DNA from: Haloplasmatales bacterium 4B
GTDB taxonomy: Bacteria > Bacillota_I > Bacilli_A > Haloplasmatales > Haloplasmataceae
DNA: 64,000 nucleotides
Reading direction: 5' to 3'
Assembly (NCBI GenBank): GCA_003586005.1
Contig: NSKI01000007.1
Coordinates: 1 to 64,000 of the forward strand
Both the position numbers and the translations under genes were made by a program. Shown here piece after piece: positions 1 to 64,000 of the stretch; position 1 is the first letter of the stretch, and every line of letters begins with the position of its first letter. The notes under the pieces are model-generated. The model searched no databases. It was not told where the DNA came from and saw only the letters and a list, made by a program, of their open reading frames with translations.

Positions 1-140
1 GATATAAACATTGTTGTAAAACTAATTAAAATAATATTATAAATAAAAAAACTCTTATATAATGCATCATTAACATCATTAAAACTATCGTTTTGAAAAC
101 CATTAAACAATTTAGATTTTTTTTCACCCAAGACAATCAC
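1..140 (-). CDS. Partial CDS, putative membrane protein (3' end outside the window)
   Basis: A minus-strand reading frame is open from a GTG at 140 to the window edge, giving about 46 residues; a TTG at 131 is an alternative start. The first 30 residues are polar (EKKSKLFNGF), then a hydrophobic stretch rich in F and I begins (FFIYNIILISFTTMFI), as in a membrane protein. No strong ribosome binding site is visible and I do not recognise the family. It lies downstream of the CwlD-like gene on the same strand, with a 9-bp inverted repeat in the gap. Confidence 0.4.
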   Translation of the reverse strand, partial: MIVLGEKKSKLFNGFQNDSFNDVNDALYKSFFIYNIILISFTTMFI

Positions 141-141
141 C

Positions 142-170
142 CACTTATTAAGATTACTATATAATAAGTG
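142..170. repeat. 9-bp inverted repeat upstream of the partial gene
   Basis: cacttatta (142-150) and taataagtg (162-170) are perfect inverted repeats around an 11-nt spacer. No T-run follows on the minus strand, so it is not a clear terminator for the CwlD-like gene. It could be an operator for the partial gene, but the sequence is AT-rich and chance is possible. Confidence 0.3.
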
Positions 171-201
171 AAAATTTTAAATTGGTGACAATTCTCTTTA
201 T

Positions 202-876
202 TTAATTACTGCCTTCTGATAAAAATCTTATAATACCTAAATAAATTGCGAAAGCTAATTTATCCTGATATTTTACCTGTTTTAATAAATTTGCTTCATA
301 AGGGTTGGAAATAAAACCTGCTTCTATTAATGCTCCAGGAACACTTAATTTTTTAAATAAATAAAGGGTTTTCACCTCCTTTTCTTTTCGATTTGTATTT
401 TTAAGAATTTCTATAATACTTAGTTGAATATTTTTAGCCAGAATTTTATTCTTTTCAAATTTATTATAATAAAAAGTCTGTGCTCCACTCCATCTAGGGT
501 TTGGAAGAGAATTCATGTGAATTGAAACAAATAAATCAGCATTTGCGTTATTTATCAAATCTATCCGTTTATCTAAATCTCTTTTTTTCTTCGTTCCTCT
601 TCCTGGTGTTACAAAATCAATATCAGTCTCGCGTGACATAATGACATTTATCCCAGCTTGCTCAAGGTAACTTCTTAGCCGCAAAGATATAACTAAATTC
701 AATTCTTTCTCAATAATTCCGTTGCCTTTTGCGCCACCATCATAACCTCCATGTCCAGGGTCTATAAAAACCGTATAACTAATAGATGAAGGGTTAGCAG
801 CTACATTGTTTATTTTTACAATTAAAAAAAAGAAAAACATTAACACTAATACTAAGTTTTTTATCAATCTCTTCAT
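202..876 (-). CDS. cwlD: N-acetylmuramoyl-L-alanine amidase, CwlD-like
   Basis: This is an Amidase_3 zinc hydrolase that cleaves the amide bond between MurNAc and the stem peptide. In Bacillus the 237-residue CwlD starts formation of muramic-delta-lactam in spore cortex. The 224-residue protein has an N-terminal hydrophobic signal/anchor (about 1-27), then the catalytic domain: zinc ligands H42 in DPGHGG, E56 in GIIEKE and H120 in SIHMNS, and catalytic E185 in ALIEAGFISN. The start at 876 follows an AGGTGA-type site. Short length, single domain and lack of a cell-wall binding repeat favour CwlD over vegetative amidases; the spore role is inferred from family and from yunB and a yjcZ-type gene elsewhere in the window. 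Confidence 0.85.
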   Translation of the reverse strand: MKRLIKNLVLVLMFFFFLIVKINNVAANPSSISYTVFIDPGHGGYDGGAKGNGIIEKELNLVISLRLRSYLEQAGINVIMSRETDIDFVTPGRGTKKKRDLDKRIDLINNANADLFVSIHMNSLPNPRWSGAQTFYYNKFEKNKILAKNIQLSIIEILKNTNRKEKEVKTLYLFKKLSVPGALIEAGFISNPYEANLLKQVKYQDKLAFAIYLGIIRFLSEGSN

Positions 877-934
877 AAAATCACCTAATAATATTATGTG
901 TTAATGTTTAGCTAACTTAAACAAGCATTTTTTG

Positions 935-2278
935 TTATTTTTTATTTAATCTTTGTTTTAAAGATTTAGTTAAATCTTCATAACCAGGTTTCCCTAGTAA
1001 GGCAAACATATTTTTCTTATAAGCTTCAACACCTGGTTGATCAAATGGATTTACACCTAGTAAATAACCAGAAATTGCACATGCTTTTTCAAAGAAATAA
1101 ACTAAATATCCAAATCCAAATGCATCTAAGCGTTTAATATTAATAATAAGATTTGGTACTCCACCATCAACATGAGCAAGTAATGTTCCCATGAAGGCGT
1201 TTTTATTAACGTAGTCGATAGAATTACCTGCTAAGTAATTTAAACCATCTAGGTCAATCTTTTCCTTTTTAATTTCTAGGCTATGACGTGGTTCTAGAAC
1301 ATTAATTACAGTCTCAAATAAATCACGACGCCCTGATTGAATGTACTGACCTAGTGAATGTAAATCAGTTGAAAAGTTAGCTGTTGCTGGAAATATACCT
1401 TTATTATCTTTTCCTTCTGATTCACCAAAAAGTTGTTTCCACCATTCACCTAAATATTGTAATGAAGGTTCGTAATTAACTAATAATTCAATCGTTTTTC
1501 CTTTTTGATATAGGCAATTTCTTAAAACAGCATATTGATAAACTTCATTATCTTCTAAATTTGATGTAGAATATTTATTCATTGCTTTATTAGCGCCATC
1601 AATCATCTCTAAGATATTTATGCCACTAACTGCAATTGGTAGTAAACCTACAGGCGTTAATACTGAATACCTTCCACCAATATCATCAGGAACGATAAAT
1701 GTTTGATAATTTTCTTCTGTAGCTAGCTGTTTTAAAGCGCCTTTCGCTTTATCTGTAGTCACATAAATTCTGTCACGACTACCTTCAATACCATATTTTT
1801 CAACAAGTAATTTTTTCAACACTCTAAAAGCGATTGCTGGTTCGGTAGTAGTTCCAGATTTAGAAATTACATTTATTGAAAAATCAGTATCTTTCAAAAC
1901 ATCAATTAAGTCATGCAAATAACTAGATGAAATATTTTGACCAGCAAATAATACCTTAACATCATTTTTAAGTTGATAGAAATGATGATTTAAAAGTTCA
2001 ATTGCAGCTTTTGCACCTAAATAAGAGCCACCAATACCAATAACAACTAATATTTTAGAAGAATTACGAATTTTCTCAGCTGCTAATTGGATAGATTTAA
2101 ATTCTTCACGATTATAATTTTCTGGCAAATCTAACCAGCCTAGAAACTCATTTCCTGCTCCAGATTTTTCATGTAATTTTTTATGAGCCACTTCAACAAA
2201 CGATCTATAATAATCTAATTCGTGTCTAGATACAACATTTTCCGCATTTGTATAATCAAGTTTAATAAAATTATCCAC
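935..2278 (-). CDS. pgi: Glucose-6-phosphate isomerase
   Basis: Cytosolic phosphoglucose isomerase interconverting glucose 6-phosphate and fructose 6-phosphate. The 447-residue length matches the short Bacillus-type enzyme. Visible motifs are the SIS-type phosphate-binding segments [16 protein letters not shown] and [10 protein letters not shown], the family signature [14 protein letters not shown], and the C-terminal signature around [14 protein letters not shown]. Translation starts at GTG 2278 after a good GGAGGT site. Nine bases upstream lies the S1-domain gene, the same pairing as yugI and pgi (yugL) in Bacillus, so the two are probably cotranscribed. Confidence 0.97.
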
Positions 2279-2287
2279 GATGACCTC

Positions 2288-2641
2288 CTACTTTTTTACT
2301 TTAGTAACTTTTTCTATCATGATTTTTAAACTATGAAACCCACTTGGAGTTTCCTCAATATTTTTATTTCGCTTTTTTTGTTTTTCTTGAAAATGGGAGT
2401 AATAGTTTTGTGCCTGTTTTAAACTTAATTTAGCATTATTAGCTTCATCATTCACTTCCAAAATTTTGACTCTAATAACTTCACCTAGTTTAACATAATC
2501 ATTAATGTCTCTAACAAAATCATCAGTTAGTTCAGAAATATGAATTAATCCGTCAATGTTATTATTTAACTTAACAAATACTCCATAAGGTTGAATTCCA
2601 GTAACTTTGCCTCTAACGACACTCCCTTCTTTTAACGCCAT
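2288..2641 (-). CDS. yugI: S1 RNA-binding domain protein, YugI/GSP13-like
   Basis: A 117-residue protein made almost wholly of one S1 OB-fold domain (about 1-75), with the typical GKVTGIQPYGVFVKL start and IHISEL core, followed by a lysine-rich tail. The Bacillus homologue YugI (general stress protein 13) binds ribosomes or RNA. ATG 2641 is preceded by AGAGGTG. It is the first gene of a probable two-gene unit with pgi and has its own promoter just upstream. Confidence 0.88.
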   Translation of the reverse strand: MALKEGSVVRGKVTGIQPYGVFVKLNNNIDGLIHISELTDDFVRDINDYVKLGEVIRVKILEVNDEANNAKLSLKQAQNYYSHFQEKQKKRNKNIEETPSGFHSLKIMIEKVTKVKK

Positions 2642-2673
2642 ATATACACCTCTATTCTAAAAATCCAATTATT

Positions 2674-2701
2674 ATTATATCACAAACAATAATAAAGTTA
2701 A
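2674..2701 (-). promoter_or_regulatory. Predicted sigma-A promoter of yugI-pgi
   Basis: On the minus strand a perfect TATAAT -10 (2674-2679) is separated by 16 bp from TTAACT (2696-2701), placing a start about 25 bases upstream of the yugI site. The rest of the 2642-2874 gap is AT-rich and shows no gene or strong hairpin. Confidence 0.5.
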
Positions 2702-2874
2702 AATCATAGCCCATATTTTCCAAAGATTATTAGAAATATAATTTTTTTATTATTATAAGAACATTTTTTGAATTATGCTAATTTAAAAAGACAAATAGAG
2801 AAGTACCTAATATAGAAATATTATTATTTAATACATTATAATTATTAATCGAAACTTTAATAATATAAATTTTT

Positions 2875-3870
2875 TTACTTACCTTTCAAAGTTGAATTAA
2901 ATACTGCATTGTTTTTTTTATCAGGATTTAAAAATCCATAAATACTATTTATACCAATAACAGCTTCTCCGAACCCACAAGTTATCATTTTAACTTTACC
3001 AGGATAAATACAAGCATCACCAGCTGCATAAATACCCGAAATATTTGTTTGTTGATTTGAATCCACTAACAAACTACGACTTTCAAGTTCTAAATCCCAA
3101 GTTTCAATTGGGCCTAAAGAACTTAAAAAACCAAACAACACTATTACATCATCAACTTCCAATTCTTTAACTGCTTCATTATCAAGCGATTTTATATAAA
3201 CTTTTTTTACTTCACCTCGAGAACCTACTAACTTGTCAACTGTATAATTTGTTAACACATTCACTTTAGAATTCTTCATTGTTTCAACACTATGCTCATG
3301 TGCTCTAAATTTTTCGCGTCTGTGAACAATAGTAACGCTACTTGCTACATCATTTAACATATTAGCCCAATCGACTGCTGAATCACCGCCACCGAAAATA
3401 ACAACCTTTTTATCTTTGAATCGTTCAATGTCATTTACAAAGTAATAAATATTATAAAATTCCTGTTCATTTGGTAATTCTAATGTTCTAGCTTGAAAAG
3501 CGCCTTTGCCAGCTGTAATAAGCACTGTTTTAGTATAGTGACAGGATTTATCAGTACATATTTCTAAAATACCTTCTATATTATTTCTGCGAACATAATT
3601 AACTCTTTCATTTAAAACAATTTCGATATTATCCTCAACAGTATCCATTTGTTTTTTTAAATTTTCAACTAACTTTTCTGCTTTAATTCCAGGAAAACCT
3701 GGAATATCATAAATAAATTTACCTGGATATAATGCTTGAAGTTGTCCACCTAATTCTGGTAAAGAATCAATTATCTTCACATTTAGTTTTCGAAGTGATG
3801 CATAAAAAGCTGCATACATTCCAACTGGTCCTGCTCCAATAATTGTCAAATCATAAGCATTGTCAATCAT
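2875..3870 (-). CDS. fnr: Ferredoxin--NADP(+) reductase, thioredoxin-reductase-like (YumC type)
   Basis: Flavoenzyme that moves electrons between NADPH and ferredoxin/flavodoxin. It carries the N-terminal FAD dinucleotide motif GAGPVGMYAAFYAS, the FNR-type GGQLQALYPGKFIYDIPGFP segment, a central NADPH motif FGGGDSAVDWA followed by HRREKFRAHEH, and the C-terminal FAD-binding AAGDACIYPGKVKMI. It has no CxxC active site, which separates it from true thioredoxin reductase. ATG 3870 lies 6 bases after AAAGGTG; an in-frame GTG nine bases upstream would overlap that site, so 3870 is preferred (331 residues). In this anaerobe it may link the ferredoxin pool to NADP. Confidence 0.93.
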   Translation of the reverse strand: MIDNAYDLTIIGAGPVGMYAAFYASLRKLNVKIIDSLPELGGQLQALYPGKFIYDIPGFPGIKAEKLVENLKKQMDTVEDNIEIVLNERVNYVRRNNIEGILEICTDKSCHYTKTVLITAGKGAFQARTLELPNEQEFYNIYYFVNDIERFKDKKVVIFGGGDSAVDWANMLNDVASSVTIVHRREKFRAHEHSVETMKNSKVNVLTNYTVDKLVGSRGEVKKVYIKSLDNEAVKELEVDDVIVLFGFLSSLGPIETWDLELESRSLLVDSNQQTNISGIYAAGDACIYPGKVKMITCGFGEAVIGINSIYGFLNPDKKNNAVFNSTLKGK

Positions 3871-3937
3871 TTGTATCACCTTTCTTTGTTTTATTATATT
3901 TTAGCATGTTTTATAGAAATTAATTAATAAAATGCTC

Positions 3938-3961
3938 AAAAAAAAAAGGATTAAAAATCCT
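3938..3961 (-). terminator. Rho-independent terminator of pgpA
   Basis: On the minus strand a 6-bp AGGATT/AATCCT stem (3947-3961) with a 3-nt loop is followed by a run of nine or ten T. It lies 12 bases past the pgpA stop. Confidence 0.6.
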
Positions 3962-3972
3962 ATATAAATTTA

Positions 3973-4461
3973 TCACCTTGTGTGAGCAATTCTACTAGCT
4001 GCTGCAGCTGCTATCGCTCCCACAATGTCATCGAGAAATGTGTTACACCTATTTGGTGTTTTCCCCAATTTATCAACTTCACCAATAATACCAACTTTTA
4101 ATTTATCAATATAACCAAAATTAGTTAAACCAATTGAGCCATAGACATTAACAATTGAATATGCCAGTACTTCATCAATACCATATAAAGAATAATCATT
4201 CATTAATAATGATTTTAAAGGTTCTTCAATATGCCCTTGTTCCGCTAACACATCGATTGTTACTCCAGTTAATACAGCATTTAGTACCTCTCTTTTATTT
4301 AAAACATTATTAACATGATCTAAACATTCATCAATGGTTAAATTATCATAATATTGCTTTTGAATCTCTAAAGTAATTTTCGCAATATCAATTAATTTAA
4401 CTCCACGTTGTTCTAATAAATCAATCGCTTTATTTCTTATTACTTCGTAATCAACATTCAT
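3973..4461 (-). CDS. pgpA: Phosphatidylglycerophosphatase A family protein (YutG-like)
   Basis: PgpA-fold protein of 162 residues that in the family dephosphorylates phosphatidylglycerophosphate during phospholipid synthesis. The diagnostic C-terminal segment TFLDDIVGAIAAAAASRIAHTR and the GxxxEVDKLGKTPNR region are present; unlike proteobacterial PgpA the protein is soluble-looking, as in the Bacillus YutG group. It sits in the same yumC/yutI/yutF neighbourhood as in Bacillus. The exact substrate in YutG-type members is less certain than the fold. Confidence 0.82.
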   Translation of the reverse strand: MNVDYEVIRNKAIDLLEQRGVKLIDIAKITLEIQKQYYDNLTIDECLDHVNNVLNKREVLNAVLTGVTIDVLAEQGHIEEPLKSLLMNDYSLYGIDEVLAYSIVNVYGSIGLTNFGYIDKLKVGIIGEVDKLGKTPNRCNTFLDDIVGAIAAAAASRIAHTR

Positions 4462-4523
4462 TTACTAAACCTTCTTTCAAATTTCTAGACTTCTTGCATA
4501 TACTTTATTGAAGGGGTGATAAT

Positions 4524-4964
4524 ATGAAATCAAATAAAAATTCGCTAATTGAATATTTTAATTACGATTTGGAGAAAGCACTTGATGAATTTAATAATTA
4601 TTATGTCTTAAAATCACCAAAAATACCATTAAATATTCAAGTTCTTTATCTTTATTTTTCCCATCTAGCAGAAAATAGTTTAGCGTTTTTAATAAACTAT
4701 AACTATAACATCAAAAGTGCTGTTGATATTATTAATATGCCTATTATATATATTAAACCACTTTCCGAGGTAGAAATATATAATTTTTTACAAAAATATC
4801 AAATAAACCCGAGACATTTTTATGGTTTAGTTGGATTTTCTTTATATTTCTTTGAGTTTTTTCTTCAATATATCAAATATAATAACGACAAATATTTGTT
4901 TGAATTATATAAAAATATTCCAATAATTGAAGATAATTTAAAGTTAATTCGCAAATTTTTATAA
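4524..4964 (+). CDS. Hypothetical protein, 146 residues
   Basis: An isolated plus-strand gene in a minus-strand neighbourhood. ATG 4524 follows a good AAGGGGTG site. The product is acidic/aromatic with many N, Y, F and I residues, no signal peptide, no cysteines or histidine cluster, and predicted mostly helical with amphipathic repeats (around 30-60 and 85-115). It faces pgpA divergently across 62 bases and ends 24 bases from the convergent nfu gene. I do not recognise the family; codon use looks like its neighbours. Confidence 0.6.
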   Translation: MKSNKNSLIEYFNYDLEKALDEFNNYYVLKSPKIPLNIQVLYLYFSHLAENSLAFLINYNYNIKSAVDIINMPIIYIKPLSEVEIYNFLQKYQINPRHFYGLVGFSLYFFEFFLQYIKYNNDKYLFELYKNIPIIEDNLKLIRKFL

Positions 4965-4985
4965 AAAAGTGTTTCATCTAGAAAC
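4963..4985 (-). terminator. Weak terminator after nfu
   Basis: A short GTTTC/GAAAC stem (4971-4985) with a 5-nt loop is followed on the minus strand by ACTTTTTT. It lies directly after the nfu stop and overlaps the end of the convergent gene. Confidence 0.35.
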
Positions 4986-4988
4986 GAT

Positions 4989-5219
4989 TTAAAAGATTTG
5001 TTCAACGGCAATAACTCCTGGTACTTCTTCAACTAAAATTTGTTCAATAACATCATAAACTGTTGAATCTGAAGCCGAACATCCAACGCAAGCTCCTAAT
5101 AATTTAACATAAACTAAACCATCTTCGAACTTCACAAATTCAACATCTCCACCATCTCGTTGAATATAAGGACGAATTTTCCCTAATATTTCAACAACTT
5201 GTTTTTCTATTCCATCCAT
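4989..5219 (-). CDS. nfu: NifU C-terminal-like Fe-S scaffold protein (YutI-like)
   Basis: A 76-residue stand-alone Nfu domain that binds a [4Fe-4S] cluster between two subunits and passes it to target enzymes. The family core RDGGDVEFVKFEDGLVYVKL and the cluster motif ACVGCSASDST (CxxC) are intact. It is shorter than Bacillus YutI (111 residues). It complements the sufCDSUB operon further along, and the many Fe-S enzymes here (PFOR, hydrogenase, radical SAM) are likely clients. Confidence 0.92.
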   Translation of the reverse strand: MDGIEKQVVEILGKIRPYIQRDGGDVEFVKFEDGLVYVKLLGACVGCSASDSTVYDVIEQILVEEVPGVIAVEQIF

Positions 5220-5362
5220 TTATGCCACTCCTTTACTAAACAGTTTTTATTATATGTCAATTTATTTCAATTGTCTACTAAAACACTCTAATAAACAAAT
5301 TTAATACTATTATTGCCATTAATAAAAATTAGCATACATTTTATGGAGTTTTTTATTAAGTA

Positions 5363-5409
5363 TTAATCCACCAGCTAAACTGGTGGATTAATATCCACCC
5401 TAGGTGGAT
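5363..5409. repeat. Two adjacent perfect hairpins built on CCACC/GGTGG
   Basis: Just past the yutF stop, a 12-bp stem (5363-5374 with 5380-5391, loop ctaaa) is followed two bases later by a 7-bp stem (5393-5399 with 5403-5409). Both use the same TCCACC/GGTGGA core. Neither is followed by a proper T-run on either strand, although the GTTATTTT after 5409 on plus is weakly T-rich. They may act as a 3' end stabiliser for yutF mRNA or be a repeat remnant. Confidence 0.5.
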
Positions 5410-5410
5410 G

Positions 5411-6166
5411 TTATTTTAACTCAGACAAGTCCTTTACCATTATTGTTGGTTTAATAGTATAATTTTCTAAATCTGTCTTTTTCATTATTCCTGTTTCCAC
5501 AAAAATACTACTAATACCAAATTGGTGTGCACCTAATATATCTGTAAAATAATTATCTCCAATCATAGCTACATCTTCTTTATTTAAAGCTAATTTTTCT
5601 AACCCATATTCAAACATCTCTAATTGTGGCTTTCCCATATAAAGTGGCTCAACCTGGGTTGTAGCTTCAATTAATTTACAAATTGCACCATTTCCGGGGA
5701 CCATCCCTGTATCCTTTAACAGTCGCATATCGCTATTTGTAGAGATAAATTTTGCACCATTTAATATTTCTTGACATGCTGCTGCTAATTTAGCAAAATT
5801 AACATGCATATCTAACCCAACTACGACATAATCTGCAGAATCATCCACAATCAAGAAATTATTTTTTTCTAACTCAGTCCTAATCCCAGTCATTCCGATT
5901 AAAAATACTTTAGCATCTTTATTTTCCTTTTTAAGATAGTTTACAGTTACTTCACTTGAAGTTATGATATTTTCTTCATTTACTTTATAACCTATTGAAT
6001 TTAAATGTTCACATACCTCAGTTGTTGTTCTTGATGAATTATTAGTAACAAAACAATACTTTATGTTTTCTTGATTTAACTTAAGAATAAAGTCTCTACA
6101 AGTTGGGATTACTTTGTTACCTAAATAGGCAACACCGTCTAAATCAATTAAATAACCTTTATACAT
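5411..6166 (-). CDS. yutF: HAD-IIA sugar-phosphatase-like hydrolase (YutF/NagD family)
   Basis: HAD superfamily phosphatase of 251 residues. Motif I is LIDLDGVAYLG near the N-terminus, motif II SNNSS-type TNNSSRTT follows, the conserved lysine is in YMGKPQLEMF, and motif III is MIGDNYFTDILGA. Length and motifs match Bacillus YutF and NagD-type phosphatases with a C2 cap; the substrate is unknown, small sugar or nucleotide monophosphates being typical. The start overlaps the end of yutD by eight bases, so the pair is translationally coupled. Confidence 0.88.
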   Translation of the reverse strand: MYKGYLIDLDGVAYLGNKVIPTCRDFILKLNQENIKYCFVTNNSSRTTTEVCEHLNSIGYKVNEENIITSSEVTVNYLKKENKDAKVFLIGMTGIRTELEKNNFLIVDDSADYVVVGLDMHVNFAKLAAACQEILNGAKFISTNSDMRLLKDTGMVPGNGAICKLIEATTQVEPLYMGKPQLEMFEYGLEKLALNKEDVAMIGDNYFTDILGAHQFGISSIFVETGIMKKTDLENYTIKPTIMVKDLSELK

Positions 6167-6429
6167 TCTTTACTCTTTTAACAATAAAATAAGGACAATT
6201 AAAATTACAAGATTCATTTAGATAATCAGGTATAGTGTTGGCATAGTATGGCGATTCCTTTTGTCTTGTTGTAAAACCTTTTAAACGTAAAATATTTGAA
6301 GACATATCTCCAACAATAACATCATATTTATCTAATGTTTCTGTATACTTTCCTCTAAATAGTTGTTCATCAAAACAATCTCGATATTCTTTTATTAATT
6401 CAAATGTTTTTTTATCAATTACAAACATT
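6159..6429 (-). CDS. yutD: YutD-like protein (DUF1027)
   Basis: A small protein of 89 residues in the YutD family, whose function is unknown. The start is placed at ATG 6429, preceded by AGAGGTGTTATA; a longer in-frame extension to 6476 lacks a ribosome site. Conserved features seen are the FELIKEYRDCFDEQLF region, KYDVIVGD, LRLKGF and the C-terminal CNFNCPYFIVKR with two cysteines. It overlaps yutF as in Bacillus. Confidence 0.8.
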
Positions 6430-6476
6430 ATAACACCTCTAAAATTATTATAACATAACACTAAATAATAATACAA

Positions 6477-7193
6477 TTACTGTTCTAATAAACTACCATC
6501 TGGACCATCATTATCATCATGTGGCGGATTTGAAAAACTACCATTTCCACCAATATAATAATAATGAGGTACACTTCCTTGAATAATTTTTATTAATAAT
6601 GGAGTGGATGTTTCAACTAAAATTTCATCTTTCTGAAATGGTATTGCTACTTGAAACCTAACTTTAGTTTTAATAACAACCTCAATTAAACTATTATTAA
6701 TTCCATATGGTTTAACACTCGAAGCAATGTCAGTATATACACTACCAATTATTCTTAATGATATATTAATATTTGGGCCTAAATTATTAAACACGGGATT
6801 GTCTAAGATCACACCTACTGGAATTTTTAAGCGATTTAATTCATTTTGTTTATCATTTTGTAAATTAAGTAATTCATCTTGAATTTGTTTTGTCATTTTG
6901 GAAATCAATAAATTTATTTGATATACATCAACTACGACACTACTTACAATTCCATTACTTTTAGTTTCCATCATAATAATTTTACTTGTATCAATATTAG
7001 GTACAATTTGATTACTTATTGCCTCATTTATTAATACTGATGAATAGTAATAAGATTTTTGCTTTGCATAAGCTATTAAAGGTGAACGAAGATAAATTTT
7101 AGTCATAATGTAAAGTAATAGAAAAAGCAGAATTAAGAATAAGATTACTTTTTTATAAGTAATTTTTCGCTTTTTACGTCTGTGTCTATGCAT
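6477..7193 (-). CDS. yunB: Sporulation protein YunB-like
   Basis: A 238-residue protein with a basic N-terminus (HRHRRKKRK), one transmembrane helix at about 15-32, and an extracytoplasmic domain matching YunB (254 residues in B. subtilis, expressed in the mother cell under sigma-E). Recognisable segments are SSVLINEAISNQIVP, NGIVSSVVVDVYQINLL, IPVGVILDNPVFNNLGPNI and the TPLLIKIIQGSVPHYY tail. The last 25 residues are rich in G, N, P and D. It lies one base from yunC, as in Bacillus, supporting the call. It implies that the organism carries at least part of the endospore programme. Confidence 0.87.
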   Translation of the reverse strand: MHRHRRKKRKITYKKVILFLILLFLLLYIMTKIYLRSPLIAYAKQKSYYYSSVLINEAISNQIVPNIDTSKIIMMETKSNGIVSSVVVDVYQINLLISKMTKQIQDELLNLQNDKQNELNRLKIPVGVILDNPVFNNLGPNINISLRIIGSVYTDIASSVKPYGINNSLIEVVIKTKVRFQVAIPFQKDEILVETSTPLLIKIIQGSVPHYYYIGGNGSFSNPPHDDNDGPDGSLLEQ

Positions 7194-7194
7194 A

Positions 7195-7503
7195 TTACTG
7201 CAACTTATTTAAAGCGTCTACAACCAACATTCCCGTATTTATCCCTAATTCTTTAGCTGCATCTGTAACCTTTATTAAAGGTGCATTAAGTAACTCTTCT
7301 ATTGTTTTAACACCAATTGCACATCCACAAACAACTTTTCTAGCTTTTAAGTGTGGTTTAGAATCGAAAACATCGACATCAATTGCACTACAACTAAAAT
7401 AACCAATATCATTAGCTATAATAAGCAATGTTGTTTTTGGTAGTTTAATTGTATAAGTAAAAAACGCCCTATTGTTAATGAATATTCTATCTACACGAAA
7501 CAT
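7195..7503 (-). CDS. yunC: YunC-like protein (DUF1805)
   Basis: A 102-residue DUF1805 protein. The family has a known compact alpha/beta fold but no settled function. Conserved parts are IANDIGYFSCSAIDVDVFD, the LKARKVVCGCAIGVKTIEELL motif with a CGC pair, and the terminal INTGMLVVDALNKL. ATG 7503 has a GGAGGGAT site. It is the first gene of a probable yunC-yunB-yutD-yutF operon. Confidence 0.85.
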   Translation of the reverse strand: MFRVDRIFINNRAFFTYTIKLPKTTLLIIANDIGYFSCSAIDVDVFDSKPHLKARKVVCGCAIGVKTIEELLNAPLIKVTDAAKELGINTGMLVVDALNKLQ

Positions 7504-7543
7504 ATAAATCCCTCCCTAAACCTATTATATGCGAGTATATACA

Positions 7544-7570
7544 ATTTTTATATCTGATGTATATAAAAAT
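7544..7570. promoter_or_regulatory. 9-bp inverted repeat in the divergent yunC/CBS gap
   Basis: atttttata (7544-7552) and tataaaaat (7562-7570) form a perfect inverted repeat midway between two divergent genes, the usual place for an operator or overlapping promoters. It is AT-only, so chance cannot be ruled out. Confidence 0.3.
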
Positions 7571-7607
7571 CTGAAGTTACAAAACATATTTATAAGGAGG
7601 TACGAAC

Positions 7608-8081
7608 ATGAAAGCTAGTGAATTAATGACAAAAAGCATCGTTACATTAAAACCACACGACACAATTAAAGATGCATCTATTATGATGTTAGAGCATAAT
7701 GTCGGGTGTATTCCTATTGTTGATGATGATAATCATCCTGTTGGAATAGTAACAGATCGTGACATAATTATTCGTGGTATAGCTCAAAATAATAATGAAA
7801 AAACAAGACTTGAGGATATCATGTCTTCAAGTCTACAAACTATTAGTCCTAACGACGAAATAGGTACATGTACTCATATTATGGGACATAAACAGATTAG
7901 ACGTTTACTTGCAGTAGATGAGAACGAAAAATTAGTTGGTATTTTAGCAATGGCAGATATTTCTACTACTGCCGAAAATGACACAAAAGCGGGAATTGCC
8001 TTATCACAGATTTCATTAAAATCGACTGATATTGAATCTAATCCTCACCATGGTACTGATGTAATGGATTTTCCGTTATAA
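7608..8081 (+). CDS. Tandem CBS-domain protein
   Basis: A 157-residue protein made of two CBS domains (about 7-60 and 72-128), a Bateman module that binds adenine nucleotides. The first begins ELMTKSIVTLKPHDTI and contains VGIVTDRDIIIRG; the second contains VGILAMADIST. It resembles stand-alone Bacillus proteins such as YhcV, whose role is unclear. ATG 7608 follows AAGGAGGT. Its last 44 bases overlap the convergent cyclo-ligase gene tail to tail. Confidence 0.87.
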   Translation: MKASELMTKSIVTLKPHDTIKDASIMMLEHNVGCIPIVDDDNHPVGIVTDRDIIIRGIAQNNNEKTRLEDIMSSSLQTISPNDEIGTCTHIMGHKQIRRLLAVDENEKLVGILAMADISTTAENDTKAGIALSQISLKSTDIESNPHHGTDVMDFPL

Positions 8082-8598
8082 CTTTGTCCATTGGAATATC
8101 AAATCGATCAGTTTGAAAATCACTTAATAATTGAAAGGCAAAACAAACCCCTACTTTTTGATTAATATAACCAACTAAGTAGCGATCATAATACCCTGCC
8201 CCAAAACCCAAACGATATCCTTGCTTTGAAAATCCGATGCCAGGAATGAACATTATATCTATTTCATTCTTAGGCATTTTTTTATTACAATTTGGTTCTA
8301 AAACCTTAAACTTTCCTTCATGAATATCATTAACTGATTCGATAGGATAGAATTCCATTTTTTCTTTACTTAATACTTTTGGAATAACAACGGTTTTATT
8401 ATTTTCAATTAATGAAGTAATTAACGGCCTAAGATCTACTTCATTTCCAATTGGCATATACATGCCAATTACTTGATAATCATCTAGTTTAAGCTCTCTT
8501 TGAATATTTCTAATTATTTTTTTTGAAATTAGAGTTACTTCATTACAGGTCATTTGATCTCTAACTTTTAAAATTTTTTTTCGTAAATCTTTTTTCAT
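8038..8598 (-). CDS. 5-formyltetrahydrofolate cyclo-ligase
   Basis: ATP-dependent enzyme converting 5-formyl-THF to 5,10-methenyl-THF, which keeps the one-carbon pool usable. Family marks are the N-terminal KKDLRKKILKVRDQM, the central GMYMPIGNEVDLRPLI, and the phosphate loop GFSKQGYRLGFGAGYYDRYL with catalytic tyrosines. ATG 8598 is chosen: GGGTGA lies a few bases upstream and the preceding transporter gene stops four bases before, so the two are coupled. An upstream TTG at 8616 is less likely. Usual length, about 186 residues. Confidence 0.92.
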   Translation of the reverse strand: MKKDLRKKILKVRDQMTCNEVTLISKKIIRNIQRELKLDDYQVIGMYMPIGNEVDLRPLITSLIENNKTVVIPKVLSKEKMEFYPIESVNDIHEGKFKVLEPNCNKKMPKNEIDIMFIPGIGFSKQGYRLGFGAGYYDRYLVGYINQKVGVCFAFQLLSDFQTDRFDIPMDKVITENPLHQYHGED

Positions 8599-8602
8599 AC
8601 AA

Positions 8603-9757
8603 TCACCCAAATTCAATAAATTTTTTTTTGTTTATCAGCAATAAACCAAAAACTATAATGGCAACTACTGATAATGAATATATGGAAAAACGAACATCAA
8701 TCTCAAATATTACACCTGCATAAAACGAACCACCGACATTCCCTAATGCGGTAAAAGCATTGTTTAGACCCATAATTTCTCCATTAGCATTTCCCACTCT
8801 AGATAAAATACTTTGCAAAAGTGGACGATATAAAGCTAAAAAGGCAAAAAAGATTATTAATATTACAATTGTAAAATTAAAATTACTTCTCTCATAATAC
8901 ATTGCCAGCGCCAATGTAGTAAATATGAAGAAGATACTAATCATCAGTGTATGGTAATCATTAAATTTTCTTTTAATAATTGGAAATATAAGTATATTCA
9001 TTAGTAAACCAATAAATCCTGTAACTGCCATAATAATTCCTAAGGATCTAGGTCTTAAGCCCATGATAAATTTTATATATGAATTAAAATTATTATTAAA
9101 TCCAATCGCAACAAAGCTTGTTAACATAGTTATTATTAATAAAAACGGAACCACAGTTTTTCGATATTTTGACAAGTCTTTTATAACATTACTACTTGTT
9201 ACCCGAGCTTTAACATGGGTTTCCTTTAAAACGAAAAAGATAATTAAACTCGATGAAATACTCAATATACCTTGGGCAATAAATGTAATGTGGTAATCTT
9301 TATCACCTATAAATCCACCAAAGAGATAGCCTAAAGTAGCAGTAAAACCTGTAATAGCTGTATATAATGCCATTATCTTAGTTCGCTTACTAGCATCAAC
9401 CACATCAATTAAATAGGCCATTCCACTAACAAATGACGCACAAGCAAATCCTCCGGCTATTAGTCTGAAAATTATAATAATATAAGGTACTGTTGAATAT
9501 CCAAATCCCAATTGGGCAAGCCCATAACCAATTGGTGCGATAATCATAAATTTTTTTCTTCCATATTTATCAGAAAATTTCCCCCATAAAGGTGATAATA
9601 AAAAATTTGTAAAAGACATAGAAGCAAATAAAACTCCTAATAAAAATGATCCATACCCAATACTTTCAACTAATTCAGGTGTTACAGGATGAGCAAAATT
9701 ATTAATAAATGTGGTCATTGTCATTACTGCGATAATTATAACTACTTTTTTATTCAT
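8603..9757 (-). CDS. Major facilitator superfamily exporter
   Basis: A 384-residue, 12-helix MFS transporter of the drug:H+ antiporter type. Motif A between helices 2 and 3 is intact (GKFSDKYGRKKF), an ESIGYG segment follows helix 1, and the second half has the usual helix 7-12 pattern. Substrate cannot be read from sequence; similar proteins are called TetA-like or multidrug exporters. It shares an operon with the cyclo-ligase. Confidence 0.82.
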   Translation of the reverse strand: MNKKVVIIIAVMTMTTFINNFAHPVTPELVESIGYGSFLLGVLFASMSFTNFLLSPLWGKFSDKYGRKKFMIIAPIGYGLAQLGFGYSTVPYIIIIFRLIAGGFACASFVSGMAYLIDVVDASKRTKIMALYTAITGFTATLGYLFGGFIGDKDYHITFIAQGILSISSSLIIFFVLKETHVKARVTSSNVIKDLSKYRKTVVPFLLIITMLTSFVAIGFNNNFNSYIKFIMGLRPRSLGIIMAVTGFIGLLMNILIFPIIKRKFNDYHTLMISIFFIFTTLALAMYYERSNFNFTIVILIIFFAFLALYRPLLQSILSRVGNANGEIMGLNNAFTALGNVGGSFYAGVIFEIDVRFSIYSLSVVAIIVFGLLLINKKKFIEFG

Positions 9758-9813
9758 TTATCTTCTCCACTTCACATGCTAGTTTCATTTTTCTTAAATT
9801 ATAACATAAATAA

Positions 9814-9837
9814 ATCACACATAAAAAAATGTGTGAT
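9814..9837 (-). terminator. Terminator of the suf operon
   Basis: A 9-bp perfect stem ATCACACAT/ATGTGTGAT with a six-base loop lies 8 bases past the sufB stop; on the minus strand it is followed by TTATTTATG. The flanking A/T tracts could let it work in both directions. Confidence 0.65.
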
Positions 9838-9844
9838 AATTTTT

Positions 9845-11260
9845 TTAGCCAATTGAACCTTCCATATTAAGCTTCAACAACTGATTTAATTCAACTGCAT
9901 ATTCCATTGGAAGTTCCTTCGCAAATGGTTCAATAAATCCCATAATAATCATTTCAGTTGCCTGACTTTCAGTAAGGCCTCTGCTCATTAAATAAAATAA
10001 TTGATCTTCTGAGACTTTAGAAACAGTTGCCTCATGTTCGATTTGGGCATCACTATTGTTTATAATATTAGTTGGTATAGTATCTGATTTTGATAAACCA
10101 TCTAAAATAATTGTGTCACACTCCACATGTGATTTTGCATTCTTTGCATTCTTTGCTAAATTAACTAACCCACGATAATTAACTCTTCCTCCACCTCGTG
10201 AAATGGATTTTGAAATGATAGTTGAAGATGTATGTGGTGCAAGATGAATCATTTTTGCACCTGTGTCTTGGTTTTGTCCTTCACCAGCAAAAGCTATTGA
10301 AACAGTTGTTCCTTTAGCACCTTCACCACGAAGAACACATGCAGGATATTTCATATTAACACATGAACCAATATTACCATCAATCCACTCCATGTGAGCT
10401 GATTTATCAACCAAAGCTCTTTTTGTAACTAAGTTAATAATATTGTTTGCCCAGTTTTGAACTGTAGAGTACCGGCAATATCCACCTTCACGAACAAATA
10501 TTTCAACAACAGCTGCATGTAGTGAATCTCTAGAATAAATGGGAGCTGTGCACCCTTCTACATAGTGAACAGAAGCCCCTTCATCAACAATGATTAAAGT
10601 ACGTTCAAATTGTCCCATTTGTTCAGAATTGATACGGAAATAAGATTGTAGTGGTTTTTCAACTTTGATACCTTTTGGAACATAAATAAACGAACCCCCA
10701 CTCCAAACAGCAGTATTCAAAGCAGCAAATTTATTATCTGTAGCTGAAACTGATTTTGCAAAATACTCTTTAAATAAATCGGGATATTCTTTAAGTGCTG
10801 AATCGGTGTCAAGAAATATTACCCCTAAGTCCTCTAATTCTTTCAAAGCGCTATGATATACAACTTCTGATTCAAATTGAGTTGAAACTCCAGCTAAAAA
10901 TTTTTGTTCAGCTTCAGGTATGCCCAATTTATCAAAAGTTTCTTTAATTTCTGAGGGCACATCTTCCCAATTATTTTCAGACCTATCTGTAGATTTAATA
11001 TAGTAAGTATAATTATCATAATCTATGTCTGATAAATCTGGCCCAAATGAAGGGTCAGGTTGATTAGCAAAATGATGAAATGCTTTCAAACGAATATCTA
11101 GCATCCATTCAGGCTCATTTTTTCTTTTTGAAATAACGCGAACTACTTCTTCATTTAATCCCTTACCAGTATTAAAAACACTTTTAGTTTCTGTTTTAAA
11201 ACCATATTTATAATCACCAACAATTTTGTCAATTTCTTTATTTTGTTTTTGTTCTGCCAC
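9845..11260 (-). CDS. sufB: Fe-S cluster assembly scaffold SufB
   Basis: Scaffold subunit of the SufBCD complex on which Fe-S clusters are built, 471 residues as expected. Recognisable stretches are the central beta-helix [19 protein letters not shown], the [18 protein letters not shown] region and the C-terminal [19 protein letters not shown] shared with SufD. Last gene of sufCDSUB; it also carries the conserved [19 protein letters not shown] segment. Confidence 0.97.
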
Positions 11261-11292
11261 TTACTACACCTCTTTTATCTATATAATTAAAT

Positions 11293-11745
11293 TTAACTAT
11301 TATCCTCTTCATCATGAATAAAAATTGCCTTATCTAGTGCCTTCCAAGCAATTGTTGCACATTTAAAGCGAGCTGGAAAATTTGCTACACCTTGATAGAC
11401 AATCGCATCACCCATAAATAATTCTTCATCAAAAGCTTCGCCTTTTACCATCTGAAGATAGTTTTTAAGGATTTTTTTAGCATCTTCTAATTTTTGCCCT
11501 TTAATTGTTTCACTCATGACTGAAGCTGCAGACATCGAAATTGAACAACCTGTACCATCATGAAATACATCAGTTATTATATTATCTACTACCTTAATTT
11601 GCACAGTTAAATCATCACCACATGTGGGATTTTTTAAGTGAACTTTATAATAAGTTTCATCACCAATTAATCCCTTGTTTCTTGGATTTTTATAATGATC
11701 CATAATTACTTGACGGTACAATGTTTCCAAATTACCATATGACAT
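11293..11745 (-). CDS. sufU: Zinc-dependent sulfurtransferase SufU
   Basis: IscU-fold protein of the Gram-positive SUF system that takes persulfide sulfur from SufS. The zinc ligands C42, D44 (NPTCGDDLTV), C67 (GTGCSISMSAAS) and C129 (RFKCATIAWKAL) are all present, together with the SufU-specific insert between the second and third cysteines. It follows sufS by 14 bases, as in Bacillus. Confidence 0.96.
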   Translation of the reverse strand: MSYGNLETLYRQVIMDHYKNPRNKGLIGDETYYKVHLKNPTCGDDLTVQIKVVDNIITDVFHDGTGCSISMSAASVMSETIKGQKLEDAKKILKNYLQMVKGEAFDEELFMGDAIVYQGVANFPARFKCATIAWKALDKAIFIHDEEDNS

Positions 11746-11759
11746 TGTGAAAAGCCCCC

Positions 11760-12965
11760 TTAAATAAAGTTATCAAAAAAGCCTTTTGCTTTTTTAATTG
11801 CGATAATTAATCTATCAATATCTTTTTTTGTATTATAAAAATATAGTGATGCTCTAATTGTTGCTACTTGTTTTAAGCAATGCATTAACGGTTGTGCACA
11901 ATGATGACCTGCCCTAATCGCAACATTTTCTTCATCAAATACACTTGCTGCATCATGAGGATGCACCCCATCAATATTAAAAGCGACAATTCCTGTATCA
12001 GTGTGTGGATTGAAAATAGTTACTCCATCTAATTCTTGCATTTTTTCTACTAAATATTTACGTAATTCAGTTTCTTTCTCAATAATAAAATTAAAGCCAA
12101 TTCTCTGAAGATATTCAATTGCAGCTTTTAGACCAATAGCTGATGCAATAATCGGTGTACCAGTTTCAAACTTATATGGAGCATCTTTATATGTCGATTC
12201 GTTTAAACCAACATAATCAATCATATCCCCACCAAATTCGATTGGTTCCATTTTTTGAAGTAGATTATACTTTCCGTACAAAACACCAATTCCTGTAGGT
12301 CCACACATTTTATGGCCTGAAAATGCTAAAAAATCACAATCCAATTCTTTAACATCAACAGGCATATGGGGTACAGCTTGAGCTGCATCAACCACAACAA
12401 CAATCTTTTTTTCATGGGCAATCTTGATAATTTCTTTTATTGGCGTGATATACCCCATTGCATTAGAAATATAATTTAGCGCAACTACTTTTGTTTTATC
12501 TGTTAATACTTTTTTGAAATTTTCTACCGTAATTCTTAAATCTTCATCTAATGGAACAAATACTAATTTTGCGTTTTTTACTTTTGCTACTTGTTGCCAC
12601 GGTAATAATGAGGAGTGATGTTCAAGCTCTGAAGTTATAATTTCGTCACCTGCTTCGATATTAGCCATTCCATAACTAGATGCTACTAAATTCAAAGCAC
12701 TAGAGGTACCACGAGTAAAGACAACTTCTTCAAATTGACAATTCAATAACTCGGCGACTTTAGCTCTAGCTTGTTCGTACATATCTGTCGCCTCATAACT
12801 AAGTTTATATACACCACGATGGACATTAACTCCTAATCTTTCATAATAGTAATTTAATGCATCAATTACCGCTTTTGGTTTTAAGGTTGATGCCGCATTA
12901 TCTAAATATACTATATTATCATTTTTAAACAAGTAAAAATCTTGACGTATTTTTTGAACATCCAT
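11760..12965 (-). CDS. sufS: Cysteine desulfurase SufS (class II)
   Basis: PLP enzyme that removes sulfur from cysteine for cluster assembly, 401 residues. PLP lysine K219 lies in FLAFSGHKMCGPTGIG and the catalytic cysteine C356 in IRAGHHCAQPLM, the class II RxGHHCA motif. The N-terminal YLDNAASTLKP is typical. Encoded between sufD and sufU. Confidence 0.97.
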   Translation of the reverse strand: MDVQKIRQDFYLFKNDNIVYLDNAASTLKPKAVIDALNYYYERLGVNVHRGVYKLSYEATDMYEQARAKVAELLNCQFEEVVFTRGTSSALNLVASSYGMANIEAGDEIITSELEHHSSLLPWQQVAKVKNAKLVFVPLDEDLRITVENFKKVLTDKTKVVALNYISNAMGYITPIKEIIKIAHEKKIVVVVDAAQAVPHMPVDVKELDCDFLAFSGHKMCGPTGIGVLYGKYNLLQKMEPIEFGGDMIDYVGLNESTYKDAPYKFETGTPIIASAIGLKAAIEYLQRIGFNFIIEKETELRKYLVEKMQELDGVTIFNPHTDTGIVAFNIDGVHPHDAASVFDEENVAIRAGHHCAQPLMHCLKQVATIRASLYFYNTKKDIDRLIIAIKKAKGFFDNFI

Positions 12966-12982
12966 AATATCACCTTCAATTT

Positions 12983-14239
12983 TTAGATTGACAACTTACT
13001 TTCAATAGTTTGAATAAAACTATTTTTAATAGATTCTGAATCAATTAATTCAATTAACGGGTATAAAAATCCTAAAATAATTAACTTCTCAGCTTCATTT
13101 TTAGATAAACCACGACTCATTAAATAATATAATTGTTCATCATCTACTTTTCCAATGGTTGCGCCGTGTCCTGCTAATACATCATACTCATCAATTAATA
13201 GATACGGGTTAGCGTAGACTTTAGCGCTATTTGATAAATTAATAATATTAGTATGCTGCTGTGAATTAGATTGATTCATGCCTTGGTTAATTTTACCTAT
13301 CCCATCAACATGCAAATAACCTTTATCTTTTACGATTCCGTGATTTATGATAGTTCCAACAGTATATGGAGCTAAATGATTAACTCTAACAGTTACTGCA
13401 TGTATATTATCCATATCAGTAAATAAAATATTTCTTGATTCACAATGAGCATTTTTACCAGCCAAGTTTATTATGTTATTTGAAACAGTAAATCCATCAT
13501 TTAATTGACCTAAGGCATATATTACCGAACCGTTATCTTTTACCAAACAATCTCTTTCAATAAAGGCATTAGTTTTTTCACTTAATCGGTCAATTCCAAT
13601 ATAATTTAATTTTGCGTTTTCTTCAATAACTACCTCACTTACATAATTTACATCAATTCTTTTTAAATTATCTAGTTTTTCAACTATTGAAAACTCACTA
13701 TTTTGACCTGATATTATATAAGTATGATGAACTAAATCGCTATTTTCACCAATAATATGTAATTTAAGAGTAGATTTGACAATCTTATTTTTGGGAATAT
13801 TAATTAAGATTGCACTATTTTGATAAGCAGAGTTTATAGCCATTAATTTATTGTTATTTTCTTTAATAAAATTATTATTAAATATTTGTAAAGCATTCTC
13901 ATTTTTAAATTGTAAAGCATCAAAATAACTAATGATTTCAACCCCAGTATATTCTTCATCTAAATTATTGTAAATGATATTACCGTCTTTTATAATTATG
14001 ATATTATTTTCATCATCAACTAAATTATTGATATTTCGCGGTAAAATTTTAACTGTTTTTTCAGAATTATATTTAACATTTAAATTCTCAAGATAAATTT
14101 TCCCTAATTTTATTTTACCAATTTTTGGGTAATCAATTTGTTTAATATTATCTAATTGCTTTTGTCTTAAATTAATTATTGTTTCGCTATCTAAATAAAA
14201 ATTTTCTTTTAAGCTATTACGAAAAATTTGTTCAGTCAT
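12983..14239 (-). CDS. sufD: Fe-S cluster assembly protein SufD
   Basis: SufB paralogue that completes the SufBCD scaffold. It is a divergent 418-residue protein, as SufD usually is, with the shared C-terminal HGATIGKVDDEQLYYLMSRG motif and a beta-helix middle rich in N and I. The position between sufC and sufS is decisive. Confidence 0.93.
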   Translation of the reverse strand: MTEQIFRNSLKENFYLDSETIINLRQKQLDNIKQIDYPKIGKIKLGKIYLENLNVKYNSEKTVKILPRNINNLVDDENNIIIIKDGNIIYNNLDEEYTGVEIISYFDALQFKNENALQIFNNNFIKENNNKLMAINSAYQNSAILINIPKNKIVKSTLKLHIIGENSDLVHHTYIISGQNSEFSIVEKLDNLKRIDVNYVSEVVIEENAKLNYIGIDRLSEKTNAFIERDCLVKDNGSVIYALGQLNDGFTVSNNIINLAGKNAHCESRNILFTDMDNIHAVTVRVNHLAPYTVGTIINHGIVKDKGYLHVDGIGKINQGMNQSNSQQHTNIINLSNSAKVYANPYLLIDEYDVLAGHGATIGKVDDEQLYYLMSRGLSKNEAEKLIILGFLYPLIELIDSESIKNSFIQTIESKLSI

Positions 14240-14259
14240 TTTGATCCTCCATCTTTAGA

Positions 14260-15096
14260 TTATAAATCTAATGATTTTTTAGTAGCACATTCGCCAATCA
14301 TTGCTGGTCTTTTACTTTTTTCATCATCGGGAACGACTTTTTCATCAACAATACCTAATTCTTCTTTTATCCAATCATAGCCATCTTTATCGATTTTTTC
14401 CATTAACTCTAAGCCCCCACTTTTAACGATTCTGCCCTGCATCATAACATGCACAAAATCAGGTTTAATATAATCTAAAATTCTTTGGTAGTGCGTTATT
14501 AATAGACAGGCAAAATCAGGGTTTCTTAATGAATTAATTGCTTCACCAACAATTCGCAAAGCGTCCACATCAAGACCTGAATCAATTTCATCTAAAATCG
14601 CAAACTTTGGTTTTAACATTAACATTTGTAAAATTTCATTGCGTTTTTTTTCTCCACCAGAAAAACCATCGTTTAAATAACGATGTGGTAGGTCACTACG
14701 CATCTGTAGTTTTTCAATTGCTTTATTATAATCAATGATAAATTTATATAAAGGTAATGATTTACCTGTTACAGACTGAATAGCTGTACGAATAAAGTCA
14801 GAATTCGTTACTCCAGGTACTTCTGAAGGGTATTGCATTGCAAGAAATAATCCTTTCCTTGCCCTTTCATCAACTTGCATTTCTACGATATCTTCATTGT
14901 TTAATAAAATCTCTCCACCCGTGACAGTATATTTTGGATAACCCATTATAGTCGATGATAAAGTTGATTTACCAGTACCATTTGGTCCCATAATAACGTG
15001 TACTTCTCCACCTTTTATTTCTAGGTTGACCCCTTTTAAAATTTCTTTATCTTCAACAGATGCATGTAAATTGTTTATATGTAAAACAGGCTTCAT
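14260..15096 (-). CDS. sufC: Fe-S assembly ATPase SufC
   Basis: ABC-type ATPase of the SufBCD complex. Walker A is GPNGTGKSTLSS, the signature FSGGEKKRNEILQ and Walker B FAILDEIDSGLDVDAL are SufC-typical. At 278 residues it is about 20 residues longer than most SufC because of a polar C-terminal tail after EELGIVDEK. A good GGAGG site precedes ATG 15096. First gene of the operon. Confidence 0.97.
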   Translation of the reverse strand: MKPVLHINNLHASVEDKEILKGVNLEIKGGEVHVIMGPNGTGKSTLSSTIMGYPKYTVTGGEILLNNEDIVEMQVDERARKGLFLAMQYPSEVPGVTNSDFIRTAIQSVTGKSLPLYKFIIDYNKAIEKLQMRSDLPHRYLNDGFSGGEKKRNEILQMLMLKPKFAILDEIDSGLDVDALRIVGEAINSLRNPDFACLLITHYQRILDYIKPDFVHVMMQGRIVKSGGLELMEKIDKDGYDWIKEELGIVDEKVVPDDEKSKRPAMIGECATKKSLDL

Positions 15097-15130
15097 TCTT
15101 TTCCTCCTATTACTTATTTCACTAATATTA

Positions 15131-15160
15131 ATTATACAAAAATAATTTATTTATTGCCAA
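15131..15160 (-). promoter_or_regulatory. Proximal sigma-A promoter of sufCDSUB
   Basis: TTGGCA (15155-15160) and TATAAT (15131-15136) are 18 bp apart on the minus strand, giving a leader of about 25-30 bases before sufC. Confidence 0.65.
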
Positions 15161-15221
15161 TGATATAATAATGAATTTTATTTTTTTTTACTTCAATATT
15201 ATTTTAATCGAAAAGTCATTT

Positions 15222-15239
15222 AATATTAAATTTAATATT
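15222..15239. promoter_or_regulatory. 18-bp palindrome between the two suf promoters
   Basis: aatattaaatttaatatt is a perfect palindrome located between the distal and proximal suf promoters. It could be an operator for a suf regulator, but it consists only of A and T, so the case is weak. Confidence 0.25.
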
Positions 15240-15267
15240 TTAATAAATTCTTAAAATCACTCATACA

Positions 15268-15296
15268 ATTATATCACTACTTTTTTTACTAAGCAA
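15268..15296 (-). promoter_or_regulatory. Distal promoter of sufCDSUB
   Basis: TTGCTT (15291-15296) and a perfect TATAAT (15268-15273) are 17 bp apart on the minus strand, about 165 bases upstream of sufC. With the proximal promoter this accounts for the otherwise gene-free 15097-15336 stretch. Confidence 0.5.
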
Positions 15297-15336
15297 ACAA
15301 TCAGATTCCAAAATTACATATTGGAAATAGATCTCA

Positions 15337-15372
15337 AAAAAACAAGTTTTTTAATTAAAATACTTGTTTTTT
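15337..15372 (-). terminator. Terminator of the pyr operon
   Basis: An 11-bp perfect stem AAAAAACAAGT/ACTTGTTTTTT (15337-15347 with 15362-15372) around a 14-nt AT loop lies 55 bases past pyrD. It ends in a T-run on either strand and separates pyr from suf transcription. Confidence 0.65.
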
Positions 15373-15426
15373 CTTAATATATTTTTATTTCATTTATACT
15401 AGGCTTAAATTAGTTACTCTATAAAT

Positions 15427-17114
<1,688 letters not shown>

Positions 17115-17128
<14 letters not shown>

Positions 17129-18410
17129 GTTTTTCACCTAGTATATTATAAACTATTTTACCTTCTACCATCGTCATAACAGGTACACCTTGAGATTCCC
17201 AATAAGAAAACGGAGTGTTTTTCCCCTTGGATGCAAATTCACTAGGCTTTATAACCATCTTCTTATTTAAATCAATTAAAGTTATATCTGCTGTTTTTCC
17301 TACCTTAATTTCGCCACAATCTAAATTAAATAATCTAGCAGGATTTATTGTCAGTAGATCAATTAATTTATTAAGTGTTATAAATCCCTTTAAGACCAAG
17401 TTTGTATACATTAGGGGAAAACAAGTTTCTAAACCGACAATTCCAAATGGTGCTTCTATAAAACTCTTTGTTTTTTCTTCCTCACTATGTGGTGCATGGT
17501 CGGTTGCTATAATATCTATTGTACCATCCTGCAATCCTTTAATTAGTGCCAACTTATCCTCAATACCCCTTAATGGTGGATTCATTTTATAATTTGCATC
17601 ATTAATATCAATATCATCTTCACAAAGTAATAGATGATGAGGTGTGACTTCACAACTTATTTTAAGCCCTTTATTTTTGGCATATTCTATTTTTTCTAAT
17701 GATTCTTTTGTGCTAATATGACAAACATGGTATGAACAACCCGTTTTTTCAACTAATTTTATATCTCTTTCAACCTGTATATACTCTGATTCACTTGTGA
17801 TTCCCTTGATAGCTAACTGCTTACTTAATTTTCCTTCATGAATATATCCATTATTAGTTAGTAATTTATCTTCACAATGTGCAACAATTTTTTTATTGAC
17901 TTTTTTAGCTTGAAGCATCGCTTCATACATTATTGATTCTTGTTGAACACCTTCACCATCATCAGTAAAAGCAATTGCACCTTCTTCAGCCATTATGTTA
18001 AAATTGACTAACTTCCTACCTTCTTCATTTTTAGTAATTGTGCTATAAGGTAATACTTTTACTAAAGCATCCCTTCTTAACAAATGTTTAATGTTTTCAA
18101 GTTTTTTTAAACTATCAATTACTGGTTTAGTATTTGGCATTGCCGCTATAGTAGTAAAACCACCAATTGCTGCTGCTAAAGTTCCACTACAAATTGTTTC
18201 TTTATGTGTATTTCCTGGTTCCCTTAAATGCACATGCATATCAATAAATCCAGGCGTTAAAATGGTATTACTAGCATCAATCAAAATAGTACAATCACTA
18301 CACAATTTAATATTTTTTTCCATCTTAGTTATTTTGTTATTTTCAATTTGAATATCAATTTGTTCAAAAGAATTATTAGAATAAACTAACCCATTTTTTA
18401 TTAAAATCAA
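17115..18410 (-). CDS. pyrC: Dihydroorotase
   Basis: Zinc amidohydrolase forming dihydroorotate from carbamoyl aspartate. Metal ligands are in DMHVHLREPG, the carboxylatable lysine region is followed by AHCED and HICHIST-type VCHIST, and the catalytic Asp is in IIATDHAPHSEEE. 431 residues, class I bacterial type. Translation begins at a TTG directly after the pyrB stop, with AAGGTG at proper distance, which suggests coupled translation. Confidence 0.96.
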
Positions 18411-19286
18411 CTAGACACCTTCTTTCAATGATCTTTCTATTACAGCCTTTCTAATATATAATCCATTTTTCATTTGCTTAAAGATTCTTGATTTATCACA
18501 TTCAACAAGACAATCTGCAATTTCTACACCTCTATTTACAGGAGCAGGATGCATTATTATTGCTGTTTCTTTTAGTCTTTGATACCTCTCTATTGTAAGC
18601 CCATAAAGTTGATGATACATTTCCTTAGTTAAAGATATCTCTTTTTTATGTCTTTCATGTTGTACTCTAAGTAACATTACAATATCCACTTCTGATATTA
18701 CATCATCTAACTCACAAAACCTTTTGTCTTGATTTTGTAATTCTGGCGGAGCACATAAATATACTTCCATTCCAAGCCTTTCCATTATTTCAATATTAGT
18801 GCTGGCTACTCGAGAATGAACTATATCACCTACAATCGCAATTTTTAAGCCTTCAAAGTGTTTAAATTCTTGTTGAATTGTTAATAAATCTAGTAAAGAT
18901 TGAGTAGGATGATTACCACTACCATCACCAGCATTTATAATTGGAATATTAGTATGATTAATTAATTCTTCATAATACTTATTTTGGTTATGCCTAATAA
19001 CAACTGCATCTACATATTGAGTAAAGGTAATAACTGTATCATATAACGATTCACCTTTTTGAATGCTTGATTCACTTTTGTTAAATGTAATCACTTTACA
19101 TCCTAACCTGTGTTCTGCTGCCTCAAAAGAATTCTGTGTTCTTGTACTAGGTTCGAAAAAAAGATTAGCAATAATTTTATTATCATAATTTACTTTTTCT
19201 CCATTTATAAATTCTTTTGCTCGATCTAAAATTTTAAGAATTTCATTGACAGGTAAATCTTTTAAGTTTAGTAAATGTTTTAGCAT
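18411..19286 (-). CDS. pyrB: Aspartate carbamoyltransferase catalytic chain
   Basis: Catalyses carbamoyl aspartate formation, the committed step of pyrimidine synthesis. The carbamoyl phosphate loop FFEPSTRTQNSFE, the GDGSGNHPTQSLLDL motif and HPAPVNRGVEI are intact in 291 residues. No pyrI regulatory chain is present, as expected for Bacillota. First structural gene after the double attenuator. Confidence 0.97.
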   Translation of the reverse strand: MLKHLLNLKDLPVNEILKILDRAKEFINGEKVNYDNKIIANLFFEPSTRTQNSFEAAEHRLGCKVITFNKSESSIQKGESLYDTVITFTQYVDAVVIRHNQNKYYEELINHTNIPIINAGDGSGNHPTQSLLDLLTIQQEFKHFEGLKIAIVGDIVHSRVASTNIEIMERLGMEVYLCAPPELQNQDKRFCELDDVISEVDIVMLLRVQHERHKKEISLTKEMYHQLYGLTIERYQRLKETAIIMHPAPVNRGVEIADCLVECDKSRIFKQMKNGLYIRKAVIERSLKEGV

Positions 19287-19300
19287 TTTTTCGCTCCTTA

Positions 19301-19371
19301 CACAAAAAGAGTACCTTTAAAGGTAATCATTAAAAATGTACCTTTTTAGTCTCACTGAACTAAGTTAAAGG
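19301..19371 (-). promoter_or_regulatory. PyrR-type attenuator 2, next to pyrB
   Basis: On the minus strand the binding-loop motif GTTCAGTGAGACT lies within a stem CCTTT...AAAAGG (19341-19371). Downstream come TACCTTT and AAAGGTA (19312-19325), which form a short stem ending in CTCTTTTT. Three alternatives share the same bases: the PyrR-stabilised stem (CCTTT with AAAGG), an antiterminator (AAAGGTA with TACCTTT), and the terminator. That mutually exclusive logic is that of Bacillus pyr leaders. The terminator stem is weak. Confidence 0.7.
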
Positions 19372-19403
19372 ATATTCTTTTTTAAATATTGCTCTATTTA
19401 GAC

Positions 19404-19509
19404 ATAAAAAATCCTCTTAGATAAAGCTAAGAGGAAACATATCAATATATAAATATGTTAAAACATATTAAATCTTATATATTCCTTCTCAGCCTCTCTG
19501 AACTGAATT
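19404..19509 (-). promoter_or_regulatory. PyrR-type attenuator 1, promoter-proximal
   Basis: The motif GTTCAGAGAGGCTGAGAAGG, a close match to the PyrR binding loop, lies at 19484-19503. It is followed by an antiterminator-capable arm (AATATATAA with TTATATATT) and then a strong terminator: an 8-bp stem CCTCTTAG/CTAAGAGG (19413-19434) and a T-run. UMP-bound PyrR should stabilise the first loop and let the terminator form. Confidence 0.85.
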
Positions 19510-19520
19510 AAAGTCTCTTT

Positions 19521-19549
19521 ATTTTACACAATTTTTAACATAAAGTCAA
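19521..19549 (-). promoter_or_regulatory. Promoter of pyrBCKD
   Basis: TTGACT (19544-19549) and TAAAAT (19521-19526) with a 17-bp spacer on the minus strand, just upstream of the first PyrR loop, giving a leader of roughly 230 bases. Confidence 0.75.
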
Positions 19550-19642
19550 TATTTTTTTTATTTTATTAGAATAAAATTTAGTAATAGCATTTAAAACCTA
19601 GTAAATAAAACATCTTTACGCTTTGATTTAATCATAATTACT

Positions 19643-21979
19643 TTAAATTTCTTTATACCTTAAAACCCTCATAGCATTAAATATCGCTAATAATGACACT
19701 CCAACGTCGGCAAATACAGCTTCCCACATTGAAGCTATACCGAATGCCCCTAAAATTAAGAAGAAGGACTTAACACTCAAAGCAAATAATATATTTTGCC
19801 AAACAATTCTTCTTGTCTTTTTAGCAACTTTTATTGCTGAAACTATTTTTGATGGTTCATCGGTCATAATGACAACATCGGCTACATCTATTGCTGAATC
19901 TGCTCCAAGGGCTCCCATCGCTATTCCAATATCAGCTCTTGCAAGAACTGGTGTATCATTGATTCCATCTCCAACAAAAAATAACTTTCCTTGTTTAGAT
20001 TTATTTTTAATAAGATCTTCAACTATGTTTAATTTATCAACTGGCAATAATTCAGCATATACATCATCAATTCCTAATTCAGCTCCAACACTATTGGCAA
20101 CAGACAATTTATCACCTGTTAACATTATCGTTTTTTTAATGCCTAATGACTTTAATAATTTAATTGCTTTTTTAGAATCTTTCTTAATTTCATCAGATAC
20201 AACGATGTTACCAACATAATTTTTATTAATTGCGACATATATTATTGAGCCTATACATTTTTCTTTAACGAAATCAATTTCTTCATCAATTAATAATTTG
20301 TCATTTCCGACAATGACTTCATCATTGCCCACAATTGCCTTTATTCCTTTCCCAGGTATTTCAAAAACATTAGTTACTATAGATTGATCTACTTCTTTTT
20401 TATATTCTTTTAATACAGACATCGCAATAGGATGATTAGAAAAACTTTCTACATAAGCTGCTTTTTCTAATAACTCAGTGTTTGAAATATTAAGCGGACT
20501 TAATTTTGTTACCACAAATGATCCTTCTGTTAATGTACCTGTTTTATCAAATACAGCTATTTCAATATTGTTTAGAGCCTCTAAGTAATTTCCACCCTTT
20601 ACTAATATCCCGTTTTTAGAGGCTGCTCCTATTCCTCCAAAGAAACCTAAAGGGATAGAAACTACTAGTGCACATGGACAAGAAATAACTAAGAATATTA
20701 ACGCTCGATATACCCAATCACTAAATTCTGCACCATTAATAAATAAAGGTGGTATTACGGCTAACAAAAGAGCAGATATAGTAACTATTGGTGTATATCC
20801 CCTAGCAAATTTAGTAATAAAGTTTTCAGTAGGAGCTTTTTTACTTGTCGCATTTTCTACTAGTTCTAATATTTTAGCTACAGTTGACTCACGCGCAGTT
20901 TTTGTAACCTTTACAGTCAATAACCCATTTATATTAATGCATCCTGACAAAACTTGTTCAGTAACACTAACATTTAGAGGCAATGACTCACCAGTGAGGG
21001 CTTTAGTATCTAAAGATGAATTACCTTCCAAAATGATTCCATCTAAAGGCACTCTTTCCCCAGGTTTAATAATGATTACATCATCTACGTTAACTTCTTC
21101 CACTTTAACTGAAATTATTTCTTGACCTTTTTGAAGATTTGCGACATCCGGTCTAATTGACATTAATTTCTTAATTGAACGTCTGGAACGATTAACAGCC
21201 CTATCTTGAAATACTTCTCCTACTTGATAAAACAACATAACCGCTACTGCCTCAGGATATTCACCTACTACAAACGCTACTGTAGTAGCTATAGTCATTA
21301 AAAAGTTTTCATCAAATATTTTACCTTTAAATATATTTCTTAAAGCTCTAAAAACAACCTCTACTCCAATTAATAAATAACTTATTATAAACATCGATAG
21401 ATATAGAATTGATTCCTTATTAATAAATAAAACACTCATAAAGGTTATCGTTCCAAAAAATAATCGATACAGTTTCCATTTATCAAATTCTTCAGTTTGT
21501 GAATTGTTATTTTCATTAATTTCCTTAATCTCTACTCCTGGTTCAACTTCAGATATAATTCTTTTAATCTTATTTAACATTTCTATTTTATTTTGATCAA
21601 TACTTAAAGAATAGTTTAGTTTTTTGCCTATAAAATCTATATAGACATCTTTTATTCCTACTGTTTGCTTTAACTTTTTTTCGATTTTAGCACTACAACT
21701 TGCACAACTTAAACCGCTAATTGAAACAGAATTAATTTGCGGATTGATTTCACATACATCTACACCAGATTCCGTTTCCTTAACAATTTTATTAATTATT
21801 TCTTTAAGTTCTAACAAATTTGTATCATCTTCTAATTTGATTTTTAGTTCTTTTGAAATAAAACTAACTGATGCTTCAAATACATGAGGTAATTTACTAA
21901 TTTTATTTTCAATTTTAGCTGCACAGTTAGCACAACTTAATCCATTAAGAACAAATTTAGTTTCTACCATAAACTTCAC
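19643..21979 (-). CDS. Heavy-metal P1B-type ATPase (Zn/Cd/Pb exporter type)
   Basis: A 778-residue integral membrane pump. Two HMA metal-binding domains lie at the N-terminus (LSCANCAAKIE and LSCASCSAKIE), then membrane helices, the actuator TGES, the metal-site CPC in SCPCALVVSIP, the phosphorylated Asp in FDKTGTLTEG, and the hinge GDGINDTPVLARADIG. The CPC followed by ALVVS and the adjacent CadC-like repressor favour Zn2+/Cd2+/Pb2+ over copper. It is directly downstream of its repressor gene in one operon. The exact metal cannot be settled from sequence. Confidence 0.92.
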   Translation of the reverse strand: MKFMVETKFVLNGLSCANCAAKIENKISKLPHVFEASVSFISKELKIKLEDDTNLLELKEIINKIVKETESGVDVCEINPQINSVSISGLSCASCSAKIEKKLKQTVGIKDVYIDFIGKKLNYSLSIDQNKIEMLNKIKRIISEVEPGVEIKEINENNNSQTEEFDKWKLYRLFFGTITFMSVLFINKESILYLSMFIISYLLIGVEVVFRALRNIFKGKIFDENFLMTIATTVAFVVGEYPEAVAVMLFYQVGEVFQDRAVNRSRRSIKKLMSIRPDVANLQKGQEIISVKVEEVNVDDVIIIKPGERVPLDGIILEGNSSLDTKALTGESLPLNVSVTEQVLSGCININGLLTVKVTKTARESTVAKILELVENATSKKAPTENFITKFARGYTPIVTISALLLAVIPPLFINGAEFSDWVYRALIFLVISCPCALVVSIPLGFFGGIGAASKNGILVKGGNYLEALNNIEIAVFDKTGTLTEGSFVVTKLSPLNISNTELLEKAAYVESFSNHPIAMSVLKEYKKEVDQSIVTNVFEIPGKGIKAIVGNDEVIVGNDKLLIDEEIDFVKEKCIGSIIYVAINKNYVGNIVVSDEIKKDSKKAIKLLKSLGIKKTIMLTGDKLSVANSVGAELGIDDVYAELLPVDKLNIVEDLIKNKSKQGKLFFVGDGINDTPVLARADIGIAMGALGADSAIDVADVVIMTDEPSKIVSAIKVAKKTRRIVWQNILFALSVKSFFLILGAFGIASMWEAVFADVGVSLLAIFNAMRVLRYKEI

Positions 21980-21990
21980 CTCTTATACTT

Positions 21991-22356
21991 CTATTTATGC
22001 GAGATATGAACTAATCCTTGTTTCATTATCTCTTTGATATGATCATCATCCAATGAATAGTATACAGTTTTTCCTTCTTTTCGATGTTTTACTAATCGAG
22101 CTTGTCTTAAAGTCCGAAGTTGATGGCTTACTGCTGACTGTGATGAGTTTATAACATTAGATAAATCACATACACATAACTCTGATTCAAGTAGTGCACT
22201 TATTATCTTAATTCTTGTAGCATCACCAAATGTCTTAAAAAAGTCTGCTAAATCAGATAATAATTTATCATTCGGTAATATTTCTTTAACCTTGTTCACA
22301 ACATCGTGATGTACTATATTTACACTACATACATCTTGGTTTTTCATCTTATTCAC
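21991..22356 (-). CDS. ArsR/SmtB-family metal-sensing repressor (CadC-like)
   Basis: A 121-residue winged-helix repressor that releases DNA on metal binding. The metal-site ELCVCD motif (alpha-3N type) is present, with a further cysteine near the N-terminus (CSVNIVHHD) as in CadC; the recognition helix is SSQSAVSHQLRTLRQA. It precedes the P-type ATPase by 11 bases and very likely controls it through the palindrome at its own promoter. Confidence 0.9.
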   Translation of the reverse strand: MNKMKNQDVCSVNIVHHDVVNKVKEILPNDKLLSDLADFFKTFGDATRIKIISALLESELCVCDLSNVINSSQSAVSHQLRTLRQARLVKHRKEGKTVYYSLDDDHIKEIMKQGLVHISHK

Positions 22357-22364
22357 CTCTTGTT

Positions 22365-22417
22365 ATATGAATGACTGTTCATATATTCATATTATTCTAT
22401 TTTTAAATTTTTGTCAA
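22365..22417 (-). promoter_or_regulatory. Promoter and operator of the metal-efflux operon
   Basis: A consensus TTGACA (22412-22417) and TAATAT (22389-22394) are 17 bp apart on the minus strand. A perfect 7-6-7 palindrome, atatgaa (22365-22371) and ttcatat (22378-22384), covers the expected transcription start, the usual place for a CadC/SmtB operator. Confidence 0.7.
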
Positions 22418-22487
22418 TAAAATTACAATAAATATGCAATAGTAATGATTTATCATTTCTCTAATGAGATGATGTTTTAATTAATAT

Positions 22488-22523
22488 AAAAAAAGATTGA
22501 CTCAAGTATTACTTAAGACAACC
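22488..22523 (-). terminator. Terminator of the radical SAM gene
   Basis: A 13-position stem with one mismatch and two G-U pairs (22495-22507 with 22511-22523) and a 3-nt loop is followed by seven T on the minus strand, about 45 bases past the stop. Confidence 0.75.
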
Positions 22524-22568
22524 TTATTTATATATTGTTAATATTGAATTTTATCTGTTTGAAAAAGT

Positions 22569-23453
22569 TCAAAAATCAAACAAATTTAATTGTTTATATT
22601 TATTCTCATATAAAGATATATAATTGAATATTTCACTAATATCAGTCAAGATATTATTTTCTTTACAAGTTTTTATGAATAATCTAGATAATTTTTCATT
22701 ATTTAAACTATTTACTTCATAATTATTTCCATATATTTTAATGTATTTCCATTTAAGACCGGGAAAATATTGATTCAATTTCTGATAAAAATATTCTCTA
22801 TTTCCTTCTCTTAAAGTTAAACCCATTCCGAAACATAGTATATATTTAACTTTAGCTTCTATGCAATAATTTAAGATGTTTATAATATTTTCTTCTGTGT
22901 CATTAATAAATGGTAAAATCGGATCTAGCCAAACACCTGTTGCTATGTTGTTTTCATTTAAAATTTTTAAAGTTTGAACTCTTTCAAAAGTAGTAGCTAC
23001 ATGAGGTTCTATAATCTTACATAAGATTTCATCTGAAGTAGTTAATGTCATGCTTACTACAACTTTTGAAGTATTATTTATTTTTATTAATAAATCTAAA
23101 TCTCTTAGAATTAAATTAGACTTAGTTTGTATATGAATACCATGATTATATTTGTAAATTTTTTCTAGCATCTTTCTTGTCATCATAAGTTTCTTTTCAA
23201 TATGCATATATGGATCAGACATGGACCCGGTACTAACCATAACTTTTTTTCTTTTTTTACTTAATTCAGATTCTAAAAGTTCGATTGCGTTTTCTTTTAC
23301 TGCGATATCTTCAAAATCATGATTCATTTGATAACATTTACTTCTTGAATCACAATAAATACAACCATGTGTACAGCCACGATATATATTTACGCCATTT
23401 TTACTAGAAAGTATTTTTTTAGCGACAATGTAATGAATAATAACACCACCCAA
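22569..23453 (-). CDS. Radical SAM protein, SPL-related family
   Basis: A 294-residue radical SAM enzyme of the group related to spore photoproduct lyase. The cluster motif is YRGCTHGCIYCDSRS (CxxxCxxC, about residues 27-34), followed by family segments STGSMSDPYMHIEKKLMMTRKML, HIQTKSNLILRDLDLL and ATGVWLDPILPFINDT. It lacks the longer N-terminal domain of true SplB (about 340 residues), so DNA photoproduct repair is not certain; the small-size relatives have no proven substrate. The start is uncertain: TTG 23453 is used because no better start with a site is visible. Confidence 0.8.
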   Translation of the reverse strand: MGGVIIHYIVAKKILSSKNGVNIYRGCTHGCIYCDSRSKCYQMNHDFEDIAVKENAIELLESELSKKRKKVMVSTGSMSDPYMHIEKKLMMTRKMLEKIYKYNHGIHIQTKSNLILRDLDLLIKINNTSKVVVSMTLTTSDEILCKIIEPHVATTFERVQTLKILNENNIATGVWLDPILPFINDTEENIINILNYCIEAKVKYILCFGMGLTLREGNREYFYQKLNQYFPGLKWKYIKIYGNNYEVNSLNNEKLSRLFIKTCKENNILTDISEIFNYISLYENKYKQLNLFDF

Positions 23454-23518
23454 ATATAAAAATATTAATTCTATAGTTTAATTATAATCTATAGAAGTGT
23501 TTATTTCTACCAAATTCC

Positions 23519-24700
23519 CTATTCTTCTTCTAATATTCTAGGAGCTAATAAATTTATAAAAATAGCCCCAAGTGGAGCTGTAATAACAATTGATAAAACA
23601 GCGATTGCAAGTATCAAGTCACCATCTTTTACTCCCTGCGATAAAGGAATTGCCCCAATAGCTGCTTGAACTGTAGCTTTAGGCCAATAAGAAATTACCA
23701 CAAATATTTTTTCTTTTATATTTAATCCACTATATATAGTTGATAAAAAAACGCCAATACTACGCGCAAATAGTCCGATTGTAATTATTGTTAGTCCAAC
23801 TAATCCAGCATTCAGTGCAACACGAGTATTAACCTCTGCACCTACTAATACAAATAAAAACAATTCAGAAAATAGCCATACTTTACCATATTTTGATGCT
23901 AACCTTATTCCTAAACCTGGTTTTTTTTCTGTAATAATAAACCCTAATGCCATCACTCCTATTAATGAAGCAATCATAATATAGTTTTCGATAGCTTTTT
24001 CTAAACTTACCATAAAAATCGCAAGTGTTAATATGAGGATAACTTTTTTACTATCTCGAATATGAAATTTATTAAATAACCACAGTAAAACTGTACCGAT
24101 TACTAACCCTAATATAACTCCTAAAATTATAGATAATGGAATATTTAATAGTTGATAGGCTATATTAAAGTTTTTATTTGCATAAAATCCCATGAAACTA
24201 GTGAAGATAGTAATCGCAAACACATCATCAATTGACGCTGCAGATAATATAAGTACAGGGATCCCTTTTCTCATACCTTTTTTTTCTTCAATAAATCTTA
24301 ACATCAACGGAACCACTACTGCTGGCGAAACTGCCGCTATTATAAATCCTAGCATCCCTCCGCGAATAAAATCTAAATTAAGTAACCAAATTGAAACCAA
24401 TGCAATTGATAAACCTTCCATTATACCAGGTATGAAACTCATTTTAATGGCAGTCTTCCCAATTTTTTTAAGTTCCTTTCTATTTAGCCCAAAACCTGCT
24501 CGTAATAAGATAATAATTAATGCGATATTTCTTAGATCTGCTGATATTGAAAGTACAGAATCATCAATTAAGTTTAGACTATATGGACCAATTATTACAC
24601 CAGCAATTAACATTCCAAGTAGACCAGGTAGTTTCAATTTAATAAATAATAAATTCCCTAACATTCCGAAAAACATGATTATTGCTATACTTAATGCCAC
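23519..24700 (-). CDS. Cation:proton antiporter (CPA family)
   Basis: An integral membrane Na+/H+-type exchanger with about 12 helices and 393 residues. It shows the FFGMLGNLLFIKLKLPGLLGM opening, LIIILLRAGFGLNRKEL and the AAVSPAVVVPLMLRF helix typical of the CPA1/KefB-like Pfam Na_H_Exchanger group, plus SAASIDDVFAIT with the acidic pair. Start GTG 24700 follows AAGAGGTG; a longer in-frame extension to 24781 would run through the terminator hairpin and has no site. Ion specificity is not readable. It is controlled by a structured leader. Confidence 0.87.
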   Translation of the reverse strand: MALSIAIIMFFGMLGNLLFIKLKLPGLLGMLIAGVIIGPYSLNLIDDSVLSISADLRNIALIIILLRAGFGLNRKELKKIGKTAIKMSFIPGIMEGLSIALVSIWLLNLDFIRGGMLGFIIAAVSPAVVVPLMLRFIEEKKGMRKGIPVLILSAASIDDVFAITIFTSFMGFYANKNFNIAYQLLNIPLSIILGVILGLVIGTVLLWLFNKFHIRDSKKVILILTLAIFMVSLEKAIENYIMIASLIGVMALGFIITEKKPGLGIRLASKYGKVWLFSELFLFVLVGAEVNTRVALNAGLVGLTIITIGLFARSIGVFLSTIYSGLNIKEKIFVVISYWPKATVQAAIGAIPLSQGVKDGDLILAIAVLSIVITAPLGAIFINLLAPRILEEE

Positions 24701-24733
24701 TATTACACCTCTTATATATTTTTTCCTTATTAT

Positions 24734-24826
24734 AAAAATAAAAATCCTACCAATAACAAAAAAATCATTAGTAGGAGTCATTAGCTTAATGCACTTAATG
24801 GCGAACTAATCACCTATCACCAATTT
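24734..24826 (-). promoter_or_regulatory. Structured leader with terminator upstream of the antiporter (candidate riboswitch)
   Basis: The predicted transcript starts near 24820 with about 45 nt that can fold as a small pseudoknot (GGTGA with TCGCC; ATTAG with CTAAT). Next comes a strong terminator: a 10-bp stem TCCTACCAAT/ATTAGTAGGA as read on plus (24745-24754 with 24767-24776) and a T-rich run. The ATTAGT of the putative aptamer can pair instead with ACTAAT of the terminator arm, the usual logic of a ligand-gated attenuator. No class is assigned by eye. Confidence 0.6.
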
Positions 24827-24855
24827 ATTATAGAATATTACTAAATAAATTACAA
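24827..24855 (-). promoter_or_regulatory. Promoter of the antiporter gene
   Basis: TTGTAA (24850-24855), 17 bp, and a perfect TATAAT (24827-24832) on the minus strand place transcription start at the 5' edge of the structured leader. Confidence 0.65.
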
Positions 24856-24948
24856 GATTAATTTGTATATAAAACGCATATAATTTAAAATGGTAAAGGT
24901 CAGTAATTATTTTGAGTATTACGGCTATAAAAAATGTGGTTTTCTTTA

Positions 24949-25830
24949 TTATTTAAGGTATTTCTTAAGCTCATCTAAACCAAAAATGATGATCCCGCCT
25001 AAAAGAAAATAGTAAATATTAAAAGTTTTAATATTCATAGCTTTCTGTGGAATATCTAAAGTTGTCGGACCAATAAATACGGCATAAAGTGAACCTATCA
25101 TTAATCCTAAAATTAAGTAAATCATCTGAGAGCGATAGTTGCTAAGTAAATATCTTAATAAGCGTATAACTGTTAATACTCCAGTAATTATGCCTATTCC
25201 AAAAAAAATAAGAATTGGTAAATTTTGAAAGTCAAATGTTAATACTTCTTTAATTGTAAGAATAATTGTTGAATATACTCCAAAAATCAGCAAGATACTA
25301 GAGCCTGAAATGCCTGGTAATATCATAGCTGAAATAGCGGTCACCCCAGCCAAGAAGACAAATAATCCAAATGTAAATGTAAAAGTAGAAGCATCATTTT
25401 CGGCTGTATTACTTATCTGACTATTAAGTACAGATAACCAATATACAAATGATATCCCTACAAGTGTATATACAACATTGTAATAATTCCTTTTTAAACT
25501 AGCTGTTTCTTCTTTTATTATTAAAGGGATTGAAAATAAAATTAACCCTATAAATACGGAACTTATTTTATAAATTTCTGATTCAAATATAGACGTTAAA
25601 ATAAAAACGGATAATGTAATCCCAACAATCCAACCTATACCTAATTTCCCCAAAAATAGGATAGCTGCTTTTTTCTCAAGCAGATTTTTAGATTTTGAGA
25701 TAAGTGTATTTATAGAGATAATAAAATCATCATAAAATCCCATGATGAATGCGATAGTACCACCAGATACTCCAGGTACGCTATCCGCTAATGCCATGAA
25801 AAAACCACGAATCATGTTAATAAAAATCAT
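24949..25830 (-). CDS. popT: DUF368 polyprenyl-phosphate transporter (PopT type)
   Basis: A 293-residue protein with 8-9 membrane helices and the DUF368 hallmark ADSVPGVSGGTIAFIMGFYDD near the N-terminus, repeated in the second half as ISAMILPGISGSSILLIFGVY. DUF368 proteins of Staphylococcus and Vibrio are known to return undecaprenyl phosphate across the membrane for cell-wall synthesis. The inverted repeat of the PGxSGG motif matches the family's two-fold topology. Single-gene unit. Confidence 0.87.
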   Translation of the reverse strand: MIFINMIRGFFMALADSVPGVSGGTIAFIMGFYDDFIISINTLISKSKNLLEKKAAILFLGKLGIGWIVGITLSVFILTSIFESEIYKISSVFIGLILFSIPLIIKEETASLKRNYYNVVYTLVGISFVYWLSVLNSQISNTAENDASTFTFTFGLFVFLAGVTAISAMILPGISGSSILLIFGVYSTIILTIKEVLTFDFQNLPILIFFGIGIITGVLTVIRLLRYLLSNYRSQMIYLILGLMIGSLYAVFIGPTTLDIPQKAMNIKTFNIYYFLLGGIIIFGLDELKKYLK

Positions 25831-25914
25831 TTTTAATCTCCTTGTTATCTATTTATAAACTAGAATTATTATATCATGTATCATATAAGGTATAAAGATT
25901 AATCAGATTAATTT

Positions 25915-25952
25915 TAAAAGGAGATTATTTGCATATTTACAAGTAAATCTCC
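25915..25952 (-). terminator. Terminator of the acyltransferase/zinc-ribbon operon
   Basis: A 7-bp GGAGATT/AATCTCC stem (25920-25926 with 25946-25952) is followed by TTTT on the minus strand, about 12 bases after the stop. The loop is long but can fold further. Confidence 0.5.
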
Positions 25953-25963
25953 AGTTAATTTTA

Positions 25964-26863
25964 TTAAATATGAAATTTCTTAGTTAAATAACTATGGATT
26001 TTATATCTATTATCAAGATAAAAAATAAATAACGTAAATGGTATCAATACCATAAGAACAATATATGACCATCTTAAGGATAGTTCATCGTAGATATATC
26101 TTTGAATAATCAAATCAATTCCAAGACAAAGGATACTTACATTAATTGAAAGTGTTGAAAGAATTAACCGCCAATTATAAATATATGTCTTAAAAAACAT
26201 ATAAAAAGTTATTGTTAGGATGAATACTAACCCATTTATAGGTAGAACTAGCCTTGAAAACGCAGAATTGTCTTCAAATCCTAAAGTAATTAATAGTACA
26301 TAAATTGCTGTCGCAATAAAATCTAACGAAGCTTTTATAATAAATCCTTTTAATTTACTTAATAAAATAGTTGATAAATAAACCCATAAAAGGATAATTG
26401 ATAATACAACATAATATGACCATGATATATTTTTGTTTATAAAATAATTTAGTAAAAGAAAATATATACAAAACATAATCGTGTCAAAGGTAATATACCA
26501 ATAATTTTTCTTTTTTTGACTCATAAAAGGCAGACTTACTGTCAATAAAAAAAGACAAATAGAAATAATCGGTATTATGGACCAATCAATGTTAAAACCA
26601 ATAGATAAATCTATTATCAATAGATTGAATATCGCAACAAAAGAAAATATAAACATAATATAAGCGGTAACCCCCACTATGTTTTTCTTCTCTTTTTTAA
26701 CTTTAATTTCTCTATTATCTTTTTTTAATTCTCTTTTAATTTTAAGCTCACTAATTGATAAATTATCAATTTCTACATCATTTAAAATAATCGTATTACA
26801 AAGAGGGCAAATACGATTCTTTTCTTCATCGATTAAGACGCCACATTTCATACAATATTTCAT
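25964..26863 (-). CDS. Zinc-ribbon multi-pass membrane protein
   Basis: A 299-residue protein with an N-terminal zinc ribbon (MKYCMKCGVLIDEEKNRICPLC, two CxxC knuckles) and a charged linker rich in K and E (about 45-70). About eight membrane helices fill the rest. Such proteins are found next to condensation-type acyltransferases in Bacillota (DUF6320-like); no function is proven. Its start overlaps the stop of the acyltransferase gene by 4 bases, so the pair is translationally coupled and probably acts together at the membrane. Confidence 0.7.
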   Translation of the reverse strand: MKYCMKCGVLIDEEKNRICPLCNTIILNDVEIDNLSISELKIKRELKKDNREIKVKKEKKNIVGVTAYIMFIFSFVAIFNLLIIDLSIGFNIDWSIIPIISICLFLLTVSLPFMSQKKKNYWYITFDTIMFCIYFLLLNYFINKNISWSYYVVLSIILLWVYLSTILLSKLKGFIIKASLDFIATAIYVLLITLGFEDNSAFSRLVLPINGLVFILTITFYMFFKTYIYNWRLILSTLSINVSILCLGIDLIIQRYIYDELSLRWSYIVLMVLIPFTLFIFYLDNRYKIHSYLTKKFHI

Positions 26864-28146
26864 ATGTTTTCACCACCCTGATTTTCTACTTGAACTTCTA
26901 CTCCCAATTTTACTAATTTTCTAAAAAATTTTTTTTCTACTCTTGCTTCTTTAATATTTCGCCCAAATGAAATGTAGATTTTATCTTTATATCCTGAAAC
27001 TGCACAAGAACATTTTGTTAATGGACATGGACCAAGCATGAAATCAATACGTTTAACATGTTCTTCAATACTATCAGGTAATTTAATCATACCAATATTT
27101 GAAAGAGTTCCAGAATAGGTATCAACACCAACAGATTTGTAAATAATTGGCGTAACTATAGTCTTAAGCTTAAGAGGCAAGAGCCTCACAAAAGGTGATT
27201 TCTCAGTCATCAAGTTTTGAACCATAAGACTTAAAAGATTATTAATATCAGTTTTTTCGATAAAGTATTGATTCACACATTCAATTATATTTTCTAAAGT
27301 ATATTCAATGTTAGGTTTTATATAAGGTAAAATATATAAAGAAAAATTCCTCATGCTTTTACTATCTAGTCTTTTTCTCATGTTTATCGGAACTTGAACT
27401 GCTACTGTTTTCCTTTTTTTCTTTTTAACTTGTTCCTCCTGTATTTCAAGTAAACTTTCTAAGTAAATTGCTGTTAAAAATACCGTAATGCTACAATTGT
27501 ATTTTTTAGCGGTAGTATATAATAGATTTGAATTAATAATTGAAGATATCGCAATATATTTTTCTCTACTAATTAATCTATCTTTCATATGAAAGACACC
27601 TTTAATAATATTAACTTTATTGTAATGCGTTTTTATATGTTTTTTACCAATTACACTATGTGAATCTTCAAATTCTTTTTTATCAACTACTGATTCAATA
27701 TCTTTTATCCATTCATTAATTGAAACATTAAATCCTTCCAACTTCAAATACTCATATACAATTGTATTTAAGAATATTAAACATGCTGTTCCATCAGCTA
27801 GTATATGATTAAATTCAACAGAAATTTTATTATTAATATAGAGAACTCTAAATAAATATCCATTATTTTCAGCTTTTATTATTCTTCTACAAGGATAGTT
27901 TATATCTTCATAAATCTCTAAATCTTGATTATTTTCTTCTAGATAATACCAAAAAAGACCTGTTTTTAATGTAACTCTATAGTACGGAAAGCGTTTAATT
28001 ACGGTATTAAGCGCATTTAACAAATTATTTTTATTAATTTTCATATCTAAAGTCACACTAAATCTAAAGACAGCTGTTATAAAATCAGATTCTATTAAAG
28101 GATAAATTTTTGCTGCGTTATCAAGTTTCATCCATGTTTCTTTCAT
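26860..28146 (-). CDS. Condensation-domain-like acyltransferase
   Basis: A 428-residue stand-alone member of the chloramphenicol-acetyltransferase-like superfamily (NRPS condensation, PapA, alcohol acetyltransferase). The catalytic HxxxDG is visible as NHILADGTACL around residue 118. N-terminal WMKLDNAAKIYPLIES is typical of this clade, and the C-terminal half has the FSLYILPY and GTLSNIGMIKLP segments that line the acceptor tunnel. Acyl donor and acceptor are unknown; coupling with the zinc-ribbon membrane protein suggests a lipid or envelope product. Confidence 0.75.
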   Translation of the reverse strand: MKETWMKLDNAAKIYPLIESDFITAVFRFSVTLDMKINKNNLLNALNTVIKRFPYYRVTLKTGLFWYYLEENNQDLEIYEDINYPCRRIIKAENNGYLFRVLYINNKISVEFNHILADGTACLIFLNTIVYEYLKLEGFNVSINEWIKDIESVVDKKEFEDSHSVIGKKHIKTHYNKVNIIKGVFHMKDRLISREKYIAISSIINSNLLYTTAKKYNCSITVFLTAIYLESLLEIQEEQVKKKKRKTVAVQVPINMRKRLDSKSMRNFSLYILPYIKPNIEYTLENIIECVNQYFIEKTDINNLLSLMVQNLMTEKSPFVRLLPLKLKTIVTPIIYKSVGVDTYSGTLSNIGMIKLPDSIEEHVKRIDFMLGPCPLTKCSCAVSGYKDKIYISFGRNIKEARVEKKFFRKLVKLGVEVQVENQGGENI

Positions 28147-28172
28147 ATAAATCTACTCCTACATGCTTAATG

Positions 28173-28210
28173 AAAAGATCTTTAATTCTATTATAAATCA
28201 AAGATCTTTT
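28173..28210. terminator. 11-bp symmetric hairpin in the gene-free stretch
   Basis: aaaagatcttt (28173-28183) and aaagatctttt (28200-28210) are perfect inverted repeats ending in T-runs in either direction. It lies between the acyltransferase start and decayed sequence, and looks like the terminator of a lost minus-strand gene. Confidence 0.45.
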
Positions 28211-28248
28211 TAAATCTATGTTTATATTGATATTATTTGTCATTATTT

Positions 28249-28441
28249 GGTGTTTATTTTTTTAAAAGATTTACATCAGCTCTTCTGGTTTGTTTTCCTT
28301 CTAAAATTAACGGAAACATATAACTTTCAACTAGATGAACAACATGTGACATTATCATTGTGTTTTGACTTTTTCATCGGTTTATGTGATTTATCATCAA
28401 GTTCATTTCTACCAATAACCATATCAATTATAGATTTCATA
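28249..28441 (-). pseudogene. Possible remnant of a small decayed gene
   Basis: Within the 28147-28568 gene-free stretch the minus strand reads MKSIIDMVIGRNELDDKS and on to a stop, then continues in the next frame as SHVVHLVESYMFPLILEG to a stop near 28249. The two frames abut and both look protein-like, as if one frameshift split a short gene. I cannot name the family and no convincing ribosome site remains. Confidence 0.3.
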
Positions 28442-28568
28442 CGAGTAATCCTAGTTTAAATGAAAACTAAAGTCATAATCTTTTGTTCCAAAAATTTGCT
28501 ATACAAATCTAATATTATATTGAATTTAATAATTATGACTGCAAAAGATAATTTTAGGAGTTGATATA

Positions 28569-29232
28569 ATGAATTATAAAGATTTATCATATATAGATAT
28601 AATAATTAAAAGTGTAATAACTTTTTTTGCTTTATTCATTTATACAAGAATACTTGGTAAAAAACAAATAAGTCAACTAACTTTTTTTAACTATGTCGCA
28701 GAAATTTCAATAGGATCTATTGCTGCGAACATTGTTATTTCAGATACAGTAGGGTTTCCAAAAAAACTAACTGTCTTAACAACTTGGTGCTTGCTAACAC
28801 TTTGATAGAAATTATTTCATTAAAATCCGCAAGATTAAAACTTTTATTTAGTGGACATCCAACAATTATTATTAAGAAGGGTAAAATATTGCGTGATTCT
28901 TTAAAACGATTAAGGTTAACTATCGATGATTTAAACATGCTAATGAGGGAACAAGGTATCTTCTCAATTAAAGATGTTGACTATGCTATTTTTAAAACTG
29001 TAGGAAAACAACCTGTAACAAAAGCTGATTTAAAAATTATTACACCAACACCTCATTATATGCCAACAGTAATAATTCTTGATGGTAACTTTGTTGATAA
29101 AATATTTTGGAATTAAATATAAAAAAAGAGTGAGTGATGGATCAATTAAGCCTATCAGGTATAGTTTCTATTAAGAATATAACATATGCAATAATACAAG
29201 AAGATGGGAGTATTTTTGCTGATATAGATTGA
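28569..29232 (+). pseudogene. Broken DUF421 (YetF-like) membrane protein gene
   Basis: A good GGAG site leads to ATG 28569 and an intact N-terminus with two membrane helices and the family segments FALFIYTRILGKKQISQLTFF and VAEISIGSIAANIV. One base is missing near TTT 28801-28803, after which the family sequence continues in another frame as EIISLKSARLKLLFSGHPTI. A second frameshift near 29105-29125 and a TGA at 29131 (where Trp is expected) precede the recognisable C-terminus (SGIVSIKNITYAIIQEDGS) ending at 29230. Two shifts plus a nonsense codon mean loss of function rather than a single read error. Confidence 0.75.
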
Positions 29233-29233
29233 T

Positions 29234-29264
29234 AAAAAAAGACAATCTCATAATTGAGACTGTC
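29234..29264 (-). terminator. Terminator of the PFOR gene
   Basis: GACAaTCTCA/TGAGAcTGTC (29241-29250 with 29255-29264) forms a 10-position stem with one mismatch and a 4-nt loop, followed by seven T on the minus strand, 12 bases past the stop. Confidence 0.75.
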
Positions 29265-29275
29265 CTTATACTTAA

Positions 29276-32200
29276 TTAAATTTGTTTTGAATAATCCATT
29301 GCTGCATAACGTTTATACATTGCATAACGACGTTTTGCTTCTTTCATGTTAGCATCAAGTAAATCTTTTGCAAGATCTGGGTTAATTTGTGTTAATTGTG
29401 CATAACGTGCTTCATTCAATAAGAATTGATGATATTTATCCCAATTTGGTTCCTTACAATCAAGTTGGAATGGATTTTTATCTTCTAAAGATAACATTGG
29501 ATTAAATCTAAATGTTGGCCAATATCCACACTCAGTTGCTAATGCTGATTGATATTGTGAATTAGATAATCCACCTTTAATACCATGAGAAATACATGGA
29601 GAGTAAGCAATTATTAATGATGGTCCTGGGTAAGCCTCTGCCTCAGCAATAGCTTTTAAAGTTTGAGCTTGGCTATAACCTGATGAGATTGTAGTAACAA
29701 AAACATGACCATAACTCATTGCGATAGCAGCTAAATCTTTCTTCTTACCAGGTTTTCCTGATGCTGTAAACTTAGCAATTGAACCAGTTTGTGAAGATTT
29801 AGATGATTGACCGCCTGTATTAGAATACACTTCAGTGTCTAATACTAAGATATTTACATCTTCATTATTAGCGATAACATGGTCTAATCCACCATAACCG
29901 ATATCATAAGCCCAACCATCTCCACCAATAATCCATTGAGAACTTTTAACAATGTGTTCTTCTAAATCTAAAATATCTTTAACTTCTGTATTTGTTGATG
30001 CTTTAAGTGCTTTCACTAAATCATCTTTAATTTCACTTGTTACAGCACCTGAAGCTCTATTTTCTAACCATTTATTAAATAATTCTTTTAAGTTGTCTTC
30101 AACTTTATCAAGGTTTGTTGCCATGATATTTTGAATACGATCACGCATAGTTTCTTTAGCTATTCTCATACCAAATCCAAATTCAGCGTTATCTTCAAAT
30201 AAAGAGTTAGCCCATGCAGGACCTTGTCCTTTAACATTTGTAGTATATGGAGAAGATGGGTAAGAAGCTCCATAAATTGATGAACATCCAGTTGCATTTG
30301 CAACTGTCATTCTATCACCAAATAATTGCGTAACTAATTTAATATAAGGTGTTTCTCCACAACCTGCACATGCACCGTGGAATTCGAATAGCGGTTGTGA
30401 AAACTGTGAACCTTTAGGAGTGCTTTTAGTCATTAAATTATCTTTATAAGTTACTTTATTAAATAAATATTCAGCATTTATAACTTCTTTTCTTTCAACT
30501 TCTTCACCAATTGGAACCATTTCAAGAGCTTTAACTCCTTTTTTACCTGGACAAGCGTTAACACAAACTTCACAACCTGTACAATCTAAAGGAGATACTT
30601 GAATACGGTAATGTAGTCCATCTAAACCTTTTCCAAGTGGTTTTAAAGTTACGTATTCTTCAGGTGAATTACTCATCTCTTCATCAGTAATTAAGAATGG
30701 ACGAATTACTGCATGTGGACACACAAATGAACATTGGTTACACTGAATACAATTTTCTTCAATCCATCTTGGAACGAAGTTTGCAGTTGCTCTTTTTTCA
30801 TATTGTGTTGTACCATTCATAATAGTACCGTCTTCACTACCTGTCCAAGCTGAAACAGGTAATTGATATCCTGTAATTCGATTAATTGGAGCAGCAACAT
30901 TTTTAATGAATTCAGGTCGATTACTATCACTTAAATTTTCATTTTTTAAGTCTTTCCAAGCAGAATCAACTTTTACTTCTGTTAATCCTTCATAACCTAA
31001 TTCAATTGCACGGTGATTCATTTTTACAATTGCTTCACCTTTACGTCCATAAGTCTTTTCAGCATATTTTTTCATTAATTTTTCCGCTTCTGCAAACGGT
31101 AATATTTGCTCATTCAACTTAAAGAACGCAGATTGTAAAATTGTATTAGTACGATTTCCTAAACCTATTTCACGAGCTAAAGAAATTGCATTTATAATAT
31201 AGAATTTTGCCTCTTTTTCTGCCAATAAACGTTTAACACTATTAGGCATTCTTTCAACAATCTCTTCAGGAGTATAGATAGTGTTTAATAAGAATGTTCC
31301 ACTTTTTCTAAGACCTGATAACATATCATATTTTTCTAAATAACTATCCATTGAACAAGATACAAATGATGGTTTTGTTACTAAATATGTTGAACGAATT
31401 GGCTTTTTACCAAAACGCAAATGTGAGCGTGTTGCTCCACCTGATTTTTTTGAATCATAAGCAAAATAAGCTTGAGCATAATAATCAGTATTATCACCAA
31501 TGATTTTAATAGTGTTTTTATTAGCACCGACAGTACCGTCACTACCTAAACCAAAGAATAATGCTTCAGTAGTATCTTTTGCTGCAATATCAAATGTATC
31601 ATCAATCGGTAATGATAATTTTGTAACGTCATCATTAATACCCACGGTGAAGTTATCGTGTCCGTTAGAAACTAAATGATCAAATACGGCTAACATTTGG
31701 GCTGGTGTAGTATCTTTTGAAGATAGACCATAACGTCCACCAATAATTCTTGGTGAGTTTTCTTTTCCATAATATACTGATTTAACATCAAGATATAAAG
31801 GCTCACCAGTTGAACCAGGCTCTTTAGTTCTATCTAAAACGGCTATGTTTTTAACCGTTGTTGGAATTACATCAAAGAAATGTTTAGCTGAGAATGGACG
31901 ATATAGATGTACAGTTAATAAACCAACTTTACGCCCTTGAGCATTTAAAACATCTACTACCTCTTGAACAGTTTCTGTTACAGAACCCATAGCGATTATA
32001 ACTTCGGTAGCATCTTCTGCTCCATAATAATTAAATGGTTTATATTCCCTTCCTGTAGCTACAGATAATTCTTTCATATATTTAGCTACTATATCAGGAA
32101 TAGCATCATAAAATTTATTTTGGACTTCACGAGTTTGAAAGTATACATCATCATTTTGAGCTGTACCACGTGTAACTGGATGTTCAGGACTTAAGGCATT

Positions 32201-32815
32201 TTTTCTAAATGCTTGGACAGCTTTGCGATCAAGTAAACGATCAAGTACTTCATAGTCTAAAACTTCAATTTTTTGAATCTCATGTGAAGTACGGAATCCA
32301 TCAAAGAAATGTAAAAAAGGAATCCTACCTTCAATTGCTGATAAATGAGAAACTGCAGCCAAATCCATTACTTCTTGGACTGATGAAGTTGCAAATATAG
32401 CAAACCCTGTTTGACGAGCTGCCATAACATCTTGATGGTCACCATATATAGATAATGCTTGAGCAGCCAAACTACGTGCTGAAACGTGAATAACACCCGG
32501 TAATAATTCACCTGCGATTTTATACATATTAGGGATTTTTAATAATAACCCTTGTGAAGCTGTAAAAGTAGTGGTTAATGCACCAGATTGCAATGAACCA
32601 TGAACAGTACCAGCTGCTCCAGCCTCCGATTGCATTTCTACGACTTTAACAGGCATACCAAATAAGTTTTTCTTACCTTGAGAAGCCCATAAGTCAATAT
32701 ATTCTGGCATTGGAGATGATGGTGTTATTGGGTAAATACCAGCTACTTCAGTAAACGCATATGCAATATAAGCTGCAGCCTGGTTTCCATCCATAGTTAT
32801 GAATTTTTTAGTCAT
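29276..32815 (-). CDS. nifJ: Pyruvate:ferredoxin (flavodoxin) oxidoreductase
   Basis: Single-chain 1179-residue PFOR, which splits pyruvate with CoA into acetyl-CoA, CO2 and reduced ferredoxin. Domain I has GNQAAAYIAYAFTEVAGIYPITPSS; a central ferredoxin domain holds two [4Fe-4S] motifs (CIQCNQCSFVCPH and CTGCEVCVNACPGKKG); the C-terminal TPP domain has GCAGCGET, GDGWAYDIGYGG and LDTEVYSNTGGQ. It supplies low-potential electrons to the hydrogenase encoded upstream. ATG 32815 follows AAGGAGGA. Confidence 0.97.
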   Translation of the reverse strand: MTKKFITMDGNQAAAYIAYAFTEVAGIYPITPSSPMPEYIDLWASQGKKNLFGMPVKVVEMQSEAGAAGTVHGSLQSGALTTTFTASQGLLLKIPNMYKIAGELLPGVIHVSARSLAAQALSIYGDHQDVMAARQTGFAIFATSSVQEVMDLAAVSHLSAIEGRIPFLHFFDGFRTSHEIQKIEVLDYEVLDRLLDRKAVQAFRKNALSPEHPVTRGTAQNDDVYFQTREVQNKFYDAIPDIVAKYMKELSVATGREYKPFNYYGAEDATEVIIAMGSVTETVQEVVDVLNAQGRKVGLLTVHLYRPFSAKHFFDVIPTTVKNIAVLDRTKEPGSTGEPLYLDVKSVYYGKENSPRIIGGRYGLSSKDTTPAQMLAVFDHLVSNGHDNFTVGINDDVTKLSLPIDDTFDIAAKDTTEALFFGLGSDGTVGANKNTIKIIGDNTDYYAQAYFAYDSKKSGGATRSHLRFGKKPIRSTYLVTKPSFVSCSMDSYLEKYDMLSGLRKSGTFLLNTIYTPEEIVERMPNSVKRLLAEKEAKFYIINAISLAREIGLGNRTNTILQSAFFKLNEQILPFAEAEKLMKKYAEKTYGRKGEAIVKMNHRAIELGYEGLTEVKVDSAWKDLKNENLSDSNRPEFIKNVAAPINRITGYQLPVSAWTGSEDGTIMNGTTQYEKRATANFVPRWIEENCIQCNQCSFVCPHAVIRPFLITDEEMSNSPEEYVTLKPLGKGLDGLHYRIQVSPLDCTGCEVCVNACPGKKGVKALEMVPIGEEVERKEVINAEYLFNKVTYKDNLMTKSTPKGSQFSQPLFEFHGACAGCGETPYIKLVTQLFGDRMTVANATGCSSIYGASYPSSPYTTNVKGQGPAWANSLFEDNAEFGFGMRIAKETMRDRIQNIMATNLDKVEDNLKELFNKWLENRASGAVTSEIKDDLVKALKASTNTEVKDILDLEEHIVKSSQWIIGGDGWAYDIGYGGLDHVIANNEDVNILVLDTEVYSNTGGQSSKSSQTGSIAKFTASGKPGKKKDLAAIAMSYGHVFVTTISSGYSQAQTLKAIAEAEAYPGPSLIIAYSPCISHGIKGGLSNSQYQSALATECGYWPTFRFNPMLSLEDKNPFQLDCKEPNWDKYHQFLLNEARYAQLTQINPDLAKDLLDANMKEAKRRYAMYKRYAAMDYSKQI

Positions 32816-32860
32816 TCTTGCTTCCTCCTTGTATTACTTTTATTTTATTTACCAAAAATT

Positions 32861-32889
32861 ATTATACATCAAATAATTTCAAGTTACAA
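32861..32889 (-). promoter_or_regulatory. Promoter of the PFOR gene
   Basis: TTGTAA (32884-32889), 17 bp, and perfect TATAAT (32861-32866) on the minus strand, about 40 bases ahead of the start codon. Confidence 0.6.
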
Positions 32890-32989
32890 CAATACAAAAC
32901 AAATTTTTCCTTTTATAAATATTTTCTACCAGATTAAATATATTATTATTATCTTAGTTAATTATTCTTAGTTTTTTTGTAATAAAGTT

Positions 32990-33020
32990 CTAGGGATAAA
33001 GTCATAAACTTTATCCCTAG
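32990..33020 (-). terminator. 13-bp hairpin ending the hydrogenase operon
   Basis: ctagggataaagt and actttatccctag form a perfect 13-bp stem with a 5-nt loop directly after the hydA stop. The T-tract on the minus strand is poor (AACTTTATT), so it may be a terminator or a 3' stabiliser. Confidence 0.55.
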
Positions 33021-33025
33021 AGTAA

Positions 33026-34780
33026 TTAGCTTATAGGGAAAATTTCTTGTTTTTTATAATGTGTATGTAATAATTCATGTGATTTATGACTATTTGGTTT
33101 TTCTAAAAATTCTTTATACAATAATTGTATTTGCTTATTTTGATGACTCTTACGAACTTGTTTTATCTCATCTTCTTCATATAATGCTTTAGCACGAGCT
33201 AAACGGATATCTACACCACTATTTCGGATACTTGCTTTAACATAAGGCTGACCACCACCGTTAACACAACCACCGCTACAACCCATAATTTCAACAAAAT
33301 GGTACTCCTTTTCACCACTTTTTATCATGTCCATTAATTTTTTCGCATTTTCTCCACCATGAGCAACAGCAATATTAACAGTTTTTCCACCAAGTTCAAT
33401 AGAAGCTTCCTTTATTCCTTCTATACCCCTGACGTTATTATATTCAAAATCATCTAGATCTTTATTTTCTAATATGTCAGCAACTGTTCTAAGCGCTGCC
33501 TCCATTACGCCACCTGTAGCACCAAAGATAACCCCAGCTCCTGAATACTCACCTAATGGATTATCAAATTCTTCATCTTCTAGTTCATTAAAACGAATTC
33601 CTGCTTCTCTTATAATATTACTTATTTCTCTTGTAGTTAAAACCGCATCAACATCGCGAAGTCCATTGACTTCCATTTCATCTCTGTTCATTTCTGATTT
33701 TTTTGCTGAACATGGCATTACAGAAACAACAAAGATATCTTTAGGATCGATGTTAGCTTTTTCTGCATAGTAAGATTTTATAATCGCTCCAAACATTTGA
33801 TGTGGAGACTTGCAAGAAGATAGATTATGTATAAATTCTGGATAATATTGTTCAATTAAACGAATCCAGCCAGGTGAACAAGATGTGAGCATAGGTAATA
33901 CACCATTATTTTGGATTCTATCCAATAATTCATACCCTTCTTCCATAATTGTTAAATCTGCTGCAAAATTAGTGTCAAAAACTTTATCTACACCTAGTCT
34001 TTTTATTGCAGCCACCATTTTCCCTGTAGCTCTAGTTCCCATCTCTAAACCAAATTCTTCACCAATACTAGCTCTTACTGCAGGTGCTGTTTGAACAACT
34101 ACATGTACATTGGGATTATTAATAGCATCCCATACCTGATCGATATGTGATTTTTCTTTTAATGCGCCTACAGGGCACACATTAATACACTGTCCACAAT
34201 AAATACAACCTGCTTCTTCTAATTTATAATTAAACCCTGTTCCAACAACCGCTTCAAAACCTCGATTAATATAAGTCAATATCCCCATACCTGCAACTTT
34301 TTGGCAGGCTGAGACGCATCGACCACATAAAATACATTTAGACTGATCCCTAACTATTGACACTGATGAATCATCATAATGCGGAGTTCTTTTTTCAAAA
34401 GAATCGAAATATATATCCCTAATATGAAATCTTTCAGACAAATCTTGTAATTCACATTTTCCGTTACGATTACATTTTAAGCAATCTTTATTGTGATTTG
34501 CTAAAAGAAGTTCTAATGTAGTTGTCCTTGAATTTATGACACGCTTTGTATTTGTTTTAACATTCATTCCCTCTCTAACTTTTAATACACAAGAGGCTTG
34601 TAAACTCCTTGCTCCTTCAACTTCAACGACACACATTCTACAGGCGCCTGTTTCATTAATTTCTTTTAAGTAACATAATGTCGGAATATCTATGTTAGCT
34701 TTTTTACATGCTTCTAAAACGGTATAATTACTCGGAACTTCAAAATCCATTCCATTTATTTTTATATTTACATTTTTCAT
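33026..34780 (-). CDS. hydA: [FeFe] hydrogenase catalytic subunit (NADH/ferredoxin-linked type)
   Basis: Catalytic subunit that makes or consumes H2. The 584-residue protein has an N-terminal [2Fe-2S] domain (CRMC, CYLKEINETGACRMCVV), a His/Cys cluster motif (HNKDCLKCNRNGKCELQ), two [4Fe-4S] motifs (CILCGRCVSACQ and CIYCGQCINVCP), and the H-cluster domain with L1 TSCSPGW, L2 MPCSAKKSE and L3 MGCSGGCVNGGGQP. This modular layout is that of trimeric or tetrameric, probably electron-bifurcating enzymes, matching the NuoF- and NuoE-like partners upstream. A short C-terminal extension follows. Confidence 0.96.
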   Translation of the reverse strand: MKNVNIKINGMDFEVPSNYTVLEACKKANIDIPTLCYLKEINETGACRMCVVEVEGARSLQASCVLKVREGMNVKTNTKRVINSRTTTLELLLANHNKDCLKCNRNGKCELQDLSERFHIRDIYFDSFEKRTPHYDDSSVSIVRDQSKCILCGRCVSACQKVAGMGILTYINRGFEAVVGTGFNYKLEEAGCIYCGQCINVCPVGALKEKSHIDQVWDAINNPNVHVVVQTAPAVRASIGEEFGLEMGTRATGKMVAAIKRLGVDKVFDTNFAADLTIMEEGYELLDRIQNNGVLPMLTSCSPGWIRLIEQYYPEFIHNLSSCKSPHQMFGAIIKSYYAEKANIDPKDIFVVSVMPCSAKKSEMNRDEMEVNGLRDVDAVLTTREISNIIREAGIRFNELEDEEFDNPLGEYSGAGVIFGATGGVMEAALRTVADILENKDLDDFEYNNVRGIEGIKEASIELGGKTVNIAVAHGGENAKKLMDMIKSGEKEYHFVEIMGCSGGCVNGGGQPYVKASIRNSGVDIRLARAKALYEEDEIKQVRKSHQNKQIQLLYKEFLEKPNSHKSHELLHTHYKKQEIFPIS

Positions 34781-34792
34781 TAAAACACCTCC

Positions 34793-36613
34793 CTATTGTC
34801 TTACGATAGCACTTACTTTTGGTGGACATGCTTGAATACAAGCTCCACATTTAATGCATTTTGAATTATCAATTACAAAACGACGTTTACCGGTTTTTTC
34901 ACTAATTATTTCTCCTGTAGGAGTAATACAATCTTTAGGACATACCCTAGCGCAACTTCCGCATCCTAAACATCTATCTGTGATAAAATATTGCAACAAG
35001 TCTTTACAAACTCCAGTTGGACACTTTTTATCTATAACATGAGCTAAATATTCATCACGAAAATGTTTAAGTGTTGAAATAACAGGATTAGGAGCAGATT
35101 GTCCTAAATTACATAATGAATTATCTTGAATATAATAAGCCAATTCTTCTAAACGACTTAAGTCTTCTAAAGTTCCCTTTCCTGTACAAATCCTATCTAA
35201 TAATTCTTTTAATCTTTTTGTTCCTTCTCTACAAGGTGTACATTTACCACATGATTCATCACAAGTGAAATCTAGAAAATATCTGGCTATATCAACCATA
35301 CAGTTATCTTCATCCATGACAATCATTCCACCAGAACCCATCATCGATCCTAATTTCACTAAATTATCATAACCAATTGGCGTATCTAAATGTTCACTAG
35401 TTAAACAACCTCCGGAAGGTCCTCCTGTTTGTACAGCTTTGAATTTTTTATTATCAGGGCAACCACCACCAATATCGTAAATTACTTGGCGTAAAGTTGT
35501 GCCCATTGGAATTTCTACTAAACCAGTATTAGTGATTTTTCCACCTAATGCAAAAACTTTTGTCCCTTTTGAATCAGGAATTCCTATTGATGAGAACCAC
35601 TTTCCACCTTTTAAAATAATTGCTGGAATATTGGCAAAAGTTTCAACATTATTTATTAATGTTGGTTTACCCCATATCCCTTTTTCAGCTGGAAATGGAG
35701 GCTTAGTTCTTGGCATTCCACGTTTACCTTCTATTGATTCAATTAAAGCTGTCTCTTCTCCACATACAAAAGCACCAGCACCAAGTCTAATTTCAATGTC
35801 AAAATCAAAGCCAGTATCAAGTATGTTATCACCTAATAGACCATATTCTTTCGCTTGCTTAATGGCTATTTCTAGTCTACTTACAGCGATCGGATATTCA
35901 GCACGTACGTATATGTAACCTTTATTTGCTCCTGTAGCGTAGCCAGCAATCGTCATTGCCTCTAAAACTGAATGTGGAGTACCTTCTAAAATTGAGCGGT
36001 CCATGAATGCTCCTGGGTCACCTTCATCAGCGTTACAGCACACATATTTTTCATCATCTTTATAACTAGCTGCAAATTCCCATTTTAAGCCAGTAGGAAA
36101 TCCAGCTCCACCCCTCCCACGTAAACCTGAAATTTTAAGTTCATCGATAACTTGTTCGGGGTTCATCTCTGTTAATGCTTTAATAAGAGCTTGATAACCA
36201 TCAAACGCGATATATTCATCAATATTCTCAGGGTCTATCACACCACAATTACTCAAAGCGATTCGCATTTGCTTTGAGTAAAAATCTACTTCTTCAACAG
36301 ATTTAACTATTTCATCTTCAAGAGCCTCATAATATAGTAAATCTTTGACAATTCTACCTTTTAATAAATGTTCTTCCGCAATTCTCTTTACATCACTTAT
36401 TTTTACTTTTGAATAAAATGTCCCTTCAGGATATACAATCATAATTGGACCTTGTTCACATAATCCAAAACAGCCCGTCATAACTACTTGAACTTCATTA
36501 TGTATTCCTAATCTCTTTAGTTCACTAATCATTTCATCCTTAATTAATAATGATTTACTAGATGTACAGCCTGTACCTCCACAAATTAATACATGAGATC
36601 GATAAATTTGCAT
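34793..36613 (-). CDS. hydB: Hydrogenase NuoF-like subunit (NADH-binding, FMN, Fe-S)
   Basis: Diaphorase subunit linking NAD(H), FMN and ferredoxin to HydA. In order: an N-terminal thioredoxin-like [2Fe-2S] domain (CGGTGCTSSKS, later CFGLCEQGP), the NuoF core with NAD site GRGGAGFPTGLKWEF and FMN site GAGAFVCGEETALIESIEG, the [4Fe-4S] SCGKCTPCREGTKRL, and a C-terminal 2x[4Fe-4S] ferredoxin domain (CLGCGSCARVCP, CIKCGACIQACP). 606 residues, the usual size of HydB. Confidence 0.96.
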   Translation of the reverse strand: MQIYRSHVLICGGTGCTSSKSLLIKDEMISELKRLGIHNEVQVVMTGCFGLCEQGPIMIVYPEGTFYSKVKISDVKRIAEEHLLKGRIVKDLLYYEALEDEIVKSVEEVDFYSKQMRIALSNCGVIDPENIDEYIAFDGYQALIKALTEMNPEQVIDELKISGLRGRGGAGFPTGLKWEFAASYKDDEKYVCCNADEGDPGAFMDRSILEGTPHSVLEAMTIAGYATGANKGYIYVRAEYPIAVSRLEIAIKQAKEYGLLGDNILDTGFDFDIEIRLGAGAFVCGEETALIESIEGKRGMPRTKPPFPAEKGIWGKPTLINNVETFANIPAIILKGGKWFSSIGIPDSKGTKVFALGGKITNTGLVEIPMGTTLRQVIYDIGGGCPDNKKFKAVQTGGPSGGCLTSEHLDTPIGYDNLVKLGSMMGSGGMIVMDEDNCMVDIARYFLDFTCDESCGKCTPCREGTKRLKELLDRICTGKGTLEDLSRLEELAYYIQDNSLCNLGQSAPNPVISTLKHFRDEYLAHVIDKKCPTGVCKDLLQYFITDRCLGCGSCARVCPKDCITPTGEIISEKTGKRRFVIDNSKCIKCGACIQACPPKVSAIVRQ

Positions 36614-36624
36614 ATTTTCCCTCC

Positions 36625-36999
36625 TTACTCGTTTTCACTTTTCCCAATAGTGTAATCACGAATGACTCTTTTATTTACAATATGTTCTACGACGACTTGC
36701 CTTGCTTTTTCGGAAGTCATATTAACATAAGTTACTTTTTCATCGTTAATATTAACATCAAACATTGGCTCAAAACGGCACATACCCACACAGCCCGTTT
36801 GAACAACTTGAACATTATTTAATGAGCGTTTATTTATTTCATCTATAATAGCTCTTAATACAGGTCTAGCTCCTGCGGAAATTCCGCAAGTTCCCATCCC
36901 TACAACTACACGGCAATTACTTTCTGATTGATCACGTAATTGCATGTTTTTTAATGCTTCGTCCCTAATTTTCATTAAATCTGCTATTGATTTTTTCAT
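36625..36999 (-). CDS. Thioredoxin-like [2Fe-2S] protein of the hydrogenase operon
   Basis: A 124-residue stand-alone thioredoxin-fold ferredoxin. Cluster cysteines appear as GMGTCGISAGA and QTGCVGMCRFEP. ATG 36999 follows GGAGGGG; the longer in-frame extension upstream overlaps the next gene and has no site. It is the fourth subunit (HydD-like) seen in many Bacillota hydrogenase operons and probably feeds electrons between HydB and HydC. Confidence 0.85.
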   Translation of the reverse strand: MKKSIADLMKIRDEALKNMQLRDQSESNCRVVVGMGTCGISAGARPVLRAIIDEINKRSLNNVQVVQTGCVGMCRFEPMFDVNINDEKVTYVNMTSEKARQVVVEHIVNKRVIRDYTIGKSENE

Positions 37000-37009
37000 G
37001 TTTCCCCTC

Positions 37010-37489
37010 CTAATTTTTATATTTAGAAAGAATATCAGATATTTGTTTCGGTGATAATCTTCCATACACATCATCATCAATCATCATAACTGGTGCTAGA
37101 CCACACGCTCCTACACAGCGCGTTGCAGTTAATGTAAACTTTCCATCTTCAGTTGTTTCTTCTTGTTTAATCCCCAATTCTTTAATAAGTTCATCAAGAA
37201 TTTTTTGTGATCCTTTAACATAACAAGCAGTACCTAAACAAACTCCAATTAAATGGTCACCAACTGGTTCTGTTGAAAACCGAGAATAGAAGGTAACAAC
37301 TCCGTATATTTCAGCAACTGTAACATGCATTTCTTTGGAAATAAATTTTTGAACCTCTAATGGAATACACCCAAAAATGTCTTGTGCCTTGTGAAGTACT
37401 GGCATAAGTCCTAACGTTTGACTTTTATTATCATCAATAAAAGTTTTTAGCTCGGCAAACAATTCATCATTCATTACTAATTTTGCCAT
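37010..37489 (-). CDS. hydC: Hydrogenase NuoE-like [2Fe-2S] subunit
   Basis: A 159-residue NuoE/HydC homologue. The four cluster cysteines are in GVCLGTACYVKG and TATRCVGACGLAP. An N-terminal helical part (LGLMPVLHKAQDIFGCIP) is standard. It works with HydB as the NADH-oxidising module of the complex. About 10 bases before the next gene. Confidence 0.95.
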   Translation of the reverse strand: MAKLVMNDELFAELKTFIDDNKSQTLGLMPVLHKAQDIFGCIPLEVQKFISKEMHVTVAEIYGVVTFYSRFSTEPVGDHLIGVCLGTACYVKGSQKILDELIKELGIKQEETTEDGKFTLTATRCVGACGLAPVMMIDDDVYGRLSPKQISDILSKYKN

Positions 37490-37517
37490 GAATAAACCTC
37501 CCTTAAATTAACATTTA

Positions 37518-38048
37518 TTAAAAAGCCATACTAAAATTTAGTAAGTCGGCTTTTAACCAATCAATTACTTCTTTTTCATTAATTTTGACCCCATTTAAAA
37601 CCCGTTTTATTTTTTTAGTATTTAAGACATACTTTTTGAAAGAATTTTTACGGGTATAAATAAAATCAATAAGTGGTTCAAGTAATATTAAAGAAATAAT
37701 GGTTTCATTAATATCTCCTAATGGGATACAATCAATATGCTTCCTATTAAAGATAGCTTCAATTGCAGTCCCTAGTTTTAAGCTTGATGTTATATTAAAT
37801 TTCCCGCTAGTTCTCTTAACATTTTGATATAATAATGGAATGCCAAGACCTACATTTCTTGTTTTTCTTGTTGTAAAAAAAGGGTCTACCACACTATTTA
37901 AAGTTTCTTTATCCATCCCACATCCATTATCTTTAATAATTAGCCTAATCGTCTCATCACTTTCAATAATCATAATTTTAATTACTGTAGCGTTTGCTTT
38001 TATCGAATTCATCGCAATATCTAATACATGCATAGAAATATCTCTCAT
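37518..38048 (-). CDS. GHKL-type ATP-binding protein of the hydrogenase operon
   Basis: A 176-residue protein with a histidine-kinase-like ATPase fold: N box HVLDIAMNSIKANAT, G1 box DNGCGMD, and G2-like GLGIPLLYQNV. No membrane segment, no dimerisation histidine domain and no receiver are present, so it is not a normal two-component kinase. Such ATPases recur just upstream of hydC in Clostridia-like hydrogenase operons; a role in signalling with the RsbW-like protein is inferred. Overlaps the PHP gene by 4 bases. Confidence 0.8.
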   Translation of the reverse strand: MRDISMHVLDIAMNSIKANATVIKIMIIESDETIRLIIKDNGCGMDKETLNSVVDPFFTTRKTRNVGLGIPLLYQNVKRTSGKFNITSSLKLGTAIEAIFNRKHIDCIPLGDINETIISLILLEPLIDFIYTRKNSFKKYVLNTKKIKRVLNGVKINEKEVIDWLKADLLNFSMAF

Positions 38049-38755
38049 TTTCCACCCCTAAAATAATCAAAAAAGCTACTTATTGATTTTTCTCGCAAAT
38101 ATATTTCATTAATATTTTCGCATATATCGCCTAAATAATGGGCATCAGAATTATGAATAATTCGATACCTTGAATTTATTTTATCTTTTATAAATTGATT
38201 ATTGCTTTTTATAATTTCCACTCCATCGATATTTGAATTTTCGGGAATAAATCCTAAAATATTAATAATGCTGTTTTTCGGTCTTTCAATATGCGCACAA
38301 AATATTAATCCATTAGCTAAATGAACTAATTTTAACAATTCATTAAATTTAATGTTTGTTGAGCTTAACAACATTTTCATTTCTTTACAACAAAGTTTGT
38401 CATCTTCATCTAAAATAATTTGTTCACCAAACACATTTTCATTATTTCTTGCTTTCGGTAGATTCCTATATACAATTTTATCAAAGATGTTAACATCCAT
38501 TAAGCTTCTGAATAAACACAACATGTGAATTCCTTCATATGTTTCTACTTCTATTCCTGGGATTACTATAATATTTTTATTTTTAGCTACTTTTAACATA
38601 GCACCAATGTTTTTTGCGCTATTATGATCAGTAACCGCAATTATATCAAGTTTTTTTAATAAAGCCATATTAATAATATTATTTGGAGTCATTTCATTAC
38701 TTGCACATGGTGAAAGAGCAGAATGGATATGTAAATCATAAAAACACCTAATCAT
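38045..38755 (-). CDS. PHP-domain phosphoesterase
   Basis: A 236-residue TrpH-like PHP protein. The metal-binding motifs are DLHIHSALSPC at the N-terminus, AVTDHNSAKN, GIEVETYEGIHML, FCAHIERP and a terminal NSDAHY. Relatives hydrolyse nucleotide 3',5'-bisphosphates or RNA ends; others act as protein phosphatases, so a phosphatase step in the operon's signalling is possible. Overlaps the DRTGG gene upstream by 8 bases. Confidence 0.85.
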   Translation of the reverse strand: MIRCFYDLHIHSALSPCASNEMTPNNIINMALLKKLDIIAVTDHNSAKNIGAMLKVAKNKNIIVIPGIEVETYEGIHMLCLFRSLMDVNIFDKIVYRNLPKARNNENVFGEQIILDEDDKLCCKEMKMLLSSTNIKFNELLKLVHLANGLIFCAHIERPKNSIINILGFIPENSNIDGVEIIKSNNQFIKDKINSRYRIIHNSDAHYLGDICENINEIYLREKSISSFFDYFRGGK

Positions 38756-39077
38756 CCTTTACCAACATACTTTTCATTATTTCAAAACTATTATAATGCG
38801 TCTGAATAAGTGTAATGTTTTCAGAATTAGCTTTTTCAACTGTTTCAGATTCAATTTCGGCATTCTCAACAATAATAATACAGGCTAAATCAAGTAATTT
38901 GGCAACAGCCACAATATTTAAATGTGTCTGAACAGTCATCCAAGCATCATCTTTTTTTGCATGACTCATTACCCAACTTAATAAATCACCTGTATAAACC
39001 CCTCCAATCTCTTTATCGAGATTTTCTCCAGTTATTAATTTGAATGAAATATTTTTTAATAGATCTTTAACTTTCAT
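38748..39077 (-). CDS. DRTGG-domain protein 2 of the hydrogenase operon
   Basis: A 109-residue stand-alone DRTGG domain, the small domain also found in phosphotransacetylase-linked and CBS proteins, of unknown ligand. Conserved core: GGVYTGDLLSWVMSHAKKDD and VAVAKLLDLACIIIVENAEI. ATG 39077 has GGGGGAAG before it; a longer in-frame start at 39119 lies inside the preceding gene. It is one of two DRTGG genes in this operon. Confidence 0.8.
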   Translation of the reverse strand: MKVKDLLKNISFKLITGENLDKEIGGVYTGDLLSWVMSHAKKDDAWMTVQTHLNIVAVAKLLDLACIIIVENAEIESETVEKANSENITLIQTHYNSFEIMKSMLVKDD

Positions 39078-40323
39078 AACTTCCCCCCTGATTTTTATAT
39101 AAAACAACACAGTCTTCAATTGTTTTGTGATTATTTACAATATCCTCAGCAAGTGCTCTGCATGACGGAGATCCACAAGCACAGCAATCAATATTAGGTA
39201 ATTTTTTTAATATTTCATTTATTTTATTCATTTTTATTAATGATTGATTTATGTTATCGCTTAGTTTAAAAGGATCTTTTCCTTTGATTTCTTCTTTGAA
39301 ATACCAGTCACTACCTTCCAAATAATTACGGTAGGATTCAACATATTTTTCACTTTCTTCATCACTTAAACCTTGAGAAAAATGATTTATTTTCCACTTA
39401 GAAAGGTAAGTATTCTCAACAGTAAAATTCCCTCCAATACAACCCCCAACACAAGAATATGCTTCAATGATTTTAATATGTGAAAATGAATCAAGATATA
39501 CTTTCTCTAATACATCACTTACTCGGTTAATTCCATCTACTGATAAATACTCTTTTATATTAGTTGTTTTTTCAATTGCTCCTACTTTTCCAAATTGAAT
39601 CCCCTTTTTAGCTACTTGCTTATTAAAATTTGTATTTTTAATCGCATTTATATTTTTAAATAAGTCATTAAATAAAAAGACATAATCGACATTTGATTTA
39701 GCTTTATCAATTGGCTTTTTTATCGCAATAAAATTTGATAAACATTCACTTACATAACTTATTCCTATATTAATTTCATTCAAATTATATTTTTTGCTAA
39801 AAAGTTTTCTTGCCATTTTAGCACCTATCTCAAACGGAAAGGCAAATGGCAACAAATGATTAAGCATCGATGGATATTTTAATTGTATTAGTCTAATAAT
39901 TGATGGACATTGTGATAATATATATGTTTTATCGTTATTATCCGAAAGCATATAATCAGTTTTTTCTGATAATATTTGCGTTATAATTGATAAATCAAAT
40001 ACTTCATCAAAACCATAGTTATACAAAGTTTGATATACTGCATTTAATTCTTCTGTATTACTAACCATTCCATAAATAGAAATTGGCAATAAAACAACAT
40101 TTAATTTGTGTTTCAAAAGGTTAGCGAAACTATCACTAGTTACTTTATAAGCATTTTTATGACAATTAGAAATACAGTTCCCGCAATAAATACATCTTTC
40201 TTCCATCAAATTTACTTTATTATTTTGAATTCTTATTGCTTCGGTTGGGCAAACTCGCATGCATCTTGTACACCCTATACATCTATCTACATGAATATCA
40301 ACCAGGTGTTCTAAACTCCCCAT
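39067..40323 (-). CDS. Sensory-hydrogenase-like iron-sulfur protein
   Basis: A 418-residue protein with two N-terminal [4Fe-4S] motifs (CIGCTRCMRVCP and CIYCGNCISNCH), then a degenerate [FeFe] hydrogenase large-domain: L1 is LSQCPSIIRL, L2 SECLSNF and L3 SCVGGCIGG, keeping cysteines but not the active-enzyme consensus. At the C-terminus is a further Fe-S domain (CCACGSPSCRALAEDIV with a last Cys in DCV). No PAS domain. ATG 40323 follows AGGTG; GTG 40332 is less likely. Relatives are called HsfB or group C/D sensory hydrogenases; redox or H2 sensing is inferred. Confidence 0.82.
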   Translation of the reverse strand: MGSLEHLVDIHVDRCIGCTRCMRVCPTEAIRIQNNKVNLMEERCIYCGNCISNCHKNAYKVTSDSFANLLKHKLNVVLLPISIYGMVSNTEELNAVYQTLYNYGFDEVFDLSIITQILSEKTDYMLSDNNDKTYILSQCPSIIRLIQLKYPSMLNHLLPFAFPFEIGAKMARKLFSKKYNLNEINIGISYVSECLSNFIAIKKPIDKAKSNVDYVFLFNDLFKNINAIKNTNFNKQVAKKGIQFGKVGAIEKTTNIKEYLSVDGINRVSDVLEKVYLDSFSHIKIIEAYSCVGGCIGGNFTVENTYLSKWKINHFSQGLSDEESEKYVESYRNYLEGSDWYFKEEIKGKDPFKLSDNINQSLIKMNKINEILKKLPNIDCCACGSPSCRALAEDIVNNHKTIEDCVVLYKNQGGSYES

Positions 40324-40339
40324 TTTACTCACCTACTCA

Positions 40340-40756
40340 TTATATATAATATGACATTTTAATATTTGTCCCATTGGGACATGACGTAATTTCAAACAAA
40401 TCAGAATTTTTTTTCATATTTGGTAGCCCCATACCAGCACCAAAACCCATTTCTCGAGCCTTTGAACCTGCAGTTGAATAACCTGCTGTAAGAGCAAGAG
40501 TAATATCTTTAATTCCAGGTCCTTTATCAGATGAAATTAATAAAATTAAGTCTTGTTTAATTTCTAAAATTAAATTCCCACCTAATGAATGAATAATTAT
40601 ATTCATTTCTGCTTCATAGCTACATATGACAATCTTACGGATTAGTTTTTGGTTAATTCCAATTTGATGTAAATATTTTTTTATATCGCTAGATACACTA
40701 CCACCTTGGACATAATCCTCACTATAAACTTCAAATTCAAACCTCACATCATTCAT
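40340..40756 (-). CDS. RsbW-like anti-sigma/serine kinase
   Basis: A 138-residue GHKL ATPase of the RsbW/SpoIIAB group: N box CSYEAEMNIIIHS, G1 DKGPGIKD, and the G2 loop REMGFGAGMGLPNMKKNSD. These kinases bind partner proteins and phosphorylate a serine in an antagonist. No sigma factor or STAS antagonist gene is nearby, so the partner may be the DRTGG or hydrogenase-like proteins of the same operon. Ten bases from the neighbouring DRTGG gene. Confidence 0.82.
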   Translation of the reverse strand: MNDVRFEFEVYSEDYVQGGSVSSDIKKYLHQIGINQKLIRKIVICSYEAEMNIIIHSLGGNLILEIKQDLILLISSDKGPGIKDITLALTAGYSTAGSKAREMGFGAGMGLPNMKKNSDLFEITSCPNGTNIKMSYYI

Positions 40757-40765
40757 AAAATCTCC

Positions 40766-41119
40766 TTAAATTCTAAGTCCTTCAAGTCCATTATTATATA
40801 AAATACCACTTACCTCATATACAGTATAATTAGTAGTAATTAAAATCATGTTATTTCGAATCGCAAAATCAAGCATTTCTTGGTTAATATTTTTGCCTCT
40901 AGCAAATATAATACAATCTATATCAAGCATTTCTGCTGTTCTCAGGGCTTGTGGATGAGTAAGGCCAGTGATTAGTACACAGTTTTCATTAACAAAAGCT
41001 AAACAATCACTCATTAAATCACAAGCAAAAGCTTTTAAATATACATTTTCATTTAAATTTTCACATGGAGAAGTAACAAGTTTACCTTTTATTAAATTCA
41101 AAATTTCATTAATTTTCAT
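40766..41119 (-). CDS. DRTGG-domain protein 1 of the hydrogenase operon
   Basis: A 117-residue DRTGG domain, paralogous to the one four genes downstream. Core: KAFACDLMSDCLAFV, LITGLTHPQALRTAEMLDIDCIIFARGK. It opens the ten-gene unit ending with hydA. Its ribosome site (AGGTGTGAGG) lies in a small TCACA/TGTGA inverted repeat. Confidence 0.8.
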   Translation of the reverse strand: MKINEILNLIKGKLVTSPCENLNENVYLKAFACDLMSDCLAFVNENCVLITGLTHPQALRTAEMLDIDCIIFARGKNINQEMLDFAIRNNMILITTNYTVYEVSGILYNNGLEGLRI

Positions 41120-41160
41120 AAAACCTCACACCTTTGTGAAAAAATCAATATCCCCTTCCT

Positions 41161-41188
41161 ATTATATTATTTTTAAGAAAAAGTTCAA
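41161..41188 (-). promoter_or_regulatory. Promoter of the hydrogenase operon
   Basis: TTGAAC (41183-41188), 16 bp, and TATAAT (41161-41166) on the minus strand, about 40 bases before the first DRTGG gene. Confidence 0.6.
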
Positions 41189-41204
41189 TACCTTTTACAA
41201 AATT

Positions 41205-41222
41205 TTGTGAAAAAATTAACAA
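41205..41222 (-). promoter_or_regulatory. Rex-type operator upstream of the hydrogenase promoter
   Basis: On the minus strand the 18-mer TTGTTAATTTTTTCACAA fits the Rex box TTGTTAAnnnnTTnACAA at all fixed positions. It ends 16 bases upstream of the -35 box. Rex senses NADH/NAD+ and controls fermentation and hydrogenase genes in many Bacillota. Confidence 0.65.
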
Positions 41223-41343
41223 ATAGACATAAACGAATAAAAAGGGGCTGTAAAAAAATAAACAGTCCTCAGTAAGCAAAAAAGGAACCAAATTCTAGAT
41301 AATAAATCTGGAATAAAATTCCTTTTTTTATTATAATTTAATT

Positions 41344-41690
41344 ATGAACAAAATACTAAATTATATGAATAATTATACACCAAAACAATTAGTTTAGCCA
41401 ATTGATATTCAAACAATTATTCCTTTAGTCACTTTATTAGAGGTAACACTATTTGGTTTTATGACAAAAGGATATACATCTTTAAGAGAACTAGAAGCTT
41501 TATGTAAAACAGATATCAGATTTATGTATTTATTGAGAAACGAGAATAGTACACCTACTCATATGACATTCTCTAATTTCATTAATAATTACTTAAAATG
41601 TAGTATTGAAGAAATATTTTACGATATTAATCAATATATATTTGAAAAAGATAATGTAAATACAGATATTGCATACATAGATTGGTTTGG
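41344..41690 (+). pseudogene. IS1182-like transposase, N-terminal fragment
   Basis: The reading begins MNKILNYMNNYTPKQLV, meets a TAG at 41395, and continues in frame with IPLVTLLEVTLFGFMTKGYTS, LRELEALCKTDIRFMYLL and the THMTFSNFINNYL helix, as in IS1182/IS1182-like enzymes with the N-terminal DUF772 domain. Similarity ends near TDIAYID, where the DDE domain should begin. The gene is therefore both truncated and interrupted. Confidence 0.65.
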
Positions 41691-41712
41691 CAACACTTTT
41701 TTTGAACATTTT

Positions 41713-41962
41713 TTAAATAGACATTTTTATTCTGTATTCCACAGGGGGCATGTACCCCAAACTTCCATGTAATCTCTTATTATTATACCAATGTATGTAA
41801 TCAAATAATTCAACGTTTAACTGTTCTAAGGATTTAAATCGCTTATCACAGAATTCAGTTTTGAATGTTTTATATGTCGCTTCTGCTACAGCATCATCAT
41901 AAGGACAACCAGCTTTACTTAATGAACGCTGAATATCGAATGCTAATAGTATTTCTTCAATT
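41713..41962 (-). pseudogene. IS3-family transposase, C-terminal fragment
   Basis: Minus-strand reading gives about 80 residues of an IS3-type integrase core: IQRSLSKAGCPYDDAVAE (with the catalytic Glu), FKTEFCDKRFKSLEQL, IHWYNNKRLHGSLGYMPPVEY and a stop. The first two catalytic Asp residues are missing. It lies back to back with the IS1182-like fragment inside the same inverted repeats. Confidence 0.75.
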
Positions 41963-41995
41963 ACTTTATTTTTTTTTTACAGCCCCTTAAATCAC

Positions 41996-42175
41996 TTACC
42001 TAGTACATGTTACTTTTGCAGTTAACCATCCAATATCTGCAGAAATATCTCCACCTACTGCTGTACAATATCCAGCATAAATTAGAACCATTCCTAGGGC
42101 TACTACAAATACCCATACAATTGCTTGATTGATCCGCATTTGCATTCTCATAAATTGTTTATTAAGAATATTCAT
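41996..42175 (-). CDS. Small single-span membrane protein, 59 residues
   Basis: ATG 42175 is preceded by a perfect GGAGGT site; the product has a basic N-terminal part (FMRMQMRINQ), one hydrophobic helix (about 18-38, IVWVFVVALGMVLIYAGY), and a C-terminal part with two cysteines (GYCTAVGGDI, VTCTR). It has its own promoter and a perfect inverted repeat in the leader, so it is probably expressed. I do not recognise the family; a secreted peptide, a small regulator of a membrane complex, or a toxin-like peptide are all possible. An IS remnant directly follows its stop. Confidence 0.6.
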   Translation of the reverse strand: MNILNKQFMRMQMRINQAIVWVFVVALGMVLIYAGYCTAVGGDISADIGWLTAKVTCTR

Positions 42176-42214
42176 CGAATCACCTACCTCCTATATTAAT
42201 TTTATTTTATGAAC

Positions 42215-42237
42215 TTAGAAATGTTTATCATTTCTAA
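42215..42237. promoter_or_regulatory. 9-bp inverted repeat in the leader of the 59-residue gene
   Basis: ttagaaatg (42215-42223) and catttctaa (42229-42237) are perfect arms around a 5-nt loop, downstream of the predicted promoter and about 40 bases upstream of the start. It could be an operator or an mRNA hairpin. Confidence 0.45.
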
Positions 42238-42263
42238 AGATTCATCTATTTATCTACTAAACT

Positions 42264-42291
42264 ATTATACGAATCTATAAAAATCTGTCAT
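42264..42291 (-). promoter_or_regulatory. Promoter of the 59-residue membrane protein
   Basis: ATGACA (42286-42291), 16 bp, perfect TATAAT (42264-42269) on the minus strand. Confidence 0.55.
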
Positions 42292-42315
42292 CTTTTGTTT
42301 ATATAATAAATTAAT

Positions 42316-42348
42316 AAAAAACTTTCAATTTAAAATTAAAAGTTTTTT
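42316..42348 (-). terminator. Terminator of the ABC transporter operon
   Basis: A 15-position stem AAAAAACTTTTAATT/AATTGAAAGTTTTTT on the minus strand (one G-U) with a 3-nt loop, ending in a T-run, 14 bases past the ATPase stop. Confidence 0.75.
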
Positions 42349-42361
42349 AAAAAAATTATAT

Positions 42362-43024
42362 TTATAGTAGAGAATTTTTAATACTATTACGAATAACAAT
42401 ACTTTGCGCATCAAGTTCTTGATTAAAGTATGGATTGTTTATTGACTCATGTAGTTTCGTTACTTTATTTGATAAAATATGAATTACATGGCCTAAACTC
42501 AATGCGATATCAAGGTCATGTGTGACTAAAATAATTGTTTTATTCGTTTCTCCATAAATTTCGCGAATCATTTCCATTAAGTTCATTTTCAAATTAAAAT
42601 CGAGTGATTTGAAAGGTTCATCCATAAGAACTAAATCATTATTTCCTAAAAAAGCCCTAATTATAGAAATTCTTTGTTTTTCTCCGCCACTTAACTTATT
42701 AGGATATTTATAGATTAAATCTGATACATTGAATTTCTGTAAATAACTTTTAATTTTACTTTCATTATTTTCAATTACAGTAAGATTTTGATAAATGTTT
42801 AAATACGGAAATAAACGATCCTCTTGAAATACATAACCAATATCCCTATTGTTTTGATCAATTTGACCTTCATAATCGCATATTTGAGCGATACACTTGA
42901 GCAATGTTGTTTTACCACATCCAGATGGACCTAAAATAACATTTATTTTATGATCGACAATGTTTAGTTCAAAATCATCAAAGATTTTTATTTTTTCATA
43001 AGCTTTAGATATCTTTATATTCAT
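42362..43024 (-). CDS. ABC transporter ATP-binding protein (NitT/TauT type)
   Basis: ATPase of a small-molecule importer, 220 residues. Walker A GPSGCGKTTLL, Q-loop YVFQEDRLFPY, signature KLSGGEKQRISI, Walker B LVLMDEPFKSLD and switch His in LVTHDLDIAL are intact; it resembles SsuB/TauB-type subunits. ATG 43024 lies a few bases after the permease stop, with GGAAG before it, so an upstream in-frame ATG at 43048 is not preferred. Confidence 0.92.
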   Translation of the reverse strand: MNIKISKAYEKIKIFDDFELNIVDHKINVILGPSGCGKTTLLKCIAQICDYEGQIDQNNRDIGYVFQEDRLFPYLNIYQNLTVIENNESKIKSYLQKFNVSDLIYKYPNKLSGGEKQRISIIRAFLGNNDLVLMDEPFKSLDFNLKMNLMEMIREIYGETNKTIILVTHDLDIALSLGHVIHILSNKVTKLHESINNPYFNQELDAQSIVIRNSIKNSLL

Positions 43025-43028
43025 AACT

Positions 43029-43775
43029 TCACTTCCATTTAATAACATGCTTCGAACTATAATTAATAATCAAATCAATCGATAAAACAAGCAAGATAAG
43101 GATAATTGTCCAACTAAAGACTCCTGCTATTTCTAAGTTAATTTTTTCATTTTGAATCCTAGCTCCAATCCCATACTTAGCTTGACCTATTACTTCAGCC
43201 ATTACGATGATTTTAAAACACAATCCGAATGTTTGTTTCAAAGTTAGCATTAGTCCTTCTAATATTTGGTAAAAGTATAAGTATTTAATTTTTTTAAACC
43301 AACTAAATTGATATACATTACAAACCTCTATAAGTTCGGAATTAACATTTTTAATTTGAAAATAAAACATTTCATATAAAATCGGTAATATTACCAAAAT
43401 AGCAATTATATAGATTGATTTTTCTTTACCCAGCCATATTAAGCTGATAAGAATTATTGATATAGTTGGTATAGATTTTAATATACTCATAAGAGGTTGG
43501 ATTATCTGGTAGCCCCTACGATAAAAGGCTATTATTGCTAGCACAAAGGCAATAATCAAACTTATTAAATAACTAGTAATTGCTTTAAAAATGGTATAAC
43601 TTATATTTTTAAATAAGTCTTTTAAATTTAGATTTTTAAAATAATTTAAAATTTGACTAAATCTTGGCAAAATCATTTCATTATCTACTTTATGACTTAT
43701 CAAGTAATAAATTGACATTAGAAGAAAAATTGATAAAAAGTATTTATATTTCTTAATCATAATAAAACTCTTCAT
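43029..43775 (-). CDS. ABC transporter permease (NitT/TauT type)
   Basis: A 248-residue permease with six helices and the BPD_transp_1 fold. The EAA-like loop near VIMAEVIGQAKYGIGARIQNEK docks the ATPase. N-terminal KKYKYFLSIFLLMSIYYLI is the first helix. It overlaps the binding-protein gene by 23 bases. Confidence 0.9.
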   Translation of the reverse strand: MKSFIMIKKYKYFLSIFLLMSIYYLISHKVDNEMILPRFSQILNYFKNLNLKDLFKNISYTIFKAITSYLISLIIAFVLAIIAFYRRGYQIIQPLMSILKSIPTISIILISLIWLGKEKSIYIIAILVILPILYEMFYFQIKNVNSELIEVCNVYQFSWFKKIKYLYFYQILEGLMLTLKQTFGLCFKIIVMAEVIGQAKYGIGARIQNEKINLEIAGVFSWTIILILLVLSIDLIINYSSKHVIKWK

Positions 43776-44691
43776 CAGGTAATTTACCCCCGATTAAATT
43801 ACTATTAAAGTCCTGAATTATCTTAAAATAATCTTCAATTATTGTTTTGGAATCGCTACTTGACATAAAAGATATATTAGACCCCGGAATCGAATCAATT
43901 ATAACTTGTTTTGGAAATTTCGGAGACAATTCTTCAGAAATATACATATCAGCTATGCTTTCTTTATCATTATTTACTAGATTAATACTATCTTGTAGTT
44001 CACTCAAAAATTTTTCTACAAATTTTTGGTTTTTATTTATAAAATCCTTATCAATAAAAACACCTGCTTGTGGATATGAATTATTTCCACTTATTATTTC
44101 ATATTCAGTTTGTAAATCAGACACAATATATACTTCTTTTTTACTTTTAACTACCGATAACACTGGTTCTGCAAGTAATACATGAGAATATGTACCCGCA
44201 TTAAAACCAACATTAACATCATCTACTCCATTTAAAAATTCAATGTTCACATTATCAAGATCATTAAATTCTAGCACTTTCTTTAGAAGTATTTCAGGGG
44301 TTCCGCCTTTACCAAATGCATAAATTGTTTCATTTTCTAAATCATTTAATGAAAATTCTTCATTACTAACTAAATAAAGATTACCAAATGTAATTGTACC
44401 GGCAAATTGATAACTTTCATTACTTTGATATATTTTTGCACCAAGGTTTGTTGGAGCAATGACAATTTGATGAGATTTACTTGTCATCGCGCTTACTAAT
44501 AAATCGGGTCCAGAAGTAATCTCATAATCCATCTTATAATCCATAATTTCTTCATTTTCATGAATCATTTTAACAAAACCTAAGGTAGGGGCTCCACTTG
44601 GAATCATAATTTTTATTTTTGTTGAGTCTTTGGTACAACCTACTAAAAATAAAGTACAAGATATTATTAATAAAAACAGAATTTTTTTCAT
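43753..44691 (-). CDS. ABC transporter substrate-binding lipoprotein (NitT/TauT type)
   Basis: A 312-residue lipoprotein with signal peptide and lipobox LFLVGC (Cys about 19), then a two-lobed periplasmic-binding fold: IMIPSGAPTLGFVKM, VIAPTNLGAKIYQ, YAFGKGGTPEILLKKVLE and HVLLAEPVLSVV. The family imports sulfonates, nitrate, thiamine precursors or aromatic acids; the ligand here is unknown. ATG 44691 has GAGGAAT before it. The divergent Crp-family gene probably regulates this operon. Confidence 0.87.
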   Translation of the reverse strand: MKKILFLLIISCTLFLVGCTKDSTKIKIMIPSGAPTLGFVKMIHENEEIMDYKMDYEITSGPDLLVSAMTSKSHQIVIAPTNLGAKIYQSNESYQFAGTITFGNLYLVSNEEFSLNDLENETIYAFGKGGTPEILLKKVLEFNDLDNVNIEFLNGVDDVNVGFNAGTYSHVLLAEPVLSVVKSKKEVYIVSDLQTEYEIISGNNSYPQAGVFIDKDFINKNQKFVEKFLSELQDSINLVNNDKESIADMYISEELSPKFPKQVIIDSIPGSNISFMSSSDSKTIIEDYFKIIQDFNSNLIGGKLPDEEFYYD

Positions 44692-44719
44692 ATATTCCTC
44701 CACACTATTTTATATTTTT

Positions 44720-44762
44720 ATTTTAACCATTTTTGTTTAAAAAAAATGTCACATATGTTACA
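44720..44762. promoter_or_regulatory. Crp/Fnr-type box and promoter in the divergent gap
   Basis: tgtcacatatgttaca (44747-44762) is a near-perfect TGTnA-N6-TnACA palindrome. On the minus strand a TAAAAT -10 lies at 44720-44725, so the box is centred close to -41.5 of the transporter operon, as for a class II activator. For the plus-strand regulator gene it lies in the promoter region, so autocontrol is likely as well. Confidence 0.6.
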
Positions 44763-44784
44763 ATTTAATAAAGCAGGTGAAAAA

Positions 44785-45453
44785 ATGCACAAAGACTATC
44801 TTAAAAATTTTCAGATTACGTTTTATCAAGATTTAATTTCAATAATTTCAAAACGCAAACTTCCCAACAATATAAAAAACTACGAAGTTGGGCAAGTAAT
44901 TGCTTCTATTAATCAACAATGTGAAAAAGTTGGAATAGTTTTAAAAGGAAATGTCCATATTGAACATATTCTCGAAGAAGGAAAAAAGATTATTATTAAT
45001 CAATTAATCAAATATGATATTTTTGGTGAAATTTTGTTGTTTTCTAACGAACCATTTTACCCTTATCAAATAGTTTCGACCACTACAAGTCAAGTTTTGT
45101 TTATTAATAAAGCTACTTTACTTAAAACATTTAAGGAAGACATTAACTTACTTGAAAAATATTTATTTCATATAGCTGAAAGTTATATGAACTTAAACAA
45201 ATATATTAAACTAAAGTCACAGAAAACGATAGTCAATAAACTAGCCTTCTATTTTATTAATTATGCAAATATAAATAGTAGTCAACTAATTTGTAAGTTA
45301 AAATCAAAAACCTACCTTGCCTCATTCCTAGGAATTGAAAGACAATCTTTGGTAAGAGAATTAAACAACCTCAAAAATAAAAAATTAATTGATTACGATA
45401 GAAAAAATATCTATATAAAAGATTTTTCTTATTTTAATCAATTAATTGAATAA
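44785..45453 (+). CDS. Crp/Fnr-family transcriptional regulator
   Basis: A 222-residue regulator with an N-terminal cyclic-nucleotide-type beta barrel (VGIVLKGNVHIEHI, DIFGEILLFSNEPFYP), a dimer helix, and a C-terminal winged helix (SKTYLASFLGIERQSLVRELNNLKNKKLI). Only two cysteines and no N-terminal cysteine cluster are present, so it is not an oxygen-sensing Fnr with a [4Fe-4S]. ATG 44785 follows GCAGGTG; upstream in-frame ATGs at 44746 and 44755 lie in the operator and are not preferred. It faces the ABC transporter operon. Confidence 0.87.
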   Translation: MHKDYLKNFQITFYQDLISIISKRKLPNNIKNYEVGQVIASINQQCEKVGIVLKGNVHIEHILEEGKKIIINQLIKYDIFGEILLFSNEPFYPYQIVSTTTSQVLFINKATLLKTFKEDINLLEKYLFHIAESYMNLNKYIKLKSQKTIVNKLAFYFINYANINSSQLICKLKSKTYLASFLGIERQSLVRELNNLKNKKLIDYDRKNIYIKDFSYFNQLIE

Positions 45454-45528
45454 AAATTAATAATTTTTATCAAAATAATGCAATAAAAGGATTGAGACAA
45501 TCGTCTAATACTTGTTAGGAATTAATTT

Positions 45529-45557
45529 AAAAAAGTGCTTCTTAATTAGAAGCACTT
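45529..45557 (-). terminator. Terminator of the yjcZ-type gene
   Basis: A perfect 10-bp stem AAGTGCTTCT/AGAAGCACTT (45533-45542 with 45548-45557), 5-nt loop, with TTTTTT following on the minus strand, 19 bases past the 27-residue gene. Confidence 0.75.
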
Positions 45558-45575
45558 AAATTTAATCCTAAATCA

Positions 45576-45659
45576 TCAACACCAGCAAGCACCAATAATT
45601 ACTAACAATATGAATAATACTAGAATTAATGCATAACTATCACCAAAGTATTGTGACAC
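45576..45659 (-). CDS. YjcZ-type sporulation peptide, 27 residues
   Basis: A GTG start at 45659 with an AGAGGGGG site leads to VSQYFGDSYALILVLF and a hydrophobic helix ending IIGACWC. This is the layout of the YjcZ family of tiny sporulation-linked membrane peptides in Bacilli (short polar head, about 20 hydrophobic residues, C-terminal G-A-C-W-C). It sits alone between a plus-strand regulator and a plus-strand foldase gene and has its own terminator. Confidence 0.75.
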   Translation of the reverse strand: MSQYFGDSYALILVLFILLVIIGACWC

Positions 45660-45761
45660 ATTAATTCCCCCTCTCTTCTTGTATTCAATAATAATTTATT
45701 CATAATTCAACAAAAGCGCGATTACATTAGCCCATTAACTAATGATATTTTCCTAAAAGTA

Positions 45762-45790
45762 TTGTTAATATTACCCAAAAATGATATTAT
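45762..45790 (+). promoter_or_regulatory. Promoter of the foldase gene
   Basis: TTGTTA (45762-45767), 17 bp, TATTAT (45785-45790), about 37 bases before ATG 45827. Confidence 0.5.
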
Positions 45791-45826
45791 AAGATAGTTA
45801 TAACAAATGAAAAAGGAGTGTCGGAT

Positions 45827-48073
45827 ATGAACTGGAAACAAGTTCTTTATAAAGGTTTACCTATTTTTTTAATAGCTGCAGTTATAGTTATTGTAGCAGT
45901 TATTGCAAGTAGACCAAAAAAACAACCAGAGCTAAGTAGCCCTGATAAAGATGTAGTTAATTATCAAGGACTAAAGGTTACAAACAGTAGTTTATATAAT
46001 TTATTAAAACAAGTTGGAGGAACATCAACCTTAATAGATATTATTGATAGGAATATTCTTGCTGAATACAAAGATGATATTGACATTGAAAAAGTAAGAG
46101 AAGCTATTGAAGATAGTAAAAATCAACAAGGTGAACATAATTTTTATCAAAATATGATTTTACAAGGTGTTATAAGTTCTAAAGATGATGAAAATGCTGA
46201 TGAATTACTTGAAGAATACTTCAGATTATCTTATTTACAAGAAACTTATGCTAAAGCTAAAGCTATTGAAGATTTAAAGGCTGAAGATATTCAAAAGGCT
46301 AAAGATGATTATAAAGAAGATATATGTATTATTACTATCGAGTTTGAAAAAGAAAGCGAAGCTGACGTATTTGCTGATGAATTAGCAGCTGCTGCAGATA
46401 AATTACAATTATTCGAAGATAAATGGGTTGTACAACACAAAGACGATGAGCAAGCTGATGAAGATGAAGATGCAGAAGAACTTTCTTTTATAGCTAGCTT
46501 TAATTGTGAATATGAAAGAGCCGTTTATGATGAATATTCAACATCAGCGATTGATTTACGTGATTTTATCTTTGCTGATTCTTATAAATATTATGATAAA
46601 ACAACAAATGAAAATGTAACCCAAGAATTTAAAACAGGTGATTATACTGAAAAAGCTAAATATATTAATACAGACAAAGCATATTACTTTGTTTACAAAC
46701 TAGCTAATCCAACATATATAAATGCAGAAGATACACCTAATTTTAGAGATTTACCTGAATTTGATGAATATATTAAAGATAAATTGGTCTCTCCTATACT
46801 TACTGACATGTATGTCATTAGTGAAATTATTGATTTACATAATTCATTAGATCTTAAAATTTATGATAGCGTAATAGCAGAAGCTTACAAAGCATTAGAT
46901 AAAGACTTTAAAGAACAAAAGAAATTGCTTGATGATAAAACAGTTGCAACTTATAAATTTGATGGTGAAACAATAAAAATAACTGCTGATGATTTATACA
47001 AAAATTTAAAAACAATATACGGGACACAATTATTATTAGAAAAAATTAATTATGAATCTCTTGCAAAAATTTCGGATATTCAATTAACCAAAAAAGAAAA
47101 AGAAAATATCTTAGACCAAATCAAGATTGAAAAAACTAACTATATTTCAAGGGGACAAGATGCTACATGGTCTGAATTTATTGCTTCAAACTACTATGTT
47201 TTCAATGAAAAAGACTTAAGTAAAATGTATGCTGTTGAACAATTACGAAATCGTTATATTCTTGGTTATGAAGATTATATTGGCCAGAATCCTGTAACTG
47301 ATGCAGACATTAATGAAGCTTATGACAATTGGATTGCTATCAGTGCTAGTCATATTTTATTTGAATTTGATAAAGATGATGCAGCCTCAGAAGCTTTAGC
47401 TTTACAGAAAGCAAATCAAATTATAAATGGATGTACTTCAACTGAAGTAGACAATGAAGAATGTTATATTTATTATGAAGTAGAAGATGAAGAAAATGTA
47501 GATGAAGAAGATGATGGCGTAATTGATCCATTTAAAGGATTATATAATACTGCTGCTAAAAATTATGAAACTGTATTTGCTGATTTAGCTAAAGAATATA
47601 GTGATGATCCAGGCGCTAGCTCAAATTTAGGTTCTTTAGGTTTATTTGGGCATGGTGATATGGTACCAGAATTTGAAGCTGCAGCAATTGAAATTGCTAA
47701 TCGTGGAGATGGAAAATATTCGCTTGAACCAGTAAAGACTGAATTTGGTTACCATGTAATTTATGTTAAATCAAGTCAAGAAAAAACTGAAAAACCAGAT
47801 TTTTATGATGCATATAAAACAGATGAAGAAAATGATGTGGATTTAGAAGATAAATATTCTGCAGAAGAAATTAGTGAAGCAAATTCATATGCTTCGTTTA
47901 TAAAAACACTTAAAACAGATATAGAAAATGAACGTACTTCAATTAATAATAGAAATATTTTGCTTGCTCAATTACGTTCAGATAGCGAGTTCAAATTCCT
48001 AGATGCTGATTTGCAAGCTATTTACGAAACTGTTAATGATTTACAAAAAAACTATGATCCAGATGCAGAATAA
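45827..48073 (+). CDS. Membrane-anchored parvulin-type peptidyl-prolyl isomerase
   Basis: A 748-residue foldase with a short cytoplasmic start, one membrane helix (about 8-27), and a large acidic extracytoplasmic part. The parvulin domain lies near the C-terminus: ISASHILFEFDKDD, an acidic insertion rich in E and D, then FADLAKEYSDDPGASSNLGSLG, MVPEFEAAA and KTEFGYHVIYVKSS. It is longer than PrsA (about 290) and not a lipoprotein, closer to SurA/PpiD-like architecture. It probably helps secreted proteins fold. ATG 45827 is 8 bases after AAAGGAG; GTG 45818 overlaps that site. Confidence 0.85.
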   Translation: MNWKQVLYKGLPIFLIAAVIVIVAVIASRPKKQPELSSPDKDVVNYQGLKVTNSSLYNLLKQVGGTSTLIDIIDRNILAEYKDDIDIEKVREAIEDSKNQQGEHNFYQNMILQGVISSKDDENADELLEEYFRLSYLQETYAKAKAIEDLKAEDIQKAKDDYKEDICIITIEFEKESEADVFADELAAAADKLQLFEDKWVVQHKDDEQADEDEDAEELSFIASFNCEYERAVYDEYSTSAIDLRDFIFADSYKYYDKTTNENVTQEFKTGDYTEKAKYINTDKAYYFVYKLANPTYINAEDTPNFRDLPEFDEYIKDKLVSPILTDMYVISEIIDLHNSLDLKIYDSVIAEAYKALDKDFKEQKKLLDDKTVATYKFDGETIKITADDLYKNLKTIYGTQLLLEKINYESLAKISDIQLTKKEKENILDQIKIEKTNYISRGQDATWSEFIASNYYVFNEKDLSKMYAVEQLRNRYILGYEDYIGQNPVTDADINEAYDNWIAISASHILFEFDKDDAASEALALQKANQIINGCTSTEVDNEECYIYYEVEDEENVDEEDDGVIDPFKGLYNTAAKNYETVFADLAKEYSDDPGASSNLGSLGLFGHGDMVPEFEAAAIEIANRGDGKYSLEPVKTEFGYHVIYVKSSQEKTEKPDFYDAYKTDEENDVDLEDKYSAEEISEANSYASFIKTLKTDIENERTSINNRNILLAQLRSDSEFKFLDADLQAIYETVNDLQKNYDPDAE

Positions 48074-48111
48074 ATTGAACTGTGTAAAAAAATAAATATT
48101 TAGCTTACTAA

Positions 48112-48158
48112 GGCTTGATTTCGATATTTAATCGAAGTCAAGTCTTTTAATTTTTCTT
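48112..48158 (+). terminator. Terminator of the foldase gene
   Basis: A 14-bp stem with two G-U pairs (48112-48125 with 48131-48144), 5-nt loop, followed by TTTTAATTTTT. Confidence 0.8.
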
Positions 48159-48213
48159 GTAATCTTTCATTATTTTTGTCTTGCTAAATTTAGCTTTAAC
48201 CCCCATAAGAAAA

Positions 48214-48271
48214 GATCCCCAATCTATAGGCAGTACAAAAAATAAATTGTACTGTCTATAGATTGGGGATC
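48214..48271 (-). terminator. 25-bp hairpin after yhaM
   Basis: Arms 48214-48238 and 48247-48271 match at 24 of 25 positions (one G-U) around an 8-nt loop. On the minus strand it is followed by TTTTCTT, so it terminates the yhaM-hemZ unit; it is much longer than the other terminators here. Confidence 0.65.
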
Positions 48272-48294
48272 ATACCAAATTCATTGAGCTTTTT

Positions 48295-49257
48295 TTATTT
48301 TAAATTATGTTTATAAAAGGCTCTACCATCAAGAGCATACATTCTTTTTGTAAATTCTGTTATATCAGTTTCTTTTAGTTCAAAATCAATCATATTTATT
48401 CTTGAATCAAGCAAATCAATTAAATGTAAAACTTCAGCTTCAAGCACCATCGGTTGCTTAGGAGAGCCATATTCTAATAAACCGTGATGTGATAGGATTA
48501 AATGTTGTAACAGCATTACCTCTTCGCCATCAAAATTCAATTCATTAGCACAAATCTTAATCTCTTGAAAACAAATATTTATGTGGCCAATTAGTGACCC
48601 CATTTTCGTATACTGAGGAGCTAAATGGTCTGAAAGTTCAATAACTTTGCCTATATCGTGTAAAATTATTCCTGAATACAATAAATCTAAATTTAGATTA
48701 TGATAGATTCCAGAAATGGCATTTGCTAAATCCAACATTGAAACTACATGATGTCCAAGTCCTGATATGTAGGCATGATGGTTTTTAGTTGCGGCTGGAT
48801 ATAATAAAAATTCATTTTCATATTTTTTAAATAATTTTTCTGTGATTTGTTTTAAAATAGGGTTTTTAATTAGTTCAATATATGAATATAATTTCTTTTG
48901 TAAACTTTCTGAGGAAATTGGTGCTGATTGATAAAACGAATTTATATCAACATCATCTGATTCATTAATTGGTCGCATATCATTAATTATTAATTGTGTT
49001 TTGTTATTATATTCATTTCCTACTCCTGACAAAAAAATAAGTTGACCAACTTTGAATAAACTTTTTTCTTTTTCAGTTATATTCCATTTCTTGGCATAAA
49101 TATATCCTGTTTCATCAGTTAATGTGGCATTTAAAAATTCAGTATTATTAACAGCCTTTTGGATATTAATATTTTCTAATTTGGCGTATAGATTAATCTC
49201 TACTTTATTTTGTACATCACTTATTTTTTTAATATCCATATTAAATAAATCATTCAT
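48295..49257 (-). CDS. yhaM: 3'-5' exoribonuclease YhaM-like
   Basis: A 320-residue protein with an N-terminal OB-fold (LENINIQKAVNNTEFLNATL, about 20-100) and a C-terminal HD domain: HAYISGLGHHVVSMLDLA, GIILHDIGKVIELSDH and LILSHHGLLEYGSPKQPM. Architecture and length match Bacillus YhaM (314), which degrades RNA and single-stranded DNA from the 3' end. Located 3 bases after hemZ, probably cotranscribed. Confidence 0.93.
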   Translation of the reverse strand: MNDLFNMDIKKISDVQNKVEINLYAKLENINIQKAVNNTEFLNATLTDETGYIYAKKWNITEKEKSLFKVGQLIFLSGVGNEYNNKTQLIINDMRPINESDDVDINSFYQSAPISSESLQKKLYSYIELIKNPILKQITEKLFKKYENEFLLYPAATKNHHAYISGLGHHVVSMLDLANAISGIYHNLNLDLLYSGIILHDIGKVIELSDHLAPQYTKMGSLIGHINICFQEIKICANELNFDGEEVMLLQHLILSHHGLLEYGSPKQPMVLEAEVLHLIDLLDSRINMIDFELKETDITEFTKRMYALDGRAFYKHNLK

Positions 49258-49260
49258 TAA

Positions 49261-50676
49261 CTATTCCTCAACTTTCATAAAATTTTTTTCTAACATATTT
49301 ATTTTCTTATTCAAATAACTTCGATAGCTTTTCATATAACTAATCAAATCCTTTGGATTCAAGATGATTTCTTTATTTAAATACTTACTTGAAGCATTAC
49401 AACCTAAACCAATGATGTTTTGTGATTCTTCAATCATAATAATATTATAAATACTTTCATACCCTTTTTTACTATAGCCAATATTTTCTAAATTTCCATA
49501 AATATTTTTTTGTCTATATAGATAGTAAGGTATATAATCATTATCAATAAGTGTTTGATAAGCATCAAAATTATCAGTTTCACAAAACTCTTCATTATAC
49601 ATTTGTGAACCTCGTTTTTGCGCCAAATAATGAATTGTTATTGATTCTGGATTTAAAAAGATGATTTCGGATATTGATTTTTTAAAATCCTCAATATGTT
49701 CTTTAGGTAATCCTATAATTAAATCCATGTTAATATTATTAAAGTCTAACTCTCTTGCTTCTTTAAAAGTATTAACTATATCCTCCGTAGTATGTTTGCG
49801 ATTAATCAATTTTAGAGTCTCTTCATTAACAGTTTGCGGATTTATACTTATTCTTGACACAGAATATTTCTTAATTAATTTTAATTTAGAAATTGATAAA
49901 GAATCTGGTCGTCCACACTCTAATGTATATTCTCTAATTTGTTGATTAACTAAATGCATCTCTATACAAGTTAATAACTTTGCTAATTCATCATCACTTA
50001 AAGCCGTTGGGGTTCCACCGCCAACATATATAGTCGATATGGAGATTTTGTTAGTCTTTAGATAATTACCGACTTCCATAATTTCATTCATTAAAGCAAT
50101 TAAATACTCACTAGGACTTACAAATTTATAATCTGTTTTATAAGAAGTAAAAGAGCAATAACTGCACCGTGATAAACAAAATGGGATGTTTATATAAATA
50201 CTTACTTCATTTTGTAGTTCTTCAAAATTGATAATCTTTAATTGATTGTTTACTACAGAAAGAAGTATTTTTGATTTTTCATTTGAAATCAAATATTTTG
50301 TCTGTAAAACATCTAAAATTTCTTCATCATTATATTGTTTTTTATAGTGATGAACAAGTTTTGTGGGTCTAATTCCAGTTAAGACCCCATAACTTAGTTC
50401 TTTTTTATATAATTTTACTAATAGTCGATAAAATTGCGCTAATATTAAATATTTTTTATCATATTCAATGTTATTATAATAAATTTTTTCTTCAATTTTA
50501 TCTTCATTACAAATTAATACTACATAGATTTCCCGATTGTCAACTTCAATTTCAAAAGAAATACAGACATTTTCGTCAATTTCATCAAATTGACAATTTT
50601 TATCAAATGCTTTAGCTAATTTCTTCAAAGAAATCATGATTTTTACATCGTTGATGCCAATTATTTTAAAATTCAT
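49261..50676 (-). CDS. hemZ: Radical SAM coproporphyrinogen dehydrogenase-like protein HemZ
   Basis: A 471-residue protein of the HemN/HemW family. The cluster motif IPFCLSRCSYCSFTSYK (CxxxCxxC) is at about 170, preceded by an N-terminal domain of about 160 residues typical of HemZ (including LTGIRPTKLVHHY). Other parts: STIYVGGGTPTALSDDEL, GRPDSLS, SRISINPQTVNEETL and GLPKEHIEDF. In Bacillus HemZ is the anaerobic homologue; no heme genes are near, so the reaction may differ. Confidence 0.87.
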   Translation of the reverse strand: MNFKIIGINDVKIMISLKKLAKAFDKNCQFDEIDENVCISFEIEVDNREIYVVLICNEDKIEEKIYYNNIEYDKKYLILAQFYRLLVKLYKKELSYGVLTGIRPTKLVHHYKKQYNDEEILDVLQTKYLISNEKSKILLSVVNNQLKIINFEELQNEVSIYINIPFCLSRCSYCSFTSYKTDYKFVSPSEYLIALMNEIMEVGNYLKTNKISISTIYVGGGTPTALSDDELAKLLTCIEMHLVNQQIREYTLECGRPDSLSISKLKLIKKYSVSRISINPQTVNEETLKLINRKHTTEDIVNTFKEARELDFNNINMDLIIGLPKEHIEDFKKSISEIIFLNPESITIHYLAQKRGSQMYNEEFCETDNFDAYQTLIDNDYIPYYLYRQKNIYGNLENIGYSKKGYESIYNIIMIEESQNIIGLGCNASSKYLNKEIILNPKDLISYMKSYRSYLNKKINMLEKNFMKVEE

Positions 50677-50687
50677 TAAAAACCTTC

Positions 50688-50948
50688 TTATAATGATTTA
50701 GTAAGCATTTCAACTGTTTCCTTTATTGCTGAATCGACATTCGAACCATCACTTATTTGCTCTTTCAAACATTTTTCTAAATGTTCAGTTAAGATAAGCG
50801 CTAATGTATTCTCCATAGCCGATTTTGCAGCTGATATCTGGGTTACGATTGATTTACATTCTTGATCTTCTTCAATCATTTTTTTTATTCCCCGTATTTG
50901 CCCTTCAATAATACTCAATCGATGAATTAAGTTTTTTTGATTGTTCAT
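50688..50948 (-). CDS. csoR: CsoR-type metal-sensing repressor (DUF156)
   Basis: An 86-residue all-helical repressor. The copper ligands of CsoR are present with exact spacing: C31 (DQECKSIV), H56 and C60 (TEHLEKC). CstR-type persulfide sensors lack the His, so copper is more likely. N-terminal RLSIIEGQIRGIKKMIEED is the family signature. No copper pump or chaperone is adjacent; the target may be elsewhere. Divergent from the ABC-F gene. Confidence 0.88.
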   Translation of the reverse strand: MNNQKNLIHRLSIIEGQIRGIKKMIEEDQECKSIVTQISAAKSAMENTLALILTEHLEKCLKEQISDGSNVDSAIKETVEMLTKSL

Positions 50949-51056
50949 TTTATTCCTCCTTACACAATACCTATTATAGTATATTATAATTTTCTAGTTT
51001 TTACAAATATTTACCTATCTTTAATTACAAGAAATTTATTAGTTAATAAATACACT

Positions 51057-51084
51057 TTGATTTAGTCCAATATTATGTTATAAT
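51057..51084 (+). promoter_or_regulatory. Promoter of the ABC-F gene
   Basis: TTGATT (51057-51062), 16 bp, perfect TATAAT (51079-51084). Confidence 0.6.
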
Positions 51085-51120
51085 CAATATTTGTGAAAAA
51101 GAATTAAAGGAGTTTACAAA

Positions 51121-52716
51121 GTGATTTCAGTAAATAATATAAGTTTAACATTTGGGAAAAGAAAGCTGTTTTCTGATGTTATTTTAAAATTCGTTCCTGG
51201 TAATTGTTATGGTGTTATAGGTGCAAATGGTGCAGGAAAATCAACGTTTTTAAAAATATTGTCCGGTGAGATAGAGTCAACTACAGGTGAAGTATCTATA
51301 TTACCAAATACAAGGATGTCTGTACTTAAGCAAGACCATTATCAATATGATGATGTAGAAGTTATTGAAACAGTTATTATGGGTAATATGCGGCTACATG
51401 AAATAATGAAAGAAAAAGATGAAATTTATAATAAAGAAGAATTTTCTGAAGCTGATGGAATCAGGGTTTCAGAATTGGAATGTGAATTTGCTGAATTAAA
51501 TGGTTGGGAAGCGGAAGCTGAAAGTTCTTCACTTTTACAAGGCTTAGGAATTCCGACCGATTTGCACCATCGAAGCATGAAAGAATTAACCGCAAACGAG
51601 AAAATTAAAGTATTGCTTGCACAAGCACTTTTCGGTAAACCTGACATTTTAATTTTAGATGAGCCTACAAACCACCTTGATATAAAATCTAAAAATTGGT
51701 TGGGTGAATTCATAATCAAATTTAATGGTACAGTTATTGTTGTATCACATGATAGACACTTTTTAAATAAAGTTTGTACACACATGTGTGATGTAGACTT
51801 TGGTAAAATAAAATTATATGTTGGTAATTATGATTTTTGGTATGAGTCTAGTCAATTAGCATTACAACTTATGAAAGATCAGAATAAAAAGAAAGAAGAA
51901 AAAATGAAAGATTTACAAGCATTTATCGCTCGCTTTAGCGCAAATGCTTCTAAATCGAAACAAGCTACATCAAGAAAAAAACTGCTAGAAAAAATAACTC
52001 TTGATGATATTTCGCCATCAACTAGAAGATATCCATTTATGGGATTTAAACCCGAGCGTGAAGTCGGTAACGATATACTAATTGTTGATGGATTATCAAA
52101 AACCATTGATGGTAAAAAAGTATTAGATAATATTAGCTTTACTGTTAATAAATTAGAAAAAATTGCTTTTGTGGGTAATGAAATTGCGATAACAACTTTA
52201 TTTAAAATTCTTACAGAAGAAATAAAATCTGATTCTGGTACATTTAAATGGGGAATAACAATAACTAAGGATTATTTCCCTAAAGATAACTCCTCTTACT
52301 TTGTCAATAAAGAATTAAACCTAGTTGATTGGTTACGTCAATACTCACGTGATCAAACTGAAAGTTATATTAGAGGATTTCTAGGAAGAATGTTATTTTC
52401 TGGTGAAGAAGCGCTTAAAAATATCACTGTTTTATCTGGAGGAGAAAAAGTAAGATGTATGTTAGCAAAAATGATGTTAAGTAACGCTAATGTATTAATT
52501 TTTGACCAACCGACAAATCATTTGGATTTAGAATCAATTACAGCTTTAAATAATGGCCTACAAGATTTCAAAAGCAATATTTTATTCACATCTCATGACC
52601 ACCAATTGATGCAAACAATAGCAAATCGAGTTATTGAAATAAAAGAAAAAGTTACTTTTGACAAACAAGTAACTTATGATGAATATTTAGAATTAATTTC
52701 TATTAAGGGATGCTAA
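51121..52716 (+). CDS. ABC-F family ATPase (YkpA/YbiT-like)
   Basis: A 531-residue soluble protein with two ABC domains and no membrane part; ABC-F proteins act on the ribosome. NBD1 is intact: GANGAGKSTFL, LTANEKIKVLLAQ and ILDEPTNHLDIKSK. A positively charged linker follows (KDQNKKKEEKMKDLQ). In NBD2 the Walker A region reads FVGNEIAITTLFKIL, lacking the Gly-Lys of the motif, while signature LSGGEKVRCML is present and Walker B is FDQPTNHLDLES with Gln at the catalytic Glu position. Start GTG 51121 after AAAGGAG. No resistance-type long linker is seen. Confidence 0.92.
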   Translation: MISVNNISLTFGKRKLFSDVILKFVPGNCYGVIGANGAGKSTFLKILSGEIESTTGEVSILPNTRMSVLKQDHYQYDDVEVIETVIMGNMRLHEIMKEKDEIYNKEEFSEADGIRVSELECEFAELNGWEAEAESSSLLQGLGIPTDLHHRSMKELTANEKIKVLLAQALFGKPDILILDEPTNHLDIKSKNWLGEFIIKFNGTVIVVSHDRHFLNKVCTHMCDVDFGKIKLYVGNYDFWYESSQLALQLMKDQNKKKEEKMKDLQAFIARFSANASKSKQATSRKKLLEKITLDDISPSTRRYPFMGFKPEREVGNDILIVDGLSKTIDGKKVLDNISFTVNKLEKIAFVGNEIAITTLFKILTEEIKSDSGTFKWGITITKDYFPKDNSSYFVNKELNLVDWLRQYSRDQTESYIRGFLGRMLFSGEEALKNITVLSGGEKVRCMLAKMMLSNANVLIFDQPTNHLDLESITALNNGLQDFKSNILFTSHDHQLMQTIANRVIEIKEKVTFDKQVTYDEYLELISIKGC

Positions 52717-52736
52717 GAAGTAGTTTCCCTTTTTTT
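52705..52736 (+). terminator. Terminator of the ABC-F gene
   Basis: AAGGGA/TCCCTT (52705-52710 with 52726-52731) followed by a T-run; the stem begins within the last codons. Confidence 0.6.
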
Positions 52737-52800
52737 ATATCATTAAAACAGTTAAAATACATCTAATATCAACTTATAGTAAATCTAACCCTTTATATTA

Positions 52801-53601
52801 TTATATTTCAGATTTAAATGATGCTAGAATTGAAGTAATATCATCATAATTAAATCCTTTATTCATTAATGTCTTAATGACTTTCCTTTTCAACTCATAA
52901 TCTTGATATTTTTTCTGCAGCTTATTATAAACCTTTGTAAACTCTTTTTGTAGTAATTGTCTATCATCATTATTATTCGCAAATGAATAATTACTTAAAA
53001 TAGGCATTATTAATTCATAATCAAAACCTTTTACTAATAAATGACGTAAAATACTCTCTTTTAATTTATTAATTGATTTCCCACGATTGATTTTATCATA
53101 GTAATGAATAAGACTCAAAATTTTATCATTTATCATTTCAAAACTTAATAGTTTAATGCTTTCATTAATATACTCTAATTTAACATTTTTTTTCTTTAGT
53201 TCATCAATAATTAATTTTGGACCTTTTTTATTTATTTCAAATTGATGTTTAACATAATTCTTGCAATACATTTTATCATTTATGTAATTTAATCTTTTTA
53301 ACTTTTCGATAATTTCAATAATATATTTCTCATTACAGTCTTTTTCTTGTAAATAGATGGCAACTTCAGATTCTGTTCTCATTTTAAAGGCTATAAATCC
53401 TAGAGTTTTTGTGTATATTTTCGAATAGTTAGCCAATGTATGCAGTAAAGTATACTCTGATTCAGTTAAGATTTTATTATTTATGAAATTATATTCAATT
53501 AATATATCCTCTGATAATTTAAATCTTTTTTCTTCAGATTCTTTTTCTACAATTACTTCATAGAGACTGTTTTTAAGTTTAGTTATCTTACTTATTTTCA
53601 T
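52801..53601 (-). CDS. recX: Recombination regulator RecX
   Basis: A 266-residue Bacillus-size RecX that modulates RecA filaments. It is all-helical with three repeats; visible signatures are MRTESEVAIYLQEK, RLNYINDKMYCKNYVKHQFE, and the C-terminal VIKTLMNKGFNYDDITSIL. Its start overlaps the end of the glucosyltransferase gene by 14 bases, indicating cotranscription. Confidence 0.92.
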   Translation of the reverse strand: MKISKITKLKNSLYEVIVEKESEEKRFKLSEDILIEYNFINNKILTESEYTLLHTLANYSKIYTKTLGFIAFKMRTESEVAIYLQEKDCNEKYIIEIIEKLKRLNYINDKMYCKNYVKHQFEINKKGPKLIIDELKKKNVKLEYINESIKLLSFEMINDKILSLIHYYDKINRGKSINKLKESILRHLLVKGFDYELIMPILSNYSFANNNDDRQLLQKEFTKVYNKLQKKYQDYELKRKVIKTLMNKGFNYDDITSILASFKSEI

Positions 53602-54736
53602 ATATTTCTTCTTTGAATTTCTGATAATCTTCTAAAAGATTGTTAACTATCAATGAAGCAGAATTTTTTATCGCAAGATTTTTTATATTACGTTTCATAT
53701 CAGATAATAACTCTTCGTCATTTAAAATCGTTAAAGTTTTATAAACTAATTCATCCTCCTGAAGAGCAATCATTGCGGCACGTTTACTACTGAAAAAGAC
53801 TGCGTTTTCTAACTCTTGACCATAAACAGGCCGATATAAGACAACAGGTATCCCGATGTTAGCAGCTTCTGTCATAGTTATACCACCAGGTTTTGTTATC
53901 ATTATATCAGAAACTCGCATAAATTCTTGCATATTATTGACAAATTCATAAATATGCAAGTTTTTTGGTCTATAAAATTTACGGTTTAATTTATTAAAAA
54001 GGCGCTTGTTTTTTCCACATATAACTATTAATTCAATATTTTCTTCATCAGTAAAATATTTAACAATTTTATTAACATTAGGTACTACTCCGTGTGCACC
54101 TGCAACCAACAAAATAACTTTATTATTTTCATCGATACGAAACTTTTTCTTTAATTCCCTAATTTGTTCATCTGTGTACTCCTCATAAAATATTGGTTTA
54201 ATCGGAATACCAGTAGTAGCATGCTGTTTTTCATTTACATCTCTTAACATAAGTTGTGTCTTTACGCTTTGATTTGCTAAATAGTGAATTCTTGCAGCTT
54301 TACTAATCCAATTTGAGTTAGCAAAATAGTCAGTTATGACAGTATATACAGGTATATTAATGTTTGCTTCGTTTAAACTATATGTACAGTACACCGGAAA
54401 GGTATTTAAGATTAAATCAGGTTTAATTTCCTCTATTTTTTTAACCAACTTTTTAAACCCAAACTTAACATATGGCTTTGCAATTTTTAAATCTAATAAT
54501 TTATCAGACCCGTAATAAAAAAACCGATAGGTTTGTTGCTGTAAACCTTTTCTATAAGTTTTTAAGTAAAATTTCTTAATAAATGCAGTTGTGGCAGGAT
54601 AGTCTTCTGTATATAAATCATATAAAATATATTCTACTTCTAGATGTTTTTTAAATTCTTCTATCAAACTATTAGCTACAGCTAAATGTCCATTCCCATA
54701 AGGTGCAGTTATCAGCAAAATTTTTATCTTTTCCAT
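53588..54736 (-). CDS. Glycolipid glucosyltransferase (UgtP/MGDG-synthase-like)
   Basis: A GT28 glycosyltransferase of 382 residues, MurG-like fold. N-terminal ITAPYGNGHLAVANSLIEE is the MGDG_synth signature; the C-terminal sugar-nucleotide site is VSDIMITKPGGITMTEAANIGIPVV, and the middle has VYTVITDYFANSNW. UgtP transfers glucose from UDP-glucose to diacylglycerol to make glycolipid anchors, and galU upstream would supply UDP-glucose, which supports the call. Homologues with other lipid acceptors exist. Confidence 0.88.
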   Translation of the reverse strand: MEKIKILLITAPYGNGHLAVANSLIEEFKKHLEVEYILYDLYTEDYPATTAFIKKFYLKTYRKGLQQQTYRFFYYGSDKLLDLKIAKPYVKFGFKKLVKKIEEIKPDLILNTFPVYCTYSLNEANINIPVYTVITDYFANSNWISKAARIHYLANQSVKTQLMLRDVNEKQHATTGIPIKPIFYEEYTDEQIRELKKKFRIDENNKVILLVAGAHGVVPNVNKIVKYFTDEENIELIVICGKNKRLFNKLNRKFYRPKNLHIYEFVNNMQEFMRVSDIMITKPGGITMTEAANIGIPVVLYRPVYGQELENAVFFSSKRAAMIALQEDELVYKTLTILNDEELLSDMKRNIKNLAIKNSASLIVNNLLEDYQKFKEEIYENK

Positions 54737-54806
54737 CTTTCATAATCCTCCAAAAATTCTCTTGTTAATTATAACATTTTTTCTAAAATAAATATAGTTT
54801 AAAAAC

Positions 54807-54845
54807 AAAAAATACCATTTCATATAATGACTTATGGTATTTTTT
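54807..54845 (-). terminator. Terminator of galU
   Basis: A 12-bp perfect stem (54807-54818 with 54834-54845) with a 15-nt loop and T-run on the minus strand, 12 bases past the galU stop. Confidence 0.75.
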
Positions 54846-54856
54846 GTTAGATTAAG

Positions 54857-55738
54857 TTATTTAACTTTTTCTTTTAAATAATTAATTAATTGATCATGTA
54901 AGTCTTCTCGATCTAACGCGAAATCAACTGTGGCTTTCACAAAACCAAATTTATCGCCTACATCGTAACGTACACCTTCAAAATCGTATGCATAAACTGT
55001 TTGACGAGTCATTAAACGTTTAATAGCGTCAGTTAATTGAATTTCATTTCCACTACCAGGAGTTTGTGTTTCTAACATTTTAAATATTTCTGGAGTTAAG
55101 ACATAACGACCTAATACCGCAAGTTGGCTTGGCGCATCGCTTACATTAGGTTTTTCAATCATATTAGCTAATTGATAGAGTTTTCCAATAGGTTCATGAG
55201 ATTTAGAGGGTTCAACTATTCCGTATCTATTAACATCTTCAAGAGGTACGGTTTGTACCCCGACAACACTAGACTCTACCTTTTCATATTGATCTATTAG
55301 CTGTTTCAAAGCTGTCTTCCCATCTCTGTTAACTACCACATCATCACCTAATAAAACCGCAAATGGTTCATCTTGAATAAATACTTTAGCACATAAAATA
55401 GCATGACCTAATCCCTTCGCTTCTTTCTGTCTGATGTAGTGAATGTTAACCATGTTCGAAACATCTTCAACTATTTTTAGTAAATCTTCCTTACCTTTTT
55501 TTCGTAGTGTATCCTCTAATTCATATGATTTATCGAAGTGATCTTCTATTGATCTTTTTTGACCACTTGTTATTATTAAAATTTCCTCTATTCCCGACTT
55601 CACAGCTTCTTCAACTATAAATTGAATTGTCGGCTTATCAACAATCGGCAACATTTCTTTAGGTTGAGCTTTGGTAGCTGGTAAAAATCTAGTTCCAAAA
55701 CCGGCAGCTGGTATAACAGCTTTTCTTACTTTTCCCAT
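54857..55738 (-). CDS. galU: UTP--glucose-1-phosphate uridylyltransferase
   Basis: Makes UDP-glucose from UTP and glucose-1-phosphate. The 293-residue sequence has the nucleotide-binding PAAGFGTRFLPATKAQPKEML, FIVEEAVKSGIEEILIITS, LGDDVVVNRDG-type FAVLLGDDVV, and GNEIQLTDAI. It is the GtaB/GalU type. Its product feeds the neighbouring glycolipid transferase. Confidence 0.96.
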   Translation of the reverse strand: MGKVRKAVIPAAGFGTRFLPATKAQPKEMLPIVDKPTIQFIVEEAVKSGIEEILIITSGQKRSIEDHFDKSYELEDTLRKKGKEDLLKIVEDVSNMVNIHYIRQKEAKGLGHAILCAKVFIQDEPFAVLLGDDVVVNRDGKTALKQLIDQYEKVESSVVGVQTVPLEDVNRYGIVEPSKSHEPIGKLYQLANMIEKPNVSDAPSQLAVLGRYVLTPEIFKMLETQTPGSGNEIQLTDAIKRLMTRQTVYAYDFEGVRYDVGDKFGFVKATVDFALDREDLHDQLINYLKEKVK

Positions 55739-55786
55739 TTTTTCTCTCCATTTTATATTTTTATTTTATTATATCACAAAAATGCT

Positions 55787-56719
55787 TTAAGATAATTCAT
55801 CATGAGCTATATTTTTAAATCCTTTTCCCCAAACAGTCGAAGAAGGCATAACATATACAAAGGCATTTTCATCAATTTTAGCGATGAAATTCTTAATGTG
55901 CAAACTTTCTCTTGGTGAACATATCGTAATTATTTGTTTTATTTTCACTTTGCTAAATGCACCTTCAGAATCTACTAATGTGACACCACGATGAATTGAA
56001 TTTTGAATAAAAGGAATAATTTCTTTATATTTTACACTGATTATTTCCATCTTAACTCGTTTACTACCAATTCCAAGAATAATGATGTCTACAGCTCTCA
56101 TATTTACATACTTAGTTATAACTGCATACGCAATTATTCTAAAATCAAAAACAAAAATAGCTGAAAATATAATGATTCCATCTACTAATAATAATACCTG
56201 TCCAAAAGAAATAAAAGGTAATAATTTTCGATAAATAATTTTCGCAATAGTGTCAGAACCACCCGAAGTAAAACCACTTCTTAATATAAGCCCAGTTCCA
56301 AAGCCAGATATTATACCATAAGCCAATGTTGGAATTAATAAATCAGTATATTTATCTCCCGTGTTTGAAGTTACGTTTAGAACCATTGCTGGTAATTCTA
56401 AAAAAGTAAATAAAAATAACAATAACGGATAAGTTAGCGACAAAAATATAATTTTTAGGGCATCTTCTTTCCCTAAGAGAATGTAAGCAAAGACCAAAAC
56501 TAAAATTGCTAAAATGTAGTAAATAATACTAAAAAGATATTGTTCTAAAACCATATTAGTTTCAAAACCAATTTTTATTATCCTTTCAAATAACCTCGAT
56601 AACCCTGTTACCCCCCCCGTCATCATACCATTTGGTTTCAAAATAGAGATAACAGCATATGCGTTTAATGTATTACCAATTAATAACAATATATATTTAT
56701 TATGTGATTTGTTAGTCAT
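55787..56719 (-). CDS. YitT-family membrane protein (DUF161/DUF2179)
   Basis: A 310-residue protein with five to six helices (YitT_membrane, about 5-200) and a C-terminal cytosolic DUF2179 domain (RGVTLVDSEGAFSKVKIKQIITIC). Family motif LRSGFTSGGSDTIAKIIYRK is conserved. Function is unproven; such proteins are suspected transporters. ATG 56719 follows GGAGGAAT; an in-frame ATG at 56731 overlaps that site. Directly after the flippase-like gene. Confidence 0.87.
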   Translation of the reverse strand: MTNKSHNKYILLLIGNTLNAYAVISILKPNGMMTGGVTGLSRLFERIIKIGFETNMVLEQYLFSIIYYILAILVLVFAYILLGKEDALKIIFLSLTYPLLLFLFTFLELPAMVLNVTSNTGDKYTDLLIPTLAYGIISGFGTGLILRSGFTSGGSDTIAKIIYRKLLPFISFGQVLLLVDGIIIFSAIFVFDFRIIAYAVITKYVNMRAVDIIILGIGSKRVKMEIISVKYKEIIPFIQNSIHRGVTLVDSEGAFSKVKIKQIITICSPRESLHIKNFIAKIDENAFVYVMPSSTVWGKGFKNIAHDELS

Positions 56720-56731
56720 AAATTCCTCCAT

Positions 56732-57808
56732 CTAACTTTCGTTAGTTTCAAGATATTCACCATAATTAATATTATAAAGATCTTTTTTATAATTCAAAGT
56801 AAACAATGATCCAAATCCTAAAAACAAGGTAAAATAATAGGTGATAAAGCGCCATAAAAGCATTGCCGCAATAATACTTACTCGATCAAAAAAAACACCA
56901 AAAATAATATAAAATAACCCTTCAGCTCCACCACTAGCACCTGGAGAAGGGATATAACTCATCACCATTGCTACAAAAAAGGCGCCGACAACTAAATTTA
57001 TTTCATTTCCAGCAACATTCTCACCTAAAGCAAGAAAAATAAAAAGTGGGATAACATTATTAATAAGTATTCTTATTATCTGAAGTGAAACAGATTCTAG
57101 CCATAACAATTTATGTTTATTTAATTCTTTAATTTCGTGATTAAAATCATCAATCGTTTTAACAATGTTATCTGTTTTATTTTCTAAATTAAATCTTCGT
57201 AAAAATGGCCAATGAATAATTTTTAACCAGATTACTTCGACTAAAAGATGATAAATTTTTTTTGAAAACGCAAGAAAAAAGGTTAAAGAAGTTGCGAAAA
57301 TATTAACTCCAAAACCAATTAATAATAAGTAATTATAACCTTGTCCTCTTAATAAATTATTGAAATATTGAAATTTAAAGACCAAAAAAACTAAGCCAAC
57401 AATTACAAATGATAGTGAATAGCTAATAAAATTCATTAAAATTATACTAGTTGAATCCTTTATTTTAATTCCCCTAGCATTTAGATATAATACCTGAAAT
57501 GGATGCCCGCCAGAAGCAAAAGGGGTTACTGAATTAAAGAATTGTGTTGCTAAATTAACTTGAAATGAGTCTTTAAATTTTATCCCCTTAACCTTATTAA
57601 CTGTTAGTATATGTAAAATTAAAGACTCTAAAATCACAAAAATTAAAAATAACAATAAAGCAATTAATATATATGGAATTTGAATATCTTTTATTTTATT
57701 CTTAATTTCTTCCGCATCATTTTTAAACAAGATAAAAAAATAAACAGCAAATCCAATTAAAAAAACTAATATAAAATTTTTTTTATATTTTCTAATAAAA
57801 TCTTTCAT
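56732..57808 (-). CDS. LPG-synthase-TM-like flippase (UPF0104)
   Basis: An eight-to-ten-helix membrane protein of the lysylphosphatidylglycerol synthase TM superfamily, without the cytosolic aminoacyl-transfer domain of MprF. Marks are NLATQFFNSVTPFASGGHPFQ and the SYIPSPGASGGAEGLFYIIF loop. Such proteins are lipid or glycolipid flippases, which fits the glycolipid genes next door. ATG 57808 has GGAGT; a longer in-frame start at 57838 lacks a site. 358 residues. Confidence 0.87.
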   Translation of the reverse strand: MKDFIRKYKKNFILVFLIGFAVYFFILFKNDAEEIKNKIKDIQIPYILIALLLFLIFVILESLILHILTVNKVKGIKFKDSFQVNLATQFFNSVTPFASGGHPFQVLYLNARGIKIKDSTSIILMNFISYSLSFVIVGLVFLVFKFQYFNNLLRGQGYNYLLLIGFGVNIFATSLTFFLAFSKKIYHLLVEVIWLKIIHWPFLRRFNLENKTDNIVKTIDDFNHEIKELNKHKLLWLESVSLQIIRILINNVIPLFIFLALGENVAGNEINLVVGAFFVAMVMSYIPSPGASGGAEGLFYIIFGVFFDRVSIIAAMLLWRFITYYFTLFLGFGSLFTLNYKKDLYNINYGEYLETNES

Positions 57809-57930
57809 TTTTTGTACTCCATACAGAAATTCTAACAATATTTTCTATTATACCACTTATAAAATACTAATTAAATAGAATTTTTCTTATATACATTATG
57901 ATAAGCGATTGAAATAAAAAACTATACAAC

Positions 57931-57960
57931 AAAAAACTGACGATTATTCGACAGTTTTTT
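57931..57960 (-). terminator. Terminator of htrA
   Basis: AAAAAACTGaCGA and TCGaCAGTTTTTT arms form a stem with one symmetric mismatch and a 4-nt loop at the htrA stop, T-run on both sides. Confidence 0.65.
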
Positions 57961-59014
57961 ATTCTGTAATTATAATTTCTTTTACAATTAATTCATCTTC
58001 CCTTACAATGGTGAGTGATATTTTCTCATTTACCTTTGATGTTGATAAATAATATTTTAAATCGAAATAATACTTAATTCTATCACCATTAATTTCAATT
58101 ATAAGATCATCAGTTAATAACCCGCTTTTATCTGCTAAAGAACCATCTATTACTTCATTAATCTTTATAGCAATATAATTTTCATATATTACATTTCTAA
58201 AACCTATACCTAATAACTTTTCAGGACGCTTTACCTCTCCATTTGTTTCTAAATCTAAAATAATCCGATCAACTAAATTTGAAGGAATGGAAAAACCAAT
58301 ACCTTCTACATCACTTTCAGCAATTTTCATTGAATTAATACCAATTAATTTTCCATCTAGATTGATTAATGCACCGCCACTATTCCCTGGATTTATCGCT
58401 GCATCGGTTTGGAGTACACTAGCGTACCAATCGACCTCTTCATCTTTATTAGTATCTACAGCTACTAATCTTTCTTTAGATGATAAAATCCCTAAAGTTG
58501 CGCTTCCCGATAATCCAAGAGGATTTCCAATAGCGATAACATGTTCACCAACTTTAAGAGAATGTGAATCCGCAAAGCTCATACAGTGATCTATTGTTCC
58601 CTTTTCAATTTCTATTACTGCTAAATCAGTCATTGGATCTGTGCCCTTTATTTCTCCAAAAACACGATATCCACTGGTAGTCTCGATTTCAACTTTTGAA
58701 GCTCCTTCAACAACATGATTATTTGTAACAATATATGCCTTATCATTTGTTAGTTTATATATAACACCTGATCCAGATCCTCTTAATGTATTACCTAAAT
58801 AATTATTAACTTGTACAACATCGCCAGCAGTTTTTTCGATAGCTTCACTTACTGCACTTTCGATATTAACAATGTAATCTACCTTTGATTTATAAAAAAT
58901 ATTTGGTACATATAGTGGATATATTGTCGATAATTGATCAATTCCAAACAATATAAAAACTACTAAAAGGGCACCTATTATTCCTGTTAATAGATGAGAA
59001 AGAAAACTTTTCAT
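57959..59014 (-). CDS. htrA: HtrA/DegP-like serine protease
   Basis: Membrane-anchored quality-control protease of 351 residues: one N-terminal helix (about 5-25), a trypsin-like domain with triad His in VTNNHVVEGA, Asp in MTDLAVIEIE and Ser in NPGNSGGALINL, and one C-terminal PDZ domain (about 250-350, GLLTDDLIIEINGDRIK). ATG 59014 follows AGAGTG; GTG 59023 is an alternative. It probably degrades misfolded secreted proteins, with the parvulin-type foldase as a partner in the same compartment. Confidence 0.94.
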   Translation of the reverse strand: MKSFLSHLLTGIIGALLVVFILFGIDQLSTIYPLYVPNIFYKSKVDYIVNIESAVSEAIEKTAGDVVQVNNYLGNTLRGSGSGVIYKLTNDKAYIVTNNHVVEGASKVEIETTSGYRVFGEIKGTDPMTDLAVIEIEKGTIDHCMSFADSHSLKVGEHVIAIGNPLGLSGSATLGILSSKERLVAVDTNKDEEVDWYASVLQTDAAINPGNSGGALINLDGKLIGINSMKIAESDVEGIGFSIPSNLVDRIILDLETNGEVKRPEKLLGIGFRNVIYENYIAIKINEVIDGSLADKSGLLTDDLIIEINGDRIKYYFDLKYYLSTSKVNEKISLTIVREDELIVKEIIITE

Positions 59015-59064
59015 TTTTATCACTCTTTCTGTTGTTATATTTAATTTATGTTTATTAATAAACT

Positions 59065-59667
59065 CTAAACATTTAGATTGAAAATAATTATACCTAATAC
59101 TGCTGAAATCATTATTACTAAAATTGGATTTAGTTTAAACTTTAGAAGTAGAAATAAGCTTGTTAAAAATATCGCGATAGAGCCCATATTTAGTGAATTA
59201 AGGAAAGATGGTAATCTCAAATTAAAAAATTTAATTATTTGAAAACTATTTTTGGCATAAAACGGGGTATTAGCTACAATAATAGCAGCATTGATAATTA
59301 AACCTACTACAACTGCTCGGATTCCATAAAAAATCATTTTATTTAGCGGATGTTCCTTATATTTTACCAAAATTGGAGAAATAAATATAACAATAAGGAA
59401 TGAGGGGATAGGTATAGCGAGTGTAGCAACTATAGCTCCATAAAATCCGCTTATTTTGTAGCCAACATACGTTGCAGTATTTATCGCCACTGCTCCTGGT
59501 GTCATTTGCGACACTGCGATAATATTGTTAAATTCACCCTGTGTTAACCAAACTGATTCAATTATCTCTCTACCTATTAAAGAAATCATTACAAATCCGC
59601 CACCAAAATTAAATAAGGCTATTTTTGCAAAAGTGAAAAATAAATTAACCAATAGTTGTAAATTCAT
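59065..59667 (-). CDS. Chromate transporter family half-protein (CHR domain) B
   Basis: A 200-residue single-CHR protein. N-terminal signature LFNFGGGFVMISLIGREI and SQMTPGAVAINTATYVGYKI are conserved. Short CHR proteins occur as adjacent gene pairs encoding opposite-topology halves; this one abuts its partner (stop and start share base 59667). The true substrate in anaerobes is uncertain; chromate or another oxyanion is assumed from the family. Confidence 0.9.
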   Translation of the reverse strand: MNLQLLVNLFFTFAKIALFNFGGGFVMISLIGREIIESVWLTQGEFNNIIAVSQMTPGAVAINTATYVGYKISGFYGAIVATLAIPIPSFLIVIFISPILVKYKEHPLNKMIFYGIRAVVVGLIINAAIIVANTPFYAKNSFQIIKFFNLRLPSFLNSLNMGSIAIFLTSLFLLLKFKLNPILVIMISAVLGIIIFNLNV

Positions 59668-60239
59668 TATTTTTCACCATCCTTTTGGAGTAAGTTCCTA
59701 ATCTTTTTAGGATAAATATAATATATTAGTAAGCCTGTTAAAGCCCCAGATATTATTAAAAGAACAGGGTGAATAGTAGTTAATAATAGTAAAACTACAG
59801 TAACTACTGTAATAAGTAGAGTTATCAAATCGACTACCGCAATCTTTGCGATTTTTATTGCTGATATAATAATTAAAGCTACAACCGAAGATAAAATTCC
59901 GGTAAATGCGTGTTGGACAACTAATTCTTCCTGAAAATTACTTAAAAGTATTGCAATGCTTAAAACAATTATAAATGAGGGTATAATACATCCTAAAACA
60001 GCTACAATAGCTCCTTTTTTTTTGGCAATTTTATAACCAACAAATAATGACATGTTAACAGCTACAGCACCTGGTATTGATTGACTTATAGCAACAATAT
60101 CCACAATCTCTTCCTTTTCAATCCATTTATTATTAACTACTTCTTTTTCAATTAAAGGAATCATCGCATATCCACCGCCAAAGGTGAACAACCCGATTTT
60201 AAAGAACTTCAGGAATAAGCTTAATAAATTTACTTTCAA
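59667..60239 (-). CDS. Chromate transporter family half-protein (CHR domain) A
   Basis: A 190-residue CHR protein, first of the pair. Signature GLFTFGGGYAMIPLIEKEVV and AISQSIPGAVAVNMSLFVGYKI are intact. About six helices. The two halves probably form a heterodimer equal to long ChrA. Confidence 0.9.
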   Translation of the reverse strand: MKVNLLSLFLKFFKIGLFTFGGGYAMIPLIEKEVVNNKWIEKEEIVDIVAISQSIPGAVAVNMSLFVGYKIAKKKGAIVAVLGCIIPSFIIVLSIAILLSNFQEELVVQHAFTGILSSVVALIIISAIKIAKIAVVDLITLLITVVTVVLLLLTTIHPVLLIISGALTGLLIYYIYPKKIRNLLQKDGEK

Positions 60240-60263
60240 AATGTTACCATCCTATAAAAATTT

Positions 60264-60302
60264 TTCCTCTTATATGATATCATAAATATCTTGTAAGAGG
60301 AA
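60264..60302 (-). terminator. Terminator of rnr
   Basis: TTCCTCTTA/TAAGAGGAA (60264-60272 with 60294-60302) forms a 9-bp stem followed by AAATTTTTA on the minus strand, ten bases past the rnr stop. Confidence 0.6.
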
Positions 60303-60312
60303 TAATTTTATA

Positions 60313-62550
60313 TTATTTGTTTACTCGCTTCTTGTTTCTATTAGCTCGTTTTTCTTTAAAAAAGTTGGCTTTTTTTATATCTTTTTTAAATACTTTTTTT
60401 TCTTCGGTAATTACAGTTTTATCTCTTTTTCGTGACTTAACACCAACTATTTCAAAATCAATTTCACGTGTATCTTTATTTGAAGCAATAACTTTGACTT
60501 TTACATCATCACCTAATTGATAGATTTTTTTAGTTCTTTCACCTATTAAAGATAATGTTTTGGGATCAAATTCATAATAATCATCTCGCAAATCTAACAC
60601 GTGCACTAACCCCTCAACAGTATTAGGTAATTCCACATAAATTCCCCAGTTTGTTACAGAACTAATAATTCCTTCAAACTCTTCCCCAATTTTATTTTCC
60701 ATAAATTCTGATTTTTTCATATCATCTACTTCGCGTTCACAGTCAACAGCGGTTCTTTCACATTTAGATGTTTGGAGCGCAATATCTTTTAATAAATTAG
60801 AATATTTTTCAAAATTAGCATCATCACATTTTGATTCGAATACGAATTCACGAATTAACCTATGGACAATTGTATCAGGGTATCTTCTTATTGGCGAAGT
60901 AAAATGGGTGTAAAATTTAGTAGCTAAACCAAAATGCCCTAAACTTTGTTCAGAATAACGAGCTTTAGCCATAGAGCGTAATAACATAGTATTAACGACT
61001 GCTTCGGCTTTAGTATTTTCCACTTTATCTAAAATGTTTTGAAAAGATTTCGGATGAACTACATTTTCTTTTCCTTTCACAACATAACCCAGGGCATTAA
61101 TCAATTGAAAAAATCTTCTTATTTTTTCACTGTCTGGGTTCTCATGCACTCGATATATAAATGGATAGTTTAACCAATGAAAATGTTCAGCTACAGTTTC
61201 ATTTGCACATAACATAAATTCTTCAATAATTTTTTCAGCTACATCCCGAACCCTTAGTTTAATATCTACTACTTTACCAAGTTCATCAACGACTATTTTT
61301 GCTTCATTGGTTTCAAAATTAATGGAACCACGTTCCCTTCGTTTTAAACATAGAACATCGTACAATTCTTTCATGTTGTTAAAAAGTGGTAATAAATATT
61401 CATACCTCTTCATCACTTCTTCATCTTTATCAACTAATATTCGGTTAACATTATTGTAAGTCATTCTCTCTACAGTTTTAATAACACTAGGGAATATTTC
61501 ATATTTAACAACATTTCCTAAATTATTAATTTCCATTTCACAAGAAATAACCAGCCTGTCGGTTTTAGGGTTTAATGAGCATATACCATTTGATAGTCGG
61601 TGAGGAATCATTGGAATTACTCTATCGACTAAATAAACACTTGTTCCCCTTTTTAAAGCTTCGATATCTATAGGATCATTTTCTTTAACGTAATAAGACA
61701 CATCTGCGATATGTACACCTAGTTTATAATTTCCATTTTCTAATTTTTTTACTGTAACTGCATCATCTAAATCTTTGGCATCTTCGCCATCAATTGTTAC
61801 TATATATTCATCTCTTAAATCTCTTCTGCCCTGTAAATCCTTATCAGTTACATTTTCTCTGATACTTTCAGCCTGCTTAAGAACATTTTTAGGAAAAAAT
61901 GTTGCTAAATTATATTTATATGCTACAGACAAAATGTCGATACCAGGATCATTTTTATGCCCCAAAATTTCCACAATAATTCCTTCTACTAACTGCTCAG
62001 AAAGGTAATTAGTAATTTCGACTTTTACTACATGATCAGCCATCGCACCTTTTGAATAATTTTTATTTATCACTATTTTTGCAGAAAATCTTTTATCATC
62101 ACTTATAACATAGCCAACACCTTTATCCTCTGTATAAACTCCTATTACAGTTTTAGTTCCTCTTTCAATAATTTTAAAGATTTCACCTTCATAATTATTA
62201 CCGGTTTTATTCTTTAATACTTTTATAAGGACTTTATCATTATTCATCGCCCCATTTAGTGATTTTTTTGGGATAAAGATATCATTTCCTTCCTCATTTA
62301 ATAATGTTACAAAACCATATCCTTTTTTATTAATATGAATCATGCCAGGCTTAAAACCAAAACGTTCAATTAAATCAAAACGACTATTTTTATCTCGATA
62401 AATTACTAGTTCATCTTCTAAACTAACTAAAGCTTTAACTAGTTTTTTAAAATCTTCAGAATCTATAATATTCAATTGTTCAGATATTTCTTCAACTGTT
62501 AACCGACTATAATCCACATTATTAAACATATTAAGTATTTTTTCTTTCAT
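60313..62550 (-). CDS. rnr: Ribonuclease R
   Basis: A 745-residue RNase II-family 3'-5' exoribonuclease. Order: N-terminal helix-turn-helix-like segment, two cold-shock OB folds (KKGYGFVTLLNEEGNDIFIP), the RNB domain with metal-binding DGEDAKDLDDAVTVKKL and HFTSPIRRYPD, an S1 domain (GIISSVTNWGIYVELPN) and a lysine-rich tail (KKDIKKANFFKEKRANRNKK). In Bacilli rnr usually sits by smpB and secG; those are absent here. Confidence 0.96.
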   Translation of the reverse strand: MKEKILNMFNNVDYSRLTVEEISEQLNIIDSEDFKKLVKALVSLEDELVIYRDKNSRFDLIERFGFKPGMIHINKKGYGFVTLLNEEGNDIFIPKKSLNGAMNNDKVLIKVLKNKTGNNYEGEIFKIIERGTKTVIGVYTEDKGVGYVISDDKRFSAKIVINKNYSKGAMADHVVKVEITNYLSEQLVEGIIVEILGHKNDPGIDILSVAYKYNLATFFPKNVLKQAESIRENVTDKDLQGRRDLRDEYIVTIDGEDAKDLDDAVTVKKLENGNYKLGVHIADVSYYVKENDPIDIEALKRGTSVYLVDRVIPMIPHRLSNGICSLNPKTDRLVISCEMEINNLGNVVKYEIFPSVIKTVERMTYNNVNRILVDKDEEVMKRYEYLLPLFNNMKELYDVLCLKRRERGSINFETNEAKIVVDELGKVVDIKLRVRDVAEKIIEEFMLCANETVAEHFHWLNYPFIYRVHENPDSEKIRRFFQLINALGYVVKGKENVVHPKSFQNILDKVENTKAEAVVNTMLLRSMAKARYSEQSLGHFGLATKFYTHFTSPIRRYPDTIVHRLIREFVFESKCDDANFEKYSNLLKDIALQTSKCERTAVDCEREVDDMKKSEFMENKIGEEFEGIISSVTNWGIYVELPNTVEGLVHVLDLRDDYYEFDPKTLSLIGERTKKIYQLGDDVKVKVIASNKDTREIDFEIVGVKSRKRDKTVITEEKKVFKKDIKKANFFKEKRANRNKKRVNK

Positions 62551-62697
62551 TTCAAGACCTCCATGTTTTATTTTACCATATTTTTACAATTTGTTTTTTC
62601 TTTTTACAAAGTATTTATTATTATTTTTAGGCAAATAAGATATTAAATTTAAATTTTATTAAAAAAATTAAAAAATTATAATTTTTAATAAAAATAG

Positions 62698-62726
62698 TTG
62701 TAATTTTATTAACCTCGTGCTATACT
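62698..62726 (+). promoter_or_regulatory. Promoter of the zinc-ribbon gene
   Basis: TTGTAA (62698-62703), 17 bp, TATACT (62721-62726), giving a leader of about 90 bases. Confidence 0.6.
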
Positions 62727-62746
62727 ATAAAAGAAATTATTAGGCT

Positions 62747-62818
62747 AATATTTGAATTTACCCTCGTCTAAGATACTGACAGTAAACTTCCAAATATTAA
62801 ACCTATCTTAGAAGGAGG
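62747..62818 (+). promoter_or_regulatory. Structured leader abutting the ribosome site of the zinc-ribbon gene
   Basis: Two helices interlock. Helix 1: AATATTTG (62747-62754) with CAAATATT (62791-62798), extended by TTTAC (62757-62761) with GTAAA (62782-62786). Helix 2: TCTAAGATA (62767-62775) in the loop of helix 1 with TATCTTAGA (62804-62812). The 3' strand of helix 2 ends exactly where AGGAGG (62813-62818) begins. The arrangement is that of a pseudoknot or of two exclusive hairpins that could control translation. Confidence 0.6.
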
Positions 62819-62825
62819 TAAACCC

Positions 62826-62990
62826 ATGGCTGACAAAAAGATTATTTGTAAAGATTGTGGAAATGAATTTATTTTCACTGAAGGTGAACAAGAATTTTAC
62901 AAAGAAAAAGGATTTGAAAACGATCCTGTAAGATGTAATGATTGCCGTAGAGCAAGAAAAAACCAAAGATCACAAGGACGTCGTATGTAA
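62826..62990 (+). CDS. Small zinc-ribbon protein (zf-trcl type), 54 residues
   Basis: A basic 54-residue protein with two CxxC knuckles: IICKDCGNEF and VRCNDCRRAR, separated by the family core FTEGEQEFYKEKGFENDP. It is the common stand-alone zinc-ribbon of Bacillota, of unknown role, likely to bind nucleic acid given the tail KNQRSQGRRM. ATG 62826 follows a perfect AGGAGG. It has a terminator and a structured leader, and its neighbour is a zinc-uptake gene. Confidence 0.87.
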   Translation: MADKKIICKDCGNEFIFTEGEQEFYKEKGFENDPVRCNDCRRARKNQRSQGRRM

Positions 62991-63003
62991 GTTCTGAAAT
63001 TGA

Positions 63004-63030
63004 AGAGAGGATAAAACCTCTCTTTTTTTT
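63004..63030 (+). terminator. Terminator of the zinc-ribbon gene
   Basis: AGAGAGG/CCTCTCT (63004-63010 with 63017-63023), 6-nt loop, then a T-run. Confidence 0.85.
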
Positions 63031-63055
63031 GTTTATAACAAAATCACATAGTTTA

Positions 63056-63095
63056 ATGCAAATGATTTGCATTTACATTAAATATGCTGCATAAT
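63056..63095 (+). promoter_or_regulatory. Zur-like box and promoter of the zinc-binding lipoprotein gene
   Basis: ATGCAAAT G ATTTGCAT (63056-63072) is a perfect 8-1-8 repeat with the 7-1-7 layout of Fur-family operators. It overlaps the -35 TTGCAT (63067-63072); CATAAT (63090-63095) follows after 17 bp. Repression by a zinc-loaded Zur is the simplest reading, although the base content differs from the Bacillus Zur consensus. Confidence 0.6.
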
Positions 63096-63144
63096 AATTA
63101 ATATAAATAATCACAATAATTTTATTATAATTTTGGAGGAGCCT

Positions 63145-64000
63145 ATGAAAAAAATAAAGTATTTTCTCTTTATCTTTATATTTTTTTCATCAGTTTTAAT
63201 TCTTTCAGCTTGCCAAGTTAATATGAGCAGTAATTCGGATAAATTACAAATTGTTACTACTATATTTCCTATTTATGATTTTTCAAAGCAAATAGCTAAA
63301 GATAAAGCTGATGTTACCTTAATATTACCACCAGGAGTTGAACCTCATTCATTTGACCCAACTCCAAAATCAATATTTAAAATAAGGAGTAGTGATTTAT
63401 TTGTTTATACAAATAAAAGTATGGAGCCTTGGGTAAATCGAATACTTAACATTTTAGATGAAGATAAAATAAACATTGTAAATTCAAGCGAAAATGTTAG
63501 TCTGATTTCATTTCATGAAGATGATGAACAAGTTGATTATCTTCATAATGAATTTGAAACTGACCCTCATATATGGCTTAGTCCATTGAATGCAGTAATA
63601 ATGGTTGATAATATTACAAAAGGGTTAGTTGAAGTTGATCCCACTAACGAAGATTTCTATATCCAAAATGCGGTTAGTTACAAGCAAGAATTACTAAGTT
63701 TGCATCAAAAATATTTAGATTTATTTGAAAATACAACTTATAAGACTATTATATTTGGCGGACATTTTGCTTTTAGATATCTTACAGATCTTTATAATCT
63801 GGATCATATATCACCATATGATGGCTTTGCTCCCAATGCCGAACCAACTCCAAAAAAAGTACAAGATTTAATTAATTATTTTGAAGAAACAGGGCAGCAT
63901 ACAATTTATTTTGAGGAATTAATTGAACCAAGGGTTGCTAAGGTCATATCAGAAAATACAGGAGCTAACATGTTAATTTTAAATGGTGCTCATAATATTT
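63145..64000 (+). CDS. Zinc ABC transporter substrate-binding lipoprotein (ZnuA/AdcA-like), partial
   Basis: The first 285 residues of a cluster A-I metal-binding lipoprotein; the 3' end lies outside the window. Signal peptide with lipobox ILSAC, then IVTTIFPIYDFSKQIA, the first ligand His in GVEPHSFDPTP, an acidic/histidine patch (SFHEDDEQVDYLHNEFE), the second His in TDPHIWLSPLNA, and the third in FGGHFAFRYL. Zinc is preferred over manganese because of the acidic His-containing loop and the Zur-like box. ATG 63145 follows TTGGAGGAG. Permease and ATPase genes are expected downstream. Confidence 0.92.
   Translation, partial: MKKIKYFLFIFIFFSSVLILSACQVNMSSNSDKLQIVTTIFPIYDFSKQIAKDKADVTLILPPGVEPHSFDPTPKSIFKIRSSDLFVYTNKSMEPWVNRILNILDEDKINIVNSSENVSLISFHEDDEQVDYLHNEFETDPHIWLSPLNAVIMVDNITKGLVEVDPTNEDFYIQNAVSYKQELLSLHQKYLDLFENTTYKTIIFGGHFAFRYLTDLYNLDHISPYDGFAPNAEPTPKKVQDLINYFEETGQHTIYFEELIEPRVAKVISENTGANMLILNGAHNI

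Follow-up and report, generated by a model that had tools for sequence, protein, structure and literature searches.

The zf_Tbcl gene and its surroundings

The window analyzed here is the whole stretch of 64,000 nucleotides, and the features described below lie on its forward strand. At 62826 to 62990 it carries a gene for a protein of 54 amino acids, a four-cysteine treble clef with a basic C-terminal helix, which belongs to the zf_Tbcl family (PF13451; Pfam E = 1.7e-25). This match bears out the zinc ribbon that an earlier reading of the bare sequence, the sequence-only reading, had recognized in the product. The predicted structure of the protein (pLDDT 86) has two strands and two helices, and its C-terminal tail is basic and helical. 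A PDB sequence search with the protein returned eukaryotic zinc fingers as its sole matches, a PDB fold search with the model returned no match at E <= 0.001, and our literature search on PF13451/zf-trcl found no functional study.

The gene appears to form a single-gene unit, as judged by consensus and pattern matches on either side of it. A consensus scan predicts a sigma-A-type promoter (TTGTAA-17-TATACT, its second hexamer preceded by TG) at 62698 to 62726, from which the leader would be expected to start near 62733. A pattern scan places a terminator-like hairpin with a U run at 63002 to 63025, where it would close the unit before the next gene, znuA. That gene encodes a ZnuA-type lipoprotein (PF01297, E = 7e-66), which agrees with the zinc importer named in the sequence-only reading. 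It is preceded by the palindrome TGCAAATGATTTGCA at 63057 to 63071, which is kept at the same place in L005, L007, L010, and L018 and is degenerate in L017. This palindrome is probably a Zur-like (zinc-type) operator, separate from the leader RNA.

These surroundings bear on the suggestion that the leader is under metal control, that is, that it senses zinc, directly or via the gene product, and acts jointly with znuA. The adjacency of zf_Tbcl and znuA, which is kept in six loci of the window's family, speaks for such control. However, znuA stands behind the terminator-like hairpin, in its own transcription unit and with its own conserved palindrome, and the leader is found in Clostridia and before family paralogs that lack znuA, making up many loci and species with no adjacent zinc-uptake gene. 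Metal control of the leader is therefore very improbable.

Two alternative folds in the leader

The leader holds two sets of complementary strands, which we refer to as state A and state B. In state A, TAGG at 62741 to 62744 pairs with CCTA at 62802 to 62805 as an outer helix, a pairing conserved across the window's family and within one Clostridium group; TAATATTTG at 62746 to 62754 pairs with CAAATATTA at 62791 to 62799 as a middle helix; and TTTAC at 62757 to 62761 pairs with GTAAA at 62782 to 62786 as an inner helix. The middle and inner helices make up helix 1, with 9 + 5 = 14 pairs, to which TAGG/CCTA adds an outer extension. The sequence-only reading had placed helix 1 correctly but had counted 13 pairs with an internal loop and had missed the extension.

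In state B, TCTAAGATA at 62767 to 62775 pairs with TATCTTAGA at 62804 to 62812. This is helix 2, nine perfect pairs whose last base lies immediately 5' of the AGGAGG Shine-Dalgarno (SD) site at 62813 to 62818, just as had been described from the sequence alone. In the computed fold, helix 2 is prolonged across the SD site as an anti-SD helix, in which TTTACC and TC of the strand TTTACCCTC (62757 to 62765) pair with GA and GGTAAA (62815 to 62822). Both states thus draw on the strand TTTACCCTC, whose state A partner GTAAA mimics the GGTAAA next to the SD site. State A leaves the SD site unpaired, and most of the site is paired in state B, the minimum-energy fold of the window leader.

The last two bases of CCTA (62804 and 62805) belong both to full helix 1 and to helix 2, and no linker remains across helix 1 if both helices form. 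For these reasons the helices should alternate and the full states A and B are mutually exclusive; a stable pseudoknot in which both full helices coexist, which the sequence-only reading had entertained, is rejected as unlikely. A reduced H-type pseudoknot, in which the inner stem TTTAC/GTAAA and helix 2 together block the ribosome, would be sterically possible if the outer helices opened, as it combines a 5-bp stem and a 9-bp helix with a third loop of 17 nt. Yet such a knot would disrupt the outer helices of state A, which are conserved, and the strand of its inner stem is itself used by the anti-SD helix in state B, which leaves it a poor prospect.

Chance structure in an AT-rich leader is another reading to be weighed, given that the folding energy of the window leader is by itself ordinary (z = -0.97). 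When the leader was dinucleotide-shuffled 20,000 times, a perfect 9-bp stem of any kind arose in 2.5% of the sequences and two crossing perfect 9-bp stems arose in a single one, in line with the earlier judgment that so much perfect pairing is improbable by chance. The comparative tests reported below, which were replicated with flat controls and in held-out genomes, also contradict this reading, and we find it scarcely credible.

Conservation in the window's family

A zf_Tbcl gene is present in each of the eight genomes that represent the window's family, and in our sample of the window's phylum the PF13451 family occurs in only 3 of 120 genomes. Eleven leaders from genomes of the family have a common layout, TTAGG - TAATATT - TTAC - anti-SD - GTAA - AATATTA - CCTA - SD. 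The layout is somewhat divergent, with L003 and L014 differing most, and the paralogs L002 and L020 are without the leader. L002 and L003 are two further zf_Tbcl genes of the window's own genome, 2 kb apart (G000:C58:112262 and 114254); the leader of L003 is divergent (33.9 bits with the covariance model R1, introduced below), and before L002 no leader is visible.

State B is well supported in an alignment of eight family leaders, in which 88% of its cells are paired and six pairs have changed on both sides. Its covariation score is 0.277 versus 0.151 in shuffles, none of 500 of which reached the observed value, and its pairing collapses when the alignment is slid. Helix 2 of the relative L008, which reads CCTTTTTTA/TAAAAAAGG, is an example of such compensatory change. 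For state A, 86% of cells are paired in the family alignment compared with at most 44% when it is slid. State A shows little covariation in the family, which is due in part to a shift of two rows at TAGG and in part to the conservation of the helix itself.

The sequence-only reading had proposed both an alignment of the leaders of relatives and a search of Rfam. The first yielded conservation together with the compensatory changes in state B, while the second, a covariance search of Rfam 15, gave no match at any such leader in the window or in sets of 20 and 8 relatives.

The same pairing logic in Clostridia

A genome scan added 80 zf_Tbcl loci, mostly from Clostridium. The leaders in Clostridia have different letters but the same logic. 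In one Clostridium group, hairpin A is closed by TAGG..CCTA, and in state B that same UCCUAU strand is the partner of AUAGGA in the loop of the hairpin. In a second group, the partner of CAACAT is ATGTGAATC in state A and AATGTTG beside the SD site in state B, and in a third, CTCC pairs either with GGGAG (state A) or with the GGAG of the SD site (state B).

We compared own with swapped partners in swap tests which, here and below, count related sequences as independent: among 99 leaders, the own anti-SD duplex fell within the lowest 20% in 89 and within the lowest 5% in 49, and among 72 grouped leaders the comparison gave P = 1.7e-13 for state B and P = 1.6e-6 for state A. Inside groups, the difference was significant in all four for state B and in two of the four for state A. 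A control swap test on 51 other leaders of the window showed no effect (own, -9.3 kcal/mol; swap, -9.8 kcal/mol).

The result for state B was replicated in a held-out sample of 148 genomes from the class of G158 (Clostridia), 88 of which had PF13451 and from which 70 leaders were read. The 25 leaders of short, MADK-type proteins had an advantage for their own partners (own, -20.1 kcal/mol; swap, -13.7 kcal/mol; 20 of 25 in the lowest 20%; P = 2e-6), whereas the 45 leaders of longer, MYEDK/MFEDK-type proteins showed no effect (own, -11.8 kcal/mol; swap, -11.4 kcal/mol; P = 0.32). Since the effect is seen with the short but not with the long proteins, the element belongs to one subfamily, and the other serves as an internal control.

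Hairpin A can be followed across groups as well. With the SD strand removed, leaders fold better than shuffles in four of four groups (mean z, -1.6 to -2.0), and 81 to 91% of the cells of the state A helix are paired, a figure that collapses on sliding. Inside groups, where the helix is conserved in sequence, covariation of state A is weak, and one Clostridium group shows none. A plain single hairpin is disfavored, as relatives keep both sets of strands and the leader still folds well once its SD strand is left out.

As far as covariance models can tell, the leader architecture sits almost only before zf_Tbcl genes. Model R1, run on 21 genomes, gave 10 matches at E < 1e-3, and all 10 (8 of them training sequences) precede zf_Tbcl; the weaker matches that we inspected were SD look-alikes, except for the zf_Tbcl leader L109 (E = 0.17). 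With model R2, 21 of 22 matches in 17 genomes lie directly 5' of zf_Tbcl (six are training sequences), and with model R3 the same is true of 7 of 10 matches in 17 genomes (five are training sequences). The exceptions to R2 and R3 have E values between 0.05 and 0.08, and one of them is the antisense of a true match. The motif was not found before csp or other genes, either with the covariance models or by comparison with csp leaders of the same genomes.

Several Clostridium csp genes have another conserved leader, TCAATTAGTAC .. ATTTTATTAGTG .. TTTAAGAATAATAAAATTTCGGAGGTAC (L133, L134, L137, L141, L149, L154, and L160), which may be a separate csp leader motif. In three Clostridia genomes (G153, G157, and G158, the genomes of L067, L048, and L086), no PF00313 cold-shock-domain gene was found, yet each has two to three zf_Tbcl genes.

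Leaders of the longer zf_Tbcl subfamily

In other Clostridia, the genes of the longer subfamily (MYEDK/MFEDK) often have a tRNA-like element directly 5' of the SD site, as in L257, L259, L252, L231, L232, and L260 and, by eye, also in L229, L234, L242, L246, and L250. It has a D-arm-like GCTTA..GGAAGAGC and a T-arm-like GTCGGTTCAAGTCCGGC and scores 24 to 33 bits with the Rfam tRNA model, and ARAGORN makes no call. A genuine tRNA-Gly(CCC) is often located just upstream (L226, L237, L244, L246, L250, L258, and L259).

At other loci of this subfamily, a raiA/ModT RNA (RF03072; 162 to 187 bits) ends directly 5' of the zf_Tbcl gene. These are L239 (1762 to 1987, minus strand), L243 (1109 to 1456, plus strand), L251 (1182 to 1457, plus strand), L264 (17 to 355, plus strand), and L267 (280 to 506, minus strand) and, by eye, also L224, L227, L228, and L249. 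The published neighbors of modT are mostly comFC and raiA (PMC11706538). The raiA/ModT RNA resembles the present element in being a neighbor of zf_Tbcl genes, but those of the longer subfamily; its structure, of about 209 positions, is unrelated, and we did not find it here with the short subfamily.

A probable two-state translational switch

The leader is, on the comparative evidence, a real and conserved bistable RNA. That evidence supports state B and its masking of the SD site, hairpin A as the alternative to it, and the dedication of the element to zf_Tbcl genes; comparison and folding together give two exclusive folds, one that exposes the SD site and one that closes it. We consider it likely that the leader is a cis-acting, two-state translational switch dedicated to the small zf_Tbcl gene. 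The sequence-only reading had anticipated alternating helices acting as a translational switch, and the conservation of the leader, the compensatory changes in state B, and the occlusion of the SD site in that state uphold it.

In the proposed mechanism, the upstream strands of state A would fold into a long hairpin, with the anti-SD strand either paired in it or enclosed by it, and the SD site would stay free; in state B the anti-SD strand would pair with the SD strand and block ribosome entry. The strands would be exchanged by mimicry: in the window, TTTAC would pair with GTAAA in state A, its state B partner being the GTAAA within the GGTAAA next to the SD site, and the end of CCTA would join the outer helix in the one state and the anti-SD helix in the other. 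State A would be expected to form first during transcription because all of its strands precede the SD strand. A new RNA would then be born open and later refold to the closed state B. We infer that this exchange acts on translation in vivo and that the signal would be something that favors state A or slows refolding.

Among known systems, the thermoswitch of cspA mRNA is the closest working analogue, and we do not claim membership in the cspA family. The Escherichia coli mRNA (Giuliodori et al., 2010, as described in PMC9947658) has a cold fold that recruits 30S efficiently and a 37°C fold that is less accessible. Both leaders would have two exclusive 5' folds of the initiation region, an open one and a closed one as regards the SD site, and the open fold of the present leader may likewise be favored in the cold. 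Unlike cspA, the element has about 85 bases rather than a 159-nt leader (PMC6239172), shows no sequence relation to it, and precedes a PF13451 gene rather than a cold-shock-domain gene; the csp leaders of the same genomes differ from it. Like translational riboswitches, it would use an exchange between an anti-SD and an alternative helix to govern SD access of the next gene, but it matches no Rfam 15 family and serves one gene family. Zipper thermometers (ROSE, fourU) also sequester the SD site in a leader helix, a weak and mismatched one, whereas the anti-SD duplexes here lie mostly between -18 and -24 kcal/mol and face a competing upstream hairpin. Because duplexes of that strength are too stable to melt near growth temperature, the element does not qualify as a zipper thermometer. 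The structured-RNA surveys that we searched for zinc make no mention of the metal and do not describe the element, and we call it new mainly because it is absent from Rfam 15.

Candidate signals

Our first guess at the signal, and a tentative one, is cold or a shortage of RNA-remodeling capacity, as for cspA. We followed the energy gap between states A and B, since the probability of an unpaired SD site as a function of temperature is dominated by any local SD pairing. In the window, the computed gap favors state B by 3.7 kcal/mol at 37°C but by only 0.4 kcal/mol at 5°C. Toward the cold, the group medians fall for the window's family and for one Clostridium group, shift only slightly for a third group, and rise for the largest. 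The gene neighborhood offers hints of RNA metabolism or cold: RNase R is the divergent neighbor of zf_Tbcl in five loci of the window's family, and a DEAD-box helicase adjoins zf_Tbcl in 6 of the 80 Clostridia loci in three arrangements (downstream in L034, L044, and L088; upstream in L056 and L091; downstream on the opposite strand in L061). A seventh helicase match, L085, is RecQ-like in appearance. These hints do not decide between temperature and autoregulation.

Autoregulation, in which the small basic zf_Tbcl protein would set the balance by binding its own leader at hairpin A or B, competes with the other signals and not with the two-fold model itself. We rate it nearly as likely as cold, which leaves it somewhat doubtful. 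The leader sits almost only before zf_Tbcl, even in genomes with several paralogs, as product feedback predicts; the predicted tail of the protein is basic and helical; and genes of the longer subfamily carry a different structured leader, which is often tRNA-like. A dedicated temperature switch, however, would look identical, and the fold search of the PDB gave no match for the protein at the threshold used.

A small-ligand riboswitch is improbable. The unpaired bases of hairpin A are conserved within groups, and a metabolite or ion might lodge in its conserved internal loop, for example the CAAG/CAAG of one Clostridium group. But the conserved letters vary between groups, so that no common binding pocket is visible, and no Rfam class matches.

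A broader reading would join both subfamilies. The zf_Tbcl proteins might be translation or stress factors that bind RNA and regulate their own production via the leaders of their mRNAs; the short subfamily would use a bistable anti-SD switch and the long one a tRNA-mimicking cloverleaf, such that two unrelated RNA architectures would have evolved for the same feedback. We regard this as speculative and, on balance, unlikely.

These results add an RNA element for which Rfam 15 has no entry and which stands before one gene family in many Clostridia and some Bacilli. The leader offers a first handle on a widespread family of small zinc fingers for which we found no functional study in the literature, and the two-state model yields sharp predictions for mutants. 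Were cold to prove the trigger, the element would be a cold switch outside the csp family in these bacteria; were it the product, zf_Tbcl would be an RNA-binding regulator.
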